This document shows, one piece after another, positions 1 through 64,000 of a stretch of 64,000 bases of DNA (position 1 is the first letter of the stretch; the number at the start of each line of letters is the position of its first letter). Under the pieces are notes generated by a model. The model worked only from the letters and a program-made list of their open reading frames with translations, was not told the DNA's origin and did not search any database. The stretch is from Polyangiaceae bacterium (GTDB lineage Bacteria > Myxococcota_A > Polyangia > Polyangiales > Polyangiaceae). The stretch lies in contig CANJMI010000004.1 of assembly GCA_947475525.1 (NCBI GenBank), forward strand, positions 124,001 to 188,000, read 5' to 3'. Both the position numbers and the translations under genes were made by a program.

Positions 1-822
1 GTCGCTGTCCGGGTGGCGCAACTCCAACGTAGTGGGGGCGCTCGCCAGTCGTTCGAGGAGCAACGCGTACTTGGCGCGCGCATCCGGAAACGCGGTGCGG
101 CACGACGTGTCCGCGGCGCATTCCGTAAACAGCCCATCGAGCGCGGCCTCGCCATCGCGACCGAAACTTCCACCGAGGATGAGCTCCGGTGGCGCCACGG
201 CATCGAGCACGAGCGACCGCACGCTCTCCGGAAACCGTCCCGCATAGGCAAGGGCCAAACGAGTCCCGTACGAGACGCCGAGCACATCGACAGCACCGTA
301 GCCAAGCGACTTCCGAACAGCCTCGAGGTCGAGGACGAGCGCGTCGGTCCCAAACGCCTCGAGATTTTTCCCCGCGTGCAAAGGTGCGCATGCTCGCGCG
401 GCAGCCACGAGCGATCCGCCGCGAAAGGCTTGCGCTAAGTCATCCACGACCGGGCAATCGAGGGGCGCACTCTCGCCGGTCCCTCGAACATCGACCATCA
501 CGAGGTCATGCGTCTCCGCGACGGACGCGAGCACCGGCCAAAGCTTAGGAAACGCTACGGTCGCCGCTTGCCCGGGTCCTCCTGCAAGCAAGAAAAGCGC
601 CCGCCGCTCGCCCCCCGTCGACCGCGCCGGAACGCGAACGACATGCAGGCCGAGTTGCTTCGACGCGCCCGGAACTTCAGCCACCGTCACCGTCCCGCAC
701 TCCGCCTCGCGTGGAACCCCGCGGACGACGCACGACCCGAGAGGGGAGTTCTCGACGGCGCTGCGACGATCGGTGCAGCCCCAAAAAGCGAGGGCAAACG
801 AGATCCACGCGCGCGCCACCAT
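1..822 (-). CDS. alpha/beta hydrolase lipoprotein (TAP/prolyl-aminopeptidase-like), partial at window edge
   Basis: The reading frame is open from an ATG at 822 down to base 1 (274 codons), so the C-terminus lies outside the window. The N-terminus is a short hydrophobic stretch ending at a lipobox-like FWGC, which suggests an exported lipoprotein. A GGPGQ oxyanion-type motif, MVDVRGTGES, and the nucleophile elbow GVSYGTRLALAYA with the catalytic Ser follow in the order known for tripeptidyl/prolyl aminopeptidase-type alpha/beta hydrolases. The catalytic Asp and His would lie in the missing part. It would cleave N-terminal residues or short peptides in the periplasm; the substrate is inferred. 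It is divergent from the next gene across a 141-base gap. Confidence 0.85.
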   Translation of the reverse strand, partial: MVARAWISFALAFWGCTDRRSAVENSPLGSCVVRGVPREAECGTVTVAEVPGASKQLGLHVVRVPARSTGGERRALFLLAGGPGQAATVAFPKLWPVLASVAETHDLVMVDVRGTGESAPLDCPVVDDLAQAFRGGSLVAAARACAPLHAGKNLEAFGTDALVLDLEAVRKSLGYGAVDVLGVSYGTRLALAYAGRFPESVRSLVLDAVAPPELILGGSFGRDGEAALDGLFTECAADTSCRTAFPDARAKYALLLERLASAPTTLELRHPDSD

Positions 823-963
823 GAACTTGGACGCTACACCAAAATTCGGTACCGCTGATTTCAAGCGGGCTCGGGCTGTCCTGACAGCTTTGTGACTGGG
901 GCCACTGCTCGATCGCTGCTAAGGCACTCCCGTTCCGCGCAACAAACGCTCCGAGACCCCCTC

Positions 964-1932
964 ATGGATACCACCCTCGCCATCCAGAGCCAGCCCGTAG
1001 CGATCGAGCTGCATCGTCTCCTGCGCGATCTCGATCCGTCGCGATTCCGCTCGGATATCGAAGCCGCGCTGCGAGCACGCATCTCGGACATCGCCGATAA
1101 ATTCCGGCGGATCAGTGAGCGCAATCAGGCCAGTGACGCCGATGACTTGCCCTCGACGCTCGCGCACCTCGCCGAGGTCCTCTCGGCAGAGCTTCCCGCG
1201 ACGGAGTTGCCGGCCGAAAAGCTGACGGAAGCGTGGGCCGCTTACCGCAAACGCGTTGGCGCCGCTTATGAAGCGTTGAGCCTCCGTCTCCGCGCGCGCG
1301 AGGTCGAGCTGCCGAGCCTTCGGCCGACCAACTACGCTCGCAGCCTCGTGCATGTTTTCTGCGGTGTCACCAGCTTGCTCATCGTCGAGTACCTGCTCGA
1401 TGCCCGTCTCCGCGCGCGCGTGCCGGTGGCGTTTGCGCTCTTTTTCTGGTTCCTCGAGGGCCTGCGGCGCGTCTCGCCACGTGCGAACCGCGTGCTCATG
1501 GCCGCCTTTTCGCGAATCGCACACCCACGTGAGGCCTACCAGCCGAACTCGTCGAGTTGGTACGGCACGTCGCTCGCGTTGCTCGGGCTCTTCTTTCCGT
1601 TGCCGCTGTGCGCGGTCGCAATTGCGATCGTCGGGTTTGCGGATCCGGCGGCGTCGCTCGTCGGGCGCCGCTACGGTCGCACGAAGCTCGTCGGGCAGCG
1701 GTCGCTCGAAGGCACCGTGACGTTCGCCCTCGTCGCCACCCTCGTCGGGTTCGTCGCGCTGCGACTCTGGCACGCCAGTGATTTCTCGGTCACTCGCGCA
1801 CTCGCCGTCGCCACCACGGCAGGCGTAGCTGGCGCGTTGGCGGAACTTTTCAGCAGCAAAATCGACGACAACTTGTCGGTGCCGATGGCCGCCGCAACGT
1901 TCGGCGCGGTTGCTTCTTGGCTCTTCGCCTAA
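964..1932 (+). CDS. dolichol kinase / phytol kinase-like membrane protein (SEC59/VTE5 family)
   Basis: The first ~115 residues are soluble and charged; the rest is a multi-pass membrane domain. GFADPAASLVGRRYGRTKL followed by SLEGT, and the C-terminal KIDDNLSVPM, are the signature blocks of CTP-dependent polyprenol/phytol kinases and related cytidylyltransferase-like proteins. It probably phosphorylates a lipid alcohol at the membrane using CTP. I chose ATG 964 (MDTTLAI); the frame stays open upstream to a weaker start at 892. The soluble N-terminal domain is not part of the usual family architecture and I do not recognise it. The last codons lie inside a 36-bp tandem repeat. Confidence 0.75.
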   Translation: MDTTLAIQSQPVAIELHRLLRDLDPSRFRSDIEAALRARISDIADKFRRISERNQASDADDLPSTLAHLAEVLSAELPATELPAEKLTEAWAAYRKRVGAAYEALSLRLRAREVELPSLRPTNYARSLVHVFCGVTSLLIVEYLLDARLRARVPVAFALFFWFLEGLRRVSPRANRVLMAAFSRIAHPREAYQPNSSSWYGTSLALLGLFFPLPLCAVAIAIVGFADPAASLVGRRYGRTKLVGQRSLEGTVTFALVATLVGFVALRLWHASDFSVTRALAVATTAGVAGALAELFSSKIDDNLSVPMAAATFGAVASWLFA

Positions 1933-2039
1933 CGTCTCATCGCGGTTGCTTCTTGGCTCTTCGCCTAACGTCTCATCGCGGTTGCTTCTTGGCTCTTCGC
2001 CTAACGTCTCATCGCGGTTGCTTCTTGGCTCTTCGCCTA
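1905..2039 (+). repeat. 36-bp tandem repeat, about 3.75 copies
   Basis: Copies begin at 1905, 1941, 1977 and 2013, and the last ends near 2039. The full copies look identical. The first copy is the 3' end of the kinase-like gene including its TAA, so each copy repeats the codons for a VASWLFA-like tail and a stop. The last copy supplies the stop codon of the convergent histone-deacetylase-like gene. The array therefore forms the whole junction between two convergent genes. It looks like recent slippage duplication; I see no hairpin followed by a T-run. Confidence 0.95.
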
Positions 2040-3050
2040 GTCGAACGACCAGTGGTCTGAGTGTTGGTCTTTGACGGCATTCACAACGTCACGCCCGGCT
2101 TGCGTTGGCGGCTCATGGAGGGGCTCGCCGCCTCGTCCGATCAACACGTCGACACATGCCCGCAAGCTTCGGGGCATCGCCTCGAGATCGTAGCCGCCCT
2201 CAAGCAGGAGCACGATGCGCCCATCCGCGTGTTGCTCGGCGATGTCCTTCACGATGCGCATAAGCTCGGCATAACCACGCTCGCTCAGCCGCATGTTCGC
2301 GAGCGGGTCCGCGTCGTGCGCGTCGAACCCCGCGGAGACGAGGACGAGATTCGGCCGGTATGAAGCCGCCACGGGTACGAGGATCGAGCGGAGCGCGTGG
2401 ATGTAGTCCCCATCCCCGAGGCCTCCTGGGCAAGGGATGTTGATGGTGTAGCCGCGCCCTTCGCCGCGCCCCATTTCGTGGAGCGCGCCGGTCCCGGGAT
2501 AATGGGGAAACTCGTGGAGGCTCATGAAGAGCACGTCACGCCGCTCTTCGAAAATGTGCTGCGTGCCGTTGCCGTGGTGCACGTCCCAATCGAGGATGAG
2601 CACCCGCTCGCAGCCGAGGGTCTCGATGGCATGAGCGGCGGCGATCGCGACGTTGTTGAAAAAGCAAAACCCGATAGCCGCGTCGGCCTCGGCGTGATGC
2701 CCCGGAGGACGCACGAGGGCGAGCGCCTTGGTGTTCGCGCCACGAAAGACCGCTTCGGTCGCCATCACCGCCGCACCGGCTGCGAGGTACGCCGCTTCGA
2801 CGGTCCCGGCCGAGAGGTGAGTGTCCGGATCGAGCGAGAGGACGCGTCCACGCAACTCCGCAATTCGCGCCACATACGCGTGATGATGGACCCGCTCGAG
2901 CTCGGCGTCCGTCGCTTCTCGGGGCTCGGACCACTCGAGTTCCGCTACGTCCTTGAGTGCCTTCGCCGCCACGCGAAGACGCTCGGGGGACTCCGGATGC
3001 CCTGGCCCCGGATCGTGCGCGACCATGCGCTCGGAGTGAACGACTCGCAT
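2037..3050 (-). CDS. histone deacetylase family protein (class II / AcuC-like amidohydrolase)
   Basis: A 337-residue protein of normal length for the zinc-dependent arginase/deacetylase fold. RPPGHHAE (His 118-119) carries the general-base histidines. DWDVHHGNGT (Asp156, His158) and SAGFDAH (Asp244) supply the zinc ligands, and LEGGYD supplies the active-site Tyr. All key residues are present. Bacterial members remove acetyl groups from lysines, polyamines or small molecules; the substrate here is unknown. Its ATG overlaps the TAA of the upstream kinase gene by one base (TAATG), so the pair is probably translationally coupled. Its stop lies in the 36-bp repeat. Confidence 0.9.
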   Translation of the reverse strand: MRVVHSERMVAHDPGPGHPESPERLRVAAKALKDVAELEWSEPREATDAELERVHHHAYVARIAELRGRVLSLDPDTHLSAGTVEAAYLAAGAAVMATEAVFRGANTKALALVRPPGHHAEADAAIGFCFFNNVAIAAAHAIETLGCERVLILDWDVHHGNGTQHIFEERRDVLFMSLHEFPHYPGTGALHEMGRGEGRGYTINIPCPGGLGDGDYIHALRSILVPVAASYRPNLVLVSAGFDAHDADPLANMRLSERGYAELMRIVKDIAEQHADGRIVLLLEGGYDLEAMPRSLRACVDVLIGRGGEPLHEPPTQAGRDVVNAVKDQHSDHWSFD

Positions 3051-4543
3051 TAGAAGCCTCGGTCGGTTTGGATAGCAGGCGCCACCACCGCTGGCACGGG
3101 CTCCTTGCGAGAGTTACCGCTGGGCACTCTCGGGAGCACAGCTTCACTCACCGGACGCGCCTTCGCTGGCGTCTTTGGATCAGGCCAGGTCGTCTTCGTG
3201 GCGCGCGCGCTCGCGTCATGCGGGGCGGGCGCCTCGACGTGTGCCGTCGCCGACGCAGCAGGGGGTTCGGACGGCTCGATGGTTTTTGCCATCGACGAAG
3301 GCGCGGCGACGCCACCGGGCATAGCCGACAGGCGAGCCGGCAAGCTCGATTGATCCGCTGCGCCCACCAAAAGCGAACGACCGCTCGCGCTTTGCGAAGG
3401 CAAGGCCGCCTCTCCTCCGACGCGCGTGAAAGCCGCCGCCGCGAGGATCCCGACCAGCAACGCTCCTCCCCCGACCATGTACACGGGAGACAGAAACCGC
3501 TTCGTGGGTACGACGAGCACGCTCTCGGCAACAAGACCACGCGGCACCCGCGAGCGTCCGCTCGACGGAACTCCCCGCGCGCTGTGAGCATCCTCCCATG
3601 CCGCTTCCTGTCGTCCTTCGGGGGAGATCAAAAACTCTGCGGAAGGCCGCGAAAACGGCTCGATGTCATCGCCCGCGAGCGGCCCGCTCTCAGCCGCATC
3701 GCGAAGCGCGTCCGCGAGTTCTTTCGGGCTTTGAAAACGGCCTTCGGGGACCGGCGCAAGCGCGCGCGTCATCCAAGCGTCGATGGCCGACGGCAGGCGC
3801 GCCTCGAGGTAACTTGGCGCCTGATAAACCCCGCGTGAAATGGCCACGCACAGCGCGCCGAGGGTCGTTCCTTCGAACGGCACCTCGCCCGTGAGTGCGT
3901 GATAGGCGACCACGCCGAGCGACCACAAGTCGGCGCGTTCATCGACGTGTTTGCCGGAAAGAATTTGCTCGGGGCTCATGTACGCAGGCGTGCCCACCAT
4001 CGTGCCGGTCGTCGTGACGACACTGCGACTCTTCTTTTGAGTGTGCTTCGCGATCCCGAAATCAAGCAGCTTCACGAAGAGATCCTCGTCGTCGTCCGAG
4101 TGCACGATGAAGATGTTGTCGGGCTTGATGTCGCGATGAATGATCCCGGTAGCGTGTGCTCGCGTGAGCGCTTTCGCCACTTGCGCGACGAGCGTAACGA
4201 CCTGCGCCATCGGCATGCGCCCATCGCGATCGAGCCGTGCGCCGAGGTCCTCGCCTTCGAGGAGCTCCATCACGATGTAGGGCGTGCCGTCCGCCGTCAG
4301 CCCGTGGTCGAGCACTTGCACGACGTGAGGGCTGCGAATCTTCGCGATGGCCCCCGCTTCGCGGTTGAAGCGCGCGACGAGCTCGGGGGACGAGCCGATG
4401 AGCTCCGTGGCGATGAACTTCACGGCCACCTCGATATCGAGCGACAGGTGGTCGGCCACCCACACGCTCGCCATACCTCCCTGCCCCAAAGGACGTTTGA
4501 GGCGGATGTTCGGGGTGACGTGGTTACCGACGATAAGGTCCAT
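3050..4543 (-). CDS. Hanks-type serine/threonine protein kinase, membrane-anchored
   Basis: Residues ~14-290 form a complete kinase domain: glycine loop LGQGGMASV, VAVKF Lys42, HRDIKPDN (136-143), DFG 161-163 and the GTPAYMSPEQ activation segment. A Ser/Pro/Ala-rich linker leads to one transmembrane helix at about residues 350-372 and a Pro/Ala-rich extracytoplasmic tail without a recognisable sensor domain. The ATG at 4543 has a good AGGTGAGG ribosome-binding site, so I prefer it to the GTG at 4555. It starts a two-gene operon with the deacetylase-like gene, and faces the next gene across ~120 bases that must hold both promoters. Confidence 0.93.
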   Translation of the reverse strand: MDLIVGNHVTPNIRLKRPLGQGGMASVWVADHLSLDIEVAVKFIATELIGSSPELVARFNREAGAIAKIRSPHVVQVLDHGLTADGTPYIVMELLEGEDLGARLDRDGRMPMAQVVTLVAQVAKALTRAHATGIIHRDIKPDNIFIVHSDDDEDLFVKLLDFGIAKHTQKKSRSVVTTTGTMVGTPAYMSPEQILSGKHVDERADLWSLGVVAYHALTGEVPFEGTTLGALCVAISRGVYQAPSYLEARLPSAIDAWMTRALAPVPEGRFQSPKELADALRDAAESGPLAGDDIEPFSRPSAEFLISPEGRQEAAWEDAHSARGVPSSGRSRVPRGLVAESVLVVPTKRFLSPVYMVGGGALLVGILAAAAFTRVGGEAALPSQSASGRSLLVGAADQSSLPARLSAMPGGVAAPSSMAKTIEPSEPPAASATAHVEAPAPHDASARATKTTWPDPKTPAKARPVSEAVLPRVPSGNSRKEPVPAVVAPAIQTDRGF

Positions 4544-4665
4544 GGCCAACCTCACCTTACCTTAGGTAGGATAAACACCTACATTTTGTGTGTTCGTCGC
4601 TCCGGCACGGATCTCCGCTATAGGAATGCCCATCACGCGCGAGCGTGGGCGGAGAAAGACGTGGG

Positions 4666-5295
4666 ATGGCGATGAAGTTCGAGTTCGGGTGGGGCATGGG
4701 GATCGCGACGTCAATCGCACTTGCGACCGGCATCGTGCTCGTCCGGGGAGCGCTCGCCGACCGAGAGCGGGAGCAACAAGGCCTCGCCCGGTGCGCTTCG
4801 CAGTGCCGCATCGCCGGGCTCTGCACGTACGACCGAAAGCTCGCGACGTGTCGCCCTCGCGACAGCGTGGATTGCTCGAAGTCCGACATCTGCAAGGCGA
4901 ACGGTTTGTGCACCTTTCTCGATGGGCGCTGCGCGGTCACGAGCGACGCGGAGTGCCTCGGAGCAGAGCAGTGCAAAGAAGCCGGCCGCTGCAAGTTCAG
5001 CGGAAACGAAGCGATTCCATGTGTGCCGCCAAGCGATGCCGAGTGCCAGGCCTCGTCGATTTGCCGGCGCTTCGGTCGCTGCACGATGCAAGGAATGGCG
5101 TGCAACGTCGCATCGAACGAGGACTGCGCCCGCGCGGAGGCATGCACGAAAAACGGCCAGTGCTCGAAGGTTGCTCGGGAGGCAGCGGACGGCGTCGTCG
5201 TCTTGTGTTCTGCCGCGTCGAACGACGACTGCGCCAAAGGCGAGGACTGCACGTCGAACAAGCTCTGCACCGCGATCGACGGCGCCTGCCGCTGA
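4666..5295 (+). CDS. Cys-rich repeat protein with N-terminal membrane anchor/signal
   Basis: An N-terminal hydrophobic segment (about residues 9-27) is followed by about seven degenerate repeats. Each repeat pairs Cys residues in a C-x3-C...G.C pattern such as CASQCRIAGLCTY and CTKNGQCS. The pattern suggests an exported disulfide-rich or metal-binding protein. I do not recognise a named family. ATG 4666 follows GGAG at about 4651; ATG 4672 is a possible alternative start. It is followed after 40 bases by the PHM-like lipoprotein gene, on the same strand. Confidence 0.75.
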   Translation: MAMKFEFGWGMGIATSIALATGIVLVRGALADREREQQGLARCASQCRIAGLCTYDRKLATCRPRDSVDCSKSDICKANGLCTFLDGRCAVTSDAECLGAEQCKEAGRCKFSGNEAIPCVPPSDAECQASSICRRFGRCTMQGMACNVASNEDCARAEACTKNGQCSKVAREAADGVVVLCSAASNDDCAKGEDCTSNKLCTAIDGACR

Positions 5296-5335
5296 CGCCT
5301 TGCGGCGGTACAAACGAGGCGAGAAGCGCGCTATC

Positions 5336-6400
5336 ATGCCGCGCATGAAACCTGCGCTTGGACTCGCGGCAATTCTCGCACTCTCGTCGCTGGCGTGCGG
5401 CCCTTCGTCCTCGGACACGGCCACGGCCGCAGCATCCGGCTCTGGCGGCAGCGCGGCGACGAGCGGCTCCGGCGGAAGCGGCAGCACGACGGCAAGCACG
5501 AGCACCTCGAGCGGGATGCCCGAATGTCCCGTAGGCAAACTCTGCCTCGATCCGCCGGCCGCGGGCTTTCAGCTTCAATCCAACGGTGGCGCGATCGAGG
5601 CCGGCCAAGACGTCGAGTATTGCGAGGTCGTCGCGCTCCCCGGCACAGCGGACGAGACCTACTACGTCAGCGCGTTCGAGGTCGCGATGACGCAATTCAG
5701 TCATCACTTGATCGTGGCCGCGGCACTGCCGGGCAGCGACACCGAGAAGGCCATCACCGCCGGCATGAAGAGCGAGTGCACCGGCGCCGACGTGTTCGGC
5801 GGCGACCTCCAAGGCGTGACCGGAAGCCAGCACCCCTACCACGAGGAACGCTACCCCGACGGCGTCGGCAAGGTCTTCCACGGCGGGCAGAAGCTCATCT
5901 TCGACTACCACTACTTCAACAGCTCGAACGCGCCTATCAAGGCCGGGGCTGCAATCAACTTCCACACCGTGGACGCCGCGAAGGTGACCCGCGAGGCGCA
6001 CTCGTTTGGTTTCTACAACCTCAACTTCGCTGTCCCGCCGAACAGCAAACAGAGCTTCACGAGTGAGTGCCGCTTCAACCAAGACGTCATCGTCTCCAAG
6101 CTCACGCGACACACCCATCAGTGGGGCAAAGAGTTCTCAGTCGAGTACGCCGGCGGCGCGAAGGACAAAGACCACATCTGGACGACGCCGAACTACGAAG
6201 AGACGGAGCACTTCTTCAAGGAGCCGATCTTGGTGAAAGACGGCGAGGGCTTCAACTTCACGTGCGCGTTCGACAACACGACCCCGAAGACGCTGAAGTT
6301 CGGGCTGAAGGCGAGCGACGAGATGTGCATTCTGTTCGGCACTTGGTACACGCCTACGGTCGGCGGCCCCGAGGCGAACCAAGACTGCCTCGCCAAGTAA
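5336..6400 (+). CDS. PHM-like type II copper monooxygenase lipoprotein
   Basis: A signal peptide with lipobox SLAC (Cys21) is followed by a Gly/Ser/Ala/Thr linker (22-60). The remainder shows the copper-ligand pattern of peptidylglycine alpha-hydroxylating/dopamine beta monooxygenases. His123-His124 (SHHLIV) and His192 (YHYFN) match the CuH site; His259/His261 (RHTHQW) and Met330 (DEMC) match the CuM site. It would use ascorbate or another reductant with O2 to hydroxylate a C-H bond on the outer face of the cell. The substrate is unknown. The family is better known in animals but is seen in large-genome bacteria. Confident for the fold, less so for activity. Confidence 0.8.
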   Translation: MPRMKPALGLAAILALSSLACGPSSSDTATAAASGSGGSAATSGSGGSGSTTASTSTSSGMPECPVGKLCLDPPAAGFQLQSNGGAIEAGQDVEYCEVVALPGTADETYYVSAFEVAMTQFSHHLIVAAALPGSDTEKAITAGMKSECTGADVFGGDLQGVTGSQHPYHEERYPDGVGKVFHGGQKLIFDYHYFNSSNAPIKAGAAINFHTVDAAKVTREAHSFGFYNLNFAVPPNSKQSFTSECRFNQDVIVSKLTRHTHQWGKEFSVEYAGGAKDKDHIWTTPNYEETEHFFKEPILVKDGEGFNFTCAFDNTTPKTLKFGLKASDEMCILFGTWYTPTVGGPEANQDCLAK

Positions 6401-6440
6401 CGCGAACCCGTCGTGATCGTCAGCTAGCAACGAACCCACC

Positions 6441-7499
6441 ATGACCGAAGAAGCCGCGCACTTCGTGCTCACCGATCCGACAGAGGCGCCCAAATACCCG
6501 GACAGCGCCCTGTCGCGTTGGTGCAAACGCTCGCTCTACGAAGCCCGCGACGAGGTCTTCGTTCGGCTATCTCTCGTCGTCGTCATCGTGATGTCGAGTT
6601 CCATGGCCGCGCTGTGGTTCGCCTTGCGGACGCCTGCCGTGCCGCCACTGCTCGCGGTCGCCGCCTACCTTGCGGTCTGGGGCTGGTTCTCCGCACCCGT
6701 CATCCTGATGCTTCACAACACGATGCATCGACCCTTCATCCGCCGTCCCACGTGGCTAAACTTCATCCACCCGTACGTGATGTCGTTCTTCTTCGGGATC
6801 CCGACCGGCTACGGCCAGCACCACCTCGGCATGCATCACGTCGAAGACAACATGCCAGAGGACCTGTCGTCGACGATGCGCTACCGGCGCGATAGTTTCC
6901 TGCATTTTCTCGTCTATTTCGGTCGTTTTCTCATCTTCATTCTGGGTGAGCTTACGGCCTACTTGCTACGAAAGCGCCGTCAGCGAATGGCACGCCGCGC
7001 GTTCTTCGGCGAAGCGCTTCACCTCGGGGTCATCGCCTGCGCCATCGCGCTCGACTGGCGCTTCGGCGTCGCCGCCTTCGCGATCCCGACGGCGATGGTG
7101 CGATTCATGATGATGGTCGGAAATTGGGGGCAGCACGCCTTCCTCAACGCCACCCGCAAGAACGACGGCCTCTCGAACTCGATCACCTGCATCAACAGCG
7201 GCTACAACCGCCGAGCCTTCAACGACGGCTACCACATCGGGCATCACCTCAAGGCCAACCGCCACTGGACCGAGATGCCGAAGGACTTTCTCGCCCACCG
7301 CGCGATGTACGCTGAGGCCGGCGCCATCGTGTTCGAAGGCGTCGATTTCTTCCTCGTGTCGATCCTCTTGTGGACCGGTCGCTGGCAGTTCCTCGCGCGG
7401 CGCTTCGTGCGGCTCGATGGCCAGGCGCGGAGCAACGACGACATCATCGCCCTCTTGAAATCGCGCGTTGCACCACTGACCGAGTGGCCCACCGCCTAA
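6441..7499 (+). CDS. membrane fatty acid desaturase-like protein
   Basis: Several membrane spans and three His boxes of the FA_desaturase superfamily are visible: HNTMH (92-96), HHLGMHH (127-133) and HIGHH (265-269). These would hold the di-iron centre that introduces a double bond or hydroxyl group into acyl chains. Length (352 residues) is normal. The start at 6441 lies 40 bases after the copper monooxygenase stop, and the GH25 gene follows after 20 bases on the same strand, so the three could share a transcript. Whether it acts on a phospholipid, acyl-CoA or sphingolipid substrate cannot be read from the sequence. Confidence 0.87.
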   Translation: MTEEAAHFVLTDPTEAPKYPDSALSRWCKRSLYEARDEVFVRLSLVVVIVMSSSMAALWFALRTPAVPPLLAVAAYLAVWGWFSAPVILMLHNTMHRPFIRRPTWLNFIHPYVMSFFFGIPTGYGQHHLGMHHVEDNMPEDLSSTMRYRRDSFLHFLVYFGRFLIFILGELTAYLLRKRRQRMARRAFFGEALHLGVIACAIALDWRFGVAAFAIPTAMVRFMMMVGNWGQHAFLNATRKNDGLSNSITCINSGYNRRAFNDGYHIGHHLKANRHWTEMPKDFLAHRAMYAEAGAIVFEGVDFFLVSILLWTGRWQFLARRFVRLDGQARSNDDIIALLKSRVAPLTEWPTA

Positions 7500-7519
7500 A
7501 CCCAAAGGAAGCCTCAGCC

Positions 7520-8902
7520 ATGCGAACCTCCCACCTTTTCGCTCACGCCGCGCTCGCGTCTCTTACCTTCGGCTGCGGAGTAGGAGTCGAAACGGAGTCC
7601 GTCTCGGAGGTCGCCATGGAGGCCACGGTGTGCGGTGTCGGGCCGACCGTTCAGGGCCTCGACGTCTCGTACTACCAAGGAAAACCAGACTGGGTGGCCG
7701 TCAAAGGCTCGGGCATAAGGTTCGCGATCACCCGAGTGAACGACGGCTCGTTCATGGATCCTGAGTTCGATCGCAACTACAAAGAGATCCGCGCCAACGG
7801 CATGGTCCGCGGCGCCTATCAGTTCTTCCGCAGCACGAAGGACCCCATCGCGTTCGCGGACCTCGTGCTCGAGAAGATGGGAAAGCTCGGCCCGGGCGAT
7901 CTCTCCCCCGTGGTCGACGTCGAATCGACGAATGACGCAACACCCGAGGAGATGGCGGCGAAAGTCACAATCTGGGTCAAGCACGTCGAAGAGGTCACCG
8001 GCCGGAAGCCGATCATCTACACCGGCAAATATTTCTGGAACGACTTCGTCAAGACGACCGCCCTCGCAAGCTACCCAATGTGGCACGCGCAATATTCAAG
8101 CGTGAAGTGCCCGGACATCGCCGCCGCGTGGAGCGACTGGGCGATCTGGCAATACACCTCGAGCGGAATGACCCCCGGCATCAGCGGCGGCGTCGACACG
8201 AACCGACTGAACGGCGACGAGCTCCGGCTTCAAGACATGGCCGCCAACGGCTACCGCGCGAGCATCGTCTCACTCGACTACCCGACTACGCTCGAAGCGG
8301 GCGCGACGGGCGTAGTCGAGCTCGTGCTGAAGAACGAAGGCGCGCGCAGCTGGAGCGACAATACGCAGCTCGGCACCACGGAAAAACGCGATCGCGACAG
8401 CGCGTTGGCGAGCCCGAATTGGCTCTCTAAAAACCGCGTGCTCGCGCTCGATGGCGAGGTAAAATCGGGAGGCACGGTGACGCTGAAGTTCAGCATCGTC
8501 GCGCCGACCGAAACGGGCCTCCTCGTCGAGCACTTCAACCTCGTGGAAGAAGGTGTCGCTTGGTTCAGCGACTTGGTCCCGGGAGGCGGGCCGATGGACG
8601 CGGAGCTCGAGCTTGCGATCGAAGTTTTACCGGCAGCGGCTACGACCGGAGCCGGCGGAGCCGGAGGAGGCGGAGGAGCCGGCGGCGGCACGAATGAAAC
8701 CTCATCGACCGGTGGCGCGGTGGCGCGCGGTATCCCTGACCGCAGCGTCGCGGCAAGCGCATCGTGTGCGGTAACCCGTGCGCCTCGCGACGCGGAGAGT
8801 GGCAAGCTTGCAGCCTTCGCGGCCAGCCTCGTCCTGCTCGCCGTAGCGGGTCGTCGCACGACGAGCCACCACGGCCGGGTCGTCGCTTCTCGGCAGGACT
8901 GA
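7520..8902 (+). CDS. GH25-family lysozyme-like lipoprotein with C-terminal Ig-like domain and membrane tail
   Basis: ATG 7520 follows an AAAGGAAG ribosome-binding site. A signal peptide with lipobox TFGC is followed by a GH25 muramidase domain (about 44-245): GLDVSYYQG, and PVVDVE with the acidic pair Asp133/Glu135. Next is a beta-rich domain (about 250-360) resembling bacterial Ig-like/NBR1-type domains, then a Gly/Ala linker. The C-terminus has a hydrophobic helix followed by Arg residues, like MYXO-CTERM sorting tails but without an obvious GC motif. It would cut peptidoglycan from outside or in the periplasm. Having both a lipobox and a C-terminal helix is unusual. Confidence 0.82.
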   Translation: MRTSHLFAHAALASLTFGCGVGVETESVSEVAMEATVCGVGPTVQGLDVSYYQGKPDWVAVKGSGIRFAITRVNDGSFMDPEFDRNYKEIRANGMVRGAYQFFRSTKDPIAFADLVLEKMGKLGPGDLSPVVDVESTNDATPEEMAAKVTIWVKHVEEVTGRKPIIYTGKYFWNDFVKTTALASYPMWHAQYSSVKCPDIAAAWSDWAIWQYTSSGMTPGISGGVDTNRLNGDELRLQDMAANGYRASIVSLDYPTTLEAGATGVVELVLKNEGARSWSDNTQLGTTEKRDRDSALASPNWLSKNRVLALDGEVKSGGTVTLKFSIVAPTETGLLVEHFNLVEEGVAWFSDLVPGGGPMDAELELAIEVLPAAATTGAGGAGGGGGAGGGTNETSSTGGAVARGIPDRSVAASASCAVTRAPRDAESGKLAAFAASLVLLAVAGRRTTSHHGRVVASRQD

Positions 8903-8924
8903 CGGAGACGTCCTCTCGGCCCGA

Positions 8925-9884
8925 CTACTTCGCCTTCAGCGAATCACAATCGAGATCGCCTCCGACGACGCGGATCTGCCCGCCAAACTTCGCCCCCTTC
9001 GCGAAGCCCTTCCAACGGTTCACGTCGGTGACCTCGCAATCATGGGGCTTGCCCTGCGCGTCATCGAACCCCACGGTGTAGCTCTCGGTCTTCGCGGCCG
9101 TGCGCTCGCAGCCGCGGCAGTTGCCGAGCCGCAAGTTCAGCGCGGGCCACGTAGGTGCCGACTCGAGTCCGCCGGTCTCCTTGGCCGTTCGTGCGGCCTT
9201 CCACTTGTCGATGCGGTACGTGCAAAGCTCCGCGGGTTCGGTGCACGCTTTCGTTTCCTTGAAGGTCCCGTCACCTTTGTCGACGCGCGTCATCGTGCAC
9301 TTCGGCTCGGGGGTCGTTCGCGAGAGGATGCGGCCTTCCGCGGGCACGCTGCGGCACGCGCCCTGTTCCTCGACCTCGTCGAAACGCTCGATGGTGATCT
9401 CGCGCATCCAGGAATGGCGCACGACGCTAAGAACGGCATCCTTCTTCAACGCCGTGCGCGCCACCACGAGGACGACGAGCGCCATGACGATGAGCCCTAC
9501 GATGAGCCCGATCTTCCGCTTGCTCGCCGACGCACCCCCTCGCGCTTCGGTACTCTCCGCGGGCTGCCACTGCCCGCCCGCGCCTTGCTGCTGCCCGCCG
9601 TGCATCGCCACCTGTTTGCCGGCGTCGATAGGAGAGCCGCAGTTGCTGCAGTTGTTGCACGCGCGGCTCATCGCGTGGCGGCATGCCGGGCAGGTTGCGT
9701 CCGCGCCGACGAACGGATGGTCCTCGACCGCCACTTTGTCACTCTCGGCGGGGAAGTAGCGCTTCGCCGGATTCTGTGGGCCGCCACACGTCGGACAATA
9801 GCGCTGCGAGAGACCGAGCAATTTCTTTGCTCCGCAGTACTCGCAGTCCCACTGCATCTCGTAAGTTTTTTCGCTGGCGGTCAC
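8925..9884 (-). CDS. zinc-ribbon protein with single transmembrane helix
   Basis: The N-terminal ~90 residues hold two or three zinc-ribbon modules built from CxxC pairs (CEYCG, CPTCG, CPACR, CSNCG). A Gln/Gly-rich linker, a transmembrane helix (about 125-147) and a ~170-residue exported domain follow. That domain has paired cysteines (CRGCE, CTYR, CDSL) that probably form disulfides. No named family was recognised for the exported part. The topology, with metal-binding ribbons inside and a Cys domain outside, suggests a regulator or assembly factor, but this is inference. It is convergent with the GH25 gene, and the acyl-CoA ligase gene lies 18 bases upstream on the same strand. Confidence 0.75.
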   Translation of the reverse strand: MTASEKTYEMQWDCEYCGAKKLLGLSQRYCPTCGGPQNPAKRYFPAESDKVAVEDHPFVGADATCPACRHAMSRACNNCSNCGSPIDAGKQVAMHGGQQQGAGGQWQPAESTEARGGASASKRKIGLIVGLIVMALVVLVVARTALKKDAVLSVVRHSWMREITIERFDEVEEQGACRSVPAEGRILSRTTPEPKCTMTRVDKGDGTFKETKACTEPAELCTYRIDKWKAARTAKETGGLESAPTWPALNLRLGNCRGCERTAAKTESYTVGFDDAQGKPHDCEVTDVNRWKGFAKGAKFGGQIRVVGGDLDCDSLKAK

Positions 9885-9902
9885 GGTCCTCTTCCTATCA
9901 CC

Positions 9903-11423
9903 TCAGGTCCCGCGAAGTTCACGCTTCAAGATTTTTCCGGTCGGCCCCTTCGGCAGCGCCTCCACGAATCTCACCTCCCGCGGGTACTTGTACGCCGCGA
10001 GGCGCTCGCTGCAAAACGCGACAAGCTCTTCGGCGGTGGCCACCCCACCGACCTTGAGGGCGACCACCGCCACCACCTCTTCGCCAAGCTCCGGGTTCGG
10101 GACCCCGATCACCGCTGCTTCGCCGATGGCAGGGTGACGGTAGAGAACTTCTTCGATCTCACGCGGGTACACGTTGTAGCCGCCCCGCAGGATCATGTCC
10201 TTTTTGCGGTCGACGATGACGTAGTAGCCGTCATCATCGCGGGTCGCGACATCCCCCGTGCGAAACCAGCCATCGCGAAGCGCCTCGGCCGTCGCCTCGG
10301 GGCGCTTGTAATACCCCTTCATCACGTTATGGCCTTTGATGTGGATCTCACCGGCCACGTTGGACTCTGCGATCACGCGGCCGTCATCGGCAACGAGTCG
10401 AAATTCGACGCCCCATATGGGTCGACCGATCGACCCTGGCTTCTTTTCGCGCTCGCGTGGATTCAAGCTGGCGAGCGGTGAGGTCTCGCTAAGACCGTAG
10501 CCTTCGAGGATGTTCGCACCGTAGAGCTCATCGAAGCGACGCATCACCTCGACTGGCATCGGCGCGCCACCGGACGCGCAAATTCGCAACGAGGAGAGGT
10601 CGTACGCCGACGCGTCCGGATGGTGGAGCAGCCCAAAATACATCGTAGGCACGCCAGCGAAAAACGTGACGCGATGCCGCTGGATCATCTCGAACGCGGA
10701 CGTCGCATCGAACCTCGGCAGCATCACGAGCGTGCCACCTTGCATGAACGTCGCGTTCTGAATCACGGTCTGTCCGAAGCTATGAAAAAGCGGAAGCACG
10801 GCGAGCGAGACGGAGCTCGCATCGACACCGTGAGCGCGCGCTGCCATGTCCGCGTTGTAGAAGAGATTGAAGTGAGTGAGCTCGGCACCCTTCGGACGCC
10901 CCGTGGTTCCCGAGGTGTAGAGCAGAACGGCGGTGTCACTGGGCTCGGTGTCGGGAAGCTCCTCGATCGGAGTGCCTGCATAGGCGAGCGTCTCGAAGGA
11001 ATGCGCGCCCGCAAGCGAGCTCGGGTTTCCGCCGACGCCGATCGTCGTGCGACACGTGGCGACCCGACTCGGGCCGTCTGCGACCTGCTCGCCAAACGCG
11101 TGCCATAAAATGAGCGCGACCGAGTCCGAGTCCTCGAGGTGGTAGGCGACTTCATCGGCCTTCAACATCACGTTGAGCGGAACGGCTACGAGCCCCGCGA
11201 TGTGGCACGCGTAATAGGCGATCGTGAACTCCGGCACGTTCGGCAACATCAGCGCCACGTGTTCGCCGCGAGCGATGCCGAGCGACCGTAAGCTGCCGGC
11301 AAACCGCCGCGCCGCGGCCTCGAGCTCACCGTAGGACATCGCGCGATCGCCGGCGACGAGCGCGGTCTTGTCAGGGTAGCGCCGGGCAGCTTCCCGAAGG
11401 ATGGTCGCGAGGTTGAGGCTCAT
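9903..11423 (-). CDS. long-chain acyl-CoA ligase (AMP-binding, ANL superfamily)
   Basis: A 506-residue protein with the full set of adenylate-forming motifs: P-loop YTSGTTGRPKG (169-179), YGLSETSP, the hinge GWFRTGD, VDRKKDMI, and the C-terminal catalytic Lys in PTGKILKREL. It would activate a fatty acid with ATP and transfer it to CoA. The N-terminus MSLNLATILREAARRYPDKTAL is typical for the family. The gene may be co-transcribed with the downstream zinc-ribbon gene. It is divergent from the phospholipase-like gene with a 92-base gap. Chain-length preference cannot be inferred. Confidence 0.93.
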   Translation of the reverse strand: MSLNLATILREAARRYPDKTALVAGDRAMSYGELEAAARRFAGSLRSLGIARGEHVALMLPNVPEFTIAYYACHIAGLVAVPLNVMLKADEVAYHLEDSDSVALILWHAFGEQVADGPSRVATCRTTIGVGGNPSSLAGAHSFETLAYAGTPIEELPDTEPSDTAVLLYTSGTTGRPKGAELTHFNLFYNADMAARAHGVDASSVSLAVLPLFHSFGQTVIQNATFMQGGTLVMLPRFDATSAFEMIQRHRVTFFAGVPTMYFGLLHHPDASAYDLSSLRICASGGAPMPVEVMRRFDELYGANILEGYGLSETSPLASLNPREREKKPGSIGRPIWGVEFRLVADDGRVIAESNVAGEIHIKGHNVMKGYYKRPEATAEALRDGWFRTGDVATRDDDGYYVIVDRKKDMILRGGYNVYPREIEEVLYRHPAIGEAAVIGVPNPELGEEVVAVVALKVGGVATAEELVAFCSERLAAYKYPREVRFVEALPKGPTGKILKRELRGT

Positions 11424-11515
11424 ATCGAAAACCCTGTCATTTTACTTCCAAACCGCGCGTCGCATGATGCCTGAGCCCTTGCAGAACGCCATGTAGTTGC
11501 GTATCCTACAGCGCC

Positions 11516-13024
11516 ATGACTTCTTGGAATTCGCGCTTCTTCGTGCTGCCCAGTTGCATCGTCCTCGGCGCACTCGCCTGCAGCGCACCCAACAACTTCA
11601 CGGGGCCTACGGAGTCGCTCGCGACGACCGGTGGCGGGAGCGGAGGCGGCACAGGCGGCAGCGCGACGACCGCGACGAGCGCCACGAGCGCCACGACCAC
11701 AGGCTCCGGCGGAGGCAGCACGAGCGGCGGCGGAAGCACGCCAACCTACGCGATCGACGAAACGGTCGAGAGCTGGCACTCACCCGCAGCGAAGGCATCG
11801 GTCTACTTTGCGCCGCAAGATGACATCGAAGCCCACGTCCTGTCCGAGCTTGGCCGGGCCACAAAGTCGCTTCGCCTCGCGTTCTTCAACATTCGTCTCG
11901 AGGCTGTCAAGAAGCTCCTCGCAGCCAAAGTGAAGGCGGGCGTCGACGTTCAAGTGTTGCTCGACAAGAAGCAACAGGACCTCGCGTACAACACGATGTT
12001 CGTCGACTTGAAGGCCGCGGGGGTCCCCGTCAAAGTGGTTGAAAACAAGGGGGCTGTCGAGGCCACCCTCCACGACAAGTTCACCATCATCGATGGCGCT
12101 CGGGTGTTGACGGGCTCGGCGAATTACTCGTTCACCGCGCTCAATGTGAGCGACGAGACGCTTTACGTCACGCAGAGCCCGGACCTCGCGGCGCGTTATC
12201 AAACGGAATTCGATGAGCTCGCGGCGGGTGGCAACGCGAAGAGCGCGCCCTACGCGCAGGAGACGGTACGCGTGTGGATGGGCCCGGAGGACGGCCTCTC
12301 GGCGCGGATCGTCACCGCACTCGACGGCGCAAAGACGACAGCCGTCGTCGCCATGTTCGCACTCGAATCGGACAGCATCGTGAACGCGCTGATTGCGGCG
12401 AAGCAACGCGGCGTGAAGGTGGCGGTCGTGCTCGATGCGGATCAGGCGAAGGGCGCCACCGCGTTGGCAGATGAAACCCTTATCGCGGGGAACGTCCCGG
12501 TGATCACCGCACTCAATACCGGCGGAAACCAAGCCGAGATGCACTCGAAGTACCTCGTCGTCGACCATACGCTCGCCCTGGTCGGGTCGAACAATTGGAC
12601 CAACCTCGGCTCGTTCTACAACGATGAGAACCTGTTGTGGCTGAACGATGCGGGCCTCGCCGCTCGACTCGAAGGAAACTTCGCCTCGCTGCTCAAGACC
12701 TACAAGGCGCCTGCGCCGGCGACGCTTGGCCTCACCGAAGGGCAAGTCGAGCTGACCCTCGAGGTCTCCAACGTGACGCTGGACGCAGGACTCGACCTCC
12801 AGGTCTTCGGCGATCCGAACGGGCCATTCTCGAAGCCCATGACGCTGACGGGCAACGGAGTGAAGGTCTCAGTGCCCGCAGGAACGCGCATCGACTACGC
12901 CTTTCAGATCGTGCAAGGAGCAACCAAGCTCGCCGTCGAGCTCGGCGGAAAGAAGCTCGCCCACTCGTTCACCGTGCCCTACGCGCCCGGGCCGTTCGTC
13001 GTGTCCGACGCGTTCACCAAGTAA
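11516..13024 (+). CDS. phospholipase D-like lipoprotein with CBM20-like C-terminal domain
   Basis: Lipobox GALAC and a Gly/Ser/Thr linker (to about residue 75) lead to a duplicated PLD-like domain. Both HKD motifs are complete: HDKFTIID with His186/Lys188/Asp193 and a following GSANYS, and HSKYLVVD with His343/Lys345/Asp350 and a following GSNNWT. This makes it a catalytically plausible phosphodiesterase or nuclease of the PLDc_2 type. The final ~85 residues (VELTLEVSNVTLD onward, with VPAGTRIDYAF) resemble a starch-binding CBM20 beta domain, a weaker call. The product would sit on the outer face of a membrane. A small lipoprotein gene follows after 5 bases. Confidence 0.83.
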   Translation: MTSWNSRFFVLPSCIVLGALACSAPNNFTGPTESLATTGGGSGGGTGGSATTATSATSATTTGSGGGSTSGGGSTPTYAIDETVESWHSPAAKASVYFAPQDDIEAHVLSELGRATKSLRLAFFNIRLEAVKKLLAAKVKAGVDVQVLLDKKQQDLAYNTMFVDLKAAGVPVKVVENKGAVEATLHDKFTIIDGARVLTGSANYSFTALNVSDETLYVTQSPDLAARYQTEFDELAAGGNAKSAPYAQETVRVWMGPEDGLSARIVTALDGAKTTAVVAMFALESDSIVNALIAAKQRGVKVAVVLDADQAKGATALADETLIAGNVPVITALNTGGNQAEMHSKYLVVDHTLALVGSNNWTNLGSFYNDENLLWLNDAGLAARLEGNFASLLKTYKAPAPATLGLTEGQVELTLEVSNVTLDAGLDLQVFGDPNGPFSKPMTLTGNGVKVSVPAGTRIDYAFQIVQGATKLAVELGGKKLAHSFTVPYAPGPFVVSDAFTK

Positions 13025-13029
13025 AAGCA

Positions 13030-13395
13030 ATGACCTCTCGCGCGCTCGGTGTTGCGGCCGTCTTTCTCGGTTGCGGGGCAAGTACCCCTCCGCCAACTCT
13101 TACCCCGACGATCAATTGGTTCACGATGGACACTGGGGAATCGTGCGTGCACGCCGAGGTCGCGTGCGGAGCCGGGAACTGCGCCGCCCGAATCGACAAC
13201 CGCTGCCGCGCCCCCAAGACGTGTGAGCTTACGATTCAGTGCGTGTGCCAAGCGTTCACGGGGGAGAGCGGCGAAGCGCGAAGCCACGCACGGGAGACGG
13301 TCCCCGCTGGCGCTAAGTTCAGCTTCCGCGCCCACGCGATTTGCAGTGACGGCGAGGTTTTCGCAACGCACGCCGAGTCTGTCGGCTGCCACTGA
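13030..13395 (+). CDS. small Cys-rich lipoprotein
   Basis: 121 residues. The signal peptide ends in VFLGC, then a short Pro/Thr linker and a compact domain with about nine cysteines (for example CVHAEVACGAGNC and CVCQ), suggesting several disulfides. No family recognised. It starts 5 bases after the phospholipase-like gene and is likely in the same transcript; it is convergent with the SohB-like gene. Confidence 0.7.
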   Translation: MTSRALGVAAVFLGCGASTPPPTLTPTINWFTMDTGESCVHAEVACGAGNCAARIDNRCRAPKTCELTIQCVCQAFTGESGEARSHARETVPAGAKFSFRAHAICSDGEVFATHAESVGCH

Positions 13396-13409
13396 TCGCG
13401 CGAGCGGCG

Positions 13410-14423
13410 TCACAGCATCGGCGTCTGCAAGCGACTCCACGCGCTCTCGACCGCGCGCTCGACGAGCATACCCGCGCTCGCCGTCAATCGTTGCCGGACG
13501 GACTGCCGCATGCGGTAGCTCACCGCGAGGACATCGGCCTTTTCGGCGAGCTCACAGAGCACGTCATCGCTGGTTGCGAGCCTATCGACCAGGCCGAGCT
13601 CGAGACCGCGTAGCCCATGCCAGTACTCGCCCGTTGCAACCGCCTCGACGTCGAGAGCAGGACGGTAGCGTTTGACAAACCCCTTGAAGAGCTCGTGCGT
13701 CTCATCGAGTTGCTCTTGGAATTTCTGGCGCCCTTCATCCGTATTCGCTCCGAAGAACGTCACCGTGCGCTTGAATCGCCCCGCCGTCGCCGTCTCGTAG
13801 TCGACCCCGTTGCGCTCGAGCAAGCGATGCGCGTTCGGTACCGGCGCCGCGACGCCGATCGACCCGACGATCGAAAACGGCGCCGCGATAATTTCATCGG
13901 CCACGCACGCCATCATGTACCCACCGCTCGCCGCAACCCGATCGACGCACACCGTGAGTGGTAACCGGCGCTCGCGAATGCGCGCAAGCTGCGACGCGGC
14001 GAGCCCGTAGCTGTGCGCAGCCCCACCCGGACTTTCCAGGCGCACGACAACTCGATCCGAGGGCTTCGCGACAGCCAAGAGCGCGGAGACTTCCTCCCGC
14101 AGTTGCTCGACGGCGCTGGCCATCACGTCCCCCTTGAAGTCGAGCACGTAGATCCGAAGCTCACGTGGCACGCGCTCCTTGTGCTCCTTCCGAAGGCGCT
14201 TTCGCTCGGCCTTCAACGACGGCCCAACCAGCGAGGCCTCGCGAACCAATTGTGCCGATGCCTCAAGACGCTCGTTGACCAGGCGCACTTCGAGGTGACC
14301 TTCCACGCTCGCCTCACGGCGCCCTCGCAGCGCACGCACGAAGACCACGACGCACGCCGTAAATGTCACGAATACGATCACCGAACGAGCCGCGAAACCC
14401 AGCGTATCGAGGAGCATGGTCAT
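13410..14423 (-). CDS. S49-family membrane serine peptidase (SohB/SppA-like)
   Basis: One N-terminal membrane helix (about 9-30) is followed by a charged segment and the S49 clan fold. DRVAASGGYMM carries the nucleophile Ser166, and the general-base Lys is Lys218 in GRFKRT. The order of domains (short N-domain with LRIYVLDFKGD, then the catalytic domain) and the length (337) match SohB rather than the double-length SppA. The family digests signal peptides and membrane-released fragments, with the active site outside the cytoplasm. It is convergent with the small lipoprotein gene and divergent from the START-like lipoprotein gene. Confidence 0.88.
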   Translation of the reverse strand: MTMLLDTLGFAARSVIVFVTFTACVVVFVRALRGRREASVEGHLEVRLVNERLEASAQLVREASLVGPSLKAERKRLRKEHKERVPRELRIYVLDFKGDVMASAVEQLREEVSALLAVAKPSDRVVVRLESPGGAAHSYGLAASQLARIRERRLPLTVCVDRVAASGGYMMACVADEIIAAPFSIVGSIGVAAPVPNAHRLLERNGVDYETATAGRFKRTVTFFGANTDEGRQKFQEQLDETHELFKGFVKRYRPALDVEAVATGEYWHGLRGLELGLVDRLATSDDVLCELAEKADVLAVSYRMRQSVRQRLTASAGMLVERAVESAWSRLQTPML

Positions 14424-14491
14424 GCGAGAGGGTTAGCACGGTCCGCTTGCCCCGGCCGCGGTCCTGCACCATGCTCCGCGCCGGTTCTACG

Positions 14492-15234
14492 ATGGCACGA
14501 GCCGCTCACGAGATTGCCTCACGCGGCCACGCGCTACTCGCACTCGGACTCGCCCTTGTCGGCTGCTCCGCGGGCAGCGCGAACCCCGGGCCACAGCCTC
14601 CGATGGCCGCTCGACCGAGAAGTAGCGACGAGGCCCCGAGTGAGCCCGCGCAATCCGCCACATCCTCGGGCAAAAGCGCGCCCTCCGCGACAGGCTCAGC
14701 AGCCGCCGCCCCAGCGCCCGCCAGCACCCTTGCCCTCGCGCTTCCCGAAGGCCGAGACACCACGAGCGAGCGCGTTCCCGAAGAAGCCGACCTTGTACGC
14801 GGCCGGTCGACGGTGCGGGTCGATGCGCCCCTCGCAGCGGTTAGAGCGAAGGTGCTCGACTTCAATCACTACACCGAGTTCATGCCGTTCTACCGAAGCG
14901 CGCGTGTGCTCGATCGAACCGCGGAGCGCACGAAAGTCTTCATGCAGGTGGCGGCCCTCGGGGGTCTCGTGAAGATGGACGCGCAGATGTGGTTTACCAA
15001 TACTGGCGCCATCGTCGACGGCTGGGAGGAGCACGCGAGCACCTTCGAGAGCGGGAATGTGGTCGTCTTCAAAGCCATCTGGAGACTTCGCAAAATCGAC
15101 GACAACCACACCTGGCTCTCGCTCGAGATCTTCCTTCTGCCAAAGCTTCCACTACCGACGGAGCTCTTGAACGATGAAAATATCTTGGGGGCGCAGAGAG
15201 GCGTGAACGCCATGCGCGCTCGTGTCGAAGCCCC

Positions 15235-15238
<4 letters not shown>
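14492..15238 (+). CDS. START/SRPBCC-domain lipoprotein
   Basis: A signal peptide with lipobox ALVGC is followed by an Ala/Pro/Ser-rich linker and a domain of about 150 residues. That domain begins RVDAPLAAVRAKVLDFNHY, the helix-grip (Bet v1/START, Coq10-like) entry motif, so lipid or hydrophobic-ligand binding in the envelope is inferred. ATG 14492 gives a compact signal peptide; ATG 14471 is in frame and equally possible. The stop overlaps the start of the ABC-F gene (ATGA), so the two are probably translated together, although no functional link is known. Confidence 0.7.
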
Positions 15239-17226
<1,988 letters not shown>

Positions 17227-17239
17227 AGCGCGCCCGTGC

Positions 17240-17698
17240 TCAGCGCGCGGCGGTAGCCTTGGAGTAGCGTTCCACGTTCGCGAGCGGCGCACGGCGTTGG
17301 GGAAGGTCTGCCTGCGTCGCGTTCGCCGGCGTCAGCGCGACGGGACGGCGATGGAGCTCCGCGAGCTCGGGGAAGAGAGCTGTCGACCCCGGTGTCCGTT
17401 TTTCGAGCCAGCCAAAGGAATCCGCGCTCGCGCTCCAAACACGCGCCAAGAGTTCGGCATCGAGCGCGACGATCCGCTTCGCGAGTTCGGCCTCGACCTC
17501 ACCGCAAACAACACCACTCGCCCGCCCGTGCTCCGCCGCTTCGAGCATCGGAGCCCGCTCGGCGGCAAGGCGCAAGACGAGGTCATCGGTCAACTCCGCG
17601 CGAAGTGCGACCTCGGTCAAGAACAGCGCCGCCTGCAGGCATTCCACAATGCGCGTCGAGGCGTCAGCCGAAGCGCCGACGAAAGCGATCACGTCCAC
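17240..17698 (-). CDS. hypothetical protein downstream of fliS (FliT-sized)
   Basis: 152 residues with a GTG start directly after the fliS stop (TGAGTG), so it is coupled to fliS. The first ~100 residues are Ala/Leu/Glu-rich and predicted helical, and the rest is a Pro/Ala-rich tail. Position after fliD-fliS and size match the flagellar chaperone FliT, but I see no diagnostic FliT motif, so the role is inferred from context only. It is convergent with the ABC-F gene. Confidence 0.6.
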   Translation of the reverse strand: MDVIAFVGASADASTRIVECLQAALFLTEVALRAELTDDLVLRLAAERAPMLEAAEHGRASGVVCGEVEAELAKRIVALDAELLARVWSASADSFGWLEKRTPGSTALFPELAELHRRPVALTPANATQADLPQRRAPLANVERYSKATAAR

Positions 17699-18109
17699 TC
17701 AGCGCCCCGCAATCGGCTGAAGAGTGGCTTCACCTGAGTGCACCTGACGAACGGCTTCGCGAAACGCCTCGCGCAGCGGATCGAGGATGCGGATAACTTC
17801 GCGCACCATCTCGGCGTCCTGGTGGATGTTCGCCTGAACGACGTGACTCATGCAAAAGCTGTAAACGCCCTCGAGGTTCTTGCAGAGGTCCGGGTAGACC
17901 TCGTGTTTTAGCGACGTCGTGAACTCGCTGATGATGGCGTACGCGCGATCGAGCCTCTCTCCCGCACGCGGACGATCTTTCGCCTCGATTGCAGCCACGG
18001 CCTCGTTCAAGAATCGGAAGCACCCATCGTAGAGCATCATCAACAGCTCACCGGGGGTGCTGGTTTTGACCTGAACGGACTTGTATCGCTGGACGCCTGA
18101 ATTGAGCAT
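17699..18109 (-). CDS. fliS: flagellar export chaperone FliS
   Basis: 136 residues, the usual FliS length. The N-terminus RYKSVQVKTSTPGELLMMLYDG and the following helical bundle (CRFLNEA, RAYAIISEF) are characteristic. FliS binds the C-terminal helix of flagellin in the cytoplasm and prevents early polymerisation. It lies 66 bases downstream of fliD on the same strand and is coupled to the next small gene. No flagellin gene is present in the window. Confidence 0.9.
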   Translation of the reverse strand: MLNSGVQRYKSVQVKTSTPGELLMMLYDGCFRFLNEAVAAIEAKDRPRAGERLDRAYAIISEFTTSLKHEVYPDLCKNLEGVYSFCMSHVVQANIHQDAEMVREVIRILDPLREAFREAVRQVHSGEATLQPIAGR

Positions 18110-18175
18110 GGCGGTGTTTGGTCGAGGGAGCGTCGGGTTGCGTGAAGGTGATTGGGAGCGAAGCGAAAAGGCCGG

Positions 18176-19531
18176 TTACTGAGTGTTCGAGCTGTTCGAG
18201 ACGAAGCCTTGGAGCTGCCTGCCCTGAAACTGAATCTTGCTGACGGCCGTCTCGAGAGCGTTGAATTTCTTACGAAGCCCAGCCTCGTACAGGTCGAGGC
18301 GCTCCTGAAGCTTGTCGGCATCTTTGCCGAGCTGAGTGATCTGCTTCTCGTACTGGGTGATGCGCAGCGGCAAGGTTCCGGTCGACGCCTTCGTGAGCTT
18401 TTCGACCACCGAAGACATCACCGACATCGCGCCCTTCGTGCTCGTCGCGGAGTCGCCTAAAAAGAGCTTCGCGACTCCTTCCGAATCGGCTTCGAGCGCG
18501 GCGGCGAGCTTCGTCTTGTCGAGGGTCAGCGAGCCATCTTGGCTCAGCTTGATGCCCACATTCGCGAGCTGCTTGTACTTACCGGTAATGCCGGGGATGA
18601 CGTTGGAGACCGTCGTCCCGAGCGAATTGAGAGCCGAGCGAACGGCCGAATCACCGGCCAGCGCGGCGGAGGAGGCTTTGATCGAGCCCCAGCCGGCCGA
18701 GAGGTGCCCCGCAGACACGGCGTTGTTGTAGGCGGTGACGAACGATTGAATCTTCGACGCTTGTGCGTCCGAGTCGGACTTGATGACCAGCGTCGCAGGC
18801 GTCGCGCTGACGGATTTTGCGGTGATGGTCACGCCGTCGAGCACGTCGCTAAATTGGTTCGTGTCGCGCTCGATCGTGAACTGGTTATCCAGTAAAATAC
18901 GAGAGTTTTTGGATGTTTGATAGGTCGTCATCCCGAGCGCGAGCCCGCCGGTCTCGGCCATCGTGACCGCGTTGGTGGCGCCCGTACCCTTGCCTGAAAC
19001 GACGAGGAACGCTTCGGTACCCGTCTTGACGACGGAGGCGTTCACCGCCGCGCCGCTCGCGTTGATCTTGGTGGCGATGCCCGCAAGTGAATCCGCCGCG
19101 TCGATCGCGATGTCGGTCACCGTGCCGCCCACCGTGAGACTGAACGTGCCCGTTTGGGCGAGCGCGTCCGTGGAGCTGGCGAAGCCCAACGACTTGGCTC
19201 GGGTCTCTTGTGCAAGCTGCTTGACTTCAATGGAGTACGTACCGGCCCTGGCCGCGCCGGTCGCCGTCGCGACGAGGACCTTGTCATCGCTGCTCACGAG
19301 AGAATACGACGCGAACGCGGAACTCGAGTTCAGGGCGTCCGCAGCCGTTTTTACCGCGGTAAAGGTATTCAGCACCGAGGAGAGGGTGCTCTTCGCCGAC
19401 GTGAGAGACTGCTGCCGCGCCGTGTTGCGGTTGAGAGGGATCCGCTCAACCCCCATCAAGCCGTCGATGAGGGCGTTCGTGTCGATACCCGAAGCAAGGC
19501 CGCCGAAGGCAATTGGAGGGGAGTTCGACAT
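18176..19531 (-). CDS. fliD: flagellar hook-associated protein 2 (filament cap) FliD
   Basis: 451 residues. The N-terminus AFGGLASGIDTNALIDGLM is the FliD N-terminal domain hallmark. A Ser/Thr/Ala-rich middle follows, then the C-terminal domain (IQSFVTAYNNAV, then LTLDKTKLAAAL) and a terminal coiled coil (YEKQITQLGKDADKLQERLD). FliD caps the growing filament and folds flagellin subunits outside the cell. It heads the order fliD-fliS-(FliT-sized). Flagella are uncommon in classical gliding myxobacteria, so this is informative about lineage. Confidence 0.93.
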   Translation of the reverse strand: MSNSPPIAFGGLASGIDTNALIDGLMGVERIPLNRNTARQQSLTSAKSTLSSVLNTFTAVKTAADALNSSSAFASYSLVSSDDKVLVATATGAARAGTYSIEVKQLAQETRAKSLGFASSTDALAQTGTFSLTVGGTVTDIAIDAADSLAGIATKINASGAAVNASVVKTGTEAFLVVSGKGTGATNAVTMAETGGLALGMTTYQTSKNSRILLDNQFTIERDTNQFSDVLDGVTITAKSVSATPATLVIKSDSDAQASKIQSFVTAYNNAVSAGHLSAGWGSIKASSAALAGDSAVRSALNSLGTTVSNVIPGITGKYKQLANVGIKLSQDGSLTLDKTKLAAALEADSEGVAKLFLGDSATSTKGAMSVMSSVVEKLTKASTGTLPLRITQYEKQITQLGKDADKLQERLDLYEAGLRKKFNALETAVSKIQFQGRQLQGFVSNSSNTQ

Positions 19532-19652
19532 GGTTAGGTCCGATCAGCCGATTGGAGGGCGCTCGGGCGAAGCTTCCGGCCCGCGTGAACGAGCCGACAG
19601 GGTTCGTCGCTATTGAACGGCATCAACAGCACAATGCTTGAGGACGTTTTCG

Positions 19653-20561
19653 TCATCCGTTGTTCTCCGTTCGGCTCGATGGGCGCCACGTGTGATCGTC
19701 GATGGGCGCCCCGATGCGCGAGGACAGCGTGTTCATAGCTCCAATGACGCGAGCCACCTCGACCGAGGTCGGCAGCGGCCCGCCGGCCCGCCCGTCGATC
19801 CGCTGACTTTCGAGTGCGAGCTCGCGGGCGTAGACGGCGTGAGGTGCGTCGCCGAGCAAGCCCTGCCCAAAGAACTCAGCGCGCTGACCATTCAGGTCAT
19901 GTCGAGCTGTCGGCTGCGAGACGACCGCATGCGCCCCGAGCGAGCGCCCGCCCCCGACGGAAGAATGAACGTGGGCTTGGAGCGCGCGGGTGTACCCGTC
20001 GAGGTCGGCGGTGAAGTATCCGGACTGTTTGAGCGACGCCGCGAACCCGGAGACGTCGCCGCTCTTCGCCTCACGGAGAGCACCCGGAAACCTGTCGTTC
20101 AGCAATTTCAGGTAATCCGACGCGCCCTCTTCGGCGCTGCGGTACGCACGGAACCCATCGACGAGCTTCTTGGTTTGGCCGCCGAGAACCTCGGTCGTCT
20201 GGTACCGGGCCGAAAGGCCACTCGGCCCCGCGCCCTTGATGCCACCGAAGTTGTGATTGAACATGCGATCCCCACGCGCGGTCTCGTGAGCCACGTGGGC
20301 CGCAAGGATATCGAGCGTTTTGGGCGCGACGTTGCCGCCCGTCGAGCGGCGGTAAGCCCCCGCGATCGCCTGACGAATACCCCCCATGCTCATTGGCGTG
20401 CGGCGTGCGGCAATCTCGGTCACTTCACCGCTCGGGGTGCTCGCCTCGGCCGCGGGTGGCGGCGCGGCACCGTAGGGCGACACCGCTGGCCGAATCGTCG
20501 GAACGACGACCGGGGCAATGCGTACGGGCGCAACGAAGCTCACGGCTAGGGCCGATTGCAA
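19653..20561 (-). CDS. FlgJ-like peptidoglycan hydrolase (glucosaminidase domain)
   Basis: After ~50 residues of Pro/Ala-rich sequence, a domain with AAHVAHETARGDRMFNHNFGGIKG, FRAYRSAEEGASDYLKLL and SGYFTADLDGYTRAL matches the flagellar FlgJ C-terminal N-acetylglucosaminidase fold; the catalytic acid is the Glu in AHETA. It would open peptidoglycan for rod passage. There is no ATG at the 5' end. The frame starts at TTG 20561, and GTG 20543 is a possible alternative. The C-terminal ~90 residues are unassigned. It lies 121 bases upstream of fliD on the same strand, consistent with a flagellar operon. Confidence 0.75.
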   Translation of the reverse strand: MQSALAVSFVAPVRIAPVVVPTIRPAVSPYGAAPPPAAEASTPSGEVTEIAARRTPMSMGGIRQAIAGAYRRSTGGNVAPKTLDILAAHVAHETARGDRMFNHNFGGIKGAGPSGLSARYQTTEVLGGQTKKLVDGFRAYRSAEEGASDYLKLLNDRFPGALREAKSGDVSGFAASLKQSGYFTADLDGYTRALQAHVHSSVGGGRSLGAHAVVSQPTARHDLNGQRAEFFGQGLLGDAPHAVYARELALESQRIDGRAGGPLPTSVEVARVIGAMNTLSSRIGAPIDDHTWRPSSRTENNG

Positions 20562-21106
20562 GGACCGGACCCACGCGGGGAAACCGAACCGAGCCCAGTA
20601 GTTTCCGTTACTTCTTCTGAAAGCGTCAGAATTTTGACGCTGCCTCCGTCAAGCGACGGTCAGGTTCGTGTCGAGGCCTGCCAGCAGCTTGACAGCGCCA
20701 GTTTTTTGAACCGAGGAGTCATTTGTGTGACAATGCGTTCAGTTGGTTCCCGTGAATCGCCCTTTTTGGACCTGGACGCATGGACCCCGCAGTTTTGAAA
20801 CCTGTCGGAATTCCAAGTACTTGGACGCTAATGGCGCAGCGCGGGGACTTGGCCATGGGGCGGAGTATCGGAAGTGGTCTAGGGCGTCATTCGACGTGCC
20901 GCGAGGGCAATCAAGGCGCCGAAATATTGGCACCCAACTTGCTTAACCGTACGGTGCAGCGGGTTGCCATCTCTACCCACGCAAGGCCTCAGCGTCATCT
21001 GTTGACAAGGCCGCCAAAACTTCCGTAGCGTGGGTCACTCTGGGGCGAGATCTCCTTCACGGTAACTCGCCCCGTCGCAGCAGTAGAATCAGAAAGGTCG
21101 TTACCG
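20562..21106 (+). other. 545-base intergenic region between FlgJ-like gene and sigma-54 activator
   Basis: A divergent regulatory region. It holds a near-consensus sigma-54 promoter (20928-20943, listed separately), a short inverted repeat CCGTC...GACGG around 20650, and a possible sigma-70 -35 box TTGACA at about 21002 close to the activator start. Two lower-quality open stretches exist but have no recognisable product or ribosome-binding site. Confidence 0.6.
20928..20943 (+). promoter_or_regulatory. sigma-54 (RpoN) promoter, -24/-12
   Basis: The 16 bases TGGCACCCAACTTGCT match the consensus TGGCACG-N4-TTGCW except at the seventh base, with GG and GC separated by exactly ten bases. The expected transcription start is about 20955, leaving a ~150-base leader before the activator gene at 21107. 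The promoter therefore suggests RpoN-dependent, possibly autoregulated, expression of the activator. Confidence 0.75.
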
Positions 21107-22129
21107 ATGACGCACGAGAACACAGAGCGCCCGCACGCAAACGAACGGCTCACTCTGCGTCCCACTTCGCGGGGCAAGATCGTCGGCACCAGCGCGAAGA
21201 TCCGCGGGGTGATCGAGACGATCGATCGCATCGCGAAATCGAACTGCAACGTGCTCATCACGGGCGAGAGCGGCACCGGCAAAGAGAGCGCGGTCGCGGC
21301 CATCCACGACGCGAGCAAGCGTTCGGACAAGACGCTCGTGACGGTCAACTGCGGAGCCCTTCCCGAAGCGTTGATGGAGAGCGAGCTCTTCGGTCACGCT
21401 CGCGGCGCCTTCACCGGAGCGCACGTGACACGTCTTGGTCGAGTGGCCCAGGCGGAAGGCGGAACGCTGTTCCTCGATGAAATCGGGGAGCTTCCTATGC
21501 CCCTCCAAGCGAAGCTCCTGCGTCTCCTCCAGCAGCGTGAGTACACCCCGGTCGGCGACAACCGCACGATCAAGTGCGACATTCGCATCATCGCCGCGAC
21601 GAACCGCAAGCTCGCTGACGAAGTCGCGCGCGGCACGTTCCGCGAAGACCTTTACTACCGCCTGAACGTGATCGAGCTAAACTTGCCGGCCCTCCGCGAG
21701 CGCCCGGAAGACATCGAGTTGCTCGTCGAGCACTTTTACCGCGACTCCGTCGCCATGTCCGGCCGCGACGACATCGACGGCTTCGACGCCGAAGCGATCG
21801 ACGCGATGCTTGCCCACGACTGGCCGGGAAACATCCGCGAGCTCGAGAACGTGATCCAACGCGCGGTGCTCCTTGCGCCGGGCCCGGTGATTCGTCGCGA
21901 AGACATCCCGGCGAATCTTCAAGGCGCGCGGGCAGCGGGTTCGTCGGCAATGCCGTCGCAGCTCCCCGACGAGGGCATCAACCTCCGCGAAGTGATCGAG
22001 GAGTTCGAGAGTTCGCTCGTCCGTCAGGCTCTCGAGCGCACCAAGTGGAACAAAAATCAGGCAGCGAAGCTGCTCGGCATGAACCGCACGACCCTCGTCG
22101 AGATGGTCAAGCGCAAGCGGATCGGCTGA
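21107..22129 (+). CDS. sigma-54-dependent transcriptional activator without receiver domain
   Basis: A short N-terminus (~25 residues) leads straight into the AAA+ domain: Walker A GESGTGKE (53-60), the sigma-54 contact loop GAFTGA (100-105), Walker [11 protein letters not shown] and arginine-finger region FREDLYYR. A C-terminal Fis-type helix-turn-helix (NKNQAAKLLGMNRTTLVEMVKRK) binds enhancer DNA. With no receiver or GAF domain it must be controlled by expression, by a partner, or be constitutively active. Position facing the flagellar genes suggests a FlrA/FlgR-like role in flagellar gene control. Its own upstream region holds a sigma-54 promoter and its 3' end a strong terminator. Confidence 0.92.
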   Translation: MTHENTERPHANERLTLRPTSRGKIVGTSAKIRGVIETIDRIAKSNCNVLITGESGTGKESAVAAIHDASKRSDKTLVTVNCGALPEALMESELFGHARGAFTGAHVTRLGRVAQAEGGTLFLDEIGELPMPLQAKLLRLLQQREYTPVGDNRTIKCDIRIIAATNRKLADEVARGTFREDLYYRLNVIELNLPALRERPEDIELLVEHFYRDSVAMSGRDDIDGFDAEAIDAMLAHDWPGNIRELENVIQRAVLLAPGPVIRREDIPANLQGARAAGSSAMPSQLPDEGINLREVIEEFESSLVRQALERTKWNKNQAAKLLGMNRTTLVEMVKRKRIG

Positions 22130-22164
22130 CCACTCTCGTCGGACGGACCGTTCGACCGACACCG

Positions 22165-22197
22165 CGTCGCTCACTTACCGAGAGTAAGTGGGCGACG
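22165..22197. terminator. bidirectional intrinsic terminator
   Basis: A 14-bp stem (22165-22178 with 22184-22197, one G-T pair) encloses the 5-base loop CGAGA. The plus strand continues into ATTCGTTTTG. It sits between the convergent sigma-54 activator and the receiver-like gene and would serve both. Confidence 0.8.
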
Positions 22198-22233
22198 ATT
22201 CGTTTTGTGGGGCGGCGACGGCGAGAAGCAGGC

Positions 22234-22731
22234 TTAGTTCACCTCGAGCACCGCGCACTCGTCGCCGGTTCGAGAGGCTCGCGGAGGCGACTCGGCGATC
22301 ACCGTGTCGACGAGCGGTCGGAGACTCGCGAGCCCAAATGGTCGATGGATCAAGCGCACGGCCCCGAGAGAGAGTGCGGTAGATAGCGCTCGCTGATGCG
22401 CCTCGTCGCCGAGCACGACAACCGGAACGTGGACCGTGAGCGGATGACGACGAAGAGCGCCAAGCGTGGCGAGGGCTCCAGATTGCCCGATGTCGAGGAA
22501 CACGACGTCCGGATCGATGGCCGCGACGAACGAGACCCACGCCGCAGGCTCCGTCAGGCAGCTTTTGAAGAGGGAGAGCCAGCTCTCATGGCCCGACGCC
22601 GAGTGCACCTCGCACCCGTCAGAGCGAAGCGTCTCAGCGAGAGCATAACGCCGCCCGAGATCCTCATCCGCGAGCAGGACGCGCGGCCGGCCAGCGCTTC
22701 GCCGAGGAGTGGTGATCGAAAATGGGTTCAA
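22234..22731 (-). CDS. degenerate response-regulator receiver protein
   Basis: A single receiver-like domain (about residues 17-150) with no output domain. RVLLADEDLGRRYALAETL keeps the acidic pocket and VVFLDIG keeps the phospho-acceptor Asp. The conserved Thr/Ser position reads VVVLGD, and the conserved Lys is replaced by Arg in IHRPF. It probably works as a stand-alone or pseudo-receiver in the cytoplasm. The frame begins at TTG 22731, and I see no ATG or GTG before the domain. No sensor kinase lies nearby. Confidence 0.7.
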   Translation of the reverse strand: MNPFSITTPRRSAGRPRVLLADEDLGRRYALAETLRSDGCEVHSASGHESWLSLFKSCLTEPAAWVSFVAAIDPDVVFLDIGQSGALATLGALRRHPLTVHVPVVVLGDEAHQRALSTALSLGAVRLIHRPFGLASLRPLVDTVIAESPPRASRTGDECAVLEVN

Positions 22732-22824
22732 TGTGGCTCCGTCCCTTCAGCGCGGTATACGGCCATCGCGCACCGATCCTTGAGCCGCGAACCAAGGTTG
22801 ACCCGCGGCCGCGCACAGTAGACC

Positions 22825-23388
22825 GTGCGCATTGCATACGTGAAATCCGACGAGCAGCTGATGGCCGAGTATTGTGCCGGGGGAACGGCGGCTTTCGACG
22901 AGCTCTTCACTCGGTACGCTCCCCTCGTCTCGCGGGTGATGCGCCGGCGTCTCGGCAGCGACGCCGACGCGAGCGAGGTCGTGCAGCAAACCTTCTTGCA
23001 GCTCCACCGTGCACGGCATGACTTCGAGCCCGGGCGAAAGCTGCGGCCGTGGCTCATGACGATCGCCTACAACCTGCAGCGAGAGGTTCACCGCGTGCGC
23101 AGCCGCCGCCCCGAAGGCCCTCTCGACGTCGAACCCGCTGCCCCAAGTTCCCAGCAGCATCCGATGGAGAAAGCGGCACGGGCGGCTCGGCTTCGCTCGG
23201 CCGTCGAGGAGCTCCCGCTTGGGCAGCGGCAGGTGATTGAGTTGCACTGGTTCGAGGAGCTCGGATTTCCGGCGGTGGCCGAGGCTCTCGGGCTTACCGT
23301 GAGCGCCGTAAAAGTGCGGGCACACCGGGGCTACAAGGCGTTGCGCGAAGCGCTCGAGGAGGACTCCGATGCCGGAACTGCAGCGTAA
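22825..23388 (+). CDS. ECF-type RNA polymerase sigma factor
   Basis: 187 residues with sigma-2 (FDELFTRYAPLVSRVMRRRLG, then EVVQQTFLQLHRARHDF) and sigma-4 (LPLGQRQVIELHWFEELGF, then LGLTVSAVKVRAHRGYKALRE) regions. It starts at GTG 22825, with a second in-frame GTG at 22840. The 3' end overlaps the anti-sigma gene by 20 bases, the usual arrangement of an ECF/anti-sigma pair. It would direct polymerase to a stress or envelope regulon; target promoters are not identified. Confidence 0.92.
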   Translation: MRIAYVKSDEQLMAEYCAGGTAAFDELFTRYAPLVSRVMRRRLGSDADASEVVQQTFLQLHRARHDFEPGRKLRPWLMTIAYNLQREVHRVRSRRPEGPLDVEPAAPSSQQHPMEKAARAARLRSAVEELPLGQRQVIELHWFEELGFPAVAEALGLTVSAVKVRAHRGYKALREALEEDSDAGTAA

Positions 23389-24205
23389 CCACGTGCCCGA
23401 AGTACTCGCGGCCGAGCTCGCGATGGACATCGAGCGCCTGCGGCGAATGACGGGTGAAACCATGCGCGTCGCTCCTATCGATGAGACGGCGGAGGCGGAC
23501 CTCACGGGCGTCGACGAGACGACCCTCGCAGAGCTCGATGCGCTGCGGACGAACGTGCGCGACTTGGTCGCCAACGAGCAGACCTCCCTCGGAAGGTGGC
23601 GCGCCGTAAGCACGAGAACGCGCCTCGCCGCGGTGCTCGGACTCGCGCTGACCGGACCGGCCCTGCTCGCGTGGGGCGCCCCCCGGACCAACCTCGCGAC
23701 GACGGCGCCACTAAGGCTCGCCGCGACGTTGGCCGTGTTCTGCGTCTCGCTTGCGGCCATCGTGACAGAAGCGCTCCGGCCGCTTCATCGGCGCGCGCCC
23801 AGTGACGCATTGAGAAGCGCACTCATCGCGCTCGCCTTCGGTATCCCGCTCGTGGTCGCATTGCTGCCACACGGCGATCCGGGACTTTATGCGGGCGTCG
23901 GGGCCGCGTTCTTCGAAAAAAGTGGGCTGTGCTTGGGGGTTGGGGCCTTGAGCTCCCTGCCGACACTGTTGCTCGCGCTCGTTTCGATGCGCCATCGCGG
24001 GCACGGCCACATGCGTCCCATGCTCGGCGCCGCAACGGCAGGTCTTGTCGGGAACGCCGCGCTCGTGCTGCACTGTCCAATCCTAACCGCGCCCCATCAG
24101 CTCATCGGGCACGTCACATTGGTTCCATTGCTTATCGCCGGTGTCATCGTATGGCACTCTGCCTGTAACCGCGCCCACCGAGACGCCACGCCCGAACGAA
24201 GATGA
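23369..24205 (+). CDS. NrsF-type (DUF1109) membrane anti-sigma factor
   Basis: The ATG at 23369 has an AGGAGG ribosome-binding site inside the sigma gene. A cytoplasmic N-terminus of ~95 residues is followed by about six membrane spans. The C-terminal HCPILTAPHQLIGH keeps the His/Cys pattern of NrsF anti-sigma factors, which sense oxidative or metal stress and release their ECF sigma. The N-terminal part is longer than usual for the family. Its stop overlaps the next ATG (ATGA). Confidence 0.82.
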   Translation: MPELQRNHVPEVLAAELAMDIERLRRMTGETMRVAPIDETAEADLTGVDETTLAELDALRTNVRDLVANEQTSLGRWRAVSTRTRLAAVLGLALTGPALLAWGAPRTNLATTAPLRLAATLAVFCVSLAAIVTEALRPLHRRAPSDALRSALIALAFGIPLVVALLPHGDPGLYAGVGAAFFEKSGLCLGVGALSSLPTLLLALVSMRHRGHGHMRPMLGAATAGLVGNAALVLHCPILTAPHQLIGHVTLVPLLIAGVIVWHSACNRAHRDATPERR

Positions 24206-25497
24206 CCCGCACCGTTGGAGAGCAATTTTATCACGTGGCCATGGGCCCCTTGGCGATGGCCGCCAACTGTCTGCGCCGCGGGGACGTGCGCCAGGGGCTG
24301 ACTGAGCTATCGGGAGACAGCCTCGTCGGCTCGGTTCAACGCGCGATTGACGCCATTGCTGAGACCGTCGGCTTACCGACCCACGAGGTGGAGCGCCTCC
24401 TGCCAACCGAGGAGATGGACGACTTACTCGAGGGAGTCGCCACGACGCAGAGCACCTCCGCCGCGCAGTGGGACCTGCACATGGCACACGCCGGTGGCCT
24501 CCTCGAGGCGATAGCAAAACTTACCTCCGATGGCCGCGCGCCCGAGGCCGGGATGTGCCTGATGCGCATCGCCACGAAGATGAAGTTGGAGAAGGGACTC
24601 GCCTCCCCGTTGCGCGAACTCGCAGGGCACATCGAGCGTTGGCAAGAGTTGCTCGAAAGGCTTCGCCGGGAGCTCGACGAGGGCAAAGAACTCAAAGAGG
24701 CGCGCCAGCGGCGGAGAGTCGTGCGCGTTGGAATTGCGGGGCTGACCGGCGTTGCCGTTCTCGCGGTGGCCGCCCTCGTGACGACCGTGTGGAAGGCGCG
24801 GCGGCAGATTGACGACGTCCTGGCGTTGCCTAGCCCATGCGAAGTCGAGCTCCTTCTTGCGGCGGACTTGTCGATGGCGAGCGCCGAGCAGAAATCCACT
24901 CTCGTCGCGAAACACGCAGCGTGCAGCGGCACCCGGGAGCTGGCGCGTATCGCTGAAGAGAAGATCCAAGAAGACAAGGCCCGGCAGCTGCGGGAGGCGG
25001 AAGCGAAGCGCACTCGAGAAGCGACCTGTATCGAGCTCGGCGTGCGCTTGTCGAAGCCCTCGACCGAAGCACTGTCGCCGAAGCTAAAGGAAATCCTCGC
25101 GAAGGACATGACGTTCATGACGGCCTTGGCCCGCGGCAAGATCGACAACGCCGACGTCTCGCGGGACGTCAGCAATCTCACCTGCCTCGACGGACAAGCA
25201 GGGGATGCGATCGCAGGTGCTTTCGCCGCCGCGCTCGCGCAGGCAGGCGAGTCCTGGTTGCCCGAACACACTCCGTCGCCGAGCGCGCTCACTCTCGTCA
25301 AACGGGGGAAAGCTTCCGTCTCTCGCATCGCACGCGCGAACTTGATCCCACCCATCGAGAAAGTGGCGCTCGACGCCCTGCTCACTGGCAAGAGCGAGCC
25401 GGTTCGAGCCGCGCGAAAAAAATGCGACGTGCTGACGATGCTGGACGTGACCCCTCACCTCTACTGTCAGGCGGTCCTGCGCCAGCCCGTCAACTAG
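24202..25497 (+). CDS. hypothetical single-pass membrane protein in ECF operon
   Basis: 431 residues, starting at an ATG that overlaps the anti-sigma stop. Residues 1-170 are soluble and helical with no recognised domain. A transmembrane helix lies at about 175-197. A coiled-coil stretch (about 245-275, EEKIQEDKARQLREAEAKR) and a C-terminal domain with several cysteines follow. Three-gene coupling with sigma and anti-sigma argues for a role in the same signalling or stress response, for example as sensor or effector. No family was recognised. It is convergent with the TPR gene across 21 bases. Confidence 0.7.
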   Translation: MTRTVGEQFYHVAMGPLAMAANCLRRGDVRQGLTELSGDSLVGSVQRAIDAIAETVGLPTHEVERLLPTEEMDDLLEGVATTQSTSAAQWDLHMAHAGGLLEAIAKLTSDGRAPEAGMCLMRIATKMKLEKGLASPLRELAGHIERWQELLERLRRELDEGKELKEARQRRRVVRVGIAGLTGVAVLAVAALVTTVWKARRQIDDVLALPSPCEVELLLAADLSMASAEQKSTLVAKHAACSGTRELARIAEEKIQEDKARQLREAEAKRTREATCIELGVRLSKPSTEALSPKLKEILAKDMTFMTALARGKIDNADVSRDVSNLTCLDGQAGDAIAGAFAAALAQAGESWLPEHTPSPSALTLVKRGKASVSRIARANLIPPIEKVALDALLTGKSEPVRAARKKCDVLTMLDVTPHLYCQAVLRQPVN

Positions 25498-25518
25498 CAG
25501 CGTCGATAGCGAAGGCCG

Positions 25519-26688
25519 TTAGCTTTGGATAGGCACGCGCGAGACTTGCAACCCGATAAGCGTTGCGCCCCCGAGCTCGACTTCGTGCCACTCGAGGCGG
25601 AGGCCTGACCAGACGAGCGGAGACGGCTCGCGAAGCATTCGACCGTAGAGCTCGCTCGCGCGGGTCATTGGGCAACCAAGTGCCTCGCGCAGGAAGGTGA
25701 GCATCGCGCCTGTCCCAAAGTCGGCACGCTCCGCCGTGCCCGAGCGAGCGACCACCGTCACTTCGAACGCGTCGCCCGAAGTCGCCGAGGCTGCCGCGGG
25801 ATCGGGCAATATCGCGAGGATTCGGTCGATGCAGTCCCCGTCGTATGCGAGCCAAGCCTCGACGAGCGCTGCTCGGTACCGAACATAGCGCACCGCGCCG
25901 TCGTCGACGTGACCCGCCCGCTTGAGCTGAGCCCGCATGACGAGCGTCGAGCGCTCGAACGCAGCTTCGCCGTTGCCGATCAGCCGATGAGCTTCAAGCT
26001 GCCGCAACGCATGCCGCAATATCTCGAGATTCTGAGCGATGCGCGTGCTCGTCCGATCACGCTGTTGCGCCGCCTCGAGCTGACGCGCTGCCTCCGCGAG
26101 CTCGCCCATGGCAGCCATCGAATCCGCGAGCGTGCAGCGGGCATCGATCGACTCCGGATCGAGCTCAACGGCGCGGCGATAATGGGTGAGGGCCGTCGCT
26201 GGATCGCTTCGCGCATCGGCGACGAGCCCACGAAGAAACGGAATCTTCGCATCGGTCGGCGCGAGCATCCACGCCTCCGCGAGCGAGTTGTCGGCTTTTT
26301 CGAAGAGGCCTTTTTCGAGAAAAACAACCCCGAGCTGACGGTGCGGCCGCGGATCCTCGGGTGCACGACGACGCGCCTGAATCAGCTGATACGCAGCGGC
26401 GTCGAGCTTGCGCAATCGAGAACACACGTCGGCCAGCAAGAGGCGCGCCTCGACGTCGTCACCATCGAGCCCGACCGATTTGGCGAGCGCCGATTCCGCT
26501 TCGGGCAGGTGCCCTATCGCGAGGTAAACCGCCCCGAGCCTCAGCCACGCCCGTTCGTCCGCAGGGTCGGCGGCAAGTTGGCGCTCGAGGTCTTCTATTA
26601 CCCCTGCACTGTCACCATCGGCGAGCCTTGATACCGGATCGCGCTCGTCCGACGAGACGATTGGCAGGGTTCGCCGTGAGTCCACCAT
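25519..26688 (-). CDS. TPR-repeat protein downstream of the nuo cluster
   Basis: Residues ~25-225 contain about five tetratricopeptide repeats (for example ERAWLRLGAVYLAIGHLPEAESALAK-type helices). A ~150-residue C-terminal domain of alpha/beta character is not recognised. There is no signal peptide, so the protein is probably cytoplasmic and a scaffold for protein contacts. It follows nuoI by 11 bases on the same strand and may be read from the nuo transcript, but a complex I role is only inference. Confidence 0.75.
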   Translation of the reverse strand: MVDSRRTLPIVSSDERDPVSRLADGDSAGVIEDLERQLAADPADERAWLRLGAVYLAIGHLPEAESALAKSVGLDGDDVEARLLLADVCSRLRKLDAAAYQLIQARRRAPEDPRPHRQLGVVFLEKGLFEKADNSLAEAWMLAPTDAKIPFLRGLVADARSDPATALTHYRRAVELDPESIDARCTLADSMAAMGELAEAARQLEAAQQRDRTSTRIAQNLEILRHALRQLEAHRLIGNGEAAFERSTLVMRAQLKRAGHVDDGAVRYVRYRAALVEAWLAYDGDCIDRILAILPDPAAASATSGDAFEVTVVARSGTAERADFGTGAMLTFLREALGCPMTRASELYGRMLREPSPLVWSGLRLEWHEVELGGATLIGLQVSRVPIQS

Positions 26689-26699
26689 GCCGGCACGCG

Positions 26700-27371
26700 C
26701 TAATGCGCTTCGTGTTTGCGCGTGACACCCGGATGCGTCGAATCGCCCGGTTCGTGTCGCGCGTTCTCTGTCTTACGGGACCCATCACGGCCCACCATCG
26801 AGAGGAGAATGGGACTGTCGTAGATGAATTGATCGCGCGAATCGTAGGCGGCCGGATGCATGCCGGTGTCCATGCGGATAGCGTCGCAAGGGCACGCCTC
26901 TACACAAAACCCGCAGAAAACGCAGCGCAGCTCGTCGATGACGAAGACGCTCGGGTAGCGCTCGTAACCACGCCGTTCATCGCCCTCAGCGTACTCGGCA
27001 GGCTCGATGTGAATGCACTGCGCTGGGCAGGCGGTCGAGCAGCACAGGCACGCGACGCAACGGGGCGAGCCATCGTCGCGCATCGTCAAGCGGTGCAAGC
27101 CGCGGAAGCGGTCCGGGTACGGGCGGCGCTCCTCGGGGTATTCGATCGTCGTGATCCCGCCTTCGAAGTTCTCGAGAACGGGATCGCGCTTTTGGCCAAG
27201 CATGCGCTCCTTCGTGTTCTCGAAGAAATGCCTCATGGTCACCGCCGTACCCTTCAACCATTCGGGCACGTACGCTTGAACTTGGGGCGTGCGGTTGGGA
27301 CGCGCGATAACCTTCGTCGGAACAGGTGAGCGCGGTGCGGGCTTCGTCCAGGAGGTTTGGCTCACGGTCAT
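26700..27371 (-). CDS. nuoI: NADH-quinone oxidoreductase subunit I (two 4Fe-4S clusters)
   Basis: 223 residues. Two ferredoxin motifs, CVACLCCSTACPAQC and CVFCGFCVEACPCDA, ligate clusters N6a and N6b, which carry electrons towards NuoB. The ATG at 27371 overlaps the nuoH stop (ATGA), which settles the start; the frame runs on upstream into nuoH but that is not coding. A longer than usual N-terminus (~40 residues, Pro-rich) precedes the conserved core. It is the last complex I gene in this cluster. Confidence 0.95.
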   Translation of the reverse strand: MTVSQTSWTKPAPRSPVPTKVIARPNRTPQVQAYVPEWLKGTAVTMRHFFENTKERMLGQKRDPVLENFEGGITTIEYPEERRPYPDRFRGLHRLTMRDDGSPRCVACLCCSTACPAQCIHIEPAEYAEGDERRGYERYPSVFVIDELRCVFCGFCVEACPCDAIRMDTGMHPAAYDSRDQFIYDSPILLSMVGRDGSRKTENARHEPGDSTHPGVTRKHEAH

Positions 27372-29155
27372 GCTCCCATCTTGGTGGCTTTGACGCCGCC
27401 GGCGCCGAGCGCGTAACGCGCGGTGCTGGAAACAGCGACTTGCTTGTGTTTGGCGGGCTCTAGAAGCCCGGTGATGATCGCGACGAGGGCCAGAACGCCG
27501 CCCACCGCGACGAGCGCTTGAGTCACGTCGCAGAGCGCTTGGAGCCCGGACTGCACGCCCGGTGACGCCGCCTCGATGCCGAGGATGATCATCCCAGTCA
27601 CGAGGATGTTGACCAGCGCTGCGGGCAAGAGCTTCGTCCAACCGAGCTTCATCAGCTGGTCGTAGCGGAAGCGCGGCAGCGTCCAACGGATGAAGACCTG
27701 AAGCCACGTGACGATGATCGTCTTGCCGAAGAACACACCGAGGTGGATGAGCGAGACCGCGAGGTGCGTGAGCTTCAGCTCGTAGAAGGTCGTGTTGCCG
27801 ATGGCGACGCGAACCCCGTCGGGATCGAGGAACGGCAGGTGGTAGCCGCCGAAGAAGAGCGTCACGAGCAAGGCGCTCGAGAACACGAACTCCGCGTACT
27901 CCCCGAGGAAGAAAAGGCCGAACTTCATGCCCGAATACTCGAGGAAGTAACCGGCGATGATCTCGCTTTCGCCCTCCGGCTGATCGAACGGAACGCGCTT
28001 GGTCTCCGCGACGAGCGCCGCAAGAAACAGGAAGAACGCGACCGGTTGCACGAAGATGCCCCAGGCATGCCGACCTTGCCAATCGACGATTTGCTGCATG
28101 TGCACGGAGCCGACGATCATCAGCAGGCCCGTGATGGATAGGCCCATCGCGACCTCGTAACTTACCATCTGACTCGTCGCGCGGAGCCCGCCGAGGAGGG
28201 CCCACTTGTTGTTGCTGGCCCAACCTGCGAGAGCGGCGCCAATGATGCCCGTGCCTGCGATGGCGAAGACGTAGAGGAGGCCGACGTTGAGGTCAGCGAC
28301 CGCGAGCGACACCGGGATCTGGCCGACCGCGCAGACGCCCGTGCGATCCACCACGCCGGCAATGTTGGCGAGGTCGACGAAGCTCAACGCGTGGTTTTTG
28401 TCGATATCCTGAAAGCAGAGCGTGCTGCCCATCGGGATGACGGCGAACGTGACGAGCGCGGGAAACATCGCGAGCAACGGCGCGATTGCGTAGAGAAGTT
28501 TGTCCGCGTTTTTTGGGCGCAGGTCTTCCTTCCAGATGAGCTTGATCGCGTCGGCAACCGCGTGAAGCGTGCCCGCAAGACGAATGCCGACCTTGCCATC
28601 GGGCACCTTCGCGCTCGCGTAGAGGGCAGTCATGAGAACGGCGCCAGCGGCGATGGAGCCCGCGATACCCGTGCCCCACGCGACACCGCCCGGAGCATTG
28701 AGCGACGTGGGCACGAGCTGCACGAGGACAGCCGCCACGACATGCGCAACGAGCCCACGGTAGAAGTACGCTCGAGGCTCAATCGAGCCGACCGCCTCAT
28801 CAAACGCGTTCTCGGCGCCGTTGCGACGGACGTGAGACGACAAGAGAAGAAGGCCTGACCAAGCGACGAAAATCGCGAGCTCCACGCCCTGCGTCATACG
28901 CGGGATCTCGAGCCCAGGAGCCGCGGCCCACATCGGTACGGCGAGCGCACCTGCGATGAGCACGGCCGGCAGCGTCAAGAGCGCGCGCACGATTCCGGAG
29001 GGCAGGTAGACGACGGCGCGGTTCGGACCGACGCGATCCTGGAGCATCGCGCTCTGGCGGCGGTCGAGCCACACCGTGATGGCCGCCATGTTCAAAAGGA
29101 ACAGGACGACCACGAGAACTTTGACGAAGGAAAAGACGAGACTGGCCCAGGTCAC
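27368..29155 (-). CDS. nuoH: NADH-quinone oxidoreductase subunit H with large membrane insertion
   Basis: 595 residues against roughly 320-430 for typical NuoH. The N-terminal LDRRQSAMLQDRVGPNR (to residue 46) and the downstream HAVADAIKLIWKED (from 198) are normally almost adjacent. Here ~145 residues with about four hydrophobic segments are inserted between them. A second shorter insertion of ~30 residues with two Cys follows FAVIPMGST. The quinone-site block ETKRVPFDQPEGESEI is intact. NuoH links the peripheral arm to the proton-pumping arm and forms the quinone tunnel. GTG start overlaps the nuoG stop. It looks functional but structurally altered. Confidence 0.93.
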   Translation of the reverse strand: MTWASLVFSFVKVLVVVLFLLNMAAITVWLDRRQSAMLQDRVGPNRAVVYLPSGIVRALLTLPAVLIAGALAVPMWAAAPGLEIPRMTQGVELAIFVAWSGLLLLSSHVRRNGAENAFDEAVGSIEPRAYFYRGLVAHVVAAVLVQLVPTSLNAPGGVAWGTGIAGSIAAGAVLMTALYASAKVPDGKVGIRLAGTLHAVADAIKLIWKEDLRPKNADKLLYAIAPLLAMFPALVTFAVIPMGSTLCFQDIDKNHALSFVDLANIAGVVDRTGVCAVGQIPVSLAVADLNVGLLYVFAIAGTGIIGAALAGWASNNKWALLGGLRATSQMVSYEVAMGLSITGLLMIVGSVHMQQIVDWQGRHAWGIFVQPVAFFLFLAALVAETKRVPFDQPEGESEIIAGYFLEYSGMKFGLFFLGEYAEFVFSSALLVTLFFGGYHLPFLDPDGVRVAIGNTTFYELKLTHLAVSLIHLGVFFGKTIIVTWLQVFIRWTLPRFRYDQLMKLGWTKLLPAALVNILVTGMIILGIEAASPGVQSGLQALCDVTQALVAVGGVLALVAIITGLLEPAKHKQVAVSSTARYALGAGGVKATKMGA

Positions 29156-30843
29156 GGCTGCACCTCCAATTGCGCAGGCGCGTTTTGCGAAACTGCGTGA
29201 GCCCCCGCATCGTCACTCGGTGCCGGAAAGAGAAGCGCGAGGATGTCGGCGCGCTTTTTCCACGAGAGGGCAAAGCCGAGCTGACGCGCGAGGGCCACGA
29301 CCAGCTGCCATGCCGGATGGGCATCGCCTCGAGGTGCGAGCACCTGCTCCGCCTCCTGACGAAGGCCTTGCTTGTTGATGTACGTGCCGGCCGCTTCCGC
29401 CCAGCTCGTCGCGGGCAAAGCGACATGAGCCACTTGCGGCAGTGTCCCTTCGTGGGTCGCGAACGAGACGAAGGCCTTGAGGCGAGAGAGCTTGTCTTTT
29501 GCCTTGTTGGCGTCGACGTCGACCTCGCCGCCGAGGCTCACGACATGGTCATAGCGCCCTTGCGCCACGCCCTCGATAAGCGTGGCGAACGGCCGCGGCG
29601 TCGCGAACCCGAGCGTCTCTGCGACGAGCGAAACACCGGCCGTGTTCGGATTGCGGTCGGCCACCATCAGGATGCCATCGGCCTCGCCATCGGCACGGCG
29701 CGCGACAAAAAGGTCCTTGGCCCCGAAAAATTCTTTGGCGACGTACGCGAGCGCGAAGTTGTCTTCGCACGAGTGCTGGGCCGAAAGAACGATCGCGATG
29801 CGTGACGGCTCCGCGCCTTCCTCGCCGTTGATTGAGGCGGTTTTCCTCAACGAACGCAGCGCGCTGAGTTTCTCGGCGGCTTGTTCGAGCGCTTCTTTCA
29901 AGGCCGCGTCTTCGCCTCCGACGAGCGCGTTCTCGAGGCGACCTTCGTGCGCTTCGGGATACGAGAGCATGCCTTTGTCGCACATCCAGTAGCCGTTGAC
30001 GGCTTCGTTGTCGCGCGGGCGGTAACGATAGGGCGTGTTGTCGCGCGGATCGAAGTCGAGGTGCGCGTTGCATCCAGTGGCGCAACCTTGGCAAACGGTG
30101 CGGCCCGAACGCAGAAACCACACGCGCGCCTTGAATCGGAAGTGGCTCGACGTGAGCGCGCCTACCGGGCAGACGTGCTCGGTCATCAGGGAGTAGTTGT
30201 GGTCGAGCTCGCGCCCAGGAGCGACGAAGACCTCGTTGCGATTGCCGCGCTGACGCATGTCGAGAACCGGGTCCTTGGCGAGCTCCTCGCTGACCCGGAT
30301 GCAGCGCGTGCACATGATGCACCGCTCGGCGTCGTAGACGATGGTCTCCCCGAAAACGATGGCCTTCGGCTTGTGGACGGGCTCGTCCATCATGCGTTTC
30401 TTCGTGCGATCGTGCTCGAGCCAGTAATCCTGCAGGTCACACTCGCCCGCTTGATCGCAGATCGGACAATCGACCGGGTGATTCAAGAGCAAAAGCTCCT
30501 GCACCTCTTTACGGGCCACCGCGACTTCTTCGCTCGTATCCGAAAGAACGCTCATGCCATCGGAACACGCCTGCTGGCACGCCGGGATGAGCTTCGTCTT
30601 CTTCACCGTGATGTAGTCGTTCTTGCCCGCGTCCCATCGGAGGACGTCGAGCTGCATCTTCGGGCGGCCAGGAGGCGGCTCGACATCGACGAGGCACATG
30701 CGGCAATTGGCCGGCGCCGAAAGGCCCGGATGCCAGCAATAATGCGGGATGTCTACGCCAGCCTTGTAGGCAGCTTTAATGACAGTGTCGCCCTTTTCAA
30801 AGGGGACCGTGCGACCGTCGATTTTGATCGTTCCGTCAGCCAT
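29152..30843 (-). CDS. nuoG: NADH-quinone oxidoreductase subunit G (iron-sulfur subunit)
   Basis: 563 residues, shorter than many NuoG proteins. It holds an N-terminal 2Fe-2S ferredoxin domain (HYCWHPGLSAPANCRMCLVD), a His-Cys 4Fe-4S segment (CPICDQAGECDLQDY), and CIMCTRCIRV for a further cluster. It also has CQGCATGC with a later MCDKG, the ligand pattern of the extra N7 cluster. The C-terminal molybdopterin-oxidoreductase-like half is reduced in length. It passes electrons from the NADH module to NuoI. nuoE and nuoF, its usual partners, are not in the window. Confidence 0.94.
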   Translation of the reverse strand: MADGTIKIDGRTVPFEKGDTVIKAAYKAGVDIPHYCWHPGLSAPANCRMCLVDVEPPPGRPKMQLDVLRWDAGKNDYITVKKTKLIPACQQACSDGMSVLSDTSEEVAVARKEVQELLLLNHPVDCPICDQAGECDLQDYWLEHDRTKKRMMDEPVHKPKAIVFGETIVYDAERCIMCTRCIRVSEELAKDPVLDMRQRGNRNEVFVAPGRELDHNYSLMTEHVCPVGALTSSHFRFKARVWFLRSGRTVCQGCATGCNAHLDFDPRDNTPYRYRPRDNEAVNGYWMCDKGMLSYPEAHEGRLENALVGGEDAALKEALEQAAEKLSALRSLRKTASINGEEGAEPSRIAIVLSAQHSCEDNFALAYVAKEFFGAKDLFVARRADGEADGILMVADRNPNTAGVSLVAETLGFATPRPFATLIEGVAQGRYDHVVSLGGEVDVDANKAKDKLSRLKAFVSFATHEGTLPQVAHVALPATSWAEAAGTYINKQGLRQEAEQVLAPRGDAHPAWQLVVALARQLGFALSWKKRADILALLFPAPSDDAGAHAVSQNAPAQLEVQP

Positions 30844-30849
30844 GGCTCA

Positions 30850-32064
30850 TCAGTGATCGCACTCGCCGCCGATCATGTTGACCGACCCGAAGGTCGGTAC
30901 GACGTCGGGGAGCATCCCACCGACAATCATCGATTCCATTCCCTGCATCGTGGCGAAACACGGCGGCCGAATCCGCACGCGGTACGGGGTGCCGCTGCCG
31001 TCCGACACGATGTAGAACCCGAGCTCACCGTTGCCGGCCTCGGTGTAGGAGTAGCATTCGCCGGCGGGCACTTTGATGCCCTCCATGACGATCTTGAAGT
31101 GCTGAATCGTGCCCTCGATCGTCGAGTAGACCTCTTCCTTCGGGGGTAGCACGATGCGCGGGTCGTTGATGTTCACCGAGCCTTCGTCGGCCATCTGCTC
31201 GAGTGCCTGCTCGATGATTCGCACGCTCTGACGAATCTCTTCTTGGCGGCACATGAAGCGGTCGAAGTTGTCGCCGCTCGTGCCGACGGGAACGTCGAAC
31301 TCGTAGCGGTCGTAGGTCAGGTACGGGTGCACCTTGCGCACGTCGTAAGGGACGCCGGTCGAGCGCAGCACGACGCCGGTCCAGCCGAGGGCGATGGCAC
31401 GCTCCTTCGACATCCGGCCGACGTTCTCGACGCGGTCCAAGAAGATCCGGTTACCGAGCAAGAGTTTCTCACCGTCGTCGATCAACGCGCGCACGGCCGG
31501 CACCGCGGCACGCACCATCGCCTTGAAGTTCGGGGTGGGCTCGCTCGCCATGCCCCCGACGCGGCCGAAGCTGTGGGTCACCCGGGCGCCCGTCTCCTCT
31601 TCGAAGACGTCCCAGATGAGCTCACGGGCCTTGGCGAACCAGAGGAACGGGGTGAATGCGCCGAGCTCCATCGCCATCGCGCCGGAACACACCATGTGGT
31701 CACAGATGCGGGCGAGCTCACCGAGAATGACGCGGTAGTGTTGGCAGCGCTCGGGCACCGTCACGCCGAGCATTTTCTCGACGGCCAGCGCAAAACCGAC
31801 GTTGTTCAACATCGGGGAGGCGTAGTTCAAGCGGTCGACGTACGGGAACACCTGGGTCCACGTGCCGCGCTCGCACATTTTTTCGAAGCCGCGATGCAGG
31901 TAGCCAATCTGCACGTCGACTTTCGTTATCGTCTCGCCCGAAAGCTCGACCACCATCCGGACGGTGCCATGCATCGCCGGGTGTGCAGGTCCCATGTTGA
32001 CCTGCATCGGAGCGGAGGGGAACTCGAGTTCGCCCTCGTCCAATTCGATGTCCAGAGGTTCCAT
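30850..32064 (-). CDS. nuoD: NADH-quinone oxidoreductase subunit D (49-kDa)
   Basis: 404 residues, standard length and not fused to NuoC. GPAHPAMHGTVRM near the N-terminus and the conserved IGYLHRGFEKMCE, RLNYASPMLNN and C-terminal FATMQGMESMIVGGM are diagnostic. The subunit forms the quinone-reduction site with NuoB and NuoH, using the conserved His and Tyr. It starts 15 bases after nuoC and ends six bases before nuoG. Confidence 0.95.
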   Translation of the reverse strand: MEPLDIELDEGELEFPSAPMQVNMGPAHPAMHGTVRMVVELSGETITKVDVQIGYLHRGFEKMCERGTWTQVFPYVDRLNYASPMLNNVGFALAVEKMLGVTVPERCQHYRVILGELARICDHMVCSGAMAMELGAFTPFLWFAKARELIWDVFEEETGARVTHSFGRVGGMASEPTPNFKAMVRAAVPAVRALIDDGEKLLLGNRIFLDRVENVGRMSKERAIALGWTGVVLRSTGVPYDVRKVHPYLTYDRYEFDVPVGTSGDNFDRFMCRQEEIRQSVRIIEQALEQMADEGSVNINDPRIVLPPKEEVYSTIEGTIQHFKIVMEGIKVPAGECYSYTEAGNGELGFYIVSDGSGTPYRVRIRPPCFATMQGMESMIVGGMLPDVVPTFGSVNMIGGECDH

Positions 32065-32079
32065 CTCAGCTCGCCTCGC

Positions 32080-32670
32080 TCACTCGTCAGAAAATCCCAG
32101 GGCGTTGACTCGAGGCGCAACTCGGTCGTGCGTTTGACGACCGAACGGCATGCCCTCGTGCTCGTCGAACGGCGGCAGCTTGCCTACCGCCTCACTACGG
32201 TACTCAACCAGCGGCTGCGTCTGCTGCGCCGAGTAGTCTTTGCGCAGCGGAGAGCCCACGAACTCGGGGTACATCAGGATGCGCCGTAGGTCCGGGTGGC
32301 CGACAAAGTCGACGCCGAACATGTCGAAGCACTCGCGTTCGAACCAATTGGCCCCGACCCAAACCTTGCTCAGCGTGTCGATGGCCGGGGCATCCCCAAG
32401 GCGCGCCTTCAGACGCACACGATGCAGTTTTTCGATCGAGCGAACGTGAAGGACCACCTCGAACCGCGACTCGCGACGATTCAAGTAGTCGACCGCGGTG
32501 AGGTCGATGAAGTGATTCATCGCGCACTTGGGGTCGTCGCGCAGGAACGTGGCGATCTCCTGCCAGCGCGAAGGCTCGACGATGGCGGTGTCATCGCCGT
32601 GCTGGCTATGCGTCTCGAGGACGGCATCGCCGAACACCTCGCGCAGTCGCTGAAGGACTCGCGTGCTCAT
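32080..32670 (-). CDS. nuoC: NADH-quinone oxidoreductase subunit C (30-kDa)
   Basis: 196 residues. ESRFEVVLHVRS, WVGANWFERECFDMFGVDFVGHPDLRRILMYPEF is the family core (ERE..D..G). Its ATG overlaps the nuoB stop (ATGA). NuoC is a structural subunit that docks on NuoD in the peripheral arm. Confidence 0.94.
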   Translation of the reverse strand: MSTRVLQRLREVFGDAVLETHSQHGDDTAIVEPSRWQEIATFLRDDPKCAMNHFIDLTAVDYLNRRESRFEVVLHVRSIEKLHRVRLKARLGDAPAIDTLSKVWVGANWFERECFDMFGVDFVGHPDLRRILMYPEFVGSPLRKDYSAQQTQPLVEYRSEAVGKLPPFDEHEGMPFGRQTHDRVAPRVNALGFSDE

Positions 32671-33266
32671 GCCTTGCTCGTCCGCAGCTCGACGAGCCGG
32701 GTATGGGCGACGTCGCCCGAGTGCCCTGCCGCGAGGTCCGCGGCGACCTGGCGCGGGTCGGTGCGTGGCTTGACGATCCCAGCGGTGCGGTCACCGCGTT
32801 GAATCTTGTCTTGCAACAGCAGAAGGCCGTCGATCACGGACTCGGGGCGTGGAGGACAACCCGGAACGTAGACGTCGACGGGGATGACCTTGTCGATGCC
32901 CGCGAGGGTCGTGTAGTTGTCGTAAAAGCCGCCGCACGAAGCGCAGGTTCCGAATGCGAGCACGTATTTCGGGTCGGCCATCTGGTCATAGACGGTCTTC
33001 AGGATCGGCGCCTGGCGCTGCGTGATCGTACCGACGACCCAGAGAAGGTCCGCCTGGCGGGGCGAAAACCGCGGCGCCTCGGCTCCGAAGCGCGCCATGT
33101 CGAAGCGCGGACTCGCGAGCGCCATGAACTCCATCGCGCAGCACGCGGTCACGAACGGATACTGAAATAGCGAGTATTTCTTCGCCCAGTTCAGCATATC
33201 TTCGAGGCGGGTGGTCGCGAAGCCCTGCTCCGATCCCTCGAACACGTAGGATTGCGATTGGCTCAT
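32667..33266 (-). CDS. nuoB: NADH-quinone oxidoreductase subunit B (N2 cluster)
   Basis: 199 residues from the ATG at 33266, which overlaps the nuoA stop; an upstream GTG at 33275 is less likely. TACCAMEFMA (tandem Cys), GTCASCGG and VPGCPPRPE provide the four ligands of cluster N2, which donates electrons to quinone. Residues after the core (~35) form a divergent C-terminal tail. Confidence 0.95.
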   Translation of the reverse strand: MSQSQSYVFEGSEQGFATTRLEDMLNWAKKYSLFQYPFVTACCAMEFMALASPRFDMARFGAEAPRFSPRQADLLWVVGTITQRQAPILKTVYDQMADPKYVLAFGTCASCGGFYDNYTTLAGIDKVIPVDVYVPGCPPRPESVIDGLLLLQDKIQRGDRTAGIVKPRTDPRQVAADLAAGHSGDVAHTRLVELRTSKA

Positions 33267-33619
33267 TTTTCCCACTCCAGCGCGCCCTTTTTCCAGACGT
33301 AGGCGAGCAGTACGAAGACCACGAGAATGAACGATCCCATCGTCGCGAACCCCGACCAGCCGAGCGAACGAAACTCGACGGCCCAGGGGTAGATCATGAC
33401 CGCCTCGATGTCGAAAACGACGAAGAGGAGCGCGGTCATGTAGAATTTTACGCTTGGGCGCACGTCCCCCGAGCCCTCACCCAGGTGCCCGCATTCGAAC
33501 GGGTATTCCTTGGTGGGGTTGGGGTTCTTTGGGCCGAGGTAGGTGGTTGCCGTGAACATCCCGCCCGCTACGAGGGCCGCGAGGATGAACAGCAGCATGA
33601 CCGGGACGTAGGAGGCCAT
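33263..33619 (-). CDS. nuoA: NADH-quinone oxidoreductase subunit A
   Basis: 118 residues from ATG 33619 (MASYVPV). Three membrane helices and the conserved loop KEYPFECGHLGEGSG with PSVKFYMTALLFVVFDIEAVMIYPWA, including the loop Cys and the FDIE motif in helix 2, are diagnostic. It is the first gene of the nuoABCDGHI run; the promoter must lie within or before the 58 bases separating it from the upstream TPR-like gene on the same strand. Confidence 0.94.
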   Translation of the reverse strand: MASYVPVMLLFILAALVAGGMFTATTYLGPKNPNPTKEYPFECGHLGEGSGDVRPSVKFYMTALLFVVFDIEAVMIYPWAVEFRSLGWSGFATMGSFILVVFVLLAYVWKKGALEWEK

Positions 33620-33677
33620 GGACGGGAGTGGTTTCACACACGTAGGCCTCCGTGTCAATTGGAGGACGGACGTGAAA

Positions 33678-34811
33678 TCAGATGGTGGCCGTCAGTGCGC
33701 GCCACTTCGCAAACGGGGCGCCGAGCTCGGCCTCGAGCCACTGCTGGAGTTCCAGGGCATCCGCGGTAGACGCGCCGGCACGCTTGGCCGCAACGAGGCT
33801 CGCGAGTGTCGACACTTTGGCTCCGCGGGCTTGGAAACAACGGGCAAGATCGAGCAGGATGCTGGGCTGTTCGGGGCTATCCGCGGGGACGAGCATCGAC
33901 GCTCGGCGCAGCGAGGCAATCGCTTCACCAGGACGACTCCCTTCCATCAACATGCGACCGAGGCGCGCAAAAATGCGCGAGCCCGAAATCCCCTCCTGCG
34001 CATATTGCACAGCGAGGCGCATGACCTCTTCGCCTTGGGCGGCGTCACCGAGCTTGCTGCACGCCGTGCCGAGCAAACCGAGCCCTTCGGCGATCCGTTG
34101 GCGTGCGGGATCGGGCAGCATTTGGCCCTCCGGTGTGCGCCAGTAAACGGCGAGCGGCATCGGCCAGCTTCCGAGGAGTTGCACGACCTTTTCCCAACGA
34201 TTTTCGGCGGCGGCCTTCTCGGCCTCGGCGACGTCGTTCAAGTCGATCGCCGATCCCGAGCTTGCGCGGTCACCGCGGCGATCGAGTTCGTCACGGACCC
34301 GGTTCTGAAGCAGGCGGCGAAACTCGGTCAGGGCGATCACGGACTCGTCCCCATCGAGGTCGACGCGCAAGGAGGACGTCGACCCCTCGATCAGCATCTC
34401 GCGGACGCCGAAGCCATAGATTGGCGCGAGCAGAAGCAGGCGCGCACCGATGTGGCGTTGGAGGGCCTCGGTGTCGTTGGCGAGGAGCTCGGGAGACGTC
34501 GGCCCCGCGACCTCCTCATGGAGCAGGCGCTCCACGACGCGGCGGCGAAATTCGACGACGTTGACGCGTTCGGTATCTTCGTCGTCCGGGTCGCCCGCTC
34601 CCGAGAAGCAGAACTCGACGAGCGAGTTGTCAGGATTGAACCTGTCGATCATCAGCGAGCTGACGCGGGCCTGCGCAATCAGCGAAAAAGCGAAGAATCG
34701 CTCGCCGAGGACCTCGCAAAGCGTCTGAAAACTGCCAATGCTTTCGCCGAGGCGCTCGAACCAACCATCGGTGCGAATGCGATCGAGAGCGATGGTGTGG
34801 AGCTTGGTCAT
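33678..34811 (-). CDS. TPR-like hypothetical protein upstream of nuoA
   Basis: 377 residues from ATG 34811 (MTKLHTI). The N-terminal ~200 residues are an unrecognised alpha/beta domain. The C-terminal part has TPR-like helices (IAEGLGLLGTACSKLGDAAQGEEVM, SRIFARLGRMLMEGSRPGEAIASLR). No signal peptide, so cytoplasmic. It lies 58 bases before nuoA on the same strand and could be co-transcribed, but no role in complex I assembly can be shown from sequence. Confidence 0.7.
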   Translation of the reverse strand: MTKLHTIALDRIRTDGWFERLGESIGSFQTLCEVLGERFFAFSLIAQARVSSLMIDRFNPDNSLVEFCFSGAGDPDDEDTERVNVVEFRRRVVERLLHEEVAGPTSPELLANDTEALQRHIGARLLLLAPIYGFGVREMLIEGSTSSLRVDLDGDESVIALTEFRRLLQNRVRDELDRRGDRASSGSAIDLNDVAEAEKAAAENRWEKVVQLLGSWPMPLAVYWRTPEGQMLPDPARQRIAEGLGLLGTACSKLGDAAQGEEVMRLAVQYAQEGISGSRIFARLGRMLMEGSRPGEAIASLRRASMLVPADSPEQPSILLDLARCFQARGAKVSTLASLVAAKRAGASTADALELQQWLEAELGAPFAKWRALTATI

Positions 34812-34990
34812 CGGGTCGTGCGGGAACGTACACGTTTTCGGCGCGCTCGGTCCGAAAAACCAGCCCCCCGGTGCCGCGGAAGACAAGGCTAACAACCGCG
34901 GTCGGGGAGAGATGCTGCGGGTCAACCGAGGTTGGCTCCGCACGACGCTCGAGGGGCACGGCGCCGACGCGCCGAACCGCAGCGCAGAGG

Positions 34991-35581
34991 TCACTCCGCG
35001 ATCAGCGCGTCGACTTCCTTGGCGATTTTTTCGTCCTCGCCATCGGTATAGCCGCCGTGCACGTGCCGCACGATGCCCTTTTTGTCGACGATGTACGTCG
35101 TCGGCATTTTCGGGGGATGGTAGGCGCCCGCGGTCTTCTTCTCCCTGTCCCAGACGATGGGGAAGGTCACGTGAAGGTCTTCGGCGAACTTCTTGATGTC
35201 CGCGGCTTTCGCCTCGTCGGTGTCATCCTGGCTGACCGCGATGACGGCGAGCTTGCCGGCGTTCGTATCGACCACTTCCTGAAGCTTCGGGAAGGACTTC
35301 TTGCAGGGCTCGCAGAAGGTGCCCCAAAAGTCGACGATCGTGACGGTGCCCTTCGCCTCGACGAGGGTCTTCGGGCCGTCTCCGGCGATGTACTCACCGA
35401 ACACCTCGGGGGCGGCCTGTCCGACCAGCCCGGCAGCGTCGCTGCTGCCAGCGGTAGGCGACTTCGCGTCGCCCGCGACCTCCGTCGTCTTCGTGCACCC
35501 GACAAGCGAGACGCCCAAGAGGACGAGGCTCAGCTTGCCGACAATCGAATCAATCCTATTGGACACAACCTTCATCGACAT
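34991..35581 (-). CDS. TlpA/ResA-like thioredoxin-fold lipoprotein
   Basis: Signal peptide with lipobox VSLVGC, a short linker, then a thioredoxin domain with the active site WGTFCEPCKKSFP and the cis-Pro segment KMPTTYIVD. Periplasm-facing TlpA/ResA proteins reduce disulfides, often for cytochrome c or copper-site maturation. It is divergent, across a 98-base gap, from a run of genes encoding CX4CH and CxxCH proteins, DUF4266 and DUF3570. A thioredoxin is a common companion of that run, so a shared role is likely. Confidence 0.88.
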   Translation of the reverse strand: MSMKVVSNRIDSIVGKLSLVLLGVSLVGCTKTTEVAGDAKSPTAGSSDAAGLVGQAAPEVFGEYIAGDGPKTLVEAKGTVTIVDFWGTFCEPCKKSFPKLQEVVDTNAGKLAVIAVSQDDTDEAKAADIKKFAEDLHVTFPIVWDREKKTAGAYHPPKMPTTYIVDKKGIVRHVHGGYTDGEDEKIAKEVDALIAE

Positions 35582-35679
35582 TCGCTCCTTCGCACAGGTA
35601 CGCTACACGCTTCGTGGTCGAGCAATGCCCCGTCGTGAATCGGATTCGCGCGGAGGCCATCGCTCGAAGGATTTCGCAG

Positions 35680-36327
35680 ATGGGCTTACCCTCGTTCCCC
35701 TCCAACCGCCTAACGGAATCGCCAGGATGGCGCTTACAGGCGAAGTTCGCCGCGCTCGCCGTCGGAGCTGCTTTGGTAGGCGCTTGCCAAGATTTCACGG
35801 TGCGCTTCGGGCCTCCTAACAACTTGCGGCTTCGCGATTCGAAGAGCGTCGAGGCGTGTCCCGCGCCCCCCGGTGCGACCGGCGCCGTGTGTCCCGACTG
35901 GGCGACCAAGGTCTTCCCGGTACTCGACGGTGAAGCGAACCGGTGCACGAATGAGGCGTGTCACAGCGAAGGGAGCCCGAGCAAAGGCCTCGCGCTCTTC
36001 GCGGGGGACGCGGCAAAGACGTACGCGGCCATGGCGAAGTACAAAAACGCGGCGGGCAGGCCGTACGTTGTCGATGCGGAGCTCGGCGATCCGGAATTGC
36101 CCGCATACATGCTTTGCAACCTCACAGCGAACCCGCTCGTCGGCGCGCGCATGCCACTCGGTGAGGCGATGACGGCCGCAGATCTCGCGACCATCGGCGA
36201 CTGGGTCCTCTGTGGAATGAAGGAAGAAGGCGGCACGCCTCTCCCCAGTGGCGCGGGCGGCGCGGGCGGCAGCGCACCCTCTGCCACTACCGGCACGGGC
36301 GGCGCGGGCGGCGCGGGCGGCGCGTGA
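35680..36327 (+). CDS. cytochrome c-like lipoprotein with CX4CH motif
   Basis: The chosen ATG 35680 gives a lipoprotein signal ending in LVGAC; the frame is open further upstream. The domain carries a single CTNEACH motif, a CX4CH variant of the haem c site (CX4CH is known to bind haem in some cytochromes c3). The later MPLGEAMTAADLATIGDWVLCGM helix is typical of small cytochrome-like domains, with a possible Met ligand. The C-terminus is a Gly/Ala-rich tail of repeated GGAGGA. Haem binding is inferred. Confidence 0.72.
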   Translation: MGLPSFPSNRLTESPGWRLQAKFAALAVGAALVGACQDFTVRFGPPNNLRLRDSKSVEACPAPPGATGAVCPDWATKVFPVLDGEANRCTNEACHSEGSPSKGLALFAGDAAKTYAAMAKYKNAAGRPYVVDAELGDPELPAYMLCNLTANPLVGARMPLGEAMTAADLATIGDWVLCGMKEEGGTPLPSGAGGAGGSAPSATTGTGGAGGAGGA

Positions 36328-36416
36328 CGCGGCAGCGCGGGGCACGGTCGATTTCGATTGAGTTCGCCGGAGCCGTGCTACCCTTTTCTATGCGTGCGGA
36401 CCTTCGGAGAATCACC

Positions 36417-36656
36417 ATGACGAAACGAACCACCGGTAACCTTGTTCGCGGTCTCCTCACGCTGACGTTGCTTCCGATCGCCCTTGTGACGTCGACGGGT
36501 TGCGCGGCCGTGCAACCCTACGAGCGCGCGAAACTCGCCCACCCCACCATGTCGGCCGCGGATCTTGCTGGGCCCGGTGAGGAGCACCTGCGGGCGGTTC
36601 ACGAAGGTGCGGTCGGCGGCGGCACAGGTGCCGGTAGCGGCTGCGGCTGCAACTGA
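36417..36656 (+). CDS. DUF4266 small lipoprotein
   Basis: 79 residues from ATG 36417 with a CGGAGA ribosome-binding site. Lipobox STGC, then AAVQPYERAKLAHPTMS and a Gly-rich tail ending CGCN, exactly the DUF4266 pattern (conserved QPYER-K/G-LA block and terminal Cys-Gly-Cys-Asn). The family has no known biochemical role but is regularly encoded next to DUF3570 proteins, as here. The invariant terminal cysteines in an exported peptide suggest metal or redox binding or modification. Confidence 0.82.
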   Translation: MTKRTTGNLVRGLLTLTLLPIALVTSTGCAAVQPYERAKLAHPTMSAADLAGPGEEHLRAVHEGAVGGGTGAGSGCGCN

Positions 36657-36700
36657 ACCGCGCTGTCGTGAAACTCCTTGCTTAGGCCGCTTCGGTCCTC

Positions 36701-38839
36701 GTGAAGCTCGCACACCTCACGCTCGTCGCGTGCCTGATGGCGGCGCCCGTTGCGCTAACCGCAGCGGACGCGCTCGCGGGCGGAGCGAGTGACGAAGAGG
36801 TGCGCCCGCTGCTCGACGCGATCTACGAGTCGGAATACCGCGCGGGAAAGTTCAAGGACGGCCTCGAAAAGCTGGAAATCGCGAAGATTCTCTGCGAGGG
36901 CACCCTCTGCAGCCATGGCGTGAGAGCCCAGCTCTTCGTCGCAATCGGGACGATGCACGTGCGCCTCGGCAACACCCGTGGCGCGGCGGTCGCGTTCGCC
37001 ACAGCCGTGAAGGAAGACGCCGGCGCGGAGCTCCGCAAAGGCTCGGAGACGCCCGAAGTCTCGGCGGCGTTCGCAACCGCGAAACCCGCAGGCTCGGCCA
37101 CCCTTTCGCCCGACGACTGCCGCGCGAGCTATGCCGGCGCCCCGGCCCCTCGAGGTTGGCAGAACGGCGGAGCGGCGCACTGCTTCAACCTCGCGACACT
37201 GGCGGACCGGGCGGGCAAGCACCGCACCTGCGCCACCCATGCGCGCAAGGCGCTCGAGCTCGAGGACAACCCGAACGGTCGTGCGACGCTCGCGAAGTGC
37301 CTCGAAGCCGACAACAACTGGATCGAAGCTGCCGATGAGTGGGAGGAAGCGGCACGCCAGGCCCCGAAGACCTGGCAGAACGGCCTTGCGCAGCAAGCGC
37401 GCTACCGAGCCGATCAGTTGCGTCGACGAATCCCGGTGCTCGTGCTCGTTCCGCCTACCAATCAACCGGAAGGCTTCGCGGTCGAGCTCGACGGTTCACC
37501 CTTTCCGGTCGAGGCGCTCGGCTCCGAGATGCCGATGAACCCGGGCGAACACACGATCCTCGCGACTGGAAAACGCGGCGATCTTGCCTTGCGGTTCAAG
37601 CAGTCCGTGCGCCTCGAGAGCGGCGCAAACTTCCCGGTCGTGCTCGAGCTTGCCCCCTATTCGCCTGAAATCAAATGCCTCCTCGAGGCCCAGAATGCCG
37701 AGGGAATTGCCAAGTGCTTGAGCCGCGCGGACTCGGCCAGCAACATCACGACGCGCGTTCGCAGCGAGGCCAGCGGCTACCACGACACGATGCACGTTGA
37801 CGTGTTCTCGCCCTCGGTCAGCGTGAGCGCCGAGCACGTGACGGGCGGCTGGGGAATCGGCGCATCGATGCTGGTCGACATGGTGACAGCGGCGTCGGTC
37901 GACATCGTCGCAACGGCATCGCCGCGGTGGCGCGAGGTGCGCTGGGTTCCAGCTCTGAATGCCCATAAGCGTTTTAGCGACCTCGACGTCGGCGTCTCCG
38001 GCGGCTTCTCGCGCGAGCCGGATTATCTCGCGACCGACATCGCAGCGCGTGCCTCGCTCGACCTCGCGGACAAGACGATCACGCCGACGATCGTCTACGA
38101 TTTTTCGCACGACATCAACGCCAAGGCCAATACGCCCTGGGACGTTTTCTCCAAGCGGATAAACCGGCATTCGGTCACGATGGATCTGGGAGTCATCCTC
38201 ACCAAGTCCACGTTCGGGTCGCTGAGCTCGACGATGGTGTTCGAAAATGGCGACACGTCAAAACCGTACCGCCACATTCCGATGTTCGATCCGAAGGTCG
38301 CTCCGCTGATTCGGCCGGGCGAGATGACCGACACGGTAAACCTCTACCGTTTGGCCGAGCGACCGCTCGAACAACTGCCGACGTCGCGCAAGCGGTTCGC
38401 CATCGCAGCGCAGCTCGCGCAGCGCTTTTCTTCGTCGACGCTCCGCATCAGCCAGCGCCTTTACACCGATACCTGGACCCTCAAAGCCACGACGACCGAC
38501 GTGCGGTACATGGTCGACGTGACGAAGGATCTGCGTGTCTGGCCTCACGTTCGCTTTCACGCGCAGACCGGCACCAATTTTTACAAACTCGCGTACGAAG
38601 CGAGCGTCAACCCGGATGGCACGACCAACCTGCCCGTCTACCGCACCGGTGACCGCGAGCTCGGTCCGCTGCTCTCGGGCACGGGCGGCGCGGGGGCCCG
38701 TTACGATTTTGGCGGAAGGCACTCGTACGCCCTCAGCCTGAACGGCGACGTGATCTACACAAGCTTTCCGAAGACCCTCTTCACGAGCGATCGATGGGGT
38801 TACTTCGGCGCGCTCACCTTCGAGGCGACGTTCGAATGA
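36701..38839 (+). CDS. DUF3570 outer-membrane-type protein fused to TPR-like N-terminal domain
   Basis: Starts at GTG 36701 with a signal peptide ending near LAGGA. Residues ~25-240 are TPR-like helices; ~240-330 are a beta domain like PEGA (GFAVELDGSPF, then NPGEHTILATGK). From ~360 to the end (712) is DUF3570: VDVFSPSVSVSAEHVTGGWGIG, DIVATASPRWREVR, FSREPDYLA, with alternating beta-strands and a terminal Phe-containing strand TFEATFE like an outer-membrane barrel. The extra periplasmic half is unusual for DUF3570. It probably forms a pore or export partner for the DUF4266 lipoprotein. The stop overlaps the next ATG. Confidence 0.8.
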   Translation: MKLAHLTLVACLMAAPVALTAADALAGGASDEEVRPLLDAIYESEYRAGKFKDGLEKLEIAKILCEGTLCSHGVRAQLFVAIGTMHVRLGNTRGAAVAFATAVKEDAGAELRKGSETPEVSAAFATAKPAGSATLSPDDCRASYAGAPAPRGWQNGGAAHCFNLATLADRAGKHRTCATHARKALELEDNPNGRATLAKCLEADNNWIEAADEWEEAARQAPKTWQNGLAQQARYRADQLRRRIPVLVLVPPTNQPEGFAVELDGSPFPVEALGSEMPMNPGEHTILATGKRGDLALRFKQSVRLESGANFPVVLELAPYSPEIKCLLEAQNAEGIAKCLSRADSASNITTRVRSEASGYHDTMHVDVFSPSVSVSAEHVTGGWGIGASMLVDMVTAASVDIVATASPRWREVRWVPALNAHKRFSDLDVGVSGGFSREPDYLATDIAARASLDLADKTITPTIVYDFSHDINAKANTPWDVFSKRINRHSVTMDLGVILTKSTFGSLSSTMVFENGDTSKPYRHIPMFDPKVAPLIRPGEMTDTVNLYRLAERPLEQLPTSRKRFAIAAQLAQRFSSSTLRISQRLYTDTWTLKATTTDVRYMVDVTKDLRVWPHVRFHAQTGTNFYKLAYEASVNPDGTTNLPVYRTGDRELGPLLSGTGGAGARYDFGGRHSYALSLNGDVIYTSFPKTLFTSDRWGYFGALTFEATFE

Positions 38840-39453
38840 TGGCTATGGCGCGACGCTCGCGAACACGCCGACTCGAGGTCGCGTGCGCACTGCTGCTCTT
38901 CGGGCTCGGCTGCGGCGACCCTTACCGCGATCGTCTGCTCGATGGGCTTCCCGACGAGGACCCGAAGTTTCGACCAGGCGAACTCCACCGCCCTGGGCAA
39001 CCTTGCCTCGCATGCCACTCGGATTATGGAGGAGCTCCCGAGTTCTCTCTCGGCGGCACGATCTTCAGCGGCTCCGAGCCCACCGAGACGCCTTCGCTCC
39101 TCGGCGGCTACACCGTACGCGTCTACGACTCCGAAGGGCAGACGCGCGATTTATTGAGCAATTCATGCGGGAATTTCTACATTCGGCGCGCGGACTGGGA
39201 TCCCGCATTTCCCCTGCGCGCGGAGCTCTACGAAGACAACCCGGCGAAGCCGGGCAAGCTGATTCAGGTGACGGTCATGAGCTCGCGCATCGCGCGGGAG
39301 GGCTCGTGCGCAGGCTGTCACGTCGGGCATCGCTCACCGCTCTCGCCGGGCGCGGTTTACGTGCCGGGGACGACACCAGGCGCACCCTCGGACGCTTGCC
39401 CAACACCGTGGCTCGGGCCCGACCCGCGCGCCCCCGTACAAGGACTGAAATGA
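38836..39453 (+). CDS. lipoprotein with two CxxCH haem-type motifs
   Basis: Start ATG 38836 overlaps the upstream stop (ATGA). Lipobox LGC is followed by two motifs, CLACH and CAGCH, about 115 residues apart. Between them is a beta-rich stretch (GGYTVRVYDSEGQTRDLLSN) like carboxypeptidase-regulatory or Ig folds. Two bound haems c are inferred; haem attachment needs the Ccm system, which is not in the window. The 3' end overlaps the next CX4CH lipoprotein gene by four bases. Confidence 0.75.
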   Translation: MMAMARRSRTRRLEVACALLLFGLGCGDPYRDRLLDGLPDEDPKFRPGELHRPGQPCLACHSDYGGAPEFSLGGTIFSGSEPTETPSLLGGYTVRVYDSEGQTRDLLSNSCGNFYIRRADWDPAFPLRAELYEDNPAKPGKLIQVTVMSSRIAREGSCAGCHVGHRSPLSPGAVYVPGTTPGAPSDACPTPWLGPDPRAPVQGLK

Positions 39454-40067
39454 CGAAGCGGCTTCTCATCCTTCTCGGACTCGCCTTCGCTGCGACCGGC
39501 TGCCTCGAGGTACCCGGTCCCGGCGTCGGCGCATGCCCCCTTGATGTCGACACCGACGGCAACCTCGCGATCGCATCGTTTACCCCGGTGTCGCTCGTAC
39601 TCGAGCAGCGTTGCGGGTCGCTCGATTGCCACGGAAATCTCGCGCGACCGCTGCGCATCTACGGCGCGCGTGGGCTTAGGCACGCCCCGCTCTACGTCAT
39701 CGATGACAAGGGCAACCTCGTTCAGTCGCCCAACGCCTCGGTCTACATCGATCCGACGAAAGCGGAAGCCGATGGCAGCTACCCGGGTCCCGGAGGCTCC
39801 GCCACAAGCGAGGCCGAACGCAAAGAGACGGCGCGCGCAATCTGCGGCTTACAACCCGAGTTGATGCGCAAGGTCGTGCTCGAAGGGGGCGACCCCGAGA
39901 AGCTGCTGCTGCTCGCGAAGCCGCTGCAGCTCGAGAGCCACAAAGGCGCGAAGATCTTCGAACGCGGAAGCCTCGACTACGCGTGCATCACCTCGTGGCT
40001 GCACTCCAAACTGCCCGAGGGGGCCATCGATGTCGCGAGCTGCAACGAAACGCTGAAAAATCCCTGA
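39450..40067 (+). CDS. lipoprotein with CX4CH motif (cytochrome-like)
   Basis: ATG 39450 overlaps the previous stop (ATGA). Signal peptide with lipobox ATGC, then CGSLDCHGN, a CX4CH motif in the context VLEQRCGSLDCHG that is common in exported cytochrome-like proteins. Two further cysteines (CGLQ, DYACITSWL) may form a disulfide. It ends the five-gene plus-strand run and is convergent with skp across nine bases. Confidence 0.75.
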   Translation: MTKRLLILLGLAFAATGCLEVPGPGVGACPLDVDTDGNLAIASFTPVSLVLEQRCGSLDCHGNLARPLRIYGARGLRHAPLYVIDDKGNLVQSPNASVYIDPTKAEADGSYPGPGGSATSEAERKETARAICGLQPELMRKVVLEGGDPEKLLLLAKPLQLESHKGAKIFERGSLDYACITSWLHSKLPEGAIDVASCNETLKNP

Positions 40068-40076
40068 CGGCCGCGC

Positions 40077-40616
40077 TCAGTTCTTGGGCGGCCCGGGGGG
40101 TGCGTCTTCGCCCGTATCACCCGAATTGAAGGTCTGCACGACCATATCGGTGAGGTCGAGGTCGCTGCGTGCGAAAGGCACGGCCGCCTTGTCGACGACA
40201 AGGTCGAAGCCCTTGCGGCCCGCGACGCGACGGATCGCGCCGAACATCTTTTGCATGATCGGACCCGTCAGCTCCTGCTGCTTGCCGGCGAGCTCCTTAT
40301 TGTATTGGATGAAGCGCGTCTGCACATCGAGCATGCGGCGCTGCCAATGTTCCGTGCGACGCTGGAACGCGGCGCGAGAGAGAATGGCAGCCTGCTTACG
40401 CAAGTCGTCTTGTTCCTTCTGGAGAGCCTCCTGCAAGCCGTCGAGCTCACCCTGGCGCTTCTTCGTGAAGTTTTGCAACGTGGCGGCGGCGCGCATTCCC
40501 TCCTCGGTCTGAAGGAGCGCGCGCTGCAAGTCGACCGTCGCGACGTTCGTCTCGGCCAATGCCGTGCCGACGAACGTAAACACGGCCAGCGCGACGAGCG
40601 ATCGGAGCGCGATCAC
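40077..40616 (-). CDS. periplasmic chaperone Skp/OmpH family
   Basis: 179 residues: signal peptide ending in TALA, then NVATVDLQRALLQTEEG and a long coiled coil (about 40-110), then the compact C-terminal KGFDLVVDKAAV. This is the Skp jellyfish architecture that escorts outer-membrane proteins across the periplasm. GTG start overlaps the stop of the upstream aminotransferase gene (GTGA), so the two are co-translated. Confidence 0.88.
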   Translation of the reverse strand: MIALRSLVALAVFTFVGTALAETNVATVDLQRALLQTEEGMRAAATLQNFTKKRQGELDGLQEALQKEQDDLRKQAAILSRAAFQRRTEHWQRRMLDVQTRFIQYNKELAGKQQELTGPIMQKMFGAIRRVAGRKGFDLVVDKAAVPFARSDLDLTDMVVQTFNSGDTGEDAPPGPPKN

Positions 40617-42280
40617 GAGATGAGCCCGAACTTCTTACCGACCTTCTCGAACGCGACGAGCGCCTGATCGAGATGCGAACGCTCGTGGGTCGCCATGTAG
40701 CTCGTGCGGAGCACCTGCTGCTTCGGGGGTACGCCCGGCGTGATGAACGGGTTGACGTAAATGCCGTGGTCGTCGAGGAGCGACTTCCACATCATCACCG
40801 TGCGTAGGTCGTCGCGAACGTAGATCGGGATGACGGCGGACTGGGTCGTCCCGAGCTCGAAGCCAAGCTTGGTAAGCTCATCGCGCATGTAGGTGAAGTT
40901 CTCCCGGAGCTTCTCCTGGCGCCAAGGCTCCTCTTCCATCAATTCCAGTGATTTCATTGCCGCGGCGACACAGGGTGGTGCCGCACTCGCCGCGAAAAGG
41001 AAGCTTGATGCGAAGTGCTGGATGTAATCGAGCACCTTGCGCTCGCCGACGAGCCAGCCGCCAATCGAAGCGAGCGATTTGGAGAAAGTACCGCCGATAA
41101 GATCGACCTCGTCCTGCAGCCCATACATCGCCGCGGTGCCGCGTCCGCCGGGACCGATGACCCCGAGCGCATGGGCGTCGTCGACCATGATGCGAGCGCG
41201 GTGTTTCTTCACCACGGGGACGAGCTCATCGAGCTTCGCTATTTCGCCTTGCGCGCTGAACACGCCGTCCGTGATGACGAGCGCGCCTTCGGCATCGTCG
41301 AGCTCGGAGAGGGCCTTGTCGAGGGACTCGGCGCTGTTGTGGCGGTAGCGCACCATGCGAGCGCCCGCGGTCTGGGCGAGCCGGACGCCGTCGTAGATCG
41401 AGGCGTGGTCGTCTTTGTCGATCATCGCGACGCTTTGTTTGTTCGCGAGCAACGCGGAGATCGTGGCGATGTTGACCTGGTAGCCCGTGGTGAAGACCAG
41501 GCCGGCTTCTTTGCCGTGGTAGGCCGCAAGCCGCGCTTCGAGCTCGTTGTGGAGTCGCATCGAACCGTTGACGAGGCGCGAGCCGGTCATGCTCGTTCCA
41601 AACTTGTCGATGGCGTCGCGTGCGGCCTGACGGACACGCGGGTCGGTGGTCAAGCCGAGGTAGTTGTTCGAGCCAAGCATGATGACTTCGCGGCCCTCGA
41701 TCTCGGCGACCGGACCGTTGTTGCGGTCGAGCGGTCGGAAGAACGGATACACGCCCATTTTTCGCGCGTTGTCGGCAGCGGTGAACTTGAAGCACTTGTC
41801 GAAGACGTCTTTGCCGCCGACCTTCGAGATTGCAACACGCTGCGCCATCGCGCGAGCGAGCCTGGCTTCGGCGGCCTTGCGACGTTCTTCCGGTGAGCGC
41901 GTTTTTGATTCCGCACCGGACGAAGGGTCGTCGACGAGCGCGGCGGCAGGCTCCGTCGCCTCGTCGTCATCCTCAACCACCACGGCCTTCGCGCGGGCTG
42001 TCGGGGTAGGCCCACTTCGACCGATGCCGATGTCCTCATCAGCGAGCAAGCTCTGGTCGAGGACCGGCATCTCGTGGCCCGAAACAAGCACGCGGAGAGC
42101 CTCTTTCGCGAGCCCGGAGGCCTCTTCGACGCGCTGCCGAGCCTCCATCACGCCGGTCGCGAAGCGCATCACGCGGTCATTGCTGACGAGTCGCATCACC
42201 GTGGGGGTCGCGAGATCTTTGCCGCGGCCGAGGAGGTCTTTCACGCCGATCATGGCTGGGTCTTTGTTCGCATGTCCCAT
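40613..42280 (-). CDS. class II aminotransferase-fold enzyme, serine palmitoyltransferase-like (alpha-oxoamine synthase)
   Basis: The C-terminal ~380 residues are a full alpha-oxoamine synthase: LGSNNYLGL, GTSMTGSRLVNGS, DDAHALGVIGPGGRG and the PLP-binding Lys in TFSKSLASIGG. Such enzymes condense an amino acid with an acyl-CoA; in this phylum serine palmitoyltransferase for sphingolipid synthesis is the likeliest member, with 2-amino-3-ketobutyrate ligase or AONS as alternatives. An N-terminal extension of ~170 residues, partly acidic and low in complexity, is unusual. ATG 42280 is preferred because the frame upstream runs into the duplicated relic at 42341. Overlaps skp. Confidence 0.85.
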   Translation of the reverse strand: MGHANKDPAMIGVKDLLGRGKDLATPTVMRLVSNDRVMRFATGVMEARQRVEEASGLAKEALRVLVSGHEMPVLDQSLLADEDIGIGRSGPTPTARAKAVVVEDDDEATEPAAALVDDPSSGAESKTRSPEERRKAAEARLARAMAQRVAISKVGGKDVFDKCFKFTAADNARKMGVYPFFRPLDRNNGPVAEIEGREVIMLGSNNYLGLTTDPRVRQAARDAIDKFGTSMTGSRLVNGSMRLHNELEARLAAYHGKEAGLVFTTGYQVNIATISALLANKQSVAMIDKDDHASIYDGVRLAQTAGARMVRYRHNSAESLDKALSELDDAEGALVITDGVFSAQGEIAKLDELVPVVKKHRARIMVDDAHALGVIGPGGRGTAAMYGLQDEVDLIGGTFSKSLASIGGWLVGERKVLDYIQHFASSFLFAASAAPPCVAAAMKSLELMEEEPWRQEKLRENFTYMRDELTKLGFELGTTQSAVIPIYVRDDLRTVMMWKSLLDDHGIYVNPFITPGVPPKQQVLRTSYMATHERSHLDQALVAFEKVGKKFGLIS

Positions 42281-42340
42281 CGATGTCAACTTCACCGCAC
42301 CGAGTGCCAGGAAAGCTCGCCCGGGGAGCCCGCGAGCGAC

Positions 42341-42525
42341 GCCGCAAACATTGCGAGGCTGACGTCGCAAACTAGAAAATGTTTTCATGAGTGCATCCCG
42401 TGAAACGCGTTTGGCTCGGCGACGATCAAGCAGATCTGCGGCGCGTCTTGCGGGCGTTTCTCACGCGACAGGGCCGAGCAAAAGACAAGGTCAGCCGGCG
42501 CGAGAAGAGCGCGGCGCGAGTCTGA
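42341..42525 (+). pseudogene. dead copy of the 5' end of an NtrC-type response regulator gene
   Basis: Bases 42341-42474 match 55136-55270 closely with a few single-base gaps, covering ~60 bases of leader and the first codons of the regulator gene at 55196. From GTG 42400 the frame reads VKRVWLGDDQADLRRVLRAF, against [20 protein letters not shown] in the intact gene. Similarity stops after about 25 codons, and a TGA ends the frame at 42525. No receiver core or AAA+ domain follows; the relic runs into the 3' end of the LysR gene. Confidence 0.85.
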
Positions 42526-43384
42526 GGCGCATCTCGGCGGTGATCGCGGCGGCGACGGCACGCACGCGCGCGATGCCGCGCATCTCCGGGTGCATCACGA
42601 GCCACACCGGTCGCGGCGGGATCTCGGGCAGGGCCCGGATGAGCCGCGCCTCGGGGCACGTATCGGCGACGCTCACCGGCAGCGCGCACACGCCGAGCCC
42701 TGCTGCGACGGCCTGCGCGAGGGTCGCGAGGCTGCTCGCCTGCAATCGACACCTTGCCTGACTGGCGTGAGCCTGCAGCCACCTCGCCTCGGGTCCGCCT
42801 GCAAGCTCGCGCGAGGGGGCGACGACGTCGTGTCCCGCGAGCCCTTCGCGAAGTGGAAGCGGGTTGCGCGCGCAATACCGGTCGCTCGCGTAAAGGCCGT
42901 AGGTGACATGCCCGAGGCGCTTGGCCACGAGGCCGTCGTCGGGCTTGACGAGTCGCATCGCGAGGTCGGCCTCGCCCCGCGCGAGGTCGGCCGCACTGTT
43001 GGATGGGACGATCTCGAGCGACAAGTCAGGGTAGGTCACGAGCAGGGCACCGAGGACGCCCTCGACGAGATTGCGCGCGCCCGTCTCGGTGATCGCGATC
43101 CGCACGAGGCCGCGCACCGAACCAGGCGCCCCCCGCGCGCCTTGCTCGAATCGCGTCAGGGAAGCGGTGAGCGCATCGATCGACGAAAGCACGCGCGCAC
43201 CATCGGGCGTCATGGTCATGCCGGTCACCGCGCGCACGAACAATCGCACACCGAGCGCGCCCTCCAGCGCATCGAGCCGCCGCCCGACGGTGGTCTGGTG
43301 AACGCCAAGCGCGCGCGCTGCCGCAATCAGCGACCCCGCGCCCGCCACCGCATGCGCGTACCTGAGATCGTTCCAGTCGAGCAT
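42491..43384 (-). CDS. LysR-family transcriptional regulator
   Basis: 297 residues from ATG 43384 (MLDWNDLRYAHAV). N-terminal winged helix-turn-helix: AAARALGVHQTTVGRRLDALE. The substrate-binding effector domain follows (from about 90), with ALPVSVAD and the C-terminal sensor fold. LysR proteins usually control a divergent gene and respond to a small-molecule co-inducer. The divergent gene here encodes a lipoprotein at 43458, with GCATA-type repeats between them. Confidence 0.92.
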   Translation of the reverse strand: MLDWNDLRYAHAVAGAGSLIAAARALGVHQTTVGRRLDALEGALGVRLFVRAVTGMTMTPDGARVLSSIDALTASLTRFEQGARGAPGSVRGLVRIAITETGARNLVEGVLGALLVTYPDLSLEIVPSNSAADLARGEADLAMRLVKPDDGLVAKRLGHVTYGLYASDRYCARNPLPLREGLAGHDVVAPSRELAGGPEARWLQAHASQARCRLQASSLATLAQAVAAGLGVCALPVSVADTCPEARLIRALPEIPPRPVWLVMHPEMRGIARVRAVAAAITAEMRLRLAPRSSRAG

Positions 43385-43396
43385 GCGCGTAGAATC

Positions 43397-43424
43397 GCAT
43401 AGTACGTATGCATAGTTTGGCATA
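43397..43424. promoter_or_regulatory. candidate LysR operator (GCATA repeats)
   Basis: In a 73-base divergent gap, the AT-rich segment contains GCATA at 43397, an inverted TATGC at 43407, and further GCATA copies at 43410 and 43420. GCATAGTACGTATGC is an imperfect palindrome of LysR-site size. It lies 13 bases upstream of the regulator ATG and about 35-60 bases before the lipoprotein gene. Confidence 0.45.
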
Positions 43425-43457
43425 TCTGACTTGCCCGACCACGCGCACCGTGCGCCG

Positions 43458-44132
43458 ATGAACTTCCCGACGCTCCTCGCAAGCGGTCTCGCCCGCGCTC
43501 TTGTTCTCACCTGCGCAGGCAGCCTCGGGGCCTGCGGAGGCGCCACCCCGGCGGCCGTTGCCCCCGACGCACCGGCGATCGCGTCGCAGAGCGCGTCGCA
43601 GAGCGCGTCGCAGAGCGCGTCGCAGAGCCTCGTGGGTCACTGGACGGGCGCGTGCTCGCCGATGGGCGCGACGCAGGGCTCGACGGTCACCTTCGACATC
43701 AGCGACACAACTTGGGCGATCGACTTCGACGTGTTCGGCGACCTCGCGTGCACGGCCAAGTTCGCGACCGTTCACATCGAAGGCCCCTACGCGCTCGGTG
43801 CCGCGTCGAGCGTCGCGGCCGGCGCGCATGAAGGAAAATTCGGCTTCTCGAAGAAGACGATTACCCCCCACGTTGACGCGGCTGCACAATTTTTGTCGGG
43901 CGCGAGCGGATGCGCGCTCCCCGGCTTCGCCGTCGGCGTCCCCCTCGACATCTCGGTCACAGGCTGCGCTGCCATGGGCCAGCGCCCCATCGCGGCGTGC
44001 GACGCCGATTACGACCTCGCGTACGTCGAAGGCGACCGCCTCACCTTCGGCGCACGACCCGCCGACAACGATCTGTGCACGCCCGCCAAGCGCCCCGTCG
44101 CGCTGTCAAAATCGTCGTTCATGCGACGCTGA
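43458..44132 (+). CDS. lipoprotein with Ser-Gln-Ser-Ala repeat linker
   Basis: ATG 43458 gives a signal peptide with lipobox LGAC. A linker (about residues 40-60) encodes four SASQ-type units from a 12-bp tandem repeat. The ~160-residue exported domain has six cysteines and the opening LVGHWTGAC, similar to lipocalin-like beta domains of unknown function; no confident family. Position suggests control by the divergent LysR regulator. Confidence 0.72.
   Translation: MNFPTLLASGLARALVLTCAGSLGACGGATPAAVAPDAPAIASQSASQSASQSASQSLVGHWTGACSPMGATQGSTVTFDISDTTWAIDFDVFGDLACTAKFATVHIEGPYALGAASSVAAGAHEGKFGFSKKTITPHVDAAAQFLSGASGCALPGFAVGVPLDISVTGCAAMGQRPIAACDADYDLAYVEGDRLTFGARPADNDLCTPAKRPVALSKSSFMRR
43581..43628 (+). 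repeat. 12-bp tandem repeat, four copies
   Basis: Four identical units of GCGTCGCAGAGC (43581, 43593, 43605, 43617) lie in the linker of the lipoprotein gene. Length is a multiple of three, so copy-number change would alter linker length without frameshift. Confidence 0.95.
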
Positions 44133-44177
44133 ACGGACTCGGCGTACTCAACAGCAACCGAAAGAACGGAGAATTCG

Positions 44178-44813
44178 ATGAATATTGGAGTGATCGGCTC
44201 GGGCCAGGTGGGACAGACGCTTGCGAAGGGTCTCGCTGCGGCGGGACACGCGGTGCGCATCGGCAGCCGCGAGGGCAATAAACTCGGCGAGTTTACGACG
44301 CAAACGGGGATCGCCGAGGCACCGTTTGTCAACGTGGCGCGCGACGCCGAGGTGGTGATCCTCGCGGTCAAAGGCACCGTGGCCGAGGCGCTCGTGCGAG
44401 AGCTCGCCCCCGCGTTGGTAGGCAAAGTCGTGCTCGACACGACCAACCCCATCGCGGACGGTGCGCCCAAAGACGGCATCCTGCAGTACTTCACCGCCGC
44501 AAACGAGTCCTTGCTGGAGCGCCTGCAGGCCGCTGCGCCGACCACCCATTTCGTGAAGTTTTTTAGCTCGGTCGGCTCGGGCTTGATGGTGAACCCGAAG
44601 CTGCAGGGGGGCAAGCCGTCGATGTTCGTGTGCGGCAACGACGCCGGCGCGAAAAAGACCGCCAGCGCGCTGGCCGCCGAGCTCGGATGGAACGTAGAAG
44701 ACCTGGGTTCGGCTGCGGCGGGTCACGCCGTCGAGGCCTTGTGCCAGCTGTGGTGCGCCCCTGGGTTGCAGAAAAACGACTGGGCCCACGCGTTCGCCGT
44801 GCTGCGGCCATAA
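44178..44813 (+). CDS. NADP oxidoreductase, coenzyme F420-dependent family (NpdG-like)
   Basis: 211 residues. N-terminal Rossmann motif MNIGVIGSGQVGQTLAKGL with GSRE binding the NADP phosphate, VVILAVKG, and VLDTTNPIADG. No C-terminal F420-specific feature can be verified, and in bacteria without F420 such proteins are generic NADP reductases. The gene has a CGGAG ribosome-binding site, lies 45 bases after the lipoprotein, and could be in the LysR-controlled transcript. Confidence 0.85.
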   Translation: MNIGVIGSGQVGQTLAKGLAAAGHAVRIGSREGNKLGEFTTQTGIAEAPFVNVARDAEVVILAVKGTVAEALVRELAPALVGKVVLDTTNPIADGAPKDGILQYFTAANESLLERLQAAAPTTHFVKFFSSVGSGLMVNPKLQGGKPSMFVCGNDAGAKKTASALAAELGWNVEDLGSAAAGHAVEALCQLWCAPGLQKNDWAHAFAVLRP

Positions 44814-44894
44814 CCGGCCGAGGGCCGCACGTCGTCGAGGTGCGCCGTGTCAAAGACCTGGACTTATCGCGCGTGGCTGCTTTACTGAGCGCAC

Positions 44895-45122
44895 GTGTCG
44901 CGATATTTAGGCTCGTTCGGAGTGCTGGTCTTGTGGGCTTTCGCTAGCTCCGCGACCGCTTCTGGAGTGAGCACCTCGACCGGCGTGGTCGGTTGCAAGG
45001 TCTACCACGACGGCGAGATGGTGAAGCCGCCGCCGATGACGCGGATCGAGCCGCGCCTTGGCCGCGACGAGCCGTGCCACTGCGGCAGCGCAAAAAACAT
45101 CAAGAAGTCCTGCGGGGCCTGA
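44895..45122 (+). CDS. small SEC-C-type metal-binding protein
   Basis: 75 residues from GTG 44895. The C-terminus GRDEPCHCGSAKNIKKSCGA matches the SEC-C zinc motif (GRNDPCPCGSGKKYKKC), but the third ligand position holds Ser and only the next residue is Cys. The N-terminal ~24 residues look like a signal peptide, unusual for SEC-C proteins, so either the start is further inside (ATG 45020 or 45038) or the product is exported. It is followed after 13 bases by the membrane-protein operon. Confidence 0.55.
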   Translation: MSRYLGSFGVLVLWAFASSATASGVSTSTGVVGCKVYHDGEMVKPPPMTRIEPRLGRDEPCHCGSAKNIKKSCGA

Positions 45123-45135
45123 GCGAAGAGTTGCC

Positions 45136-45798
45136 GTGTTCGAGTCGCTCTACGGTAGCCCGTGGCACCATCCGTACTTCTTTTGGGCTTTCGGTGGCCC
45201 CTTGCTCGGGCTTTTCGCTTGGCGAGCGCTCACGAGCGAAGCTCCCCGCGCACGCGCGCTCGCGGCGTTGTTGGCAGCGTTTCAGCTAGGGATCCTCGCG
45301 GATGCTTGGCTGAATGCGCCGAAACTCTCGCCGCTCTCCGGCGGGACTGCCGAGGCGGTGGCGATCGCTTTCGTGATCCTCGGAGATGCGCGCTTCTTTC
45401 TGTTGCTCGAGCGCTTCGGCCGCGGGCAAACGCGCCTTCGAGCGAGCGTTTACGCCCTCGGATGGAGCCTGCTCGTGCCGGTCGGTTCTTTGCTGGCGAA
45501 ATCATTCTCGTCGAATGGGCGAGTGCATTATCTGACCTACGAGCTGGCCTTCGCGGCTCTCGTCATCGGCCTCCGCACTCAGCTCGTTCCGAGGCTTCCG
45601 CCAGGGCCTGGTCGCACCTTTGCGATCCGTCTCTGCGGTTACGAGCTGACGCAATACCTGCTCTGGGCCACGGCTGACGTGTGGATCCTCGCCGGTCGCG
45701 ATGAGGGCTACCTGCTTCGACTGTTACCGAACGCGCTCTATTACGTCGGCTTCGTCCCGTTCGCCTGGTGGGCCGCACCGAAGGAGCTCAAAACGTGA
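45136..45798 (+). CDS. polytopic membrane protein of unknown function
   Basis: 220 residues from GTG 45136, with GAAGAG upstream. About six hydrophobic spans are evident (FFWAFGGPLLGLFAW, ALAALLAAFQLGILADAW, AVAIAFVILGDARFFLLLE, VYALGWSLLVPVGSLLA, LTYELAFAALVIGL, LLPNALYYVGFVPFAWW). The stop overlaps the GTG of the cytochrome gene (GTGA). Tight coupling to a cytochrome c gene suggests a respiratory or redox-linked role, but no family is recognised. Confidence 0.75.
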   Translation: MFESLYGSPWHHPYFFWAFGGPLLGLFAWRALTSEAPRARALAALLAAFQLGILADAWLNAPKLSPLSGGTAEAVAIAFVILGDARFFLLLERFGRGQTRLRASVYALGWSLLVPVGSLLAKSFSSNGRVHYLTYELAFAALVIGLRTQLVPRLPPGPGRTFAIRLCGYELTQYLLWATADVWILAGRDEGYLLRLLPNALYYVGFVPFAWWAAPKELKT

Positions 45799-46757
45799 AG
45801 CTCTGGCAAGGGCTGCTGTGCTCGGTCAGCATCCTCGCCGGATGCCGCAACGCTCCGCCGAGGCCCACGTGTTCGACCGGAACTCAGGCGCAATCCCCTA
45901 CCCCAGCGTCGAGCGGACTCGCCACGCCGGAGCTTACGGACGATGTGCCGTTGGCTGACGACAACGCGGGGCTTTCGTTCGTCGCCGATGGAAAAACACT
46001 GCGAACGCTGACGAAAGCTGTCATCCGACGAGCGTTCCCGGTCGAGACCTTTACGGTCTCCGATGCCTACTACGATGGTCGCCCAAAAACGTGGCGCGCC
46101 GTCTCGCTCCGGCCCTTGCTCGAGCGCGGCTTTGAAGGCCGCACAGTGGACCTCGACGCCCAACAATTCATTCTTCGCTGCGTCGATGGGTACACAGTTC
46201 CACTCGATGGCAAGCGGCTGCTCGAAGCCGGTGGCTACCTCGCGCTCGCCGACGCGACCGTCTCGGAATGGGATCCCATCGGCGTAAAGAAGGACAACCC
46301 GGGACCCTACTTCGTCGTATGGAAACACCCGGAGCAGCAGGGCCTAGAGTTGCACCCGCGTCCGTATCAGCTCGCGGCGATCGAGCTCGCGGCCTTCGAG
46401 ACGACCTTCCCGCATGTCGCGCCGACGGGTGAGCCCACAGACTCGGCGGCCCAACGCGGCTTCGGGATCTTCAAGGAGCAATGCATTCGCTGCCACGCCG
46501 TGAATCAAGAGGGCGGGCGCGTGGGTCCTGAGCTCAACGTGCCGCAGAGCATTGTGGAATATCGGACCGATGCGCAATTGAAAGCCTTCATCAAAAACCC
46601 GCGCACGTTTCGCTATAGTTTGATGCCCGCTCACCCGGACTTGAGAGACACGGACCTCGCCGAATTGCTCGCGTATTTTCATGCGATGAAGAGCCGAAAA
46701 CACGACCCCAACGCCGTGAAGCCGGCGCGAACTCGAAACGCCGAGAAGAGCCTGTGA
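45795..46757 (+). CDS. cytochrome c lipoprotein with molybdopterin-domain-like N-terminal region
   Basis: GTG 45795 overlaps the preceding stop. Lipobox ILAGC. Residues ~60-205 (VSLRPLLERGFEGRTVDLDAQ, then GYTVPL) resemble the small substrate-side fold of sulfite-oxidase-type molybdopterin domains but lack the cofactor-binding Cys. Residues ~220-300 are a mono-haem cytochrome c: CIRCHAVNQEGG, with MPAH as likely axial Met and DTDLAELLAYFHAM as the C-terminal helix. It would carry electrons in the periplasm. The stop overlaps the next gene. Confidence 0.8.
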   Translation: MKLWQGLLCSVSILAGCRNAPPRPTCSTGTQAQSPTPASSGLATPELTDDVPLADDNAGLSFVADGKTLRTLTKAVIRRAFPVETFTVSDAYYDGRPKTWRAVSLRPLLERGFEGRTVDLDAQQFILRCVDGYTVPLDGKRLLEAGGYLALADATVSEWDPIGVKKDNPGPYFVVWKHPEQQGLELHPRPYQLAAIELAAFETTFPHVAPTGEPTDSAAQRGFGIFKEQCIRCHAVNQEGGRVGPELNVPQSIVEYRTDAQLKAFIKNPRTFRYSLMPAHPDLRDTDLAELLAYFHAMKSRKHDPNAVKPARTRNAEKSL

Positions 46758-47815
46758 TCCGGGGTCCGAGCCCCATCGAGAGCGGCTCGGCTTTGCTGGC
46801 GGAACGAATCGCTCGCGCGCCGGACGAACTTCAAGAGTTGCTGGAAACCGAAGCCCCGAGCGGCAGTCTTCATGGACCGGGGCCCGTTATCACCACCGGC
46901 GCTGGCGCGTCCGAAGGCCCGGCGCGCGTGCTCGCGGCGACCCTTCGCGCAGGCGGCACGCCCGCTCGCTTTGAGCCGCTGTCGGCATTCGCCAGCGAGC
47001 GCGAACGCACGAGGATGGTGGCCACGAACGCGGAGCTGGTGCTCGTTTCGCAAAGTTTGTCGCCCAACGCGCGACTGGCACTGCGGCGCGCGAGCCTGTT
47101 TCGCGCGTTCACGGTCGTGACGAGTGTGTCGCCGGATGCACATGCCCCGCCGCTTTCTGCGCCCGCCCTCCTCGCAACCGCCGCGAACGCGGGAGCCCGC
47201 ATCGTCACTCACGGACCGAAAGAAGAGCCCGGCTTGCTCGTGCGCGTGCTCGGGCCGGTCAGCGCCACACTCGCGGTACTCCGCCTCGCAGGAGCGACGC
47301 CGCCAGGCGAGTTGGTGGAGCGGTACCGTCAAAGCTACGAGCTTGGAAAAACTCGCAGCGAAGCGCTCGGCCTCTCCTGTGGCGAGCACCCGGGCGGCGG
47401 CGCGCAGACGATCGCGTTCCTCACCGCGGGCAGCGGGGCAAGCTTCGCGCACGGGCATCGCTGGAAGCTCCTTGAAGCCTGTGCCGCAGCCGACCCTCCG
47501 GTCTGGGATGTCCTGCAATTCGCCCACGGGCCGTTTCAGCAAATCTACGAACGACCCATGCTGCTGTTGGGTCTCGAGCGCCTTGGGGACGAGCCATTAT
47601 TTGAGCGTTTTTACTCACTCCTCGTTCCAGAGCGTCATCGGTTCCTGCGCGTCCAGGCGACGTTGCCGGAGCCCTGGAGTTTTTTCGAGCACGATGCGCA
47701 GCTGAACGCCCTTGCCTTAACACTGCTCGCGTTGAGGCCGCGTGACCTCATGAGTTGGCCCGGGCAAGGCGCCGATGGACCGCTCTACGACTTCACGGGT
47801 GACGACGACACGTGA
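46754..47815 (+). CDS. SIS-domain-like sugar isomerase fold protein
   Basis: GTG 46754 overlaps the cytochrome stop. Residues ~40-135 (VITTGAGASEGPARVLAATL, ELVLVSQSLSPNARLALRRA, FTVVTSV) follow the SIS phosphosugar-binding pattern with a Gly-rich start and Ser-rich loop. A second alpha/beta half (about 200-330) includes GSGASFAHGHRW. Substrate unknown. A SIS-like protein coupled to a membrane protein and a cytochrome is an odd combination. There is no signal peptide, so it acts in the cytoplasm. Confidence 0.65.
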   Translation: MIRGPSPIESGSALLAERIARAPDELQELLETEAPSGSLHGPGPVITTGAGASEGPARVLAATLRAGGTPARFEPLSAFASERERTRMVATNAELVLVSQSLSPNARLALRRASLFRAFTVVTSVSPDAHAPPLSAPALLATAANAGARIVTHGPKEEPGLLVRVLGPVSATLAVLRLAGATPPGELVERYRQSYELGKTRSEALGLSCGEHPGGGAQTIAFLTAGSGASFAHGHRWKLLEACAAADPPVWDVLQFAHGPFQQIYERPMLLLGLERLGDEPLFERFYSLLVPERHRFLRVQATLPEPWSFFEHDAQLNALALTLLALRPRDLMSWPGQGADGPLYDFTGDDDT

Positions 47816-47864
47816 TGCCGACGCCCGGCTCGCCGTCCGAGTGGGCGTCCGAGTGGGAGTGGCC

Positions 47865-48059
47865 TCACCACGTCGGTCGAGCGACGATGAACTCGATGAT
47901 CGCGTGGACGATCGCGCTGGTGTCCTTCCCGTGCTCGAGGCGGCAGACGAAGGGCCTGTCCACCTTCAGCATATCGTAAGGGGCCTGATGCAAATAACTG
48001 AAGGACGAGTAGCTCGTCCCAAAATCATCGAGGCTCACGCGCACGCCACTTTATAGCTC
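47865..48059 (-). pseudogene. EAL-domain (c-di-GMP phosphodiesterase) remnant
   Basis: On the minus strand from 48059 the frame reads EL, stop, SGVRVSLDDFGTSYSSFSYL, then DMLKVDRPFV and AIVHAIIEFI, before a TGA at 47865. This matches the conserved middle of EAL domains (LDDFGTGYSS, KIDRSF). The domain lacks its N-terminal EAL motif and C-terminal third, and has an internal TAA at 48051-48053. It is a clear relic with no start codon and about 60 residues of homology. Confidence 0.85.
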
Positions 48060-48239
48060 CTCCGTGCTGTGTCGAAAGTTGCCAGCACCGCGAGCTGGCT
48101 GAGTGCCCTGCGTCTCTTCTTGCGGGTGGGTCAGATGGGAGGCCCTCCAGGCGATTCCCGTTTCAAGGATAGCCTGTCTGTTCTACGCACGCTCCGGAGC
48201 CGTCTGCTTTCGATCGGTCTGAACCCACCCGAGATTCCC

Positions 48240-48944
48240 ATGAGCCCGTCAAAGAACGACGTCTCCGTCCGCCCGCGTCGAGCCAAGCGGCTTCCCATCC
48301 GAATGGCGCTGGCGCGCCCGAGGCTTCTCGCTACCGTGCTCATCGGCATCCTCGTCGTTCTTTTTTTGCCACGAGAACTCGCGCCGCAGCCCGTCACCCG
48401 GGCCATCGTTGGCTGGAACGTGACGGCCTGTCTCTATTGCGTGTTGGCGCTTAAGATGATGTTCGGATCCTCGCACGAGCGCATGCGCACGCGTGCCTTG
48501 GAGCAGGAGGAAGGCAACACCGTCGTGCTGCTCCTCGTGGTCACCGCGTCGCTCATGTGCGTCGCGGCCAGCGCGTCCGAGTTGGTTCTGGTCAAAAGTC
48601 TGACGGGGTTACTGCGCGACGCCCACCTGGCACTCGTCGCGTTGACGATTGTGTCGTCGTGGGTCTTCACTCAAACCATGTTCGCCTTGCATTACGCGCA
48701 TGACTACTATTTGAACTCGGCGCGTGGGGACCACGGTGGCTTGGACTTTCCCGGGGGACTGCCGCCTGACTATGGAGACTTTCTGTATTTCGCTTGCGTC
48801 ATCGGAACCTCGGGACAAACCGCGGACGTGAGCTTTTCCAGCCGCCGAATGCGCAGGACCGGCACCGTGCACTGCGTGCTGGCGTTCTTCTTCAACACCA
48901 CCCTCCTTGCATTGATGATCAACATTGCGTCAGGGCTGCTGTGA
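48240..48944 (+). CDS. DUF1345 integral membrane protein
   Basis: 234 residues from ATG 48240 (MSPSKNDVSVRPR). Five membrane spans and the family blocks VFTQTMFALHYAHDYY, GLDFPGG, PDYGDFLYFACVIGTSGQTADV and FFFNTTLLALMIN are present. The family is of unknown function. The upstream frame to 48069 has no supporting start and overlaps the EAL-relic flank, so I excluded it. Confidence 0.85.
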   Translation: MSPSKNDVSVRPRRAKRLPIRMALARPRLLATVLIGILVVLFLPRELAPQPVTRAIVGWNVTACLYCVLALKMMFGSSHERMRTRALEQEEGNTVVLLLVVTASLMCVAASASELVLVKSLTGLLRDAHLALVALTIVSSWVFTQTMFALHYAHDYYLNSARGDHGGLDFPGGLPPDYGDFLYFACVIGTSGQTADVSFSSRRMRRTGTVHCVLAFFFNTTLLALMINIASGLL

Positions 48945-49171
48945 GCGGCGGGCTGTCTGAAATTTTTGTTGCTGTTACATAAAATGCCAAAGGTGAGCTT
49001 CCCCCCGTCGCGCGCGCGCCCGCCCCCGCTTCGCAGCTGCCTTGCCGCTCGATTTGAGCGCCGCTGACCGAGTGAAATCAACAACCTGCCACCGCAGGAC
49101 CGCGCGTACCGGCGGCGATCAATAAACAAACCGTTGACAACCACTAAACACAAGACTCAGGGTCCGCCGCC

Positions 49172-50101
49172 ATGTCAGCGAACGTCATCGCTTCGCGCTC
49201 GTATGCTTGTCAGGAGTGCGGGGCCGAGCTGCGGCTGCCGGAGGGGCGCCGCAGCGTCGCTTGCCTTTATTGCAAGTGTCCGACGGTGATCGAGCGCCCG
49301 GGCTCGGCGGACGCGCCGGCGCCGGCGTTGGTGCTGCCGTTCGTGGTGCCCGAGGCGGCCGCGCGCGCGGCGGTGGCGGCGTGGAAGAAGAAATGGCGCT
49401 GGTTTCACGCCTCGCTCGCCGGCGCCGCCATCGATGATATCCAGGGAATTTACTTGCCGGCGTACCTCTACAGTGCGGCGCTGACCTCGCACTACCGCTG
49501 TGAGATCGGCGAGCACTACCAGGAGACCGAGGAGTACGAGACGACCGAGAATGGCAAGCGAGTCACCAAGACGCGGACCGTCACCAAGACCGAGTGGCGC
49601 TCGCTGCAAGGCGAGCACGTGGGCTATGTCGCCGACGTGATGGTGACCGCCTCGCGCGGTTTGCCCAATGGCGAGCTCGGCGCCATCGAGCCGTTCGACA
49701 TGCGGCTGCTCCGCCGTTATCAGGCGGCCCTGGTATCGGGCTGGGCGAGCGAAGATGCCAGCGTCGCGCCGGCCGACGGCGTGCAAGCCGCGCGCGCCGA
49801 AGCGGTGCGCATCGAGGCCGGGCGAATCGGCGCGTTCTTGCCCGGCGACAACAACCGTGGCCTCGAATTCCAAACCCACGTTGACCGCGAGAGCCTCGAT
49901 TTGGCGCTGGTGCCGATTTGGACATTGGCGATCCGGCCCGACCCAAAACAACCGGCGCAGCGCGTATTGTGCAACGGCCAGACCGCGCGAGTGTGGGGGG
50001 CCGAGCGCTGGTCGCCGCTGAAAATCGCGGCTTTCATCGCGATTCTGTTCGCCATCGGTGAGGGCGTCTGGCTTGCGCTTCGAGCAGGAGGGGGCGGGTG
50101 A
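49172..50101 (+). CDS. zinc-ribbon membrane protein (first of pair)
   Basis: 309 residues. N-terminal zinc ribbon CQECGAELRLPEG...CLYCKCP, then a soluble alpha/beta domain (about 55-270) with LPFVVPEAAARAAVAAWKKKW, YLPAYLYSA, VTASRGLPNGEL and LVPIWTLAIR. A C-terminal membrane helix (285-302) follows. The protein is anchored by its C-terminus with the ribbon in the cytoplasm. Leu codons are mostly CTG, unlike the CTC-rich neighbours. A paralogue follows with a four-base overlap. Function unknown; the ribbon resembles those often annotated as helicase or primosome-like. Confidence 0.8.
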   Translation: MSANVIASRSYACQECGAELRLPEGRRSVACLYCKCPTVIERPGSADAPAPALVLPFVVPEAAARAAVAAWKKKWRWFHASLAGAAIDDIQGIYLPAYLYSAALTSHYRCEIGEHYQETEEYETTENGKRVTKTRTVTKTEWRSLQGEHVGYVADVMVTASRGLPNGELGAIEPFDMRLLRRYQAALVSGWASEDASVAPADGVQAARAEAVRIEAGRIGAFLPGDNNRGLEFQTHVDRESLDLALVPIWTLAIRPDPKQPAQRVLCNGQTARVWGAERWSPLKIAAFIAILFAIGEGVWLALRAGGGG

Positions 50102-51054
50102 GCGTCGTCGGTAAGTGCCACCGCTGCGCGACCGACCTCGAAGACGGCGATCTGCGCTGCTCGATCTGCGGCACCATCGCGCCGGCCCTGGACCGTGTTG
50201 TTGGCGAAGTGCAGCGAATCGTCCGCTGCGACGAATGCGGCGCCGCCGTCGCGCACCGCGCCGAGGACGCCATGAGCCCGGCGTGCCGCTTTTGCCGCGC
50301 GCCGACCAAGATCGAGACGCCCCAAAATCCAATGGAAACCGCCGAGCTGATGCTGCCGTTCGTGATCAGCTCCGATCGCGCCGTCGTGGCGATGCGGCGG
50401 TTTCTCGGGTCATTGGGTTTTTTCCGACCGAGCGATTTGTCCAGGAGCGCCTCGGTCGACTCGGTGGCGGCGGTGTGGTTCGCCGCCTGGATCTTCGACG
50501 CTCGCGCCGACGTCACCTGGGCCGCCGACTCCGACCACGGCTCGGGCCGCTCCGACTGGGCCCCGCACGCCGGGCGGGTCAAATTCGATTGGCGCAACGT
50601 GGTCGTCAGCGCCTCGCGCGGCCTTGCCCGCGACGAAGTGCACAAATTGATACCGGCCTATGACCTGGGCCAGGCGGCGCCCATCGCCGGCGCGTCCGGA
50701 GGCCAGGTCGAGAGCTTCGACGTCGAGCGCAGCGCCGCGCGCCAGCACGTGCTCGACGCCATCCACACCATCGCCGCCGAGCAGCTCAAACAGCACCACA
50801 TCCCCGGGAGCCGCTTTCGCAAGGTCAACGTGTCAGCGCTGCTGGAGGGCCTCACCACCCGACGCTTCGCCCTGCCGGCCTACGTATTCGTCTACCGCTA
50901 CGAAGGCCGCCCCTATCGCGCCATTGTCCACGGACAAAATGACGCGGTCACATTCGGCACCGCGCCGCTCGCCTGGGGAAAAATTGTACTCACGGTGCTG
51001 GCCGTTCCCGCGGTGATCGCCGCCGTCATCGCCGCCATTGCGCTGACTCGTTGA
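50098..51054 (+). CDS. zinc-ribbon membrane protein (second of pair)
   Basis: 318 residues from GTG 50098 (GTGA overlap). Two zinc ribbons (CHRCATDLEDGDLRCSICG; CDECGAAVAH...CRFCRAP) precede the same domain as the upstream gene (LPFVISSDRAVVAMRRFLG, WFAAWIFDAR, VSASRGLARDEV, LPAYVFVYRYEGRPY). The C-terminal membrane helix IVLTVLAVPAVIAAVIAAIA closes it. The pair probably forms a hetero-oligomer. Leu codons are again CTG-rich. A hairpin terminator follows immediately. Confidence 0.8.
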   Translation: MSVVGKCHRCATDLEDGDLRCSICGTIAPALDRVVGEVQRIVRCDECGAAVAHRAEDAMSPACRFCRAPTKIETPQNPMETAELMLPFVISSDRAVVAMRRFLGSLGFFRPSDLSRSASVDSVAAVWFAAWIFDARADVTWAADSDHGSGRSDWAPHAGRVKFDWRNVVVSASRGLARDEVHKLIPAYDLGQAAPIAGASGGQVESFDVERSAARQHVLDAIHTIAAEQLKQHHIPGSRFRKVNVSALLEGLTTRRFALPAYVFVYRYEGRPYRAIVHGQNDAVTFGTAPLAWGKIVLTVLAVPAVIAAVIAAIALTR

Positions 51055-51079
51055 GAGGCTTCAGGTTGCCGGAAGCCTC
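51055..51079 (+). terminator. intrinsic terminator-like hairpin
   Basis: GAGGCTTC (51055-51062) pairs with GAAGCCTC (51072-51079) around a nine-base loop directly after the zinc-ribbon gene stop; the following TTGTCCTATTG is only moderately T-rich. Confidence 0.65.
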
Positions 51080-51298
51080 TTGTCCTATTGTCCAATCGGT
51101 TTTTTGGAAACTAGCGCTGTGGCCAATGATTCGCCGAGATGGACGATAGCGGTCTCATCCTCGATGGGGATAGCCGCTACAAGCGCCCTGTTCCACGCCG
51201 CGAAGAGTTGACATCATCGCCAGATCTCGGCGGATGCGCCCGGAAGAGCTTGGTTGGCGCCGTTTAACACCAAACCTGCGTGCACGTATCCTGTGTGA

Positions 51299-51418
51299 AT
51301 GAACATCACCCTCGCCATTGACGAACAGCTTGCGGAACGGGCCCGAGCGGTGGCTGCCGGCGACTCGGGCGGCGAGCGCTTCCGGCGTGAAGACAGCTAT
51401 GCGGACAGGGTCAGATGA
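51299..51418 (+). pseudogene. VapB-type antitoxin remnant
   Basis: ATG 51299 opens a 39-codon frame that begins MNITLAIDEQLAERARAVAA and ends GDSGGERFRREDSYADRVR. The two ends match the start and end of longer antitoxins that precede PIN toxins, so an in-frame internal deletion is inferred. The TGA overlaps the ATG of the PIN relic (ATGA), as in intact vapBC operons. Confidence 0.7.
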
Positions 51419-51825
51419 GCGTCTTCTTAACCACCAACATCCTCCTGTAGGCGGACGACCTGGATGCGGGCGACAAGACACAAATTGCACGCGAGTTGAT
51501 CCATCGCTGCCTGCTGGACCGAAGCGGGGTGGTCTCAACTCAGATCCTCCAGGAATACGACGTCGACGCCCGCAAAAAGCCAAAGTTGGACGGTGCGTCG
51601 GTCCGCGCGCGCGTCGAAATCTACAGTGGGTTTGAGGTCGTGACGATCACGCCGACCCTGATCCTGGCGGCCGTAGACCTGCACCGGCTCGACAGAGTCT
51701 CGTTCTGTGACGCCGTCGTCATCCGGGCGGCAGAGCAAGCCGGGTGCGAGCGCCTGCACTCAGAGGGTCTGCAGGATGGGCGCAAGTTCGGCTCGACGCG
51801 GGTGGTGAATCCGTTTTCAGGGTAG
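51415..51825 (+). pseudogene. VapC-type PIN-domain ribonuclease toxin, inactivated
   Basis: From ATG 51415 the frame reads MSVFLTTNILL then TAG at codon 12. The PIN fold continues in frame to 51825 (VVSTQILQEYDVDA, FEVVTITPTLILAAVDLHRL, VSFCDAVVIRAAEQAGCERLHSEGLQ, RVVNPF). The first catalytic Asp of FLDTN is Thr, and the stop replaces the usual Tyr codon. Catalytic and coding capacity are both lost. An internal TTG/ATG cannot rescue the active site. Confidence 0.88.
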
Positions 51826-51942
51826 CCGTTCACCCAGGTCAACATGTACCCGCGGCCCCGCCTGCGCCGAACGTCGATTCTTCGCTGATTGGCGGACATT
51901 GGCGCATGTGCGGGAAGTCCTGGGCGTGGCAGAGTTCGCCGC

Positions 51943-52728
51943 ATGGCTGTCCCATGGGAGACCCTCGAGACCATCGACACACCGGACGGGCCGCTCGCGC
52001 TCCTGCGTCGTGGTGAGCGTGAATTTTTGCTGACGGTCCGCGGGCGCGTGCTGATGACGAGCGCCGCGCACCGCTCAGAGGACGACCTCGCGCGGCTGGC
52101 CTGTGCGCACCTCGAAAAGACGTCGCAGGCGCATGTGCTCGTGAGTGGACTCGGGATGGGCTTCACCTTGCGGGCGGCGCTCGACGTGCTCGGGCCGCGC
52201 GCGAGATTCGTCGTGGCGGAGCTCAATCCGGTCGTCGCTGCATGGTGCAAAGGCCCGCTTGCGGCGCTGACGGGTGGCGCTGCGAACGACGGCCGCGTAT
52301 CGCTCGTGCTTCGTGACGTGGCCGCCGTCCTTCGGGAAGTGGCCGCGGGGCCGCCAGCCGGGCGCTTCGACGTCATCGTCCTCGACATGTATGAAGGGCC
52401 GCAAAATAAGCTATCGCGGCGCGACCCGCTCTACGGGCCCGAGGCCATTGCTCAAACGCGTCGGGCGCTCGTCGAGGGCGGCACGTTTGCCGTTTGGTGT
52501 GAGCAGCCGTCGGCGGACTTCGAGCGTTCCTTGCGCTCGGCTGGCTTTGTCTGGGAGCGAATTCGGACGGGCCACGGCGGACGCGTCCACCTTGTGTATG
52601 TGGCGCGTGGCGTGACTCAGCCCGGCCCGTCTGCGTCCAACTCGCTGGGTTCGAAGGCGCCCGGCTTGCACGACCGTACCTCGCCGCCCTCATCGGGCAC
52701 GCGACCGCCGCGCCGATCCGTATCGTGA
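51943..52728 (+). CDS. spermidine synthase-like / class I methyltransferase-fold protein
   Basis: ATG 51943 (MAVPWETLETIDTPDG). The Rossmann core LVSGLGMGFTLRAALDVLG, FVVAELNPVVAAW and FDVIVLDMYEGP matches polyamine-synthase-like proteins, with the acidic residue after strand beta-2. The C-terminal ~45 residues after VHLVYVARG are low-complexity and probably not part of the fold. The polyamine-specific catalytic Asp pattern could not be confirmed, so substrate is open. Stands alone between the relic vapC and the cyclase gene. Confidence 0.75.
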   Translation: MAVPWETLETIDTPDGPLALLRRGEREFLLTVRGRVLMTSAAHRSEDDLARLACAHLEKTSQAHVLVSGLGMGFTLRAALDVLGPRARFVVAELNPVVAAWCKGPLAALTGGAANDGRVSLVLRDVAAVLREVAAGPPAGRFDVIVLDMYEGPQNKLSRRDPLYGPEAIAQTRRALVEGGTFAVWCEQPSADFERSLRSAGFVWERIRTGHGGRVHLVYVARGVTQPGPSASNSLGSKAPGLHDRTSPPSSGTRPPRRSVS

Positions 52729-52771
52729 TTTTTTGACCGGCCGCCGGACAGTCCACGCCTAGCCGCTCATC

Positions 52772-53962
52772 CTACGTACGTGCTCCGTTCACGTTTGGAG
52801 CCAGCAATTCGAGTGGCTCGGCCATGCCACGAAGACTGTGGTTTCCACATACGCGGAACGAACGCTCGGTGGTTTCCGCGAAACGACGGCTCACGAGGGT
52901 GGACTCATCGAGTGTGCGACACAGGCTCGCGATCCGCGCAGCGGCGTTCACGGCCTCGCCGATCACGGTGAAATCGAGCCGACCGGGCGCACCGACGTTC
53001 CCATAAATGACCTCGCCCGTGTGGAGCCCCACCCCACTCTGCATGGGGATCCGGGACCGTTGGGATTGCGCCACCTCAGCAAGGTGAAGCTCCGCCGCCG
53101 CATCCAAAGCACAATCGACAGCGCGACGCCAATCATCGCCTTTCACGGGGAAAATCGCCAAGAGCGCGTCCCCCATGAACTTGAGCACCTCGCCCTCGTT
53201 GCGATGCACGCAATCCACGGCGAGTTCAAACCAGGCGTCGAGCGCGCTCACGATCGCCTCATCCCCATAGCGACGCGTGAGGGTCGTGAAGCTCCGTACG
53301 TCGGAAAACCAGATCGCCGCTCGAATGCGCTCGCTCTCACCGCGATGAATGCGACCAGAGAGGACACGCGGCCCAGTTCGAGGACCGAGATACGTCTCCA
53401 CGATCGTGCGCGACAACCGACGGCTCTCGAACGCCTCGACCACCAGCGACACCGTCGGACCGACGCTCGAGAGGACGACGACCTGCGCGTCCGTCCACCC
53501 CTCCGCGAGGCTCGTCCAGATGGAGAGGACGTGAACGTCGCCACTCGCTGTGCGGATCGGCAGAGCGAGGTAGTCGGTCGCCCCTAAGCGCGCGAATTCA
53601 TCGATGATGTCGAAGCGCCCCAAGCCCTCCCCGTGCCCCAAGCGGAGCCGCAACGGCGTGCTTCTCATCATGACGACCTGGAGCGGACTCTCGGCATGCT
53701 CGCGCGAGTCGAGGAAGCCCCATGGACGCTCGAGCTTGACGACAGCGCGCGACACGTTGCTCCAACCGAAAGCAATCCCGGCTAGCGCAGGATGCAACGT
53801 CAACACGGCTAGATTCACGCGCCCGGGAGCGAAACCATGGTCGACGAGCCAACTCGCGATCGTTTGGACGACCACGTCGAGCTCGAGCGTCGTCGACGCG
53901 ACTTGGACGATGCTCTCTAAAAGGTCGCTGCTCTCGTTTTCCGCTGAGTATTTTTTACTCAT
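52772..53962 (-). CDS. class III adenylate/guanylate cyclase
   Basis: 396 residues from ATG 53962, with GGAGAGGGG as ribosome-binding site. The N-terminal ~210 residues look like a GAF-type sensor with hydrophobic strands (TDYLALPIRTASGDVHVLSIW). The cyclase homology domain follows: FSDVRSFTTLTRRYGDE (metal-binding Asp), NEGEVLKFMGDALLAIFPV (second metal Asp) and AVNAAARI. Substrate-specifying residues fit adenylate more than guanylate, but this is uncertain. There is no membrane segment. Upstream is the 54.0-kb relic region. Confidence 0.88.
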   Translation of the reverse strand: MSKKYSAENESSDLLESIVQVASTTLELDVVVQTIASWLVDHGFAPGRVNLAVLTLHPALAGIAFGWSNVSRAVVKLERPWGFLDSREHAESPLQVVMMRSTPLRLRLGHGEGLGRFDIIDEFARLGATDYLALPIRTASGDVHVLSIWTSLAEGWTDAQVVVLSSVGPTVSLVVEAFESRRLSRTIVETYLGPRTGPRVLSGRIHRGESERIRAAIWFSDVRSFTTLTRRYGDEAIVSALDAWFELAVDCVHRNEGEVLKFMGDALLAIFPVKGDDWRRAVDCALDAAAELHLAEVAQSQRSRIPMQSGVGLHTGEVIYGNVGAPGRLDFTVIGEAVNAAARIASLCRTLDESTLVSRRFAETTERSFRVCGNHSLRGMAEPLELLAPNVNGART

Positions 53963-54015
53963 ATCCCCTCTCCAAAAAGAAGTTACTCGTGAACCAGCGT
54001 TGGAGCGCGGCATTC

Positions 54016-54080
54016 CGCACAAGGGCGTCCCGGCCCAGCCGAGCCGCCTCGCTGGGCAAAGCTGTGGTCGGCCGCGCGTT
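54016..54080 (+). pseudogene. fragment duplicated from the TPR end of the VIT/vWA gene
   Basis: Sixty-five bases match 60824-60888 with few mismatches. Translated in the frame of the parent, they read AQGRPGPAEPPRWAKLWSAAR against AQGRPGPDDPRRWAKLWSAAR. The frame carries on to a TAG near 54103 without further similarity. No start codon or complete domain is present, so it is a copied fragment, not a gene. Confidence 0.8.
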
Positions 54081-54106
54081 ATCGGACACCTTGGTCGAGG
54101 GGTAGT

Positions 54107-54354
54107 GTGATCGAGCGGATCGGACGTCGATTCCCTCGCGCGCCCGTGGCGAAGGCGACGAAGAGAGCGACCTCGACGTGCTGGTTTGTGTCCGCGACCT
54201 CACGCGTTCCGAGCGGCGCGAGGCGCTCGATGTGGTTTACGACCTCGAGCTCGCGCTCGGCGTTCGCATCGACCTTATCTTGCGAGATGCTGAGCCTGCC
54301 GCTCTCGGTGCGGCGCTCGCAAGCGAGATCCTGCGCGACGGAGTAGCCGTGTGA
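54107..54354 (+). pseudogene. MNT-type nucleotidyltransferase with frameshift (partner of HEPN)
   Basis: The 3' frame (ending TGA 54352-54354) reads SRARGEGDEESDLDVLV and VRIDLILRD, the catalytic GSRARGE...SDxD signature of minimal nucleotidyltransferases. The 5' part (GTG 54107, VIERIGRRF) is in another frame; the change comes at TTCCC just before TCGCGC, consistent with loss of one base at the Gly of FGSRARG. The TGA overlaps the HEPN ATG. If translation is not frameshifted, the antitoxin half is dead while the toxin half is intact. Confidence 0.75.
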
Positions 54355-54749
54355 TGGACGTCGACCGCACCGCAACCCACGACGCGCTCGCGCTCGCTCG
54401 CGACACCCTTGCGGCCGCCGAGACGCTCGCGAACGCCGGGTTTGCGAGACACGCTGTCGGGCGCTCCTACTACGCCGTGTACCACGCCGCCTGCGCGCTC
54501 CTTGCGACGGTTGGACTGCGTGCACGGATCCACGAGGGGATGCGCTCGCTCGTGAACGAACATTTCGGCCGGACGGGCGTCCTCGCACACGAACACGCTC
54601 GCACGCTGCGGCAGCTCGCGGGTGACCGAAACGATGCGGACTACGACGCCGCGGCAACCTTCACGGACGAGGATGCTCGGCACGATCTCGAGCGCGCATG
54701 CGCTTTCGTCGACGCGGTCGCGAGCATCGTGTCTTCGCGTTCTGCGTGA
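54354..54749 (+). CDS. HEPN-domain protein
   Basis: 131 residues from ATG 54354. An all-helical HEPN domain of the UPF0332 type: GRSYYAVYHAACALLATVG, IHEGMRSLVNEHFGRTG, and DRNDADYD. In HEPN/MNT toxin-antitoxin pairs the HEPN part is the RNase-like toxin and the MNT partner AMPylates it. The gene seems intact while its MNT partner is frameshifted, which raises the question whether it is still toxic or has lost activity. I see no clear RX4-6H motif. Confidence 0.82.
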   Translation: MDVDRTATHDALALARDTLAAAETLANAGFARHAVGRSYYAVYHAACALLATVGLRARIHEGMRSLVNEHFGRTGVLAHEHARTLRQLAGDRNDADYDAAATFTDEDARHDLERACAFVDAVASIVSSRSA

Positions 54750-54847
54750 GAAGCGAGCTATTCGAACACGATAGCGCGCAAGCTTGAGTGAATTTGTGTG
54801 AGCCGGATTTGGCCCACACGCACGGGATTGCCGGACGGTTACGTCAT

Positions 54848-55056
54848 CGCGCTACGCTCGCGCCGGATGACGGACCGAATGCCCCGGGAAGTCTTCGTTC
54901 ACGTCCGATTTCATTCGTGCCCACGGAGGATCCGCCCGGGCGTTTCTGAACGCGAGTAGGCCCCCAGAGCCACGGCTCGCACGGGCCAACCAGCGCGTGC
55001 TCGAGCGCGATCTTCGACGCTCGACACGAAAGGAACTGGCGAAGGCTCCCCCGTGA
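54848..55056 (+). pseudogene. relic with copied start of the right-edge gene
   Basis: Bases 54848-54880 resemble 63826-63861 (about 33 of 36), including the start MTDRM against MTDLM; then similarity is lost. In another frame, 54889-55056 is an open stretch (KSSFTSDFIRAHGG, then RANQRVLERDLRRS and a TGA) with coding-like composition but no start or family. I read it as decayed coding DNA. The surrounding gap (54750-55195) otherwise holds only an inverted repeat GTGTG..CACAC near 54800 and the leader of the NtrC-type gene. Confidence 0.5.
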
Positions 55057-55195
55057 CGCCGCAGGTCGGCTCATCCGCATACGGCGCATTGAAGAAGCGC
55101 CCTACCCTCGTGCGGGCGTGCAGGCCCCGAAACGGCGCCGCAAACATTGCGAAGCTGGCGCCGTAAACTAAGAAATGTTTTCATGGGCGCATCCC

Positions 55196-56566
55196 ATGAA
55201 ACGCGTTTTGGTAGTCGATGACGAAGAGAATCTGCGGCTCGTCTTGCGCACGTTTCTCAAGCGACAAGGCTACGAAGTCGAGGTCGCAGACAACGGCGCA
55301 TCCGCGCTACTCAAGGTTGAAACGTTCGGCCCCGACGTCATCCTGACCGACGTCCGCATGCCGCAGATGGGCGGGCTCGATCTCCTCGCGACGCTGAAGG
55401 CGAAAGGGAACCGCGCCACGGTGATCGTGATGAGCGCGTACGGCAACGTCGAGCTCGCGCTCGAGGCGATGAAGGCCGGCGCTTACGATTATTTGCAGAA
55501 GCCTTTCAAGAACGAGGAAGTGCTCCTCACGCTGAAAAAGGCCGAGGAGCGAGAGAGCCTGCGCCGCGAGAACCACGCGCTCCGCCAGGAGGTCATGAAG
55601 GACAACGCCTTCGAGTCGATGATCGCCAAAGGCGACGCGATGAAAGCCATTTGGAGGACGATAACGAAGGTCGCGGAGTTCAAGACCACGGCCCTTATCA
55701 CCGGCGAGAGCGGCGTCGGTAAGGAACTCGTCGCGCGGGCGCTCCATCAACGGTCGACGCGCTCGTCCAAGGCCTTCGTGGCCGTGAATTGTGGAGCCAT
55801 CCCCGAAGCGCTGCTCGAGAGCGAGCTCTTCGGTCACAAGCGTGGGGCATTCACCGACGCGCAAGCCGACCGTATCGGCCTCTTCGAACAAGCCGATGGC
55901 GGGCTGCTCTTCCTCGACGAGATTGGCGAGTTGCCGCTTACGCTCCAAGTCAAGCTCCTGCGCGTGCTTCAGGACGGCACTATCCGACGCGTCGGTGACA
56001 ATCGCGACCTCACCGTGGATGTTCGCATCGTCACGGCGACGCACCGCGACCTCAACGCCGAAGTGAAGGCCGGACGCTTCCGCGAGGACCTCTTCTACCG
56101 AATCAACGTGCTCCATTTGCATGTCCCGCCTCTGCGCGAACGGCGCGAAGACGTCACGCTGCTCATCGACTACTTCATCGACCGAAACAACGGACGACTC
56201 GGCACGCGCATCCGCGCGATCACACCAGAGGCCCGTAAATTGCTGATGGAATACGCGTGGCCTGGCAACGTGCGCGAACTCGAAAACGTGATCGAACGCG
56301 CTATGGTCCTCGCCGAAAGCGACACCCTCACGGCCACCGATTTGCCCGACCGCGTGCATCTCGCCCAGGACCCCGTGCGGGCGCAGCTCGCGAGCGGAGA
56401 GCTATCGATCAAGAAGACCGCGCGACTGATCGAAGAGGTGCTGATTCGCCGCGCGCTCGTCCAGACGAAAGGCAATCGCACGCGCGCCGCCGCCCTGCTC
56501 GAGATAAGCCACCGGGCCCTGCTCTACAAGATCAAGGACTACGCGATCGATCAGGGCAGCACATGA
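55196..56566 (+). CDS. NtrC-family response regulator (receiver, AAA+, Fis HTH)
   Basis: 456 residues from ATG 55196 ([12 protein letters not shown]); the relic copy at 42400 has a stop just upstream of the same codon, which supports this start. Receiver domain with phospho-acceptor Asp52 (LTDVRMP) and Lys102 (LQKPF); AAA+ with GESGVGKE (170-177), Walker [11 protein letters not shown], and the loop GAFTDA (217-222) in place of GAFTGA. A Fis-type HTH is at the C-terminus. GAFTDA is a recurring variant, but its effect on sigma-54 use is uncertain. The cognate kinase is not adjacent. Overlaps the GNAT gene by four bases. Confidence 0.94.
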
Positions 56567-57045
56567 TCACGGTGCGAGAAGCCCGTGATTCGGATGGGCA
56601 TGAGCTCGCAGCTCTCCTCGGCGCCGTGTTCGCCGAGTACGACGGGTGCGTGTTCTCCTTTGCGGAACTGCCCGAGCTCGCCGCAGTGGCTTCGACGTTT
56701 CGGGCGCATGGTGGAACGTTTTGGGTCGCGCACCGCGAGCACCACGGGTGTCCCGTGCTCGTCGGCTGCATCGGCTTCGAACCGCACGGCGCGAGCGTCG
56801 AGCTGAAGAAACTCTACGTCTCCGCGCGCGAGCGGAAGAGCGGCCTCGGGCAGCGACTCGTCGAACTCGTGGAGTCGACCGCACGAGCGCACAACGCCGC
56901 GTCGATCGAACTGTGGAGCGACACGCGTTTCATAACGGCGCACCGCTTCTACGAGGCGCGCGGTTATGTACGAGGCACCGAAGTACGCGAACTCCACGAC
57001 GCGAGCGCAACCTCGGAGTATTTTTTCAAAAAGTCGCTTGGGTAA
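56563..57045 (+). CDS. GNAT-family N-acetyltransferase
   Basis: 160 residues from ATG 56563 (ATGA overlap with the regulator stop). The GNAT acetyl-CoA motif is visible as VELKKLYVSARERKSGLGQRLVELVE, followed by AASIELWSDTRF and AHRFYEARGYV. The acceptor substrate is unknown. Its coupling to a response-regulator gene suggests either a protein acetylation role or a regulated small-molecule modification. A short hairpin follows. Confidence 0.87.
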   Translation: MITVREARDSDGHELAALLGAVFAEYDGCVFSFAELPELAAVASTFRAHGGTFWVAHREHHGCPVLVGCIGFEPHGASVELKKLYVSARERKSGLGQRLVELVESTARAHNAASIELWSDTRFITAHRFYEARGYVRGTEVRELHDASATSEYFFKKSLG

Positions 57046-57063
57046 GCTTCGTTTTGGCGAAGC
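57046..57063 (+). other. short inverted repeat after GNAT gene
   Basis: GCTTCG (57046-57051) and CGAAGC (57058-57063) flank TTTTGG directly after the GNAT stop. There is no T-run afterwards, so terminator function is doubtful. Confidence 0.4.
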
Positions 57064-57168
57064 ACGAGCCTGACGCCACTTTGGCCTAGCTTGGTCTAAG
57101 CTCTCCAGGCCGAGCTCGCGTGTCCCTAACTTGGCGAACCGTGTTGCTCGGGCGTTGAGAACCTGGCC

Positions 57169-60100
57169 ATGAGCGAAAATAAACCCTCTCGCGCGGTGCG
57201 CCTCAAACTCGGCCTGCTTGTGTTGGCGCTGGGCGTTGGCGCATTCTTCCTCCTGCGGACGGCCCCGCTGCCGACGCGTGCCGACGCCATCCAGGCGCGC
57301 CTCGAGCTCGCGGCCGGACCGGTGCTGGTGCTCAGCGCAGGACAAGCCGACGGCGATGCGCGGCAAGCGACTTCGGGGGCGCCCTTGCTCGAGGGCTCGA
57401 CCATCAAGGCCGGCGAAGGAGCGCGCGCGCTTGTCCGCTTACCGGATGGGTCGAGCGTATTTTTGCGTGCTGGCACTTCGGTAAAATTGGTGGCGAGCGG
57501 GCTCGAGCTCGACCGAGGCGAGTACTGGCTCGACGCCCCGCCCGCCGATCGTGAGCCGCTCGTGCATCGCGCCGGTGACGTCGTGCTCTCGGCGGCCGAC
57601 TCGGGGTTGTCGGTGAAGCGGACCGCCGACGGAGCGGACATCTACGTTGCACGTGGCATGGGCATCGTGACCTCAAAAGGCGGACGCATCGAAGTGCACG
57701 CCGGCGAACGCGCATCCATAAAGGGAGCCGATGCCCCGCAGGTGGCGCCCGTCGCATTCTGGGACGACTGGACCGGTGGGATGGCGGACGCCATCGGTGC
57801 CGAAGCGCTCGGTGCCGGCAGCGGGAGCGTTTACGGCATCGATGTTGGCGCGCCCGCGGGGACGCCGGCGACGCGGCTGCAGCTCAAGGCACAATCGGTC
57901 AAGGCTGTGCTGCGCTACGGCCTAGGCGAAACCAGCGTCGACCAGACCTTCTTCAATCCGAGCCCCCGCGCGGTCGAGGGTTGGTACTGGTTCACGGTGC
58001 CCGAAGGCTCGAGCGTCACGGGTTTCGCGGTCGAGACGGATGGAGTTTTGGTCGAAGGCGAGTTCATCGAACAGCGCGAGGCAGCGCAAAAATACTCGGT
58101 AGCGCGCTCGATCGGAGCTTCGCCGGCGGTCCTCGAATGGGTGGATGGGCGCAGCTACCGAGCGCGAATTTTTCCGGTGCCCGCGACCGGTACGAGGCGC
58201 GTCGTCCTCCGGTACATCGAGCTCAAACCTGCAAAGGACGGCAAGCTTTCTTACCTCTACCCCATGGCCCACGCCGCGACGCGAATCGGTGAGTTTTCGC
58301 TCAGCGTCGACCTTGGAGATGACGGCAGCAAGATGAAGATTGCCACCGTGGCCGATGCGCGGGTCGAGGAGAATGGTCGACTCGTCACCATGCGCCGGAG
58401 TGGCTTCACACCGCGCGCGGACTTTCAGCTTGAAGCGGTATTGCCCGAGCAGCGGCCAACCCTTTCATTGGCGCGTTTCGAGACGCACGACGGCAGCGCC
58501 GACTACATCATGGCGCGCTACTCGCCCGAGGTCGACTGGGCGAAAGTGAAGCCGATGCCGGCTGAAGTCGTGGTCGTCGTCGATACTTCCGCGGCGGGTG
58601 ACGAGGCCGCACAGCAGCTTAAGACCGCTGCTGCAGAAGCGCTGCTTCGGTCACTGAGTGAAGGCGACAAGTTCGCGCTGATGGCGCTCGATGTGCGTGC
58701 GCGCGTGCTTTATCCAGACAAAGGGCTGGCGAGCGCGAGTGAAGCTGAGATCGCGAAGGCCCTGGAGAAACTCGCGGGCACGCCGCCAGGCGGAGCAAGC
58801 GATCTCGCGGCGATGTTCGAGCCTGCGCTCGAGCTTCTGCATTCGAGCGAACAGCCAGCCATGGTTTACGTCGGCGACGGAATTCCGACGAGCGGGGAGA
58901 CGACCGGCGAGCAATTATCCGAGCACCTGCGTCGTGCACTGTCGAGCTCGCGGGCACGGCTCTTCGCGGTGGGCGTCGGGGCCGATGCAGACCACGCGCT
59001 CCTCGGCGAGCTTGCACGCACAGGTGGCGGGCGGGAGTTCCGCGTAGACGCGGCACGTGCGACGACACCCGTCGCGCTCGAGCTTACCGCCGCGGTCAAG
59101 GCGCCGACCATCACCGATTTTACCATCGACCTTGGGGCCGGCCTCGATGAACCGTTCGTGAGTGCGAGCGGCAAGGTGTCACGGGGCTCGGAGGTGGTCG
59201 TGCTGGCACGTTCGCATCACGTGATCGCCGATGAGGTCAGCGTGCATGGCCGCCTTGGGGGCGAGGCCTTCGACAGGAAGGTCAAAGTGTCGCCCGACAA
59301 GGGTGTCATCGCTTCGTTCGTGCCTCGGCTGTGGGCCGCGGAGTACGTGCGGCGGCTGCTGGGCGGAGCCGGCGGAGCGGATGCGGAGCGTGGTCGTATC
59401 GTCGCCCTCGGCGTCGACTACGGCATCATGACGCCGTTTACCAGCATCCTCGCGCTCGACAGCGAGGAGTCGTACTCGCGGATGAAAATCAAGCGAAAAG
59501 ACTCGCCACTGCGAGGCGTTCGCCTCAGTGAACTCACGCGCGAACAGGAGCGACGCTTGGCATTGACGTTCGAGGCCCAGCCCGCCTCGGTCAGTGTCGG
59601 CTGCTCCAAGAAAAGCGAAGCTGCTGCCGCTAGTGACCCACGAAGCGAGTCGAAGGAGGCGGGCAGTCTTCCGCAAAGCGCCCGCCGGAACGAATCCGAC
59701 TCTATGCCACCCGAGGCCGAAGTCGCGCCGCCAGCGGGCGTTGACGCAGCGCCCTCACCGGCCTCGCCAGCCGCCCAAAAAGGCGCCCCGCCAGCCGCCC
59801 CAGGGCGCGCTGAAATGTCCGGTGACGAGTATGGGTATGGGTATGGCAGGAGCGGCGGATCCCGCGACGACGACAAGGAGAACAACAGCGGCAACCAGAG
59901 CAACCCGCTCGGCCGCGGAGCGCACACCGCCAAGCCGCGCGATGGCGACACCGGACTCCTCGCCACAACGCGACCGCCGCCGCCGCCGCCGCCGCCCATT
60001 GTCCAGACGACCTGCAGTGACGTGGCCGGTCGTCCGCTCGAGCAACGCATGTCGGTATGGCGAAAGCGCCTCAAGAACGCGACATCCGCCGGGGAACTGC

Positions 60101-61278
60101 TGACGAATTACAGCGCGGCAATGCGCGCATGCGAGCTCAACGACTGGCAGGCTGAGCGCGAGTTTTTGCGGCTGCTTCAGCGGCGGGTGAACAGTGAGGC
60201 CGATGCGCAGCTCGTGCTCGCGAGCCTGCGGTCGCGTCCCGACGTCCAGAAATTCGTCGCCAAATTGATCCTTCGCCGGGTCACCGACGAGCGCATCGTC
60301 GCTGCGGTGGAGCGCGTGCTTTTCGGCAGCGCCATCGACTGGAACGGCGCCGACCTCGAGCTCGCGGAGATAGCCGACCTGGACAAACGCATCCTCAAGT
60401 TGCGCGGACTTATGACCCGTGCGCCGGACGATCCCAACGGTGATCTGAGACTTGTGAAGCTGTTGGTGACCAGTGGCAAAAGCGACGAAGCGCTGACCGT
60501 CGGACGTCGCCTGCGCGATCACGGCCTGCTGACGGTCGGCACGGCCCGCCAGCTCGGCGATGTACTGGCGCGCGCCAAGCTCGAGGATGAAGCCATTCGT
60601 ACGTACTCCGAGATCGTCGAGTTCGATCCGGACAACCTGGAGTCGCGCCAGTTGCTCGGTGACACGTACCTCGCGCGGGGCTGGTACGAGCCGGCGTATC
60701 GCCAATACAAAACCGCAACGGAGATGTCGGCAGGCGAACCGCTCGCGTGGTTGCGTTTGGCAGGCGCAGCAGCGGGCACGGGCCGCATCGATGAAGCGTT
60801 GCGACTCGAGCGGCAAGTGGCGACCGCACAAGGGCGTCCCGGCCCAGACGATCCGCGGCGCTGGGCAAAATTGTGGTCGGCCGCGCGGTTGGGGCGCCTT
60901 TTGGCGAAGCCCCCGGCAGGTGAAAGCACCCCTGCTATCGAACGCAAATTGAAGGAGCTGCAGCTCATGTCTGGGCCGGGTACGCTGGTTATTCTCACGT
61001 GGGAAGACCTGTCGAGTGACGCGTTGCTCGTCTCGCTTATTGGGGCCGAGGCCATCGCGCTTGGCGAGCTCGTCGATGCTCACGCGATCGGGTTATCGGC
61101 GGTGCTCTTGCCCGCCGCCGACGCCACGCGCGTCACACTGAACGTGCGGCTCCGCAGTGCCCCACGCGACGAGAGCTTGAAGCTCATGCGACACGACCTC
61201 CGCTGGGATGGCACCCACTTCGACGTAAAAGTCAGCGACGTTGAGCTTGCCGCTGCTGCAACGAAAGTCGCGCTCTGA
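57169..61278 (+). CDS. large FecR-like / VIT / vWA / TPR envelope protein
   Basis: 1,369 residues. N-terminal membrane helix (about 11-27); FecR-like beta domain (about 75-190, GARALVRLPDGSSVFLRAG); VIT domain (about 235-370, AVLRYGLGETSVDQTFFN, RIFPVPATGTRRVVLRY); vWA domain (about 460-640) whose MIDAS reads DTSAAG rather than DxSxS. A beta domain follows, then a disordered Ser/Pro/Gly region (about 800-945) with a run of nine Pro, and TPR helices (about 1020-1250). VIT-vWA proteins are found on the surface of Gram-negative bacteria; adhesion or protein assembly is inferred. The MIDAS Ser change may weaken metal binding. Confidence 0.85.
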   Translation: MSENKPSRAVRLKLGLLVLALGVGAFFLLRTAPLPTRADAIQARLELAAGPVLVLSAGQADGDARQATSGAPLLEGSTIKAGEGARALVRLPDGSSVFLRAGTSVKLVASGLELDRGEYWLDAPPADREPLVHRAGDVVLSAADSGLSVKRTADGADIYVARGMGIVTSKGGRIEVHAGERASIKGADAPQVAPVAFWDDWTGGMADAIGAEALGAGSGSVYGIDVGAPAGTPATRLQLKAQSVKAVLRYGLGETSVDQTFFNPSPRAVEGWYWFTVPEGSSVTGFAVETDGVLVEGEFIEQREAAQKYSVARSIGASPAVLEWVDGRSYRARIFPVPATGTRRVVLRYIELKPAKDGKLSYLYPMAHAATRIGEFSLSVDLGDDGSKMKIATVADARVEENGRLVTMRRSGFTPRADFQLEAVLPEQRPTLSLARFETHDGSADYIMARYSPEVDWAKVKPMPAEVVVVVDTSAAGDEAAQQLKTAAAEALLRSLSEGDKFALMALDVRARVLYPDKGLASASEAEIAKALEKLAGTPPGGASDLAAMFEPALELLHSSEQPAMVYVGDGIPTSGETTGEQLSEHLRRALSSSRARLFAVGVGADADHALLGELARTGGGREFRVDAARATTPVALELTAAVKAPTITDFTIDLGAGLDEPFVSASGKVSRGSEVVVLARSHHVIADEVSVHGRLGGEAFDRKVKVSPDKGVIASFVPRLWAAEYVRRLLGGAGGADAERGRIVALGVDYGIMTPFTSILALDSEESYSRMKIKRKDSPLRGVRLSELTREQERRLALTFEAQPASVSVGCSKKSEAAAASDPRSESKEAGSLPQSARRNESDSMPPEAEVAPPAGVDAAPSPASPAAQKGAPPAAPGRAEMSGDEYGYGYGRSGGSRDDDKENNSGNQSNPLGRGAHTAKPRDGDTGLLATTRPPPPPPPPIVQTTCSDVAGRPLEQRMSVWRKRLKNATSAGELLTNYSAAMRACELNDWQAEREFLRLLQRRVNSEADAQLVLASLRSRPDVQKFVAKLILRRVTDERIVAAVERVLFGSAIDWNGADLELAEIADLDKRILKLRGLMTRAPDDPNGDLRLVKLLVTSGKSDEALTVGRRLRDHGLLTVGTARQLGDVLARAKLEDEAIRTYSEIVEFDPDNLESRQLLGDTYLARGWYEPAYRQYKTATEMSAGEPLAWLRLAGAAAGTGRIDEALRLERQVATAQGRPGPDDPRRWAKLWSAARLGRLLAKPPAGESTPAIERKLKELQLMSGPGTLVILTWEDLSSDALLVSLIGAEAIALGELVDAHAIGLSAVLLPAADATRVTLNVRLRSAPRDESLKLMRHDLRWDGTHFDVKVSDVELAAAATKVAL

Positions 61279-61297
61279 CGTATTCACCGCGGCCCGG

Positions 61298-63454
61298 TCA
61301 CTGCCACACATGGCTCTGACCAGCAGAGTTGTCGCCCCAGCAAGTCAGCGCCCCGACCGTGTCGACGGCGCACGTGTGGGAGACGCCTGCCGACACGCCC
61401 ATCACGGTTCCAAGCCCGGCGGGTACCGTGGCCTGCCCCGCGCCATCTTCGCCCCAGCAGGTGACCACCCCGGCCTTGTCGAGGGCGCAGGTGTGCAAAG
61501 CGCCCGAGGAGACGCTGACGACCGCGCCGAGTCCGATGGGGACCGCGCTCTGCCCAAAGCCGTCGTCTCCCCAGCACATGACCGCCCCAGCCTTGTCGGC
61601 GGCGCACGTGTGGTACAGGCCGGCGGAGACGCTGACGACGCTTTTTAGCGCGGCGGGGATGTCGGTCTGCCCATAGTCGCCGTGGCCCCAGCACGTGAGC
61701 CCCCCGAGCGCGTCGACGGCGCACGTGTGGTAGCCGCCTGCGGACACGCTGACGACCACGCCGAGCGCCATGGGGACGGAGCTCTGCCCTGAGCCGTCGT
61801 CGCCCCAGCAGGAGAGCGCCCCAGCCTTGTTGGCGGCGCACGTGTGGTAGCCGCCCGCAGACGCACTGACCACCATTCCAAGTGCGGCGGGGACCACGGT
61901 CTGTCCGTTGCCGTTGGAGCCCCAGCAGGTCACGGCACCGGCCGTATCGACCGCGCAAGTGTGGGAATCACCGACGGTTAGGCTCACGACGGCTCCAAGC
62001 GCGGCGGGGACCATGCTCTCGCCGCTGGCGTTGCCGCCCCAACAGGTCATGACTTCAAGCGAGTTGACCACGCACGTATGGGAACTGCCTGCCGAAACGC
62101 TGACGACCGCGCCGAGCGCGGCGGGGACGGCGGTCTGCCCATCGTTCTTTTTGCCCCAGCAGGTGAGCACCCCAGCCGTGTTGACGGCGCACGTATGCGA
62201 ATCGCCTGCGGAAACGCTCGCGACCGCGCCGAGCGCCACAGGGACGGCGGTCTGCCCATCGTCGTTTTTGCCCCAGCAGTGGACAGCCCCGGCCTTATCG
62301 ACGGCGCACGTATGCGAATCGCCAGCGGAAACGCTCGCGACCGCGCCGAGCGCCACAGGGACGGCGGTCTGCCCATCGTCGTTTTTGCCCCAGCAGGTGA
62401 GCACCTCAGTCGTGTTGACGGCGCACGTATGCGAATCGCCAGCGGAAACGCTGACGACGGTTCCGAGTCCGATGGGCACCGTGGTCTGACCATCGCCGTT
62501 CGAGCCCCAGCATTGCACCGCCCCGGCCTTGTCGATGGCGCACGTATGGGTACCGCCAGCGGAAACGCTGACGACGGTTCCGAGTCCGACGGGCACCGCG
62601 GTCTGACCATCGCCGTTCGAGCCCCAGCATTGCACCGCCCCGGCCTTGTCGATGGCGCATGTATGGGTACCGCCAGCGGAAACGCTGACGACGGTTCCGA
62701 GTCCGACGGGCACCGTGGTCTGGCCATCGCCGTTCGAACCCCAGCATTGCACCGCCCCGGCCTTGTCGATGGCGCACGTATGGGTACCGCCAGCGGAAAC
62801 GCTGACGATGGTTCCGAGTCCGACGGGCACCGTGGTCTGACCATCGCCGTTCGAGCCCCAGCAGGTCACGGCACCGGCCGTATCGACCGCGCACGTGTGG
62901 TCCCCGCCCGTGGAGACTTTCGTCGGTACGTCACACGGGAGCGACGGATCCTTGTGGGCTGGGCTAGGCCACGCGCACGTGAGCGCGGGCGTCAAAGCGC
63001 CGGCACAGTATTCCCACGGTTTGCAGGCACCACAGCTCCGGTCGGTCGTGCTTGTCGGCGGAGTCGTTTCGTCCGTTCCCGCACTGCACACCGTGACGGG
63101 AGTGCAAATGCGGTCGGCTGTCGCCGTTGGTGCGGCCGTCTCATACTCGCCCGAACTGCACACCGTGACGGGAGTGCACGCGCGGTCGACTGTCGCCGTT
63201 GGTGCGGCCGTCTCATACTCGCCCGAACTGCACACCGTGACGGGAGTGCACGCGCGGTCGACTGTCGCCGTTGGTGCGGCCGTCTCATACTCGCCCGAAC
63301 TGCACACCGTGACGGGAGTGCACGCCGTCGACGCATCACTGAAGAAGCCCGCCGCGCAGGGCTCTACATCAGCGTTCGTTGAGTCATTCTCGCAGCCCAC
63401 CAAAAATGTAAAAAGGGCGACCAACGGACGGAAAGACGCCTTTTCTTTTCGCAT
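61298..63454 (-). CDS. RCC1-repeat lipoprotein with Cys-rich N-terminal repeats
   Basis: 718 residues from ATG 63454 (MRKEKASFRPLV), lipobox FLVGC. Residues ~35-135 hold four 24-residue units (CTPVTVCSSGEYETAAPTAT type). Then 14 RCC1-like repeats of 39 residues (117 bp) follow, each with HTCAVD...CWG...GQ..VP. Repeats 2-4 are nearly identical, so the array has expanded recently. RCC1 repeats form beta-propellers; about two seven-blade propellers fit 14 units. The protein is probably surface-exposed, binding partner unknown. It is convergent with the VIT/vWA gene, and an orphan RCC1 repeat lies upstream. Confidence 0.88.
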   Translation of the reverse strand: MRKEKASFRPLVALFTFLVGCENDSTNADVEPCAAGFFSDASTACTPVTVCSSGEYETAAPTATVDRACTPVTVCSSGEYETAAPTATVDRACTPVTVCSSGEYETAAPTATADRICTPVTVCSAGTDETTPPTSTTDRSCGACKPWEYCAGALTPALTCAWPSPAHKDPSLPCDVPTKVSTGGDHTCAVDTAGAVTCWGSNGDGQTTVPVGLGTIVSVSAGGTHTCAIDKAGAVQCWGSNGDGQTTVPVGLGTVVSVSAGGTHTCAIDKAGAVQCWGSNGDGQTAVPVGLGTVVSVSAGGTHTCAIDKAGAVQCWGSNGDGQTTVPIGLGTVVSVSAGDSHTCAVNTTEVLTCWGKNDDGQTAVPVALGAVASVSAGDSHTCAVDKAGAVHCWGKNDDGQTAVPVALGAVASVSAGDSHTCAVNTAGVLTCWGKKNDGQTAVPAALGAVVSVSAGSSHTCVVNSLEVMTCWGGNASGESMVPAALGAVVSLTVGDSHTCAVDTAGAVTCWGSNGNGQTVVPAALGMVVSASAGGYHTCAANKAGALSCWGDDGSGQSSVPMALGVVVSVSAGGYHTCAVDALGGLTCWGHGDYGQTDIPAALKSVVSVSAGLYHTCAADKAGAVMCWGDDGFGQSAVPIGLGAVVSVSSGALHTCALDKAGVVTCWGEDGAGQATVPAGLGTVMGVSAGVSHTCAVDTVGALTCWGDNSAGQSHVWQ
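61330..62910 (-). repeat. 117-bp RCC1 coding repeat array, about 14 units
   Basis: Direct repeats with a 117-base period, read on the minus strand, matching the 39-residue protein repeats. Identity is highest among the units at about 62450-62870, where whole units differ by only a few bases. Confidence 0.92.
63069..63322 (-). repeat. 72-bp direct repeats in N-terminal Cys-rich region
   Basis: Copies are in phase at 63141, 63213 and 63285 (TCATACTCGCCCG), 72 bases apart and almost identical; a diverged fourth copy lies at about 63069. They encode the 24-residue Cys-rich units. Confidence 0.92.
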
Positions 63455-63489
63455 AGCTAGGGCGCTCGTACACCAATTTTGGCAGTGCG

Positions 63490-63641
63490 AAAAGTGCCAG
63501 TGGCCCCACGGCAACGCCGTCGATTCTTCGGAGCCCCCTTGGAACCACGGACTTCCCGAAGCCGTCGCCGCCCCAGCAGATCAATGCACCGGCCGTCGTG
63601 ACGGCGCAGGTGTGCCCATAGCCGGCGGAGAGGCCGCTTTA
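63490..63641 (-). pseudogene. orphan RCC1 repeat upstream of the RCC1 gene
   Basis: On the minus strand, 63641 to about 63490 reads GLSAGYGHTCAVTTAGALICWGGDGFGKSVVP, then RRIDGVAVG, one full RCC1 unit plus the beginning of another. Stop codons lie just upstream, and no signal peptide precedes it. It is the end of an older RCC1 gene or a displaced repeat. About 100 bases separate it from the start of the intact RCC1 gene. Confidence 0.7.
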
Positions 63642-63845
63642 TCATCCCCAGCCTCGGTGGACACGCCAACTGCCGCGACCCCGAGTTCAAGACGGAGGTG
63701 GTGTGTTTTTGTAGGGTTGGTGACCGCACCGTCAGGCAGGTCGCCGGCGACCTCGAACTCGCGCTCGAGGAGACGTCCCTTCGCGAGACTGTACGTAAAA
63801 CAAGCGCGCATCAGACCCGAGCCTCCGCGCTATGCTCCGCGCCGG
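63642..63845. other. short non-coding or decayed stretch before right-edge gene
   Basis: A minus-strand frame (63811 to 63581, 76 codons, KGRLLEREFEVAGDL) is open and has coding-like composition, but has no recognisable family and overlaps the RCC1 relic in a different frame. I do not call it a gene. The plus strand holds the upstream region of the gene at 63846. Confidence 0.4.
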
Positions 63846-64000
63846 ATGACGGACCTGATGAGTCGGGACTACCTGGCGCGCCTGCGCACGCTTGGCATCG
63901 ACAAAACACTGCTTTTCACCGATGCGACCGGGCTTATCGGACGCGCGCGTGAAGCCGCGGGGGTGTCGGTGGACCTCTTACCGGCCTTGCGGCTCGAGGG
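63846..64000 (+). CDS. start of an unidentified gene, cut by the window end
   Basis: From ATG 63846 an open frame runs to the window edge: MTDLMSRDYLARLRTLGIDK, then TLLFTDATGLIGRAREAAG. It has good coding composition and no signal peptide in the visible 51 codons. No family can be recognised from this length. The same start region exists as a short copy at 54848. Confidence 0.55.
   Translation, partial: MTDLMSRDYLARLRTLGIDKTLLFTDATGLIGRAREAAGVSVDLLPALRLE

Follow-up and report, generated by a model that had tools for sequence, protein, structure and literature searches.

Is the group of six genes at 34991-40067 of the window (the entire 64,000-nucleotide stretch of DNA analysed here) a conserved unit of the cell envelope, and which redox centers would it carry? 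DUF3570 proteins are flavinylated by ApbE at two [S/T]GA[S/T] motifs (Meheust et al. 2021, PMC8238504), and in the published clusters their genes are accompanied by those for ApbE, DUF4266 and a thioredoxin-like protein, and commonly, though not universally, by DsbD (PMC8238504). The function of these published clusters, some of which include an iron transporter, is uncertain (PMC8238504). A sequence-only reading of the locus had described six genes, the last three overlapping by 4 bp, and all of them were found where that reading placed them:

34991-35581, minus strand: TlpA/ResA-like thioredoxin lipoprotein with a CEPC active site, divergently transcribed (Pfam AhpC-TSA, 6.1e-20; best NCBIfam relative ResA, 2.6e-23)
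35680-36327, plus strand: LpA, a lipoprotein with a CX4CH motif (nucleotides 35944-35964) and a long Gly/Ala tail
36417-36656, plus strand: small DUF4266 lipoprotein with a C-terminal GCGCN (nucleotides 36639-36653; PF14086, 1.4e-12, above the cut-off)
36701-38839, plus strand: TPR-DUF3570 fusion protein of 712 aa with a signal peptide (PF12094, 9.7e-17, above the cut-off)
37877-37921, plus strand: degenerate tandem flavinylation motif DMVTAASVDIVATAS, residues 393-407 of the DUF3570 protein, from alignment with canonical DUF3570 sites
38836-39453, plus strand: LpB, a lipoprotein with two CXXCH motifs (nucleotides 39004-39018 and 39307-39321)
39450-40067, plus strand: LpC, a lipoprotein with a CX4CH motif, CGSLDCH (nucleotides 39612-39632), and a distal H164

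For LpA, the ATG at 35680 was preferred as the better start. The overlaps, each of 4 bp with the sequence ATGA, lie between DUF3570 and LpB (38836-38839) and between LpB and LpC (39450-39453). The PF12094 match in the fusion protein covers positions 99-390 of a 427-position profile and leaves the canonical N-terminal part of the profile unmatched. By sequence, the TPR half scores below the Pfam cut-off (TPR_2, 2.2e-5, 24.7 bits against a cut-off of 27), and a Pfam scan of the whole protein up to E 10 matched only DUF3570 and TPR, with no membership in the PgaA, BcsC or PelB families.

The genome that contains the window (on contig C4) carries a second cluster on contig C18, in which LpA, TPR-DUF3570, LpB and LpC occur in identical order without TlpA or DUF4266. 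Pairwise identities between the two sets of paralogues are 29-39%. A search of named genomes retrieved 41 further loci from other species, whose titles assign them to Myxococcota, Myxococcales, Polyangia or Deltaproteobacteria. In profile searches of six-frame translations, LpB was found at 40 of these 41 loci and LpC at 39, the missing copies belonging to contigs that end inside the cluster; DUF3570 is accompanied by both downstream lipoproteins at 39/41, and at the other two loci the contig stops within the cluster. Within the window's family, strong LpB relatives lie no more than 4 kb from a DUF3570 in 53 of 59 cases. DUF4266 is present at 27 of the 41 loci, LpA at 23, and a TlpA relative within the flanks at 10. 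Since DUF4266 is missing from one entire sub-clade (to which the C18 paralogue, Polyangium and one Minicystis copy belong), it is the dispensable part of the module. The identical gene order in the paralogous cluster and at 41 loci of other species establishes the gene set as a real conserved unit and not a product of chance, and the module proposed from the letters of one genome is thus borne out in its relatives.

The fused TPR half, which had been called unusual, proved to be a feature of the clade (21 loci were read), while many DUF3570 relatives lack it yet keep LpB and LpC. At some loci a separate TPR gene follows LpC; we weighed whether it might be the fused half in split form but make no such claim, the TPR/PEGA family being common in these genomes. 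Members of that family also occur twice upstream of the paralogue at one locus (L005). A search for further conserved neighbors brought up nothing beyond synteny among near relatives (skp, KBL), kinases and regulators of wide occurrence and, at four loci, DUF2271.

How does this arrangement relate to flavin-type clusters in the same phylum? PF12094 is present in 137 of 377 Myxococcota genomes. At the best 20 DUF3570 loci by score, examined with their flanks, DUF4266, DUF3570 and ApbE follow one another in that order in every case (20/20), nearly always preceded by a thioredoxin. Both strict flavinylation sites are found at 18 of these canonical loci and one site at the other two, and LpA, LpB and LpC were sought at all 20 and found at none. 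An intermediate group keeps a strict first site (DIVSGAS and DAVSGAT are examples), but its second site no longer has the glycine. DUF4266 is present in this group, a linked ApbE is missing (none in roughly 6 kb), and several members encode a lipoprotein with a CXnCH motif (n = 5 to 7) upstream of DUF4266. In a tree of 129 barrels, built by a quick method with SH-aLRT support only and without assessment of deep branching order, canonical, one-motif and degenerate groups separate from one another, and LpB is confined to the degenerate group.

The window's DUF3570 belongs to this last group. Its two sites read TAAS and ATAS, as opposed to [ST]GA[ST], and flavinylation through the strict motif was rejected on the grounds that no [ST]GA[ST] occurs in the window's DUF3570 protein or in the C18 paralogue. 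ApbE recognizes D-x-x-[ST]-G-A-[ST] (reviewed in PMC12052999). Aligned over the degenerate clade (38 sequences), the tandem motif takes the form D-x-x-[ST]-[ATN]-A-S-x-D-x-x-x-x-A-[ST]: D393, A398, S399, D401 and A406 are invariant, position 407 is Ser or Thr, and glycine is found at neither site in any of the 38, its place at the second site being taken mostly by Thr. Five of the 15 motif positions fall among the 37 fully invariant columns of a 362-column alignment (hypergeometric p = 0.012, the columns not being independent). In one tested protein, replacement of the glycine by alanine reduced flavinylation to about half, and a change of the acceptor residue abolished it (PMC12052999). Because the Asp, the Ala and the acceptor are kept and a Gly-to-Ala change only halves flavinylation, the motif in the window's clade appears weakened, not plainly dead.

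These features raise the alternative of a hybrid flavin-haem module, in which the degenerate D-x-x-[ST]-[ATN]-A-S sites would be flavinylated by an unlinked ApbE and the haem lipoproteins would feed or drain the flavins. An ApbE inside the cluster itself was looked for and discarded: the genome's sole ApbE lies on contig C1, where it is intact and adjoins hemE, and at the 41 related loci an ApbE was seen in the flanks just once, more than 4 kb away. The same genome was searched for the known ApbE substrates FMN_bind, DUF2271 and NqrB/RnfD, and none was found, so that this ApbE has no other known substrate there. ApbE also tracks DUF3570 across the order. It is present in 50/50 genomes with DUF3570 compared with 10/21 without, and among genomes that lack FMN_bind in 37/37 compared with 6/17 (p = 1.3e-7). 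At the level of genera the association stands at 1e-6, and at 0.007 for genera of the window's own family; these counts take in genomes that also hold a one-motif DUF3570, and the genomes are not independent, kinship being handled only by the genus-level count. Moreover, at two loci outside the window's own lineage (L114 and L115), ApbE adjoins a degenerate DUF3570.

Other observations weigh against the hybrid. No sequence of the clade has a glycine at either site, and the six genomes that lack both DUF3570 and FMN_bind and still have ApbE point to some other substrate of the enzyme. In addition, a genome that is 95% complete and in which ApbE was not detected (G328) encodes a DUF3570 protein, the one that was located among six DUF3570 matches of this genome, with DIVSSASVDVVTNAT, which retains the Asp-Ala-Ser/Thr skeleton; the skeleton can therefore persist without ApbE. 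On balance we consider the hybrid module rather unlikely, although weak flavinylation in trans may persist. At four loci the cluster itself includes a DUF2271 whose site, VDAVTGAT or VDAITGAT, is intact. This arrangement fits either a flavin that has moved to another protein or a hybrid of flavin and haem, and to that extent it favors the latter as well.

We next turn to the protein that bears these sites. An AlphaFold model of the TPR-DUF3570 protein (mean pLDDT 91.4, alignment of 66 rows) comprises TPR helices at residues 31-243, clear in the model despite the sub-cut-off sequence score, a small beta domain at 246-314, and a barrel at 349-711 with 16 strands as counted from the secondary structure of the model, strand 13 being irregular. 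All even-numbered loops of the barrel are short (2-6 residues) and the long loops are odd-numbered, a pattern that fits a periplasmic location of both barrel ends. The flavin motif lies in the loop between strands 3 and 4 (residues 396-411, with low confidence at 403-406), which strand parity predicts to lie on the outer side or to fold into the lumen. Structural comparison of the barrel model using VIA-align gave BamA as a match at Z 22.0 (275 residues, 3.1 A), followed by PgaA at 19.9 (259 residues, 3.7 A), PelB at 19.8, and BcsC and CymA at 18.2 each, with outer-membrane barrels spanning Z 16-22. Matches at this level indicate an outer-membrane barrel and not a function. The sequence-only reading had assigned a beta-barrel to the DUF3570 half, and the model supports it: this half is predicted with high confidence to be a 16-strand barrel of the outer membrane, and the TPR half is predicted to be periplasmic. 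A sequence-profile search of the PDB with DUF3570 gave no convincing relative.

The layout of periplasmic TPR repeats followed by a 16-strand barrel, together with the presence of PgaA, PelB and BcsC among the best structural matches (Z 18-20), might suggest that the fusion protein exports a polysaccharide or another polymer through its channel, with the lipoproteins as accessory components. PgaA, BcsC and PelB do resemble the model in both layout and barrel fold, but they have no detectable sequence relationship to it and keep other gene company. Comparable Z scores are common to the unrelated porins CymA, OmpG and OmpC, and the relatives that lack the TPR half retain LpB and LpC all the same. 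DUF3570 is, furthermore, a known redox protein, and no polysaccharide synthase was recognized beside the module. We regard polymer export as improbable.

If the flavin sites have decayed, what would take their place? The haem-type motifs that were first noticed in single sequences turn out to be invariant across the lipoprotein families, as judged from alignments. In LpB, both CXXCH motifs are invariant in 41 aligned sequences while their middle residues are free, and plain CXXCH motifs of this sort are as in c-type cytochromes. Most LpB members give weak matches to Cytochrome_C7 or Paired_CXXCH (Cytochrome_C7 in 30/41, CarboxypepD_reg in 14/41, all weak). The LpB model (mean pLDDT 77.8, core above 90) contains a beta sandwich resembling transthyretin and CarboxypepD_reg between the two CXXCH motifs. 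Its best VIA-align matches, to transthyretin and carboxypeptidase-D folds, are weak (best Z 5.6, range 5.0-5.6) and agree with the CarboxypepD_reg matches, and a Foldseek search with this model returned nothing below E 0.001. In LpA, a CX4-5CH motif is followed by an invariant MP and an invariant W in a 20-sequence alignment, which is the order seen in mono-haem c-type cytochromes. In LpC, C55, C60, H61 and H164 are invariant in 39 sequences, most of which read CG[ST]LDCHG. Neither LpA nor LpC matches any Pfam family, those of cytochromes included, and sequence-profile searches of the PDB with LpA, LpB and LpC gave no convincing relative. A CX4CH motif binds haem c in MmcA, as determined by mass spectrometry (PMC11024163), and the window's own genome holds three cytochrome c assembly proteins.

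Some of the same residues could instead bind metal. If so, the CGCN tail of DUF4266, where GCGCN is present in 28 of 28 sequences, and the CX4CH motifs would take up copper or iron, by binding or chelation, and would not carry haem. The conservation of CG[ST]LDCHG in LpC goes beyond what haem attachment alone would need, and the LpA motif alternates between CX4CH and CX5CH among relatives, both of which suit a metal site. However, the plain CXXCH motifs of LpB, with their free middle residues, and the cytochrome-like order of CXnCH, MP and W in LpA argue for haem, and no metal transporter was recognized in the conserved neighborhood. In looser LpC relatives that lie beside DUF3570 in other lineages, the middle residues of the motif are free. 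We give metal binding a low probability. The locus had originally been described as an electron- or metal-handling system; the redox half of that description is the better founded in view of the published flavinylation of DUF3570 (PMC8238504), and no evidence was found for the metal half.

The reading that we favor, with moderate confidence, is that the locus encodes an electron-transfer module of the outer membrane that derives from the DUF3570/DUF4266 flavin system and in which haem lipoproteins accompany degenerate, probably unused flavin sites. We prefer haem as the carrier because LpB occurs only in the degenerate clade, because the gene content conserved in that clade goes with loss of the glycines and of linked ApbE, and because intermediates exist. 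The invariant Asp, Ala and acceptor residues, the association of ApbE with DUF3570 and the gene neighborhoods of L114 and L115 count against unused flavin sites. The lack of a Pfam cytochrome match for LpA and LpC, and of a multihaem protein in the cluster, also speaks against this reading. In mechanistic terms, the DUF3570 half would sit in the outer membrane as a 16-strand barrel, which in canonical relatives would carry two FMN on the loop between strands 3 and 4. In the window's clade the attachment sites would have decayed, and the redox centers would come from lipoproteins of the same operon, with two c-type haems on LpB and one each on LpC and LpA, attached via CX4CH. The fused TPR half would hold periplasmic partners, and the task of the ResA-like thioredoxin is probably to keep reduced the DUF4266 CXC tail or the cysteines of the apocytochromes, if not both. 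Haem attachment, assembly into a complex and the passage of electrons at or through the outer membrane, like the direction and the substrate of that flow, are points that we infer.

Compared with the flavin clusters described by Meheust et al. (PMC8238504), the window's cluster shares DUF3570, a DUF4266 with a CXC tail, a thioredoxin-like protein and the order DUF4266-DUF3570. It differs in that ApbE is missing from it and glycine from both flavin sites, in that its thioredoxin gene is divergent, and in having three added lipoproteins with haem motifs and a TPR half fused to the barrel. Porin-cytochrome systems offer a second comparison. Cyc2 is a fused cytochrome-porin. In the Pcc and Mtr conduits (e.g. 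PMC4245776), as in the window, an outer-membrane barrel is encoded together with c-type cytochromes (both predicted in the window), at least one of which is a lipoprotein. The window departs from Pcc, Mtr and Cyc2 in that no sequence relationship of its barrel to their porins was seen and in that it has no multihaem protein: at most four haems are predicted on three lipoproteins, no protein of the module has more than two CXXCH motifs, and no multihaem protein that might bridge the barrel was found in the cluster.

In fumarate-reductase-like enzymes and alcohol oxidases, swaps between flavin and cytochrome domains have been described (PMC8238504). There, as would be the case here, a covalent flavin in one lineage corresponds to haem in a related one around the same core protein; the core of the window's system is instead predicted to be an outer-membrane barrel, and its intermediate stages can be observed. 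We tentatively propose, as a possibility to which we give less weight than to the haem-based module itself, that Myxococcota preserve a stepwise exchange of flavins for haem lipoproteins around a DUF3570 outer-membrane conduit whose flavins sit on a loop at the surface side or in the lumen. The steps would run from two flavin sites with a linked ApbE, through one site with no linked ApbE, to the loss of both strict sites with as many as four haems.

On the barrel model, the flavin sites known from the literature would lie in a loop of a barrel in the outer membrane. The module may preserve the trace of a change in which one type of electron carrier took over from another or was added to it. 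If the stepwise series is real, it would show how one class of redox carrier in the envelope gives way to another while the barrel stays the same. The flavin-only, intermediate and haem-bearing series in myxobacteria provides a natural test of the role of the flavins. The haem-bearing form is carried by two named culture-collection strains among the 41 loci, Minicystis rosea DSM 24000 and Polyangium fumosum DSM 14668, and is thereby open to testing in culture.

The cluster, which runs from a TlpA-like thioredoxin gene to the gene for the CX4CH lipoprotein LpC, lies between two sets of genes.

Window 30850-33658, nuoABCD and a TPR protein, on one flank
Window 40077-42388, skp/ompH and a KBL-type synthase, on the other flank

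This order, nuoABCD/TPR, cluster, skp/ompH/KBL, is kept at locus L038 and partially at L037, L039 and L041. LpB, the cluster's two-CXXCH lipoprotein, is one member of a wider protein family in Polyangia whose proteins have two CXXCH motifs and a transthyretin-like middle part; in a search within the Polyangiaceae many weaker members had no DUF3570 gene nearby.

The window's genome encodes a single ApbE flavin transferase, on another contig (C1).

C1:208944-209795 (L036:8858-10060), minus strand, ApbE lipoprotein with hemE as neighbour

No known substrate for it was found in the genome when FMN_bind, DUF2271 and NqrB/RnfD were looked for. DUF2271 is the second newly described ApbE substrate, and at four loci, Minicystis rosea included, a DUF2271 protein adjoins LpB or DUF4266/DUF3570. 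The site, VDAVTGAT or VDAITGAT, is intact in the following DUF2271 proteins.

L068:5321-6637, DUF2271 protein
L069:3891-4598, DUF2271 protein
L072:3115-3924, DUF2271 protein
L074:8992-9801, DUF2271 protein

In other Myxococcota lineages (L114, L115, L117 and L170), DUF3570 has LpC-like CX4CH proteins nearby; at L114 and L115 ApbE is adjacent too, though both DUF3570 flavin motifs lack the glycine. At L107 (genome G120), a degenerate DUF3570 is followed, about 0.1-3 kb downstream, by two consecutive large proteins of ~500 aa, each with a CXXCH near its N-terminus and a CX4CH further along.

Follow-up and report, generated by a model that had tools for sequence, protein, structure and literature searches.

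Two overlapping genes at positions 49172 to 51054 of the window (the whole 64,000-nt stretch of DNA analyzed here) raise two questions: to which family do their products belong, and are they the mobile or recently acquired two-gene unit of unknown function that the original prediction proposed? Gene A (49172-50101) encodes a protein of 309 aa and gene B (50098-51054) a protein of 318 aa. Both lie on the + strand, and the GTG start of B and the stop of A share 4 nt (GTGA). These open reading frames score 536 bits with the A-type profile (for A) and 561 bits with the B-type profile (for B), each profile including the protein that it scores here.

Architecture and family of the two proteins

The overlap and the paralogy that had been predicted for the two genes are both borne out: a phmmer search with A as query retrieves B at an E-value of 4.6e-10, and the comparison of profile with profile gives an E-value of 2.2e-25. 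Zinc ribbons had been expected in each protein; four-cysteine ribbons are indeed present, their number being corrected to one in A and two in B. That of A (C13-C34, 49208-49273, + strand) has four cysteines, C13, C16, C31 and C34, that are invariant in 46 A-type rows. Those of B (C7-C24, 50116-50169, and C44-C66, 50227-50295, both on the + strand) have eight (C7, C10, C21, C24, C44, C47, C63 and C66) that are invariant in 45 B-type rows; the first of them matches Zn_Ribbon_1 with an E-value of 0.003, below the cut-off. The common domain with a (V)xASRGL motif was likewise found as announced: (i) VTASRGL in A (49643-49663, + strand), with V158 and A160 invariant and S161 and G163 present in at least 90% of the 46 A-type rows, and (ii) VSASRGL in B (50605-50625, + strand), with A172, G175 and L176 invariant in the 45 B-type rows. 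Hydropathy and models also agree with the announced C-terminal membrane helix, both in A (50024-50080, + strand; 19-mer hydropathy of 2.26 at residue 285, model helix 282-307) and in B (50983-51039, + strand; 2.90 at residue 296, model helix 293-317).

Pfam and NCBIfam contain no family that scores above cut-off for A or for B. Judged by profile comparison, A and B belong to the YdjG-type zinc-ribbon membrane family, known from pspA-ydjGHI of B. subtilis. In hhalign comparisons with an alignment of five SPFH-linked relatives, A is aligned over 291 columns (E = 4.3e-57) and B over 306 columns (E = 8.7e-43), that is, near full length in both cases. A and B share with the YdjG type the four-cysteine ribbon or ribbons, a similarity of the central domain with an (N/H)GQ close to the membrane helix, and the C-terminal helix itself; B. 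subtilis YdjG, like A and B, combines N-terminal zinc ribbon(s), one common domain and a C-terminal membrane segment. This likeness to YdjG relies on an alignment led by a member from Enterococcus, and not on the B. subtilis sequence itself. However, B. subtilis YdjG is the product of one gene, whereas A and B are encoded by two adjacent divergent genes and A has a single ribbon. The family of the pair is recognizable, so that the "unknown function" of the original prediction stands in part: the role of the pair itself can only be proposed.

The SPFH-linked relatives were reached from plasmids: a tblastn search with a single-copy relative (P0001, 365 aa) retrieved 12 records. In all five records that were opened (Comamonas, Paracoccus, Vibrio, Tsukamurella and Enterococcus), an SPFH gene lies directly upstream of the YdjG-type gene. 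The Enterococcus record shows the order SPFH-ZnR-TPM, with Band_7_1 and TPM above the Pfam cut-offs, which corresponds to the same kinds of partners as ydjI and ydjH. According to tblastn and hhalign, these relatives, which are unnamed or annotated as "TFIIB-type zinc ribbon-containing protein", form one family with A and B; unlike the A-B pair, they are encoded by a single gene with SPFH directly upstream (five of the five records opened among the 12). It can also be observed that one Enterococcus gallinarum record (L107, NZ_CP116511.1), deposited as a plasmid of 484 kb, contains rplA, rplJ, rplL, dnaX and recR, and therefore may be chromosomal.

AlphaFold2 gave confident models of both proteins (mean pLDDT of 93.1 for A and 93.2 for B) from 46 A-type rows (A of the window and 45 of the 80 loci described below) and 45 B-type rows (B of the window and 44 of these loci). 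In both models, the ribbon part is followed by a helix, then by very long strands, another long helix and lastly the C-terminal helix. In PMC11237479, YdjG is described as two zinc ribbons, a YpeB-related NTF2-like domain and a transmembrane segment; with regard to such an NTF2-like fold, the matches of A and B to known folds are weak (best Foldseek E-values of 0.11 for A and 0.011 for B, neither significant). The best VIA Z scores are 3.4 and 4.5, and the search for a known fold with both programs gave no convincing match, which does not make the fold new. A search of the PDB by sequence with A alone returned no match, and the A-type and B-type profiles returned weak and short matches, mostly at the ribbons. 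Neither these PDB searches by sequence and profile nor the structure comparisons by Foldseek and VIA found a solved structure for the YdjG family.

Recurrence of the pair in three phyla

A one-genome-per-species collection was scanned with 13 A-type proteins; among the 104 relatives obtained, the best 80 were kept. A B-type gene lies next to the A-type gene, in the order A then B and on the same strand, in all of these 80 best loci of the 104, and the gap between the matched A and B domains ranges from 1 to 320 nt (median of 47; three of the B genes are cut short). According to the record titles, the 80 loci include Myxococcus xanthus, Archangium, Sorangium, Rhodopirellula, Stieleria and Acidobacteria; the pair thus recurs in the same order in Myxococcota, Planctomycetota and Acidobacteriota. 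One of the records, named Comamonas sp. KCTC 72670 (L196), groups with Myxococcus by synteny, sequence and tree, and may be misnamed or contaminated.

In a second search, the B-type profile was run against 377 genomes of Myxococcota, with five candidates scored per genome. At an E-value of 1e-8, it had matches in 83 genomes; 11 of these stand apart as a B-type set with E below 1e-80, and one of the 11 is G261, a genome of the same family as the source genome. Together with genomes G022 and G027, these 11 provide 13 Myxococcota loci, all 13 with an A-type gene directly upstream on the same strand. Four of these 13 loci had served to build the A and B profiles, and the sets of 80 and 13 overlap partly. 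A-type and B-type proteins are distinct subfamilies that are always encoded side by side at the loci examined. The "two-gene unit" of the original prediction is thereby strongly supported, by 80 of the 80 best loci and 13 of the 13 Myxococcota loci (overlapping sets), and the search for the pair in other phyla that had been recommended found it in Planctomycetota and Acidobacteriota besides Myxococcota. Since the same order recurs in three phyla, the pair looks like an old obligate association and not like a newly arrived oddity.

The distances between A proteins and those between B proteins are correlated (r = 0.87 for 81 pairs, with none of 200 permutations reaching such a value); this agrees with the pairing, although shared descent alone could produce it. 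The 81 pairs consist of 77 of the 80 loci (the three with a cut B gene being dropped), the window, L024, L140 and L146. Apart from the synteny expected within clades, no neighbor family is conserved beside the 80 pairs, except for a family judged by eye to be Ser/Thr-kinase-like, which is common to the flanks of 22 of them.

Myxococcota also harbor a second tandem class of YdjG-like genes (10 loci: L147 to L154, L156 and L157), which consists, like the A-B pair, of two neighboring paralogues. The first gene scores better with the A profile in 10 of these 10 loci and the second with the B profile in nine of 10. However, this class is more divergent than the A-B pair and has lower scores: 125-231 bits for the first gene (A profile) and 68-129 bits for the second (B profile), whereas all but one of the 13 A-B loci reach 344-562 and 379-565 bits, respectively. 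The exception, L146 from genome G190, is intermediate (180 and 276 bits). No SPFH gene adjoining this second class was detected with an HMM built from three sequences.

Judging by titles and the openings of abstracts, no description of the A-B pair was found among the literature records listed, and no word beginning with Myxococc or Planctomycet was encountered in the main text of PMC11237479. What is new is the obligate two-gene form; the YdjG family, little studied and related to stress, was already known.

Composition, neighborhood and origin of the locus

The pair had been considered foreign on the basis of leucine codons rich in CTG between flanks rich in CTC. As a reference, a simple gene caller of our own was run on 20 segments of this genome, each 20 kb long; it yielded 284 genes, of which 142 are size-matched to the pair. 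In the 284 genes, CTC accounts for 0.52 and CTG for 0.19 of leucine codons. The CTG/(CTG + CTC) ratio is 0.63 for A and 0.59 for B, at or above those of all 142 size-matched genes, and the codons of the pair differ for Leu (p = 2e-4), Ala (p = 3e-4) and Thr (p = 0.006), all these values being uncorrected. The leucine usage is therefore atypical, as claimed, but the claim about the flanks fails on the left, where the adjacent DUF1345 gene (48069-48944) is also CTG-rich (CTG 0.35 versus CTC 0.26). Furthermore, the codon and k-mer comparison that had been recommended gave a divided answer: leucine, alanine and 4-mers (96th percentile of 420 windows) are unusual, whereas the whole-gene codon likelihood is ordinary, with A and B both fitting well (84th percentile). 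Codon distance reaches the 79th percentile for A and the 93rd for B, and GC3 the 89th and 94th, respectively. Another 1.9-kb segment nearby (from about 53.2 kb) is also at the 96th percentile for 4-mers. The leucine bias is weakened as a sign of foreign origin because the overall codon fit is good and the neighboring DUF1345 gene shares the bias.

Two features lie directly downstream of the unit. The first is a copy of a dispersed repeat of about 95 bp (51166-51254, + strand), which has 13 matches in the genome, including itself and two short partial ones, and more copies in the congeneric sister genome G001. At some places, copies are separated by a few hundred to two thousand bases. This clustering suggested an integron cassette/attC reading, which was rejected: the two attC core motifs could not both be spotted by eye. 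Two copies folded on both strands did no better than shuffled sequences (z of 0.8, 0.3, -0.5 and -1.0), and the only Rfam match over 48900-51900 (E = 0.71) is below threshold. At one locus (L100), the repeat adjoins ORFs that look IS66-like by eye. The second feature is the broken vapBC of the original prediction, which was found again: a VapB-like remnant of 39 aa (51299-51418, + strand), recognized by eye and position only, is followed by a VapC-like PIN pseudogene (51415-51825, + strand), whose codon 12 (51448-51450) is a stop. The part at 51496-51825 matches PIN with an E-value of 1.6e-4, just under the Pfam cut-off, and has no NCBIfam match; the frame seems to have lost its usual N-terminal Asp.

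Among 59 genomes including the source genome (kin up to the order level), 16 have matches to A. The pair itself is present in four of the 37 family genomes sampled (G000, G022, G027 and G031), G261 being a fifth that came from the profile search, and a single-type match is present in seven of the 37. None of the four congeners has a match to A, two of these four genomes being less than 90% complete. The nearest relatives of A and B of the window display only 44-50% identity, and the pair has no supported sister in the tree (0.04 at the nearest node and 0.82 at the next one, which has 13 members). Sister genome G001 is 97-99% identical to the window at 45001-46489 and 52735-54889 and 90-97% identical around 47685-48050. 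A contig of G001 stops at position 49061 of the window, and another one departs from synteny at 52735. The absence of the pair from G001 is therefore only partly visible. The breaks of synteny around the pair indicate a rearranged spot, with which an insertion here or a loss in G001 fits equally. At the matching place of G001, the DUF1345 gene mostly lacks a counterpart and the DNA looks IS-like by eye.

A recent gain by this genome of a foreign unit, near a repeat and a toxin-antitoxin remnant, is thus plausible, at somewhat less than an even chance. The atypical Leu and Ala codons, the 4-mer distance, the lack of matches in four of four congeners, the presence in only four of 37 family genomes, the synteny with G001 broken around the pair and the repeat copy and broken vapBC directly downstream all point in this direction. 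However, the overall codon likelihood is ordinary, a nearby segment has the same 4-mer percentile, identity to the nearest relatives stops at about 50%, the pair lacks a supported sister in the tree, the contig of G001 ends at the border of the locus, and differential loss would explain the patchy presence just as well. No donor or carrier of the pair was seen. The claim that the unit is mobile did not find support in a partial test: A has no match among 50,697 phage records, and B matches seven plasmid records at 23-25% identity, all of them among the 12 retrieved with the single-type query, the two that were opened both being SPFH-linked.

Candidate role of the pair and its putative partners

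We consider that A and B make up a heteromeric YdjG-family complex in the inner membrane, each as a dedicated subunit; this complex is probably a scaffold acting in membrane stress, and we give this reading a probability of roughly 55%. Each protein would be anchored by a single helix at its extreme C terminus; because only a few residues follow this helix, we infer a cytoplasmic location for the zinc ribbons and the beta-rich domain. A single YdjG-type gene would have been duplicated and would have diverged into A, with one ribbon, and B, with two, which would now form one obligate unit separate from the SPFH-TPM operon. According to PMC8581546, YdjI and PspA of B. subtilis are no longer recruited to the membrane when ydjG or ydjH is deleted, such deletions lead to shape defects under alkali, and YdjG interacts with YdjH; the family is genomically linked to pspA according to PMC11237479. 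By analogy, an A-B scaffold under the membrane could recruit or organize membrane-stress proteins in the way YdjG does, together with YdjH, for YdjI and PspA. Its SPFH or PspA partners, if any, would be encoded elsewhere, and a link between them and the pair is, for these bacteria, put forward as a hypothesis. The adjacency, order and strand of A and B at the 80 best loci of the 104 and at the 13 Myxococcota loci support the scaffold, as does the alignment of both proteins over nearly their whole length with SPFH-linked YdjG-type relatives; since the pairing holds at every locus examined, a two-subunit complex is its direct prediction.

The surroundings of the pair weigh against the scaffold, as no SPFH gene and no conserved partner gene was found there. 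With an HMM built from three sequences, no SPFH match was detected next to the pair of the window or in the flanks of the 80 loci (up to 5 kb) and of 12 other loci (up to about 8 kb), many flanks being shorter. Unlike the pspA-ydjGHI operon, the pair also has no PspA or TPM match on its contig in the 13 pair-bearing genomes. At the level of genomes, SPFH (PF13421) is present in 12 of these 13 (G190 has none) compared to 270 of the 377 Myxococcota genomes, and PspA in all 15 genomes tested (the 13 and both pair-less congeners). Both are so common that their co-occurrence with the pair says little. TPM, the domain of the YdjH partner, is found in three of the 13 genomes and has no match in the source genome. 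The link to SPFH is loose in Myxococcota even for the single form because SPFH was not seen in the flanks of 10 of its 14 loci (two of the 14 being fragments at contig ends): it directly adjoins three (L026, L027 and L033), which come from the same order as the source genome, and lies 4 kb from one more (L028). A more specific version of the scaffold reading, in which the pair is a self-standing obligate two-subunit module that derives from an ancient YdjG duplication, is spread over at least three phyla and senses or organizes the inner membrane without SPFH-TPM, has in our opinion a chance only slightly below even.

The ribbons could instead indicate a membrane-located regulator that would use them to bind either RNA polymerase or nucleic acid, a reading that we regard as rather improbable. 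Relatives bear the database name "TFIIB-type zinc ribbon", two SPFH-linked ones match the TFIIB zinc-binding domain with E-values of 4e-7 (over the cut-off) and 1e-6 (just under it), and the ribbons are weakly similar to subunit P of RNA polymerase (E from 0.006 to 0.5). However, these matches span only about 30 residues, neither A nor B itself matches any family above cut-off, and zinc ribbons also mediate protein contacts. A regulatory role of the YdjG ribbon is suggested in PMC9239133, whereas in genomes the family is linked to SPFH, TPM and, according to PMC11237479, pspA.

A phenotype is available for the YdjG family in one organism, and the strictly paired form found in the genetically tractable Myxococcus xanthus would offer a clean test of function without SPFH, TPM or PspA at the locus.

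Finally, the pair could stand in for the single YdjG-type gene and serve the same SPFH protein from afar. In the source genome (L061, 6190-8599), SPFH directly adjoins an unnamed gene, with no YdjG-type gene there; in G026 (L026, 6934-10663), a YdjG-type gene lies between SPFH and a gene 48% identical to this SPFH neighbor of the source genome. This suggests that the single form was lost in the source genome or gained in G026. Such a replacement would also agree with the lack of a single-type gene in the four pair-bearing family genomes and in G261, one further weak match in G022 covering only the zinc ribbon of a differently built ORF. However, we hold the replacement to be unlikely: four congeners have SPFH but neither form, and the two forms are not mutually exclusive, as they coexist in other genomes such as G223, which belongs to the same order.
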